20,253 bases of DNA from positions 876-21,128 of the IMG/VR virus record IMGVR_UViG_3300029319_000629. One strand, 5' to 3'. The first letter of the stretch is position 1. Each line of letters starts with the position of its first letter. Below, one piece after another: positions 1 through 20,253 of this stretch. Made by a program: the position numbers and the translations under genes. Origin of the DNA: a virus. The notes under the pieces are model-generated. The model did not search any database and was not told where the DNA came from. It saw only the letters and a program-made list of their open reading frames with translations.

Positions 1-224
1 GATAGGTCTTCTTCAACCATCTTGTACAAAGACTTGTCTCGGGCAGGGTCGATGCCTTGCTTCCTTGCTCTGTTTGCTGTGAGCAGCTCCTGAAACATCT
101 CGTTAAACACATTCTGCTGTGCTATACCAGCGAACGTGCTAAATACTTCGGGCGTAACAAAGCCCCGTTGATCCTTGTTGCAAAGGTCTCTAACGGCGTT
201 GTACACATCAATAATGTTGATCAT
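1..224 (-). CDS. Partial virion-type protein, N-terminal part only
   Basis: The frame is open from an ATG at 224 to the left edge, giving 74 residues of a longer protein. It starts MINIIDVYNAVRDL and continues with an alpha-helical stretch rich in Phe, Gln and Asn (residues about 24-53), in the style 'G-F-V-T-P-E-x-F ... A-Q-Q-N-x-F-N-E-M-F'. I recall this pattern at the start of structural proteins of crAss-like and other marine podoviruses, but I cannot name the function. A -7 promoter box lies 4 nt before the ATG and a terminator lies just upstream, so it begins a new transcription unit. It follows the head genes in reading order, so a connector, ring or tail role is possible. The coding call is firm; the role is a guess. 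Confidence 0.75.
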   Translation of the reverse strand, partial: MINIIDVYNAVRDLCNKDQRGFVTPEVFSTFAGIAQQNVFNEMFQELLTANRARKQGIDPARDKSLYKMVEEDL

Positions 225-228
225 ACAA

Positions 229-236
229 CAAATATA
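229..236 (-). promoter_or_regulatory. Bacteroidota-type -7 promoter box TATATTTG
   Basis: This is an exact TATATTTG on the minus strand, ending 4 nt before the ATG at 224. It fits the known Bacteroidota consensus TAnnTTTG. I see no TTG at the -33 position; the terminator occupies that space. The spacing puts the transcription start at or next to the A of the ATG. Confidence 0.7.
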
Positions 237-240
237 AGAA

Positions 241-267
241 ATAAAAAAGCCGCCCTTTCGGGCAGCT
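241..267 (-). terminator. Intrinsic terminator after the 280-residue gene
   Basis: Read on the minus strand, AGCTGCCC pairs with GGGCGGCT (one G-T wobble) around a GAAA tetraloop at 256-259, and is followed by six T residues and TATTT. It lies 22 nt past the stop at 290-292. It runs straight into the -7 box at 229-236. Confidence 0.88.
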
Positions 268-289
268 CTCTTATCAATGTAAACTATAA

Positions 290-1132
290 TTAGCTTAGCC
301 TATCTAGCTTCTCCTCAATGAGTCCGAGTGTCGATGCACCCTTCTCTGTCAAGCAGAATCTAACCATAGTATCTACAGCGTCTTGGCCTACAGGAACAGA
401 TACGATTAATGTGTTGGCATCAAACCAGTACACCCCATTAGATTTTAGTGAGATGATCTGATAGTCAGCAGCTTGCTTAATGGTTGATCGACATGTAACC
501 TCAGGAGAGTCAAGCGATTGCATAAACTCCACAGGCTTGGACTTTGCAATCCTTAGAAGATTGTATCTAATCTCAGATGTATGAGTGTTGATGTTAATAC
601 CGTAGTACAAGGCAATAGCCAACAGATCATTGATGTCTCTGTCTCTTACAATAGAGATAGCATCAGATACAGCAAACTCTCTTTCTAGTTCTTTGGCTGC
701 ATCTTGAGTCTTGTCTACAATTGAGAACACAGTGCCTCCGTTGGCCTTGTTAAGTGGGTGCAACTCAAGAAACTTCTTAAGGTTAGGCTTCTCACGTGGC
801 ACAAACAATCTACCCTCTCTAAATGCTACAGACTTACGCACTGCATTTTCTGATTGCTCATCAACAAAGATTGATGGCTCATTGGGGCAGTAACGAATCT
901 CACGAACCGTGTCTTGCTCCTTGTCATAAATGGTCACACCTTTCTGTGGCAGCATAAACACCACGCCACCACCCTTGATGATCTCATACTCTGTAGCAAT
1001 ACGAGTCTCCTCCTTTCGTCTAGGAGTTCTTTTAACTACAGGCTTAGCCTTAGGCTTTTCTACAACAGCCGCTTTAACTGCTGGCTTCTGGACTTTAGGT
1101 CGTCCAGGAGACTTTTTAGGTTTAGTTTCCAT
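290..1132 (-). CDS. Phage protein with AT-hook-like basic N-terminus
   Basis: This is a 280-residue protein starting at ATG 1132. Residues 1-42 are Lys/Pro/Arg-rich and include an AT-hook-like SPGRPKVQKP at about 8-17 plus an H1-like run of K, P, A and V, so this tail probably binds DNA or RNA. The rest looks like a compact globular domain with motifs such as IRYCPNEPSIFVDEQ (about 79-93) and ELHPLNKANGG (about 123-133). I recall similar hypothetical proteins in cyanophages and marine podoviruses, but no named function. It follows the lectin-like gene by 11 nt and is closed by a terminator, so it ends the transcription unit. A nucleic-acid-associated or connector role in the virion is possible. 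Coding is certain, function unknown. Confidence 0.85.
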   Translation of the reverse strand: METKPKKSPGRPKVQKPAVKAAVVEKPKAKPVVKRTPRRKEETRIATEYEIIKGGGVVFMLPQKGVTIYDKEQDTVREIRYCPNEPSIFVDEQSENAVRKSVAFREGRLFVPREKPNLKKFLELHPLNKANGGTVFSIVDKTQDAAKELEREFAVSDAISIVRDRDINDLLAIALYYGININTHTSEIRYNLLRIAKSKPVEFMQSLDSPEVTCRSTIKQAADYQIISLKSNGVYWFDANTLIVSVPVGQDAVDTMVRFCLTEKGASTLGLIEEKLDRLS

Positions 1133-1143
1133 ATTGAAATGAA

Positions 1144-2433
1144 TTAAGATTTGTAAAAATTAAATAAGTCTTCTGCAAGTATTCGAGTCTTAGATACTCC
1201 AATGTCTTTAGGTATAACACCGAACCTAGCTATAAATCCTCTAAAGCTACCAGCCACTGAAGAGTTAATGTCTTTTACTGTGCCTAGACGTTCAATCAAA
1301 AGATCTCCGTCTGTTCTTGCTGATGAATCTTTAGTGAGTTTATCATCTAGCTTTTTAGTTTTGGCTGGAATAAATCCAATGATATCACCATCCCTATTAT
1401 GCAATATCATATTGAAATCTCTATCTCGTCTGATGATGAATACATCTAGATCGTGATCTGCCACAACATTGTTTGCAATCTGAGACTTAGGCCACTTGTA
1501 TGACAGAGTTCCGCTGTCTTCATTGTTGGTTTGAATTGAAGCAACAGCACCCTCGATTCCGCTGTGTCTTACAGAAAAGGAGTTTCTTTTGTCAATAACA
1601 TTTGCTTGATTTAAGTCTGTTCCAGCTGGATATGATCCTCCAAAACCTAATGTCTCTCCAGCAGCATCACCGTAAAGAGCCATGGGTGGAATAGCCAAAC
1701 CAAGAACGCAGTAAAGAGTATAGTCGTTAGATACTGTGAATGCATTTGGCACAATAAAATGATTGGCACCATTGCTTAGGTTTGCAGAGCTTTTAGATAT
1801 ATTGCTAGTAGCAGAAGATGTTTCACAAGTGGGCGCACCAACGTTAGCTACAATGCTATGGGTTGCCCCTTCAGTGCCTGAATTAAACCATGATGTAATC
1901 TCAGCCCCATCTGCAAATCCAGACAACCCTTCATGATTAAAGTCAAGTGAAGGTAAGTTGCCTCTAAAGTTGATACCAGCAATCGTGTCTTGGAACTCCT
2001 CTTCTGTTGTGCCAACAGATAACCTTCCTGTCTCCATGTTGATAGGCGCAGTAGAAACCTTGGCTATAAGGTTAGCAGATGAACTTACATCCGAGAAGCG
2101 CATATTGGATACATTGTTTACTGCATCAAATCTCATCACAAACTGACGCTCCTCTGAAGAGATAAAGTTTAAGATGTCTTCAATCAAGTTGACCTCACGA
2201 GATTCTACAGCCGCTACAGAGATATTTACTTTCTCGATAGCCTCCCCTACATTCATAAAGGATTCATCATAAAGACCTGCATCATCAAATGTCATATTGA
2301 CAAAGCCCTTGGTAGCCGTGATGTTAGAAAGCTTAGCAACTGGTACAGCTATAGTGCTAATACCAATACCACTGTCCGAGTTTGTAGTACTAGCTCGCGA
2401 CACATTTGATATGCTAAACAGAAAAAATTTCAT
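1144..2433 (-). CDS. Capsid-decoration-like domain fused to lectin-like (LamG-type) domain
   Basis: This is a 429-residue protein. I use ATG 2433 because the codon before it is an unlikely in-frame TTG. Residues 1-105 have the same plan as the two small proteins at 2833-3171 and 3183-3503: an N-terminal K-F/Y-x-L-F, a beta-rich stretch with V/I-x-V at about 69-75, then a helix at about 81-93. The remaining residues, about 160-429, look like a jelly-roll lectin: 'DVFIIRRDRDFNMILHNRDG' at 330-349, 'GFIARFGVIPKDI' at 399-411, and the usual closing helix 'EDLFNFYK' at 421-428. In LamG/concanavalin-like domains this ending is common. It probably sits on the virion surface and binds glycans. It has its own promoter box at 2454-2461. 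The fold assignment is inference from pattern. Confidence 0.78.
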   Translation of the reverse strand: MKFFLFSISNVSRASTTNSDSGIGISTIAVPVAKLSNITATKGFVNMTFDDAGLYDESFMNVGEAIEKVNISVAAVESREVNLIEDILNFISSEERQFVMRFDAVNNVSNMRFSDVSSSANLIAKVSTAPINMETGRLSVGTTEEEFQDTIAGINFRGNLPSLDFNHEGLSGFADGAEITSWFNSGTEGATHSIVANVGAPTCETSSATSNISKSSANLSNGANHFIVPNAFTVSNDYTLYCVLGLAIPPMALYGDAAGETLGFGGSYPAGTDLNQANVIDKRNSFSVRHSGIEGAVASIQTNNEDSGTLSYKWPKSQIANNVVADHDLDVFIIRRDRDFNMILHNRDGDIIGFIPAKTKKLDDKLTKDSSARTDGDLLIERLGTVKDINSSVAGSFRGFIARFGVIPKDIGVSKTRILAEDLFNFYKS

Positions 2434-2453
2434 CAACTCAATTTAATTGTATA

Positions 2454-2461
2454 CAAATATA
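2454..2461 (-). promoter_or_regulatory. Bacteroidota-type -7 promoter box TATATTTG
   Basis: Exact TATATTTG on the minus strand, 20 nt before the ATG at 2433, in the gap between the small basic gene and the lectin-like gene. No clear -33 TTG is seen. Confidence 0.65.
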
Positions 2462-2477
2462 CTAATTTTCTTAGTAC

Positions 2478-2768
2478 TCATGATCGTCTAGCTTTACGCA
2501 ACGACTCCTTACCTCTTCTAAATATAGCAGCTACTTCATTCTTCTTCATGACTTTAGCTCTTTGCTCGCCTACCGTTAGGATCTGAATCTTTCTAGCAAA
2601 AGGCTTGTTGATCTTTTTAACCTTGGCAACAGTAGCTCTTGCATCTGCAGGGGTAGCAAACTTAATCCTAACTGTGTCTTTAGGATTCTCATCTGTATAA
2701 AGCCTTCTGCCAGAACCCTTGGGTTTCTTGCCCGTCCCAACCTTAGGGTCTCGCTTCTTAGCTCTCAT
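2478..2768 (-). CDS. Small Lys/Arg-rich protein, probable DUF5872-like
   Basis: This is a 96-residue, strongly basic protein starting at ATG 2768. Residues about 15-33 carry the motif KPKGSGRRLYTDENPKDTV, which I recall from DUF5872-type small proteins of large DNA viruses and marine phages; the name is from memory. A second basic region follows (VKKINKPFARKIQIL), and the end is RRGKESLRKARRS. No membrane segment or enzyme motif is visible. It stands alone between a terminator-promoter module upstream and another promoter downstream, so it may be made in different amounts from the neighbouring structural genes. Binding to packaged DNA is plausible but inferred from charge alone. Confidence 0.8.
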   Translation of the reverse strand: MRAKKRDPKVGTGKKPKGSGRRLYTDENPKDTVRIKFATPADARATVAKVKKINKPFARKIQILTVGEQRAKVMKKNEVAAIFRRGKESLRKARRS

Positions 2769-2772
2769 AGAG

Positions 2773-2780
2773 CAAATATA
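2773..2780 (-). promoter_or_regulatory. Bacteroidota-type -7 promoter box TATATTTG
   Basis: Exact TATATTTG on the minus strand, 4 nt (CTCT) before the ATG at 2768. It directly follows the T-tract of the terminator at 2781-2813. The spacing predicts a leaderless or near-leaderless transcript. Confidence 0.72.
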
Positions 2781-2813
2781 TAAAATAAAAAAGGCCCTCC
2801 GAAGAGAGCCTTT
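2781..2813 (-). terminator. Intrinsic terminator with TTCG tetraloop
   Basis: On the minus strand, AAAGGCTCTC pairs with GAGGGCCTTT (10 bp, one G-T wobble) around a TTCG loop at 2800-2803, closed by C-G: the very stable UUCG tetraloop form. TTTATTTTA follows. It lies 20 nt past the stop of the 2833-3171 gene and closes that transcription unit. Confidence 0.9.
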
Positions 2814-2832
2814 CTTTTAAAAGGTTTATGGT

Positions 2833-3171
2833 TTATGCCGAACCAACCGTAATAACTGGATCAGTACCAAAGTCTACATCTGCAGAGAATGATGTTTCAT
2901 CACTCGCATCAGCAAGATTGATTACCGACTGTTTTGCAAAGTTAATGGCTTCAACAAGCTCCTTAATGTAAGCCTTGCCTTTTCCAGAATCAACAGTAAT
3001 GTCAATAAGTGTGTCGTCTGCTTGACCGTAATCAGATACAGCAAATCGAACACTAGTGGCATTAAGCTCCTGAATCCCTTGCAAGCTAGAGACTGGGAAC
3101 ATCTTAGAGCTATCAAACTCACCAGCAGTATTATCTGGATTTACGAACAAGAATTTTTTAGAAGTATCCAT
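2833..3171 (-). CDS. Capsid-decoration-like protein, paralogue B
   Basis: This is a 112-residue protein, ATG 3171. It begins with KKFLFVN, then a variable loop, 'TSVRFAV' at about 39-45, 'DITVDSGKGKAYIKELVEAI' at about 57-76, and an Asp/Thr-rich beta tail. This order matches the neighbour at 3183-3503 and the first 105 residues of the 1144-2433 protein, so the three share a domain. It follows paralogue A by 11 nt and lies just downstream of the major capsid gene. In related phages small proteins in this place decorate the capsid. No export signal or enzyme motif is seen. The role is inferred from position and repetition. Confidence 0.82.
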   Translation of the reverse strand: MDTSKKFLFVNPDNTAGEFDSSKMFPVSSLQGIQELNATSVRFAVSDYGQADDTLIDITVDSGKGKAYIKELVEAINFAKQSVINLADASDETSFSADVDFGTDPVITVGSA

Positions 3172-3182
3172 AGTTTCTAGTA

Positions 3183-3503
3183 TTAAGCAAAGTCAGCAAT
3201 TGAACCAACGCTAAGAATATTTGGATGAAGGAACTCAGAGGTAGTATCGTCGCAAACGGTAATAAAAGGATTTTTACCCAAACGAATTTCTTCTGCAATA
3301 GCCTCCATAACAAGCTTACCCTTGTTGTCAGTAATTGTAACGTCTACAGTAATTTCTCCAACACCATCATTACCCCCAAAAGGAGCAATAAAGTGCAGGA
3401 TCAAAGAAGTGCCATCGCTCTCCATCCCCATGTCTGTCAAACGACGAGCAGGCAAGCAAAGAGAGTCATTAGCGCCAGTGTTAAAAAACAAATATTTTTC
3501 CAT
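3183..3503 (-). CDS. Capsid-decoration-like protein, paralogue A
   Basis: This is a 106-residue protein, ATG 3503, and the first gene after the major capsid gene. It begins MEKYLFFNTGANDSL. It then has 'TSLILHFIAPFGG' (about 32-44) and 'ITVDVTITDNKGKLVMEAIA' (about 51-70), and ends with a beta segment and PNILSVGSIADFA. The block K-x-L-F-F ... x-L-x-F ... I-T/D-V-x-I-x-x-x-K-G-K-x-x-x-E-x-x-x-x-I is shared with the next two proteins downstream. A 28-nt hairpin lies between it and the capsid gene and may set their relative amounts. A head-surface or head-auxiliary protein is the likeliest call; a direct family name is not known to me. Confidence 0.82.
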   Translation of the reverse strand: MEKYLFFNTGANDSLCLPARRLTDMGMESDGTSLILHFIAPFGGNDGVGEITVDVTITDNKGKLVMEAIAEEIRLGKNPFITVCDDTTSEFLHPNILSVGSIADFA

Positions 3504-3528
3504 AGTAACTAGTTATTTTTTGTAGCCA

Positions 3529-3556
3529 GAGGGGAAGGGCCAAAGCCCCTCCCTTC
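3529..3556 (-). other. Strong GC-rich hairpin just after the capsid gene
   Basis: On the minus strand, GAAGGGAGGGGC folds onto GCCCTTCCCCTC around a TTTG loop at 3541-3544, with 9 continuous pairs, one mismatch and 2 more pairs. The stretch after it is GGCTACAAAAAATAAC, with no T-tract on either strand. It is therefore not a standard terminator. It may be an mRNA 3'-end stabiliser or a partial attenuator that keeps capsid mRNA high relative to the genes downstream. Confidence 0.6.
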
Positions 3557-3569
3557 TACCTAATAGTTA

Positions 3570-4994
3570 TTATCCCTTGATGATGACGTGCTGGTTAGCA
3601 GCGCGAGTCACCAAACAAATCTCAGAGCGGTAGTGGAACGTAGCCACGTCTCTACCAGCATCACCGTTGTTTGTGTGTCCCAAGACGCCACCACCAGTTA
3701 CCCAGTGCTCCATCTCACGAGAGTAGCCGTTAGCTTCTTTGTAGTACATAGACAAAGCAGGAGCTCTGAATCCAGTACGTGGGTCAGCAACCTGGGTCAT
3801 AGGAACCATGCAGCCTTGCAAGAAGTTAGTAGCACCCAAGAGAGTAGGATCGTTCAAGAGTCTAAAGTCGTGCTTGTGAAAGGTGTATCCTCCACGAGTA
3901 AATGACTTAAAGCCAAGCTTCACAGCCATGTCAGCGTCGTTGTTGAACGCACCGAATTGACCAGCCAAACCTGCAGTCACACCAGTAGAAACACCAGAAG
4001 CCAACATATCATCGATAGCCAAGTCTTGCTTTCTGTTCAAGTACATAGCGTACTCGGCAGGTGCGCCGTTCTTGTCCAGCTCCAAGATGAGATCATCGAA
4101 CTCAGCGAAGCTATCCATAGGATTGGCATTGGCGTTAGAGACAACAATACCTCTGTCTTCAACAGCAGAAATGTAGCCCTCTGAGCCCTTACCTGGGTCT
4201 TGAGCATCATTGTAAGCGTAGCTGGCAGCGTTGCCAAAATTGTCGTCATTGCCCTTCTCTGCAAACAACAACATCATTTCACGACGATCTTCAAAGCGCT
4301 TACGAGCTTCTTGTTCACCGTACATAAACCAGCGGTAATCACCACCTGTGTTAATGTAACCAATGTTGGTTGCTTGAGATCCATTGACCTGGAAGCGATC
4401 CTTCACAATCATGTAAGGATTCTTACGTCTCTTCACATCAACGTCAGTGAAGTGGCCTGGCTGCTCAGTTCCTTGACCGTACATGTTGCCAAGAACAATA
4501 AACTCTCTGTCTGTTGAACGTGAGCCAGTTGCACTCTCTCCATCCAGACTAGCAAGCATGTATTCAGCTGCTGTGGTTGGATCGGATGTATCGGCATCGA
4601 TAACAATGTAGCGACGACCATCATCTGAATCCATAACAACATCGTTAGGACCAAGAGGGAGACCGTTAGTTGAATCTGCAGTGCAGTGAAGTTCAACTTG
4701 GTCGCCTGATGCAGCATCGTCAAGAGATCCAGTGACGGTTCTGTGACGACGTCCTTCTTCAAAGTATTCAACCTGGTCGGCAGAACCGCCAGAATTGATT
4801 GCACCAGTAAGCTTCAAGAAGCCAGTGATGCCTTGCTCACCAAAAGTGTGAACAAGTTCTTCCATGACCTCTGGCTTGTTATGATCAAGCAGAGTATCAA
4901 TGGTGGTGTATTTTTCGGGAGTCAGCCTAAGATCTGCTTTCGCATCAAAGAAAGTTGAACCTGAGTCTGTTCTCGCGGCAGTAGTAGTTGCCAT
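3570..4994 (-). CDS. Major capsid protein
   Basis: This is a 474-residue protein, ATG 4994, directly after the scaffold gene (12-nt gap). Size, position and the lack of any enzyme motif fit an HK97-fold major capsid protein. The N-terminal 75 residues are helical and acidic, like an N-arm (LTPEKYTTIDTLLDHNKPEV at 25-44). The middle holds long polar stretches and a helix 'WFMYGEQEARKRFEDRREMM' (about 221-240), as in spine-helix regions. The C-terminal part has Gly- and Phe-rich beta segments and ends with 'CLVTRAANQHVIIKG', typical of the last strands of phage capsid proteins. No protease gene is visible nearby. The call rests mainly on gene order and general pattern, and I consider it strong. 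Confidence 0.88.
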   Translation of the reverse strand: MATTTAARTDSGSTFFDAKADLRLTPEKYTTIDTLLDHNKPEVMEELVHTFGEQGITGFLKLTGAINSGGSADQVEYFEEGRRHRTVTGSLDDAASGDQVELHCTADSTNGLPLGPNDVVMDSDDGRRYIVIDADTSDPTTAAEYMLASLDGESATGSRSTDREFIVLGNMYGQGTEQPGHFTDVDVKRRKNPYMIVKDRFQVNGSQATNIGYINTGGDYRWFMYGEQEARKRFEDRREMMLLFAEKGNDDNFGNAASYAYNDAQDPGKGSEGYISAVEDRGIVVSNANANPMDSFAEFDDLILELDKNGAPAEYAMYLNRKQDLAIDDMLASGVSTGVTAGLAGQFGAFNNDADMAVKLGFKSFTRGGYTFHKHDFRLLNDPTLLGATNFLQGCMVPMTQVADPRTGFRAPALSMYYKEANGYSREMEHWVTGGGVLGHTNNGDAGRDVATFHYRSEICLVTRAANQHVIIKG

Positions 4995-5006
4995 AATTCT
5001 CTAGTT

Positions 5007-6149
5007 TTAGATTTTAAAAGTTAGTTTGCTAGAGTTCCGTCCCATGATATTTCTAAGCTGATCGCCAAGAGAGTTATCGTTAGGATCAGAGCTCTGTTGA
5101 GGAACCTGAGTAGACACATTGGCCGCGTTCTGCACCACACCCTTCTGACCATCACTAAGGCCTTGCCTGTAAGTGGACGCTACAATAGCATCGATGTTGT
5201 CAAGAATGGCGCGGTGAGAGTTGAGCTTGTCAAAGTCCCAGCTTCCATCATTGTGGACGTATGCATCAAAGTACTCGTCAAGACGAGCGTTCTTATTAAC
5301 AAGGTCCTGTTTGTATCGGTCATCCAAGCCGAAAGTAAAAGTCCTGTCATTGCCCAGATCGAATTCCAATCCAGTCAAATCATTGACTTCTTGTCTCATG
5401 GTTGAGACCCACTCATCATTAATAAAGCTTTCTTTTTCCGCAGTCTTTTGCTCAACTTCAGGAGCTGCATATCTCATGCGCTGCTCTTCGATCTGATTCT
5501 TAGCATTGGCTGCATCGACCTTCATCTGAAGGGCTCCAATCTTAGCTTCATCCTCTGAGTACTTGTCTGGATCTAACTTGTACTTATTCAGAATGAGAGT
5601 GTTTACCTCATCAGCAGAAAGGTTAGGATATTGCAATGCCATGTCTACCTTAACCAAAGTCGCATCATCCATCTCAGATGTGCTCAATGATTGATAAGTA
5701 AACCAGTCCTTGGGAGCTCTTCCTGTCTCCGCTACAAACTTGGCAATAGCTTCTACCCTTTCGTCTAATGGGTTTTGTTTAGGGGTGAGGTCGTCAAGAG
5801 AGTTGAAATCTCTGTTGAGCTTCTCGCTCAAGTATGAGATTACCGCCTTCTCCATATCTTCCTCGGTATATTCTTCATCATCGTCAGCATCACTCTGCTG
5901 ACCAAATTCACTTTGGCTTACTTGCTCAACCTGCTCGTAGGCAGGCTCTGAGGTAGTTGGCTGTGGTGAATCTTCCTGCGTCTCAGCTTGTGGCTCAGGC
6001 GTAGGTTCTGGCTGAGCTTCTACTTGAGGCTCAGGTTGTGATTCAGGCTGTGGAGTGGGCTCTACAGTTTCCTGATTCATAGATGCGGCAAGGTCCTCAG
6101 GGTTACTGAAGACCTTCATGCCACCAATTTCGGTAGGTTGATTTTCCAT
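5007..6149 (-). CDS. Prohead scaffolding protein
   Basis: This is a 380-residue, acidic protein, ATG 6149, immediately upstream of the capsid gene. Residues about 31-75 are low-complexity Pro/Glu/Gln repeats (PEPQ, PEPT), followed by an acidic run DADDDEEYTEEDMEK at about 86-100. The middle (about 128-235) is strongly helical with coiled-coil character, including 'LQMKVDAANAKNQIEEQRMR'. The C-terminus is polar and ends with a short basic KLTFKI. Scaffolds of many phages share this make-up: disordered acidic head, long helical middle, and a small positively charged tail that holds the capsid protein. It would guide capsid assembly and then leave or be degraded. Role inferred from make-up and place; confidence is high. 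Confidence 0.85.
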   Translation of the reverse strand: MENQPTEIGGMKVFSNPEDLAASMNQETVEPTPQPESQPEPQVEAQPEPTPEPQAETQEDSPQPTTSEPAYEQVEQVSQSEFGQQSDADDDEEYTEEDMEKAVISYLSEKLNRDFNSLDDLTPKQNPLDERVEAIAKFVAETGRAPKDWFTYQSLSTSEMDDATLVKVDMALQYPNLSADEVNTLILNKYKLDPDKYSEDEAKIGALQMKVDAANAKNQIEEQRMRYAAPEVEQKTAEKESFINDEWVSTMRQEVNDLTGLEFDLGNDRTFTFGLDDRYKQDLVNKNARLDEYFDAYVHNDGSWDFDKLNSHRAILDNIDAIVASTYRQGLSDGQKGVVQNAANVSTQVPQQSSDPNDNSLGDQLRNIMGRNSSKLTFKI

Positions 6150-6168
6150 TTTAATTTATAGTTTTTAA

Positions 6169-6714
6169 TTAATACTCTACACAAATTGTAAGAGTCAAAG
6201 AATCTGCAGCAAAAGTATCTGTGCCACTGCTTGTCTCTCCAACCTCATACAATCCTTGTACAAAACAAGTGTTCTTAGTAGAACCTTCTTCAATAACAAA
6301 ACTAGAATTTCCTGTAGATGATGAACCAGTATCATTCATGTGTTGACCTACAAACAAATGAGGAAAAGCACCTGAATCGCTTTCAGATCTCCCTCCATGA
6401 AGAGAGTCTTCCGAGTTGTTTACAAGTCTAGTGGCACCTAAAAAACTATTGGCTTTTAACTGAGCGCCAGTTATAGATGGGCTACCCCCAAGAGATCCAA
6501 GATCTGTCGTATTTTCTTTAAAGAAAAAAACAAGAAACTCTCTATCATTAGTTGTACTAAGTTGATTATCATCCCAAATAGCAAAGATATCAAGAACCTT
6601 GCAATTTCTATGCGGCAACTTTACAGCTGTAGAAACAAACAACACTTCATTATCTCCATAATCATCTGTTGCTGCAGAAAGAACTGGCGTAACTGTTATT
6701 ACATCGTAACCCAT
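6169..6714 (-). CDS. Beta-rich virion protein, tandem paralogue 2
   Basis: This is a 181-residue protein. I start it at ATG 6714, two nt after the previous stop; the codon further upstream is an in-frame TTG. It is a clear tandem duplicate of the 6717-7202 protein: both share V-T-P-x-L-S-A-A-T, K-L-P-H-R-x-C-K-V-L, F-F-K-E-N-T-x-D-L-G, G-A-Q-L-K-x-N-x-F-L-G-A, K-N-T-C-F-V-Q-G-L and a final V-E-Y. Compared with its copy it has inserts rich in Ser, Gly and Asp (about residues 109-124 and 133-141). The pattern suggests a beta-sandwich virion protein. It lies between the small basic genes and the scaffold. Two conserved Cys are present. I do not recognise the family. Confidence 0.82.
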   Translation of the reverse strand: MGYDVITVTPVLSAATDDYGDNEVLFVSTAVKLPHRNCKVLDIFAIWDDNQLSTTNDREFLVFFFKENTTDLGSLGGSPSITGAQLKANSFLGATRLVNNSEDSLHGGRSESDSGAFPHLFVGQHMNDTGSSSTGNSSFVIEEGSTKNTCFVQGLYEVGETSSGTDTFAADSLTLTICVEY

Positions 6715-6716
6715 AA

Positions 6717-7202
6717 TCAATATTCTACACTTATAGTGAGAACTAAGCTGTCAGTAGCAAAAGTGCCAGCTCCATCTTCAAGAAGTCCCTGGACAAAACA
6801 TGTATTTTTATTAGATCCTTCTACCAAAACAAAAGGATTTACACCACTACCACTATTATTGACATCATTTATATGTTGACTCACAAACGCAGAAGGTGTT
6901 CCCAAAGAAGCTTCTCCTGAGTTTACTAAACGAATAGCACCCAAAAAAACATTTTCTTTGAGTTGAGCACCTGAGATAGAAGCAGCTTCATTTATTGTTC
7001 CTAAATCATTAGTATTTTCTTTAAAGAACATAAGGATAAGGTCCTCATTAGCAGCTTCTGCATCATTCCATATAGCTGATATTGATAAAACTTTACAGTG
7101 TCTATGCGGAAGTTTTACCTCAGTAGACGTAAACAATACATCATTGTCAGCATATGTAGCTGCGCTTAGTGTAGGAGTTACTTCTATAGTAGAAAAGGGC
7201 AT
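6717..7202 (-). CDS. Beta-rich virion protein, tandem paralogue 1
   Basis: This is a 161-residue protein, ATG 7202, ending TGA two nt before the ATG of its tandem copy. It carries the shared blocks KLPHRHCKVL (about 29-38), MFFKENTNDLG (about 57-67), GAQLKENVFLGAIRLV (about 77-92) and NKNTCFVQGL (about 130-139). It is the shorter of the two copies and may be nearer the ancestral form. No signal peptide, membrane segment or catalytic motif is visible. By position it is a head or head-fibre component. The duplication is seen directly in the sequence; the role is inferred. Confidence 0.82.
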   Translation of the reverse strand: MPFSTIEVTPTLSAATYADNDVLFTSTEVKLPHRHCKVLSISAIWNDAEAANEDLILMFFKENTNDLGTINEAASISGAQLKENVFLGAIRLVNSGEASLGTPSAFVSQHINDVNNSGSGVNPFVLVEGSNKNTCFVQGLLEDGAGTFATDSLVLTISVEY

Positions 7203-7212
7203 GAGGTACTAA

Positions 7213-7626
7213 TTAGTTCTGATTAAAAGGACCTGCAGCTGAGCTATCCAATCCAAAGACTCCAAACTCTACCATCTGATCTACCTTGGTGCCGTATACT
7301 CTGTATGATTTATTCACTGCAACGGGAATAAAACAAAACTCAGAGCCACCCACCTTTGCCACAAGACCATCACTGTCTGTGTCGTTGTAGATGTATACAT
7401 ACGTTTCCTTCTCTGTTTCCAGATTCTTAAGAAACAAATATGCTGATTCAGTTTTGTCGTTAGCTGTATAGACCTCTAGAGCATTTGCATCTACTGCAGT
7501 CTTCACAACCTTAGCTCGGCTAAGAATGCCAGAGTCTGCGGCTCCAGAAAAATCTGCAGACACGTTTACAGGGCTTGCCAAAACGGAAGCACTGCTTAAT
7601 GTTAATGTTGCTCTAAGCGTAGCCAT
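7213..7626 (-). CDS. Small beta-rich virion protein, second of a pair
   Basis: This is a 137-residue protein, ATG 7626, which overlaps the stop of the previous gene as TAATG, so translation is likely coupled. It begins MATLRATLTLSSA, nearly the same as its neighbour (MATTTATLTLSSA). It shows the same plan: Ser/Ala-rich start, then 'YLFLKNLETEKETYVYIYND' (about 63-82), then 'FCFIPVAVNKSYRVYG' (about 97-112) and a beta-rich end. This looks like a jelly-roll or Ig-like decoration or fibre subunit. It is distantly related to its upstream neighbour, so probably a duplicated head or head-fibre protein. The family name is not known to me. Confidence 0.8.
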   Translation of the reverse strand: MATLRATLTLSSASVLASPVNVSADFSGAADSGILSRAKVVKTAVDANALEVYTANDKTESAYLFLKNLETEKETYVYIYNDTDSDGLVAKVGGSEFCFIPVAVNKSYRVYGTKVDQMVEFGVFGLDSSAAGPFNQN

Positions 7627-8024
7627 TAAACTTGCTGATAGATAACTGCATATTCAATAGTCATTGCAGTATTTACGCTTGGAGTAATCTTAATGTCTTG
7701 CTCACCATTGAAAGGCAACAGCGCCCAATCACCAGCATAAAGTCTTCCAAGAGACTGCGCCTCAATAGTCACAATAATATTCTCTGTAGCTGTAGTGCTA
7801 GTGTTTTTGATGTAGACCTTATGAGCACCATCAACATCGTAGAGACTTTTGTCAATCAATGTCAAGATGGTGTTTTGAGTAAAGGTCTGTCTAGCTACTC
7901 CAGTAAACTGATCCAAGCCAGTTACTGTGCCAGCCTTTGTGAGTGTTGCCGTAGTGGACAACGAAAGCGCATCACCTGTGAGGTCCGCGCTAGATAATGT
8001 CAATGTTGCAGTTGTTGTTGCCAT
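7626..8024 (-). CDS. Small beta-rich virion protein, first of a pair
   Basis: This is a 132-residue protein, ATG 8024, first gene behind the promoter box at 8043-8050. It begins MATTTATLTLSSADLTGDAL, rich in Thr, Ser and Ala. It then has 'KVYIKNTSTTATENIIVTIE' (about 69-88), 'WALLPFNGEQDIKITPS' (about 99-115) and a final 'YAVIYQQV'. The N-terminus and overall plan match the next gene (7213-7626). The 'x-V/L-x-I/L-K-N' strand followed by a 'F-x-P-V/F-N' turn is common in small phage head or fibre subunits. No enzyme signature is visible. Structural role inferred from neighbours and make-up. Confidence 0.8.
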   Translation of the reverse strand: MATTTATLTLSSADLTGDALSLSTTATLTKAGTVTGLDQFTGVARQTFTQNTILTLIDKSLYDVDGAHKVYIKNTSTTATENIIVTIEAQSLGRLYAGDWALLPFNGEQDIKITPSVNTAMTIEYAVIYQQV

Positions 8025-8042
8025 AATGGATAGTTATTTCCA

Positions 8043-8050
8043 CAAATATA
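8043..8050 (-). promoter_or_regulatory. Bacteroidota-type -7 promoter box TATATTTG
   Basis: Exact TATATTTG on the minus strand, 18 nt before the ATG at 8024 and just after the stop of the Lys-rich cluster (8059-8061). It would start a unit holding the four beta-rich genes, scaffold and capsid protein. Confidence 0.68.
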
Positions 8051-8058
8051 CTTATTAT

Positions 8059-8292
8059 TTACTTCTTCTTTTTCTTGCCTTTCCCCGCTCTAATCTTAGC
8101 AGCTTCTCGTTTGCCGAAGGCAGACTTTACACGAGCCATAGCCCAGGCATGCTGCGACACCTTAGGCCTGTTTCCTGAGCTCATGTAAGCAGCAAGACCT
8201 CTACGATACACTTGTTTTTGTGCAGGACTAAGGCTTGCAAAGCTTTTGCCTTTCTTCTTTTTAGACTTGCCCCCTTTCTTGAGTACAATCAT
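8059..8292 (-). CDS. Small Lys-rich protein (third of cluster)
   Basis: This is a 77-residue protein, ATG 8292, whose start overlaps the previous stop as ATGA. Both ends are Lys-rich (GGKSKKKKGK near the start, GKGKKKKK at the end). The core reads SLSPAQKQVYRRGLAAYMSS (21-40), then NRPKVSQHAWAMARVKSAF. I recall similar 'G-L-A-A-x-x-S-S-G-x-R-P-x-x-S-x-x-x-W-A-x-x-R-V' cores in cyanophage and marine phage small proteins, but without known function. High charge and small size fit binding to DNA or RNA, maybe inside the head. It is the last gene before a promoter. Confidence 0.78.
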   Translation of the reverse strand: MIVLKKGGKSKKKKGKSFASLSPAQKQVYRRGLAAYMSSGNRPKVSQHAWAMARVKSAFGKREAAKIRAGKGKKKKK

Positions 8293-8558
8293 ATCTTATC
8301 TCTTTGTGCCATAAGTCTTTTTAGTCTAGCCTCTACAGCGGGTGGAAATCCTTTCTTCTTTCTTTTAGCCTTAGTGCCTCTATACTTCTTGTAAATGTCA
8401 GAGATCTGCTTCATGAGCTGCTTTCTCTTGCCCACATTAGCACTGCCACGAGTATACTTAGGATTAAACTTCATCCCCTTAGCCGCAGACTTAGGTTTCT
8501 TCCCAGCCTTTTTCATAGAGATAGCAATCGCTGCTTGCTGTGCTGCACTTTTTGCCAT
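8289..8558 (-). CDS. Small Lys-rich protein (second of cluster)
   Basis: This is an 89-residue protein, ATG 8558, overlapping the upstream stop as TAATG and the downstream start as ATGA. Such overlaps point to coupled translation of the three genes. It begins MAKSAAQQAAIAISMKKAGK, an Ala/Gln helix then Lys-rich region, and later has 'QISDIYKKYRGTKAKRKKKG' (51-70). I recall 'K-S-x-A-Q-Q-A-A-I-A-I-S-M-K' starts from small proteins of marine phages. It has no Cys and no membrane segment. Binding of packaged DNA is suggested by charge only. Confidence 0.78.
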   Translation of the reverse strand: MAKSAAQQAAIAISMKKAGKKPKSAAKGMKFNPKYTRGSANVGKRKQLMKQISDIYKKYRGTKAKRKKKGFPPAVEARLKRLMAQRDKI

Positions 8559-8752
8559 TACGACTTGGGATGATTAACGAGTTTAAACTTTGCTTTTTTA
8601 ACGGCTCCAGGGTGTGGGGCATAGTCTCCCTTCATCAGATAGTATCTGCCTTGCTCCTCCATCCAGTGAAATCCTGAAGGGGGATCTACTGATACCTTCT
8701 TGCTACTGATAGAGAGCTTACCTCCTTTTTTGTATTTGACAACTCGAGCCAT
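8558..8752 (-). CDS. Small basic protein (first of cluster)
   Basis: This is a 64-residue protein, ATG 8752, with a -7 promoter box ending 4 nt before the ATG. The Lys-rich start (VVKYKKGGKLSISSKKVSV) is followed by a compact motif 'PPSGFHWMEEQGRYYLMKGD' (24-43) and 'KFKLVNHPKS' at the end. Similar 'P-x-G-x-H-W-M ... Y-x-L-M' proteins occur in marine phages as I recall, with unknown function. It opens a three-gene coupled cluster of basic proteins. Predicted role: virion-internal or DNA-associated. This is inference. Confidence 0.78.
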   Translation of the reverse strand: MARVVKYKKGGKLSISSKKVSVDPPSGFHWMEEQGRYYLMKGDYAPHPGAVKKAKFKLVNHPKS

Positions 8753-8756
8753 AATG

Positions 8757-8764
8757 CAAATATA
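8757..8764 (-). promoter_or_regulatory. Bacteroidota-type -7 promoter box TATATTTG
   Basis: Exact TATATTTG on the minus strand, 4 nt (CATT) before the ATG at 8752 and only a few nt past the stop of the fibre-associated gene (8769-8771). The same 4-nt spacing is seen at 229-236 and 2773-2780. Confidence 0.7.
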
Positions 8765-8768
8765 ATGA

Positions 8769-9164
8769 TTATGTGAGTGTAAGAGTTATTGACTTACTTA
8801 CGTTGCCCCTACCAAAATCTCTGGTTGCAGTCAGGACTATTGAATAAGTACCTCTTGACTCTATCATGTCTCCAAATGACAGTCTGGTATTCGCTCCAAT
8901 GCTCACAATATTTGTGTTCCCAGCTAAAGCTGTAGTTGAAGTTCTCCCCAGAGTCATGCTCGTCTTGGCTTTGTTTAGTGCAATCTCAGTTCTAAGGTAA
9001 TCCAGCTCCTCTTGCATCTTCTGTATCTGGTAGATTATTGCAGCCTCTGGACCAAAATCCAAGACCTCAAGATGCTTGCCATTGTCAAAGTTTGCCTTGA
9101 TACGTGCCAAGTCATCCCCAGTTTTGTCGTGTATTGGCTCGTGCCTTCTTGTATTTAGTGACAT
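8769..9164 (-). CDS. Fibre-associated protein with short coiled coil
   Basis: This is a 131-residue protein, ATG 9164, one nt after the stop of the collagen-like fibre gene. Residues 1-45 are polar (RRHEPIHDKTGDDLARIKAN). A helix with heptad character follows at about 45-66 (IIYQIQKMQEELDYLRTEIA), and then a Thr/Ser/Gly-rich beta region ending SKSITLTLT. A short trimerising coil before a beta domain is typical of fibre or baseplate parts. Tight linkage to the fibre gene suggests it works with that fibre. No known family is recognised. Confidence 0.78.
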   Translation of the reverse strand: MSLNTRRHEPIHDKTGDDLARIKANFDNGKHLEVLDFGPEAAIIYQIQKMQEELDYLRTEIALNKAKTSMTLGRTSTTALAGNTNIVSIGANTRLSFGDMIESRGTYSIVLTATRDFGRGNVSKSITLTLT

Positions 9165-9165
9165 G

Positions 9166-10359
9166 TTATACTCCTGCTATTGTTACGTAACCACCGTGAA
9201 TCTCATTGCCAGAAGCGTTATCTACTTTTAAAAGCAAGTAGTTTGTTGTACTGCTGGTGACATCTGTTATATTAATCTCTGTTCCTACATTTCCAGTACC
9301 CTTGGTTACCCCTGTCTTAGAGTCAATTTGCATCTCAAAGACTGTAATAGCGTCTGTAGCAGAACCATTTACTTTAACGTGAGTTGCCTTAAATCCTGTT
9401 GGTATTTCTATAGAAGCATATGTAGGATTAGAAGAATTTGATTCTAAGAAAAAGTTGTTAGAAACAAGGCCAGTGTCATCAATCATAAGAGGTCTACCAC
9501 CATCATCAGCAATAAAGTCTCTAGGCAATAACTTAATTCTTGTCGTTGAACCATGCCAACCATCTGATGGTGTAGTAAATGACAAATTACCGCTTCCATC
9601 TGTAGACATCACTTGACCGCTTGTACCGTCAGCGGATGGAAAAGTAAATTCCACATCAGAACCTAAACTATCTGGACAATTAAGACGAACAGAGTTTGTG
9701 CCATTGGCCGATGCCTCTTTTAAAAAGAGAGATGCACCAGCAGTGGTGCCCTGAACTGTAAGACCTCTCCTAAATACACCATCACCAACACTACTTATAG
9801 AAGCTACTCCAGCTGTGCCACCTGAATCAAATGTCAAACTATTAGACCCTAAGTCAATAGTTCTGTTTCCAGTAAGAGTTCCATCAGTGTCGTAAATGTT
9901 TGTGTTAGTATCTGATGACGCTATAGTTACAGTATCACTTGAAGCATTGGTTGTTACAGTAATATTAGATCCAGCAGCTATAGTTAAGGTATCATCAGTT
10001 GCATCAGCTACAACATTATCTTGACCAGCAACAGAAATCGTAGTAAATGCATTTGGTGATGTACCATCAGATCCAGCAGGCCCCTGTGGTCCAGTGGGTC
10101 CTTGAGCACCAGTAGCCCCTGTGGCTCCCGTAGCTCCCGTAGCACCTGTAGCGCCTGTAGCGCCTGTAGGTCCTGTTGGTCCTTGAGCACCAGTGTCGCC
10201 TTTATCTCCCTTAGGCCCTTTTGATGTAACAACAAAACTATTTGCTGCAGGACTTACAACAGATACAGTACTAACTGATTGAGTAAAACTTATATTAGTT
10301 CCACCAGAAACAGAAACCTCAACAGTATTGCCTCTTGTTGATGTTACAGATACGCTCAT
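9166..10359 (-). CDS. Collagen-like tail/receptor fibre protein
   Basis: This is a 397-residue protein, ATG 10359, overlapping the previous stop as ATGA. Residues 1-47 form a beta-rich anchoring part. Residues 48-98 are 17 Gly-X-Y triplets (KGD, TGA, TGP, and six G-A-T in a row), which form a collagen triple helix. Then come Asp/Thr-rich repeats with '[18 protein letters not shown]' (about 117-134) and a beta-rich C-terminal head (about 270-397) that could contact the host. Such fibres are trimeric. It lies between a BppU-like baseplate gene and a coiled-coil partner. Whether it sits on tail or head cannot be read from the sequence. Confidence 0.9.
10066..10218 (-). repeat. Collagen-type 9-bp tandem repeats in the fibre gene
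   Basis: The stretch codes 17 Gly-X-Y triplets. At 10111-10164 there are six near-identical 9-bp units coding G-A-T, differing mainly in third bases (GCGCCTGTA, GCTCCCGTA on the plus strand). Such repeats can lengthen or shorten in steps of 9 bp without a frameshift. Confidence 0.92.
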
Positions 10360-10817
10360 CTTCTTGCAATACTAGTGGCTTTAGTTACATCTTCATTGAT
10401 AATAAATGATCCCCTCAATACTGTAGTGTGTGTGTCTACACCTGAAGCAGTGGGTAGAATAAATTGTAAATCATATATGTGACGACCAGGAGGCACGTTT
10501 CGCATAGTTGCTGCAGTAGCTTTAATCGTTACATTGCCACTGTCATCAACAACAAATGGTTCAAAGTATGCGCCACCAGGAACCTCTGGTGTATTTAAGT
10601 TGCGACCTTTTAATCCTCTCTCTGTAGTTGCAATCAAAGGACTTCTAGACTTTCTGCCTGTAGCCCATACTTGCATAACAAATGCATAGTTTGAGGTAGC
10701 AAGAGTCAAGCCTGTCCCAGCAGAATCCTTAAGGGTAACGGTAAGTTCAAAGGTATCTCCTTGACGACACGTAATGTCAAGAACCTCTGATACATCTAGA
10801 TTTACTGAATTAGACAT
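10356..10817 (-). CDS. Baseplate upper-protein (BppU N-domain)-like protein
   Basis: This is a 153-residue protein, ATG 10817, overlapping the portal 3' end by 8 nt. It is one beta-rich domain with the pattern '[21 protein letters not shown]' spread over about 14-34, '[20 protein letters not shown]' (about 94-113), 'YDLQFIL' (about 115-121) and '[14 protein letters not shown]' (about 132-145). This is the layout of the N-terminal domain of BppU-like and related phage baseplate proteins, which attach receptor-binding fibres. It lies directly before the collagen-like fibre and could be its adaptor. The match is from memory of the pattern. Confidence 0.75.
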
Positions 10818-13236
10818 CTTGCATATTCATTAATGTATTTCTCATAGGATTGCCATCATTTTCTTGAAGCTCTGTCCTCTGACCTTTTCTTTGAGAGATA
10901 AGCTTTGATTGCTCTATCGCCTGCTTTTCTACTCTCTCATCCTTACGATCCTCTTTAAGAACTTCAATCTTTTCTCTAAACTCCTCATCAGTTTCTTTGA
11001 AACCAAGCGTAGCCTTAGCCCTAATAGTTTCAATCTCTTTATTAAACTCGTGACGCATGGCAGCCATCTGAGCATCGAGCTGAGCTTTGAGTTGCATTTT
11101 TTGCGCTTCAATCTGGGCTTCTGCCTGGAGCTTCTGCCCTTCCATCTGCATCTGCATAGCCTGTGACTGCTGTGCCATTTGAGCCTGCATCTGCTGCTGC
11201 TGAGAAGCCATAGCTTGAGCCTGTTGAATCTTTTTCTTTCTACGAACAACAAGCAATCTTTCAGCTTGATTGACATCCTTCAACTCTCTGATTGCCATAG
11301 CATCTTCTAGATCAATTTCTTTTTGACCTAATGAAATTTGAATGGCTTGTTCAAGATATGCTTGATCTTTATCGTCCATATCCTTTTGTACCTGTACGCC
11401 AAAGTTGTACATAGGAAGCCTAGAGAAACTAGTAAGAATACTCATATTGGTTTCTCCAATGGCATTCTTGTACACCTCCATGATAACAGATTCTTCAGGA
11501 AGGATCTGCAAACACTTGACAATATCATTGCATACATTCTTGTACAGAATCATAGATGCATTTGTAATGTCATAAGTAGCATTGTTTGATGCTGCAATGG
11601 CTTGCTCTCGCACCCCGACCAAGGCTTCAGACTTTGGTGTACTTGCATCTACTACCTCATTGATTCCTGTTGTATCACGAATCATTCTTAGGTAGTGGTT
11701 GTACAGCCCAACAAGTTCATTAATGTTTCTAATACTATTCCCAATTTCACGAATAGGTGGGTTCTGAAAACCACCCTCTGGGTTTTTACTTCTGTAGTAA
11801 AAGACACCAGTCTGTTCGTAGATATCATGTAGGTCTAGTGGCTGTAACTCACCACCCTTTCCAAGCTGTACATTTTCAAGCCCCTCAATATCAATAATCA
11901 ATCCATCTGGCTTAGCCTTAGCGATAGCTTGTTGAATCTTAAGGTGAGTTAACTGCAGCATATCAGCAAAACCAATACAGCTAGATACCATGGACTTAGG
12001 CATCATCTCTGTAAGATTAGTTGCTACTACAGAATAAGACATTCGTGCTTTACTAATGTCATGGATATTCTTAGGCACATTGTGCATTCTGCCATACCCA
12101 AACAGATAGTCAGTGCCTATAACAAAGTATCCTTTATATACATTGACAACCTCCATCTTATAAGGCTTTCGCTCAAAGACGCTGCCCGCTTTTTCTTTAT
12201 AGTCAAAGCCTTGATAAAAGAAGTTTCTATTGCCAAATCTATTTTCTTTCTCTTCGAAGAACATACAATCGGTAGAAAGAAACTCAAACTCCAAAACATC
12301 TACTGAATACTCATCATAGTCGTACACGTTTCTACCCATCTTTTGATCGTACTGATAGCCCGATCCCATCTTGCCAGTAACCTTCTTGGCAATCTTTTGA
12401 AAATCTTCTTCCTCTAGCTCGCCACTGGCAATGCGCTTTAGTTCTTGTATAGGCATGCTTCGAACATGACCAGCATAAGTAATATTTTCAAAGCTTGGAT
12501 CATCTGTCTGGCTATGAATAAAATCTTTGGGATCAACATAGTGAGTCTTGATTCCGTAGTTTGGATCATTAGATCGTTTAACTACAGCCATCCCATTGAT
12601 TGCTAGATCATTAACGCAGCGTCTAAAGGTATTGTCATCAAAGTTGTTCCAAGACAAAGTCATGTTGGTTGCTACCTGTGCAGCAATCTCAGCATCACTC
12701 TTTACATTCTCTCCCATAAAAATTTCAGCCTCAGCTTCAGTGTCAGGAATCATGGATGGGTCCATACCAATAGTGGCACCAGTCTTTTGCTGAAATGCAA
12801 CAAGCTGCTTTTTTAATGCAACCTGAATCTCAATTCTTTTTTTGTCTCTATTCTTTTCAGAAGAAGACAAAGGATCAATAGCTTCTAGATTGGGGTAAAG
12901 ATTTCTACCTAAAATCTTATTTACTACAATCCGTACAAACTTTGGCAGAATAGGAACTGGAGTAAAATCAAGATTCATCAAACTGCCGTCTCCTGCATTT
13001 GGATCGACATTGTTTAATAGTCTTTTATAAATACTAGTGTCTTGTACACCTGTAGCATAATCTTTGTTTCTCTTAAATAAATCGTATCGTTTTGAGAACA
13101 AGGAATTACTATCCGATCTTTTACCCCACTGAGACTCAATAGCTTTAGCGTATCTCAATCCATATTCCTTACTTTCCTTCTGCTCTTGAGAAGCAAGTGG
13201 ATCAGGAAAGTTTTTCTTACCGCTATATTGTTTCAT
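10810..13236 (-). CDS. Portal protein
   Basis: This is an 808-residue protein, ATG 13236, next gene after TerL. Portal proteins form the dodecameric ring at the capsid vertex through which DNA enters. The N-terminal 100 residues hold an Arg/Lys-rich clip-like start, then 'LPKFVRIVVNKILGRNLYPN' (about 97-116), a mixed alpha/beta middle, and a long stem-like helical part around 430-560 (LTHLKIQQAIAKAKPDG). Residues about 669-785 are a very Gln/Ala/Met-rich coiled coil (QQQQMQAQMAQQSQAMQMQM), which would form the barrel or crown inside the head. This length and Gln-rich tail remind me of portals of crAss-like podoviruses. A promoter box lies 20 nt upstream. Confidence 0.92.
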   Translation of the reverse strand: MKQYSGKKNFPDPLASQEQKESKEYGLRYAKAIESQWGKRSDSNSLFSKRYDLFKRNKDYATGVQDTSIYKRLLNNVDPNAGDGSLMNLDFTPVPILPKFVRIVVNKILGRNLYPNLEAIDPLSSSEKNRDKKRIEIQVALKKQLVAFQQKTGATIGMDPSMIPDTEAEAEIFMGENVKSDAEIAAQVATNMTLSWNNFDDNTFRRCVNDLAINGMAVVKRSNDPNYGIKTHYVDPKDFIHSQTDDPSFENITYAGHVRSMPIQELKRIASGELEEEDFQKIAKKVTGKMGSGYQYDQKMGRNVYDYDEYSVDVLEFEFLSTDCMFFEEKENRFGNRNFFYQGFDYKEKAGSVFERKPYKMEVVNVYKGYFVIGTDYLFGYGRMHNVPKNIHDISKARMSYSVVATNLTEMMPKSMVSSCIGFADMLQLTHLKIQQAIAKAKPDGLIIDIEGLENVQLGKGGELQPLDLHDIYEQTGVFYYRSKNPEGGFQNPPIREIGNSIRNINELVGLYNHYLRMIRDTTGINEVVDASTPKSEALVGVREQAIAASNNATYDITNASMILYKNVCNDIVKCLQILPEESVIMEVYKNAIGETNMSILTSFSRLPMYNFGVQVQKDMDDKDQAYLEQAIQISLGQKEIDLEDAMAIRELKDVNQAERLLVVRRKKKIQQAQAMASQQQQMQAQMAQQSQAMQMQMEGQKLQAEAQIEAQKMQLKAQLDAQMAAMRHEFNKEIETIRAKATLGFKETDEEFREKIEVLKEDRKDERVEKQAIEQSKLISQRKGQRTELQENDGNPMRNTLMNMQDV

Positions 13237-13256
13237 TTACAAAAGAGTATATGGCA

Positions 13257-13264
13257 CAAATATA
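13257..13264 (-). promoter_or_regulatory. Bacteroidota-type -7 promoter box TATATTTG
   Basis: Exact TATATTTG on the minus strand, 20 nt before the portal ATG at 13236, between TerL and portal. It would allow portal and fibre genes to be transcribed apart from the terminase. Confidence 0.68.
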
Positions 13265-13269
13265 AGGAA

Positions 13270-15384
13270 TTACCCTATGACCTTATATCGTCTAAAAAAG
13301 CGACGCTCATCGAACGATTGCACCTTTTTCTTTTTCACCTTTTGTGCAGCCAAAAGTGCAAGCCCTGAACTTATTGTTAAGTCAAACTTTGTTCTGTTAT
13401 CTATCTTATATGCTATCCAATCTTCTAGGGTATCATTGAAATACATATTGCCAGTAGCAAGTGTTTCATAGTTAATACCTACGTGATCATGTATATATGA
13501 TTCAATAGCATGAGCATGAGACTGAATGATATCCTGAGAGTTTGATGGAATACCCTTAGTCTTCACTTTTACCTTAGCGCTGCTTGTCTTAAGATGTTGC
13601 GGCCTATCCATTAGATAGCCATCATAACCTCTTGATTCAAAGTATCTTGCGATACCGTACTTATTGTTTTCAATTAACAGTGGGTAGCCATAGAAGTATG
13701 CAGCCATCAATACATCTTCATAAAAGATTTTTGCCAGGGGTGGACGTGAAGCATACTCTAATACAAACATGTTTGATGGATGCTCCATATGAAACTTATT
13801 GTACAAGTGTAGGGCCCCTTTAGATCCTCGCCCATCCACTGTAGCATCTAAGTCATAAGAGTCAACACCACCACACCCCATGTCAGCATTAGGCGCAACT
13901 CGCTTGCCCTTGATAGTTGCATTTTTATTACGCAACTCAATAGGAGGCATCCAAGCAATCTTAAACCTACCATTAGGATCTGGTGTAAAAACTACCTCCG
14001 TATCCTGAACACCACCCTTCCAGATGAAATTACCTACGACTACAGGGTTAGGATACAACTCTTCATTGTGTTCTATTTGTTCATAGATCTTGCCAATGTT
14101 AAATACGCTCCCCTCTATGCTATCTCTGAAAGCTTCATCAGATGTAAATGGAAACTGACGAATGACCTCATTCATCTCTGATGCATTATGCTTTAGTGAT
14201 GATCTTTCATTTTTAAGGTATGTCTTTGCTCCAATATCAATTGTATCACCATCAAGACCAGATACCATAGTGTCAGGATCTTCAACAACTGGATGTCCGT
14301 AGGCATCAAAGAAGCCTTCAAGAGATTCATAGGCAGGAATAAACAAACGATATAGACCACTACGGGTTCTCCCATTCTTATTTCTTTCTAAAGGATTTGA
14401 ATCTTCCCACAAAGTCTTGTACTCCTTACCTCCCTTAGACATAGGGTTTACTGTGCTACCCACTAAAGCTTTGCCTATAATCTTTTTACCGACAATAAGA
14501 CAAGTGCGCTGTATCCTCCAGGCATCTCTGATATCTGTAGGTTTCTCCCACTTACCCGCCTCATCAAGATAAAGTATGTGCAGCTTCTCACCATCATACG
14601 CATTGTTGGTGGTGTTCTTCCAATTAATAACTGTATTTAAAGCTTCACCCTTCTGAGAAGTCTTATTGTTTTTAGTAATCCTTTTAGAAGGTTCTCTAAA
14701 AGCCAACTCCATACGAGGGTTAGTGGTACCATCTTGTATGGGTTTGAAGAAGAATGGGTAGTGTCTAAACATATAGACTACCTTCTTCATAAAGATGTTT
14801 TCTTGTGCGTCTTTACCTGTCTTTGATTGGATACCGAGGAGCTTATCCTTAACCTGCGTAGCCTCATCAACCAAGATTGAAGAACAGATATTAGTGTATC
14901 CAGAACGACGGCATTTAGTGTAGAGCTGACCAATGCAACGTGGATCAGCCTCGCACGCAGCAAGGTGTATAAATATTTCACGTTGAAAGGCAAGGTAAGA
15001 AGGATATCCAATATCCATTCTAGTCCATTGCAGCATCATATAGTGCCGACCCGTAATATATGTAGGGACGCCATTATTGAAAAACCAAAAGCCCTCACGC
15101 CGACGGCGAAACTCCTCTTCGATATACGGAGAAAACTTTTGTCGAAACTCCCTCGGCATCTCCCCCCACTCATCCATAGACTTAATCCGAGACAGCTCCT
15201 GTGGCATAGAAATCCTCTCCCACAACTGCAAGTGGTCTGGACTTCCATATCCTGCAATTTCTTTTTGGGGAGGCTGAGCGGGAAGAACAATGAGTATCCC
15301 ACCGAGTTCAACAGTTTCACCTTGCGTACCCTTGGGGCAAATTCCAATAGCCTGCTCATCATAATTATCGACCTTGACCAGCAT
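13270..15384 (-). CDS. terL: Terminase large subunit
   Basis: This is a 704-residue protein, ATG 15384. It is the motor ATPase and nuclease that packages DNA. The ATPase part shows a deviant Walker A 'KCRRSGYTN' at 157-165, Walker B 'LHILYLDEAG' at 268-277 with catalytic D274-E275, and coupling motif 'GSTVN' at 309-313. The RNase H-like nuclease shows Asp at 508 (GGVDSYDLDA), Glu at 572 (LLIENNKYG) and Asp at 668 (KFDLTISSG). All core motifs are present, so it should be active. The 'TRSGLYRLFIPAYES' linker region (340-354) resembles terminases of Bacteroidota podoviruses, as I recall. A typical small terminase is not obvious nearby. Confidence 0.96.
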   Translation of the reverse strand: MLVKVDNYDEQAIGICPKGTQGETVELGGILIVLPAQPPQKEIAGYGSPDHLQLWERISMPQELSRIKSMDEWGEMPREFRQKFSPYIEEEFRRRREGFWFFNNGVPTYITGRHYMMLQWTRMDIGYPSYLAFQREIFIHLAACEADPRCIGQLYTKCRRSGYTNICSSILVDEATQVKDKLLGIQSKTGKDAQENIFMKKVVYMFRHYPFFFKPIQDGTTNPRMELAFREPSKRITKNNKTSQKGEALNTVINWKNTTNNAYDGEKLHILYLDEAGKWEKPTDIRDAWRIQRTCLIVGKKIIGKALVGSTVNPMSKGGKEYKTLWEDSNPLERNKNGRTRSGLYRLFIPAYESLEGFFDAYGHPVVEDPDTMVSGLDGDTIDIGAKTYLKNERSSLKHNASEMNEVIRQFPFTSDEAFRDSIEGSVFNIGKIYEQIEHNEELYPNPVVVGNFIWKGGVQDTEVVFTPDPNGRFKIAWMPPIELRNKNATIKGKRVAPNADMGCGGVDSYDLDATVDGRGSKGALHLYNKFHMEHPSNMFVLEYASRPPLAKIFYEDVLMAAYFYGYPLLIENNKYGIARYFESRGYDGYLMDRPQHLKTSSAKVKVKTKGIPSNSQDIIQSHAHAIESYIHDHVGINYETLATGNMYFNDTLEDWIAYKIDNRTKFDLTISSGLALLAAQKVKKKKVQSFDERRFFRRYKVIG

Positions 15385-15499
15385 ATGCCTTAGAGTAATT
15401 TTTAGATCTCTTGTTTTTAGAGTGTTTGGTCTTGGCGTGAATCCCTTTTCTCTTAATCTTCTTTTTCTCGATCTTGATCTCGAGCTTCTTCATTCTCAT
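15365..15499 (-). CDS. Very basic 44-residue microprotein overlapping HNH and TerL
   Basis: On the minus strand ATG 15499 (or the second ATG at 15493) opens a frame to a TAA at 15365-15367. The protein starts MRMKKLEIKIEKKKIKRKG, goes on with IHAKTKHSKNKRSKNYSKAY, and ends AGQGR. It overlaps the HNH 3' end by 47 nt and the TerL start by 20 nt, each in another frame, and fills what otherwise would be a 68-nt gap. I recall very similar 'K-G-x-H-x-K-x-K-x-S-K-x-K-x-S-K-N-Y ... G-Q-G-R' small proteins just before TerL in other Bacteroidota phages, which supports coding. Function unknown; charge suggests nucleic-acid binding, possibly in packaging. Confidence 0.72.
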   Translation of the reverse strand: MRMKKLEIKIEKKKIKRKGIHAKTKHSKNKRSKNYSKAYAGQGR

Positions 15500-15851
15500 T
15501 GTCTCGTCGTTCTATTGTTTTAATTCTGTGACAGTTAGCGCACCTAACCTCACACTTTCTAATTTCTTTTTTTATTGCGTCTATAGAGTAGCTTCCGTTA
15601 GCCATGTCTGAAACATTGCCAACTTTTTTGCCATGCACATGATCAAAATCTAAAACCCTGGCATCAGATTCACCACAGTCTACACATTGACTAAGAGACT
15701 TAACTCTAGCGATAAACTCTCTCGCCCATTTTCTTTGCGACCTATTCCACCGTTTTGCTTTCTTCTTATACTTTTCGGCATTGTCGAGATAGTACCTCTT
15801 ATGGTACTCACGTTGATAAGCTCGTCTTTTATTGGGGTCCTTGATAGGCAT
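15453..15851 (-). CDS. HNH endonuclease
   Basis: This is a 132-residue protein. I use ATG 15851; a GTG lies just before it. The start overlaps the upstream stop as TGATG. The N-terminal 50 residues are Lys/Arg/Tyr-rich. The HNH core has zinc Cys pairs C56-x-x-C59 and C104-x-x-C107, the catalytic D70-H71 in 'LDFDHVHGKK', and N106 and H108 in 'CANCHR'. The C-terminus is charged and probably disordered. HNH proteins next to TerL can nick or cut DNA during packaging, as known for HK97-type phages. A free-standing homing role is the alternative, but tight coupling to neighbours favours a phage function. Confidence 0.92.
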   Translation of the reverse strand: MPIKDPNKRRAYQREYHKRYYLDNAEKYKKKAKRWNRSQRKWAREFIARVKSLSQCVDCGESDARVLDFDHVHGKKVGNVSDMANGSYSIDAIKKEIRKCEVRCANCHRIKTIERRDNENEEARDQDREKED

Positions 15852-15994
15852 CACTCATCGTGACTATCATTCCACGATGTTTCCCAAAACTTAAAGTCAG
15901 TTTTATTTCTTTCCCAGACTACCTCTTTCCAATCACTTTGAAAATCTTTCAGCGAATCCTCCGCTGTAGTCTTTGGCTTGCTCGATTGATCCAT
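15851..15994 (-). CDS. Acidic 47-residue microprotein coupled to HNH
   Basis: An ATG at 15994 opens a frame to TGA at 15851-15853; the stop overlaps the HNH start as TGATG. The protein begins MDQSSKPKTTAEDSLKDF and continues QSDWKEVVWERNKTDFKFWE. It has five Trp in 47 residues and is mainly helical and charged. It overlaps the 3' end of the 15933-16217 gene by 62 nt in another frame. Without it the HNH gene would follow a gap of 81 nt in an otherwise packed block. No family is recognised. Coding is inferred from start-stop coupling and the make-up of the translated product. Confidence 0.65.
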   Translation of the reverse strand: MDQSSKPKTTAEDSLKDFQSDWKEVVWERNKTDFKFWETSWNDSHDE

Positions 15995-16217
15995 TGTTCG
16001 TAAGGTCTTTGATCATTTGTTCTAGTCGTTGTCTTTCAACAAGTAGTTCTTTGCAATCTGTTGCTGTCTGTTTAATAGACTGTAGCTCTGCTTTACGTGC
16101 GCTACCGTTGATCTCTGGATCAACAGGCTTTTTAATCTCATCAATCATGTTATTGATAGCAATCTCCATTGATGACATCAATCGCTTTGCAGCTTCAATC
16201 GTCGTAAACTTCTTCAT
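15933..16217 (-). CDS. Small helical/coiled-coil protein near TerL
   Basis: This is a 94-residue protein. I use ATG 16217, which overlaps the previous gene by 23 nt; the longer frame begins with TTG. It starts MKKFTTIEAAKRLMSSM and holds two predicted helices: about 8-30 and about 40-72, including NGSARKAELQSIKQTATDCK (37-56) and ELLVERQRLEQMIKDL (57-72). I recall the 'N-G-S-A-R-K-A-E' block in hypothetical proteins that precede terminase genes in marine phages. By position and helical nature it could be a small-terminase-like or packaging accessory protein, but there is no visible helix-turn-helix, so this stays weak. Confidence 0.75.
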   Translation of the reverse strand: MKKFTTIEAAKRLMSSMEIAINNMIDEIKKPVDPEINGSARKAELQSIKQTATDCKELLVERQRLEQMIKDLTNNGSIEQAKDYSGGFAERFSK

Positions 16218-16458
16218 CAAGAGAAATATAAATGGGTGTTTTTTCTCCCACGTAAGATCCAACGACGTTATACTCAATATGCTCTAAAGCATCATCCCAA
16301 TCCATACCCTCGTTTACCAAAACACCAATCATTTTATTGATGTCGTATACGGCAACTACGTTTGCACCATAGCTGCATCCAACAAGGGCATCATCAAATC
16401 CATCAGCAGTAAGGCACTCTTCTTCTGCAAGCACCTCCATTAGTTCTTCTTTATTCAT
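16195..16458 (-). CDS. Conserved small phage protein ('TADGFDDA...GEKTPI')
   Basis: This is an 87-residue protein. I use ATG 16458, 8 nt overlap with the co-chaperonin stop; ATG 16467 is possible, and the longest frame starts with TTG. It reads 'LTADGFDDALVGCSYG' (about 16-31), 'VVAVYDINKMIGVLVNEGMD' (about 34-53) and 'HIEYNVVGSYVGEKTPIYIS' (about 60-79). This block is widespread in tailed phages, as I recall, always as a hypothetical protein. It is acidic and likely a small alpha/beta domain. Its place in a coupled run of genes before the terminase gives no clear role. Function unknown. Confidence 0.83.
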   Translation of the reverse strand: MNKEELMEVLAEEECLTADGFDDALVGCSYGANVVAVYDINKMIGVLVNEGMDWDDALEHIEYNVVGSYVGEKTPIYISLDEEVYDD

Positions 16459-17038
16459 GCTCAACATATAAAAGGTCTTCAGTACGAGTTCTATAATATT
16501 CCTTGCCATCAATAGTCAGTCTGTAGTCTCTATTCTCTTTAAAGCCTACAACATCACCAACCTCTAATCCCATATCCTCAATCCAAGGAGCCGTAAAAGC
16601 GACACGACCTTTTGTAGGTAGCTTCTTTTTAAGTTCGACCACTTCGATAACATCTGATTTAGTTTTTAATTCTTCTTGTTCAACTGCTTCAAGCAAGGCC
16701 CAGCCAGCAAGAGGCTTGACTTCACCATCTTTATTTTTATGGGCGATTGCTTGATTGTTGATTGTATGGTCTGGATCATAGCGAACGAGATAATGATTCT
16801 CTTCTCCCGTAAGAACTTGTCCTTCGTTTAGCACTACAAGGTGATGGAAGTAAAGAGTGTCTCCAGATTCAACACCAGTGTCATGTTTTAGGGGAGCAGA
16901 AACAACAGGACCTTCAGTAACTCTATGTTCAAATTCGTTGAAACGAGAATCGACATATAGTGTCAATCCTTCTTTTGTTGTTATTGTATCCTTGATTTGT
17001 TTTTCTAACTCTACGACAAATAAGTCTAAGGTTTTCAT
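16451..17038 (-). CDS. Two-domain GroES-like co-chaperonin
   Basis: This is a 195-residue protein, ATG 17038. GroES is about 97 residues; this is about twice that, with two GroES-like halves. In half 1 (about 1-112) I see a mobile-loop-like stretch (KDTITTKEGLTLY, 16-28), 'TEGPVVSAP' (41-49), 'VESGDTLYFHH' (56-66) and 'PLAGWALLEAV' (108-118). In half 2 (about 128-195) I see 'TKGRVAFTAP', 'GLEVGDVVGFKENRDYRLTI' and 'EYYRTRTEDLLYVE', matching the end of GroES (gD-x-V-x-F ... D-I-L-A-I-V-E). It would cap the host GroEL, likely to fold the capsid protein as T4 gp31 does. The double architecture suggests a pseudo-ring with different subunit numbers. Fold is inferred by pattern. Confidence 0.8.
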   Translation of the reverse strand: MKTLDLFVVELEKQIKDTITTKEGLTLYVDSRFNEFEHRVTEGPVVSAPLKHDTGVESGDTLYFHHLVVLNEGQVLTGEENHYLVRYDPDHTINNQAIAHKNKDGEVKPLAGWALLEAVEQEELKTKSDVIEVVELKKKLPTKGRVAFTAPWIEDMGLEVGDVVGFKENRDYRLTIDGKEYYRTRTEDLLYVEHE

Positions 17039-17052
17039 TTGAATTTATTTAA

Positions 17053-17337
17053 TTAATATCCTCCTGATCCTGATGATCCACCTCCTGATGACATTCTAGG
17101 AGATGAAGAAACAGATCGTATTCTATTTGATGTTTCCTCTACAAGTTCTTTCATGATTGATTTCACAAACATCTCAGTGCTTCTGTTGATTGGGGTAAGC
17201 CTGTCATGAGCTTCTACCTTATGAAAGCCACCAACCATTGCACCACTATTAAAGTGAATGTGATAGGCACCAATATATTCTGATCCATCAGGTCTTTTGA
17301 ACTGACCGCCCGTTGTATATAGCTGTGTTCTAACCAT
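17053..17337 (-). CDS. Small protein with 'YIGAYHIH' motif and Gly-rich tail
   Basis: This is a 94-residue protein. I use ATG 17337 just after the previous stop (TGATATG); the longer frame starts with TTG and overlaps the neighbour. It begins MVRTQLYTTGGQFKRPDG, followed by 'EYIGAYHIHFNSGAMVGGFH' (about 20-39), 'LTPIN', and a flexible end SSSPRMSSGGGSSGSGGY. I recall 'Y-x-G-x-Y-H-x-H-x-x-x-G-x-M-x-G-x-x-H' motifs in virion proteins of marine phages. His residues could bind metal. It lies 14 nt before the co-chaperonin gene. Likely a minor virion protein; function unknown. Confidence 0.78.
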   Translation of the reverse strand: MVRTQLYTTGGQFKRPDGSEYIGAYHIHFNSGAMVGGFHKVEAHDRLTPINRSTEMFVKSIMKELVEETSNRIRSVSSSPRMSSGGGSSGSGGY

Positions 17338-17338
17338 A

Positions 17339-17575
17339 TCAAAAGTTACAATCAAACTCTAACATACACGGCATATCGTCAACACTTTTCCAGAGAGTCT
17401 GTGAGTCATCGTCCAACAGGTAGATAAGATATCTATTTTTCCCATATCTGTGAAGATGCTTTTCATCATGTATGATTGCACTTACCTCACCTCTTCCAGC
17501 TCGCATACCTAAGTAGTAAGCCATAGCGTCCTTGGGATCTTTTCCAATGACAATTTTTCTAATTACACCATCCAT
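17339..17575 (-). CDS. Small conserved phage protein
   Basis: This is a 78-residue protein, ATG 17575, one nt after the previous stop. It begins MDGVIRKIVIGKDPKDAMAY, then has 'VSAIIHDEKHLHRYGKNRYL' (about 31-50), and ends 'WKSVDDMPCMLEFDCNF'. I have seen this pattern (d-P-x-x-A-x-x-Y ... I-x-x-D ... Y-G ... Y-x-I-Y ... W-K-x-x-x-x-x-P) in phage hypothetical proteins near structural genes. It looks like one small alpha/beta domain with no catalytic signature. It is translated in a chain with its neighbours. Function unknown. Confidence 0.8.
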   Translation of the reverse strand: MDGVIRKIVIGKDPKDAMAYYLGMRAGRGEVSAIIHDEKHLHRYGKNRYLIYLLDDDSQTLWKSVDDMPCMLEFDCNF

Positions 17576-17576
17576 T

Positions 17577-17879
17577 TTATTCTAAGTCTACACCAAGCCC
17601 ATTTAGAAGATCATTTAGTTCATCATCATCGAGTTCTTCTTTGGTCTCATTTTGATAATGACAAATGATAAACTCTTGTATTTCAATTAATTCACTAAAG
17701 TCTTCTACATTAATACTATACATGGCGTTGAGCTTGGATATATCGCCAGGTATTGGATTAATTAATCCAGCAAACATAATCGAAATAAACCTGTCTTCTA
17801 CCTCATACTTCTTCGCTAATGCTTCTGCCTCAAACATTAGTCGCTGCATGTGTAGTAAAAATTCAAAATCAGATGTCAT
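17577..17879 (-). CDS. Small acidic helical protein, first of the packaging block
   Basis: This is a 100-residue protein. I use ATG 17879, since the longer frame begins with TTG inside the -7 box. It starts MTSDFEFLLHMQRLMFEAEA, has a hydrophobic middle (FISIMFAGLINPIPGDI, about 31-47), and ends with an acidic tail (EELDDDELNDLLNGLGVDLE, 81-100). It is the first gene behind the minus-strand box at 17895-17902, opposite the regulator gene. The hydrophobic middle is too short and broken to call a membrane segment with confidence. No family is recognised. Confidence 0.78.
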   Translation of the reverse strand: MTSDFEFLLHMQRLMFEAEALAKKYEVEDRFISIMFAGLINPIPGDISKLNAMYSINVEDFSELIEIQEFIICHYQNETKEELDDDELNDLLNGLGVDLE

Positions 17880-17886
17880 AGGTTTG
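17879..17886 (+). promoter_or_regulatory. Possible -7 box TAGGTTTG for the regulator gene
   Basis: TAGGTTTG fits TAnnTTTG on the plus strand, 22 nt before the ATG at 17909. It also overlaps the start codon of the minus-strand gene. One chance match to this degenerate motif is quite possible, so the call is weak, but the position is right for the only plus-strand gene. Confidence 0.4.
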
Positions 17887-17894
17887 CGTTGAAA

Positions 17895-17902
17895 CAAATT
17901 TA
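17895..17902 (-). promoter_or_regulatory. -7 box TAAATTTG for the packaging block
   Basis: TAAATTTG fits TAnnTTTG on the minus strand, 15 nt before the ATG at 17879. It overlaps an inverted repeat ATTTA-A-TAAAT at 17898-17908 that also abuts the start codon of the plus-strand regulator, so it could act as an operator for both directions. Confidence 0.55.
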
Positions 17903-17908
17903 ATAAAT

Positions 17909-18331
17909 ATGCCTAGAAGTAAGGTACCTAGAAAAATCTTATTTAGGGATTTCGCCAAACAAGACATCAACTATATTGGCAAGAACTATCTTAAGAATCT
18001 CAAGCACATTAAACTAAAACATTCCAAAGCCATTGGAATGGATTTTTCTAAAATAGAATTCTTATTGTGGGCCTACGATCTGCAGTTCTTTACCATTAGA
18101 TACGCAAGCAAAGGATTCAATGTCAGTGAATCAAATGTAGGGAAAAGATATATCTACCCCTTAGTTAAGGCTGGATATATATATAAACATTTTGACAAGC
18201 TGACACCCTCACAAACACTAGAGGATCACATATTCCGAGAAGAAACTAAGTACAACTACAGAGTAAGGTATGCCATTACTCAAAAAGCTCGGCTACTTGT
18301 ACAAAGAATATACAATGACCTAGAGTCTTAG
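17909..18331 (+). CDS. Winged-helix (MarR-like) transcriptional regulator
   Basis: This is a 140-residue protein and the only plus-strand gene. The N-terminal 45 residues are basic and may help bind DNA. A winged-helix core follows: helix 'EFLLWAYDLQFFTIRYASKG' (50-69), recognition helix 'VSESNVGKRYIYPLVKAG' (72-89), then wing 'YIYKHFDK' and 'KYNYRVRYAITQKARLLVQR' (114-133). This layout is MarR-like, and I recall very similar proteins beside the structural genes of marine phages. It lies divergently from the packaging block, with promoter boxes on both strands in the gap, which suggests it controls its own and late-gene transcription. Its TAG overlaps the TAA of the gene at 18328. Confidence 0.82.
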   Translation: MPRSKVPRKILFRDFAKQDINYIGKNYLKNLKHIKLKHSKAIGMDFSKIEFLLWAYDLQFFTIRYASKGFNVSESNVGKRYIYPLVKAGYIYKHFDKLTPSQTLEDHIFREETKYNYRVRYAITQKARLLVQRIYNDLES

Positions 18332-18864
18332 AAGAAACCTGAAGCCAATCTAGATAGACTGGATACATCAGTAATGTCTTGACTGTCAAGAATCAAACAA
18401 TCTTCAAGATCTCTGTATGCAATACTTACAGTCTCTCCTTGATCTAATGCCTCGGCAATAGGTGGGTAAATCCTTTGGTATGCTTGTGTGGATTTTCCAA
18501 TAAAACCACCTGTTTTAGTACTGTTGTTTTCTTGGGTATCACCCACCAGCAAACAACCAGCTGTGTCTTCATCTGTGTTACCACAGTGGATTAAGATGTA
18601 ATTAAAGTTTGGAACATCGCAAACCTCCAACATTCCTTTATGGATATCCTGAAATCGACTAGAGTATCTGTTATGATATCCACCTTCTGTTCTAAACCTA
18701 ATCTTATAGGTACCATTAGGAATACATGTTTCTCCCCACACCTTCTCCTCTCTTGATTCATCTTCTAACGTGTAGCACAGAAACTTTCTATCTCCTGTGA
18801 CATCAAAGAGCATACCGTTAGTGGCATCAACACCCTTGTTAAATCGAATAACTTCAAGCTTCAT
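18328..18864 (-). CDS. DUF5675-like protein, candidate lysis enzyme
   Basis: This is a 178-residue protein. I use ATG 18864, two nt after the upstream stop; the longer frame begins with TTG. It shows the DUF5675 pattern: 'FLCYTLEDESR' (28-38), 'GETCIPNGTYKIRF' (44-57), 'YILIHCGNTDEDTAGCLLVG' (89-108), then 'STQAYQRIY' (125-133). The H93-x-G-N ... T-x-G-C104 arrangement recalls the His/Cys pair of L,D-transpeptidase-like folds. Phage members are often suspected of cutting cell wall, but activity is unproven to my knowledge. No signal peptide or membrane segment is seen. Its stop overlaps the stop of the plus-strand regulator. Confidence 0.85.
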   Translation of the reverse strand: MKLEVIRFNKGVDATNGMLFDVTGDRKFLCYTLEDESREEKVWGETCIPNGTYKIRFRTEGGYHNRYSSRFQDIHKGMLEVCDVPNFNYILIHCGNTDEDTAGCLLVGDTQENNSTKTGGFIGKSTQAYQRIYPPIAEALDQGETVSIAYRDLEDCLILDSQDITDVSSLSRLASGFF

Positions 18865-18866
18865 AA

Positions 18867-19301
18867 TCAATCGAAGAAGGATGCAGCATAGATCTCAAGG
18901 CTTTGAGAAGTGCTATCAGTTCCTCTTGCTGATATTCTAGTAATGTTAGCAAGAGCAGTAATTTCCTCACTTCCTGTAGCATCAGCATCAAGCTGATCTT
19001 TCGTTAAAATAAAAGATGCATTGGCTGCCAGGTTAACCATAAACTCCTGGGCTGTATCGCGAATGCGAAGAACCACAGTGTCACTAGAATCAAGATTTGT
19101 AATCCTTAGGTATGTAAGATGATTGCTTTCAATTGTACCAGCTTCGTTTGCTGAACCAAAAAGCAAAATGCTTTTCTCCACATTGTTTATTGTAACAATG
19201 CGATGATCTAATTCATTGCAAGAAAACGTAGCAACATTTGTATTGCTCTTATCGTTGCCATTAAGGATTAAATCCTCTTGAATAGTTACTGTAAGTGACA
19301 T
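18867..19301 (-). CDS. Small beta-rich protein next to the lysis candidate
   Basis: This is a 144-residue protein, ATG 19301, 12 nt behind a -7 box (TACATTTG). It begins MSLTVTIQEDLILNGNDK, has 'SILLFGSANEAGTI' (44-57), 'LTYLRITNLDSSDTVVLRIR' (61-80), 'NLAANASFILTKDQLDADAT' (89-108), and ends 'SQSLEIYAASFFD'. The 'L-x-I-T-N-L-D-x-x-D-x-V-x-L-R-I' strand pair followed by 'A-x-x-S-F-x-L' is a form I associate with small phage head or fibre subunits. It is similar in plan to the beta-rich proteins at 7213-8024. A minor virion protein is the likeliest call. Confidence 0.78.
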   Translation of the reverse strand: MSLTVTIQEDLILNGNDKSNTNVATFSCNELDHRIVTINNVEKSILLFGSANEAGTIESNHLTYLRITNLDSSDTVVLRIRDTAQEFMVNLAANASFILTKDQLDADATGSEEITALANITRISARGTDSTSQSLEIYAASFFD

Positions 19302-19313
19302 GAAATCTTTTTA

Positions 19314-19321
19314 CAAATGTA
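19314..19321 (-). promoter_or_regulatory. -7 box TACATTTG
   Basis: TACATTTG fits the Bacteroidota TAnnTTTG element on the minus strand, 12 nt before the ATG at 19301. No clear -33 TTG is present. Confidence 0.55.
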
Positions 19322-19351
19322 CATTTTATTTCATAATCACATGAATAGTAG

Positions 19352-19582
19352 CTACACCCAGGTAATCTTAATTGTCAATGCCATCTCTTTAAGATCTCGA
19401 AACTCATTTCTAACAATCTTATCAATGATGGGATAGAGATAGCAATGAGCTACTTCTTCTTCACTGGTCTCAGTAAAGATCCTTTGTATTCCGTTGTCAT
19501 TAATTCCTGCATCAACATGAATGAACTTAAAATCCTTAGATACAACAGCTTTTACAATCTGATGGTACTCTGTATTCTTCAT
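19352..19582 (-). CDS. Small protein of unknown function
   Basis: This is a 76-residue protein, ATG 19582, overlapping the upstream microprotein stop as ATGA, so translation is probably coupled. It begins MKNTEYHQIVKAVVSKDFKF and ends KEMALTIKITWV. The make-up is soluble alpha/beta with no Cys pair or membrane segment. I do not recognise any family. It ends 50 nt before the next gene, where a promoter box lies. Confidence 0.72.
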   Translation of the reverse strand: MKNTEYHQIVKAVVSKDFKFIHVDAGINDNGIQRIFTETSEEEVAHCYLYPIIDKIVRNEFRDLKEMALTIKITWV

Positions 19583-19746
19583 TCCTTATTGATTGAAGGT
19601 TGTTGAGACAACATTTCAAGGAAGTCATACATAGTAATGAATCCATCACCATTAAAATCTACACACGCAGCATGAGAACCAGCAGTAACTGCCTCTCCAT
19701 AGTTTGCCAAAAGAAGCAAGAGATCCATTATGTATGTTGACCACAT
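19579..19746 (-). CDS. EF-hand/dockerin-like microprotein
   Basis: ATG 19746 (or ATG 19728) opens a frame of 55 (or 49) residues to a TGA at 19579-19581, which overlaps the next start as ATGA. The product holds 'MDLLLLLANYGE' and then 'CVDFNGDGFITMYDFLEML'. The second part is a canonical calcium loop: D-x-N-x-D-G-x-I-T-x-x-D-F. The first helix looks like the end of another such repeat (D-L-L-x-L-L-x-x-Y-G). Dockerin-type pairs of this kind bind calcium and often a partner protein. It probably binds Ca2+ and may join fibre or host-surface proteins. Coding support: coupled stop-start and strong motif. Not long enough for routine gene callers. Confidence 0.75.
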   Translation of the reverse strand: MWSTYIMDLLLLLANYGEAVTAGSHAACVDFNGDGFITMYDFLEMLSQQPSINKE

Positions 19747-19775
19747 ACTCTGGATACGTTATGTACTATAAAAAG

Positions 19776-20036
19776 TTACGGGCGAGGGACTGGTATGCGC
19801 AATAAAAACACAGAGTCTTGATCTGTTGCTACCAAGGAGTACTCCATACCTAGGTGGTCGCGATATGTTTGCCCAACCACCATCTTGTGCTCGAAATATT
19901 CTACAGGATGAGACCCATCCCACACTGTAGAGATCACAATATCGCAATTGTACTTCTCGGGATGAGTGTAGACCTTAGTAGGTACTGCGACGCACCCCAC
20001 CAAAAGGACTGATAGTAAAAATGTTACTGTTTTCAT
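19776..20036 (-). CDS. Small lipoprotein
   Basis: This is an 86-residue protein, ATG 20036. Residues 1-14 are a signal peptide (MKTVTFLLSVLLVG) with lipobox L-V-G-C at 12-15, so Cys15 would carry the lipid. The mature 72 residues are beta-rich, with 'YNCDIVISTVWDGSHP' (about 29-44) and a Pro-rich end 'RIPVPRP'. I see no Bacteroidota surface-export signal after the Cys. Possible roles are a spanin-type lysis partner or a superinfection-exclusion lipoprotein. It is 29 nt upstream of the EF-hand microprotein. A weak hairpin (GGGCT/AGCCC) lies just before the ATG and may limit translation. Confidence 0.78.
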   Translation of the reverse strand: MKTVTFLLSVLLVGCVAVPTKVYTHPEKYNCDIVISTVWDGSHPVEYFEHKMVVGQTYRDHLGMEYSLVATDQDSVFLLRIPVPRP

Positions 20037-20253
20037 AGGGCTAAGCTATCGGCAGCCCCTGCAATCACCAAGATAATTCAGTATAATGATGATTATGTGC
20101 TCAAAAAAGTAGATACAGCTATTCTTTGAGAACCAATAAAAACAAATACCAGCAATTGATCTTACAAATACACTAGAAACACTACGAATTGTAAAATCTT
20201 GCTAGGATTGTCTCTAATGATAGCGAAGTTAACCAAGAAAAATTGCAAAAGCA
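20037..20253. other. End region without a clear gene
   Basis: I see no convincing gene here. On the minus strand a frame is open from the right edge to a TAA at 20162-20164 and codes about 30 hydrophobic residues (FFLVNFAII ... FVVFLVYL). It could be the end of a membrane protein such as a holin, but it is short and may be chance. No exact TAnnTTTG box, tRNA or strong terminator is visible. Confidence 0.4.

Follow-up and report, generated by a model that had tools for sequence, protein, structure and literature searches.

A small domain shared by three proteins encoded beside the capsid gene of a marine virus clade carries many different C-terminal heads and is a candidate capsid anchor

Three proteins encoded next to the major capsid protein (MCP) gene in a 20.3-kb window of viral DNA (the whole stretch analysed here, part of a 21.1-kb virus record) share one domain, designated DX, which stands alone in D106 and D112 and forms the N-terminus of L429, where it is followed by a linker and a concanavalin/LamG-like jelly roll (Table 1). 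Relatives of these proteins across a marine viral clade carry at least nine types of C-terminal module, or head, on the same domain. On balance, we favor the view that DX is a capsid-surface anchor with exchangeable heads, of which L429 would display a lectin-like one.

The minus strand of the window codes for a terminase, a portal, a protein in the scaffold position, and the MCP. The MCP is 31-32% identical to the structural or major capsid proteins of Cellulophaga phages phi38:1 and Calle_1 (Pervagoviridae), and ∼30-32% identical across a set that also comprises Maribacter phage Panino and the Flavobacterium phages of the genus Elemovirus; this kinship makes a marine member of the Bacteroidota the probable host. 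T280 shares 26% identity with gp94 of phi38:1 (E 3e-21). Relatives were sampled as 80 viral contigs via the MCP and 80 loci via the L429 family, with many contigs common to both; several of these loci are near-duplicates, so that the counts given below are of sequences rather than of independent events, and gene boundaries in the related contigs were set mechanically. D106 orthologues in four of the loci (L013, L015, L045, and L046) are 90-93% identical.

Table 1. Coordinates (window positions) of the features discussed in the text
Feature	Position	Strand	Basis
Major capsid protein (MCP) gene	3570-4994	minus	phrog_13704 (head and packaging), E 7.6e-108; directly upstream of D106
D106, solo DX, 106 aa	3183-3503	minus	ORF; follows the MCP gene directly; DX profile E 5.5e-38
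D112, second solo DX, 112 aa	2833-3171	minus	ORF; DX profile E 1.1e-25
Intrinsic terminator closing the MCP-D106-D112 block	2787-2816	minus	13-pair stem, then T-run; -18.3 kcal/mol, z -4.2
L429	1144-2433	minus	ORF from ATG
DX domain of L429, residues 1-105	2119-2433	minus	Profile-profile comparison with solo proteins; element order as in D106
Linker region of L429, residues 106-162	1948-2118	minus	Mean pairwise identity 0.33, below the flanking domains
Concanavalin/LamG-like jelly roll of L429, residues 163-429	1144-1947	minus	AlphaFold2 model and PDB fold matches
T280, homologue of phi38:1 gp94	290-1132	minus	phrog_34748, E 3.1e-59; next gene after L429
Intrinsic terminator at the end of the L429-T280 block	240-275	minus	16-pair stem, then T-run

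The initial annotation had proposed, from the sequence alone, that D106, D112, and the first 105 residues of L429 follow one plan, and both the profile-profile comparisons and the order of secondary-structure elements bear this out. A single-sequence D106 query of the 21-kb record matched the D112 locus (E 2.8e-4) besides D106 itself, and separately built D106-like and D112-like profiles matched each other with a probability of 98% (E 1.5e-13), the direct pairwise identity of the two proteins being ∼19%. Residues 1-118 of L429 matched the profile of all solo proteins (94%, E 1.4e-7, score 46.9) far above 60 column-permuted controls (score ≤16.9, probability ≤2%), and the L429 C-terminus reached 1%. 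When compared with six D112-like sequences alone, the L429 N-terminus gave no significant match (1.2%); the link between L429 and D112 therefore runs through the wider family, in which an iterated search from either D106 or D112 reaches L429 N-termini across the clade. The AlphaFold2 models of D106 (pLDDT 91.4, pTM 0.85) and L429 (pLDDT 88.5) agree in the order of elements over the shared region, namely E-E-(short H)-E-E-E-long H-E-E, and both contain the long helix as well as a short helical turn behind strand two. That the resemblance arose by chance or by convergence of fold, as the low pairwise identity and the non-significant comparison with the small D112-like profile might suggest, is highly improbable in view of the match to the full solo profile, the much lower permuted controls, the agreement in element order, and the clade-wide reach of the iterated searches.

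In a fold search against the PDB, the D106 model had no counterpart (best E 0.15, TM ∼0.3), nor did this model, with its pLDDT of 91, resemble any of the solved decoration-protein fold types (PMC7602432). It did match 12 predicted virus proteins at E≤0.001 with TM values of up to 0.90, the named ones among them coming from uncultured viruses. These uncharacterized proteins have the DX fold in common with D106; in the BFVD proteins (A0A218MM55/61/66/70, A0A516MPP7, and Virus NIOZ-UU157), it occurs alone or inside proteins of 408-546 aa, the longer ones including proteins of 436 aa and 546 aa. Sequence searches were similarly unproductive: (i) Pfam gave no match for D112 or L429 and a mere chance match for D106 (E 0.18); (ii) PHROGs gave no annotated match for DX or L429, with a few members showing weak matches to families without a function; (iii) a PDB sequence search had its best hit in designed armadillo repeats (E 0.0052), which is not meaningful; and (iv) tblastn searches in cultured phages gave no match for D106, D112, or L429. 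A literature search found no description of the domain. None of the libraries searched has a named family for DX.

The position of the DX genes next to the capsid gene, as pointed out in the initial annotation, is kept in 25 whole records of about 44-78 kb each, where the solo profile found 35 solo or short-fusion matches, every one of them 3′ of the stop codon of the MCP gene, at distances of 25-1,699 bases. In the window, the block made up of the MCP and solo DX genes ends in an intrinsic terminator, and L429 and T280 form a second block with a terminator of its own. By a home-made hairpin rule, a terminator also stands at the end of the small-gene block, with L429 and T280 after it, in most of the 59 loci that are complete from the MCP gene to L429 and T280 (completeness being defined by the presence of both genes, whose universality among the 59 is thus by construction). 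This arrangement is as expected if solo DX proteins are produced about as abundantly as the capsid protein and L429 less so. The exceptions are as follows. In the distant record L180 (MCP 35% identical), DX lies ∼18 kb from the MCP gene, and the gene pair directly before the solo DX gene (L180:33-1836) probably encodes GroEL-like and GroES-like proteins; a GroES-like gene is annotated in this region of cultured relatives. The fragment L185 has its DX on the side of the terminase. L134/L183 and L181 have a solo DX gene that accompanies L429 behind T280, at a distance from the MCP gene.

Profile searches of phi38:1, Calle_1, Panino, Elemovirus, and MW202828, which were run without a positive control and are to that extent weak evidence, found neither DX nor L429, and a gp94-type gene, or one in its position, directly follows the MCP gene in these phages. 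The module is therefore accessory to virion building. Two properties by which decoration proteins are classed can be compared: DX genes lie near the capsid gene in the head module, with the exceptions of L180, L185, L134, and L181, and DX was not found in the cultured relatives, which still build virions.

The C-terminus of L429 had been described as lectin-like, and a concanavalin/LamG-like fold was indeed recovered, with 154 PDB fold matches at E≤0.001 that are led by concanavalin-like domains. Since 29 strands and helices follow residue 120 and the alignments span ∼290 columns, we assigned these matches to the C-terminal region, in which the modeled jelly roll ends in a helix (residues 412-427). 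The best match is the tailspike of cyanopodophage Pan3 (PDB 9vyh chain p, E 4e-7, TM 0.52 by target length), followed by PilC pilins and then by binding domains of several secreted proteins. At E≤0.01, none of the 52 L429 family members matches any Pfam model, including those for LamG and lectins. Mean pairwise identity within L429 is 0.45 in DX and 0.39 in the jelly roll, with the linker below both; the greater conservation of DX fits an anchor to a conserved surface. In two relatives of ∼540 aa (L041:10968-12587 and a 543-aa frame in L181), some 110 residues longer than usual, the profile match is split in two in the jelly-roll half.

Two assignments of the L429 head were discarded. A GH16-type enzyme or glucanase was ruled out because the catalytic E-x-D-x-x-E motif is missing from residues 163-429, as judged by reading the sequence, and kinship with the binding domains of clostridial neurotoxins or with trans-sialidases was set aside, given that the concanavalin fold is common and identity is ∼10%. 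Many LamG folds bind protein rather than carbohydrate. From its modeled fold, it is plausible that the L429 head binds glycans; the mucus and algal targets suggested in the initial annotation are speculation.

DX is present in a marine clade, represented by ∼80 contigs, whose kinship with phi38:1 is distant; it is either solo (0-4 copies) or fused. An iterated search found it in 171 ORFs downstream of MCP genes, and a stricter count gave 78 short solo ORFs, 25 mid-sized ORFs, and 63 long ORFs of the L429 kind; per genome, the complete loci hold 0-4 solo and 0-1 fused copies. L429 is near-universal in the clade, as every locus of the MCP set that is long enough to reach T280 also has it, and L184, a more distant record (MCP 55% identical) with MCP, DX, and T280 genes, contains no L429 within its 23.6 kb. 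Some genomes are without a solo DX gene, and unrelated small proteins of beta-rich appearance occupy its place.

Among the head types on DX, one is lectin-like, and the others fall into eight clusters. The window's collagen-like protein (9166-10359) also contains cluster 2 (E 4e-19), and cluster 7 recurs in about 30 long fiber-like proteins encoded upstream of the scaffold gene. The collagen-repeat protein (Pfam Collagen, E 1.5e-8) is encoded between the portal and scaffold genes and could be a head or tail fiber; one module of this protein recurs as a DX head in L047, L066, and L073.

In a midpoint-rooted tree of 140 DX domains, the 55 from L429 proteins separate from the other 85 (support 0.82 and 1.0, respectively), which indicates one old fusion. 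The initial annotation had it that L429 gained its head; a recent gain is rejected, because its DX domain forms a clade apart from that of every solo protein and almost all members of the viral clade have the gene. Among the remaining DX proteins, heads come and go: parsimony requires six changes over 19 headed tips, or nine if head types are distinguished. Within the D112 clade (nine tips, support 0.97), six proteins are headless and three carry three different heads, and a further solo type, of 14 tips and support 0.997, has its gene directly before L429 in most cases. Of the earlier proposal of a decoration protein with a head, the platform for heads is wider than was claimed, and the DX fold, with no match in the PDB, does not resemble any known decoration protein.

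We propose that DX would serve as a small anchor domain on the capsid surface. Solo DX proteins, encoded in the same transcription block as the MCP, would coat part of the shell lattice, and C-terminal fusion to other modules would let heads occupy equivalent sites. As the fusion that nearly all of the clade possesses, L429 would be an anchor with a concanavalin/LamG-like head, present at a lower copy number, and this head would most likely bind polysaccharides of the host cell or its surroundings, weakly and reversibly, before the tail engages. We prefer this reading because gene position, copy number, the terminator, head swapping, and the accessory nature of the module fit it best. Observed are the common domain, its fusions, the fold of the jelly roll, the placement beside the MCP gene, and the terminator; capsid attachment, copy numbers, and glycan binding are inferred. 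Counting against it are (i) the lack of a match between DX and any known decoration fold, (ii) the DX genes away from the MCP gene in L180 and L185 and the solo DX genes behind T280 in L134/L183 and L181, (iii) the tailspike as best fold match of L429, and (iv) the genomes without a solo DX gene.

Several of these points would sit well with a tail or neck role, the main rival to a capsid anchor, in which DX would be a tail- or neck-binding domain, L429 a tail spike or fiber, and the solo DX proteins parts of a collar or fiber base. The tailspike match on which it draws says little on location, because jelly-roll folds occur in many contexts; in its favor, L429 is encoded past the terminator, next to T280 and the subsequent virion genes, a solo DX gene accompanies L429 behind T280 in L134/L183 and L181, and DX is far from the MCP gene in distant relatives. 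However, as many as four solo DX genes can follow the MCP gene directly on its 3′ side, inside its terminator-bounded block, which would be unusual for a tail part, and we regard this role as unlikely. Quite improbable, in our judgment, is a minor structural role for L429 (at the vertices or the portal vertex, for example), with a jelly roll that is a structural module and binds no sugar, and with the solo DX proteins as pure cement. The near-universal presence of L429 and the moderate conservation of its head (0.39), unlike that of a fast-changing receptor binder, would suit such a role, as would the missing catalytic motif; at least eight other heads on the same domain, two of them recurring on fiber-like proteins, fit display over cement, however, and many of the concanavalin-like domains among the PDB matches are ligand-binding.

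As a capsid anchor with heads, DX would have analogs in known systems. The head fibers gp21 and gp29 of phi-crAss001, a phage of Bacteroidota, are anchored to the capsid by a short stretch at the N-terminus (residues 1-38 or 1-58), which binds hexon pockets, and have a C-terminal head, that of gp21 being common to phi29 gp8.5 and that of gp29 being Ig-like; the two fiber types are thought to give two binding specificities (PMC10172136). The DX proteins would be similar in principle, with an N-terminal anchor and a C-terminal head, but the crAss001 anchors are short segments in hexon pockets, whereas DX is a folded domain of 105 residues, and the heads differ; further, stand-alone anchor paralogues, which DX has, are not known to be described for these fibers. 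T5 pb10 and T4 Hoc each combine a capsid-binding part with exposed Ig-like domains, through which they attach to carbohydrate or cell surfaces, and are dispensable for assembly (PMC7602432). The proposed DX proteins would share this combination of a capsid-binding part with an exposed binding domain, whereas the heads of pb10 and Hoc are Ig-like and their anchors unrelated, and DX has several paralogues, at least nine head types, and no fold match. Both pb10 and Hoc are encoded by one gene per phage. Judging by its modeled fold, DX does not appear to be a member of the crAss001 fiber, Hoc, or pb10 families.

Two further comparisons concern individual modules. SPP1 gp12 is a collagen-like capsid spike (discussed in PMC7602432), and the window's collagen-like protein is likewise encoded among head genes and has a head module that recurs on DX proteins; the DX proteins themselves, however, have no collagen repeat. 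The Pan3 tailspike, from a phage that is also short-tailed, shares the concanavalin-like jelly roll with L429, but it is a tail protein with 11% identity to L429 over the alignment and no known DX domain.

A few cultured phages are known to carry adhesins on the capsid, in most cases as one anchor with one or two heads. We tentatively suggest that viruses of this clade might instead use one undescribed anchor fold as a capsid socket for at least nine swappable, unrelated heads, some shared with collagen-like fibers, giving each genome a multi-specific adhesive shell. If so, natural head swaps on one scaffold would allow the evolution of capsid display and its targets to be compared, and a domain that was unrecognized by the family libraries searched and was seen here only in uncultured viruses would be given a model.

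Several neighboring features of the window were also recorded. A basic protein of 96 aa is encoded between D112 and L429 (2478-2768); its DNA is 78-90% identical among the window, L003, L033, and L066, whereas the L429 genes of these four are 46-67% identical, and the gene looks either recently mobile or strongly constrained. The gap between the MCP and D106 genes (3504-3569) contains a strong hairpin (-27.8 kcal/mol, z -4.1) that was not listed by the terminator scan and is perhaps an RNA-processing or stability element. Between the portal and scaffold genes (6169-10817) lie ∼10 small genes, whereas phi38:1 has almost nothing there; this interval may be a second accessory hot spot and includes look-alike pairs, noted by reading the sequences, at 6169-7202 and 7213-8024, as well as three short lysine-rich proteins of 64-89 aa in succession (8059-8752). 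Finally, a small ORF adjoining the terminase gene (15453-15854) has a cysteine pattern that, to our eye, resembles that of an HNH endonuclease, which it putatively encodes.
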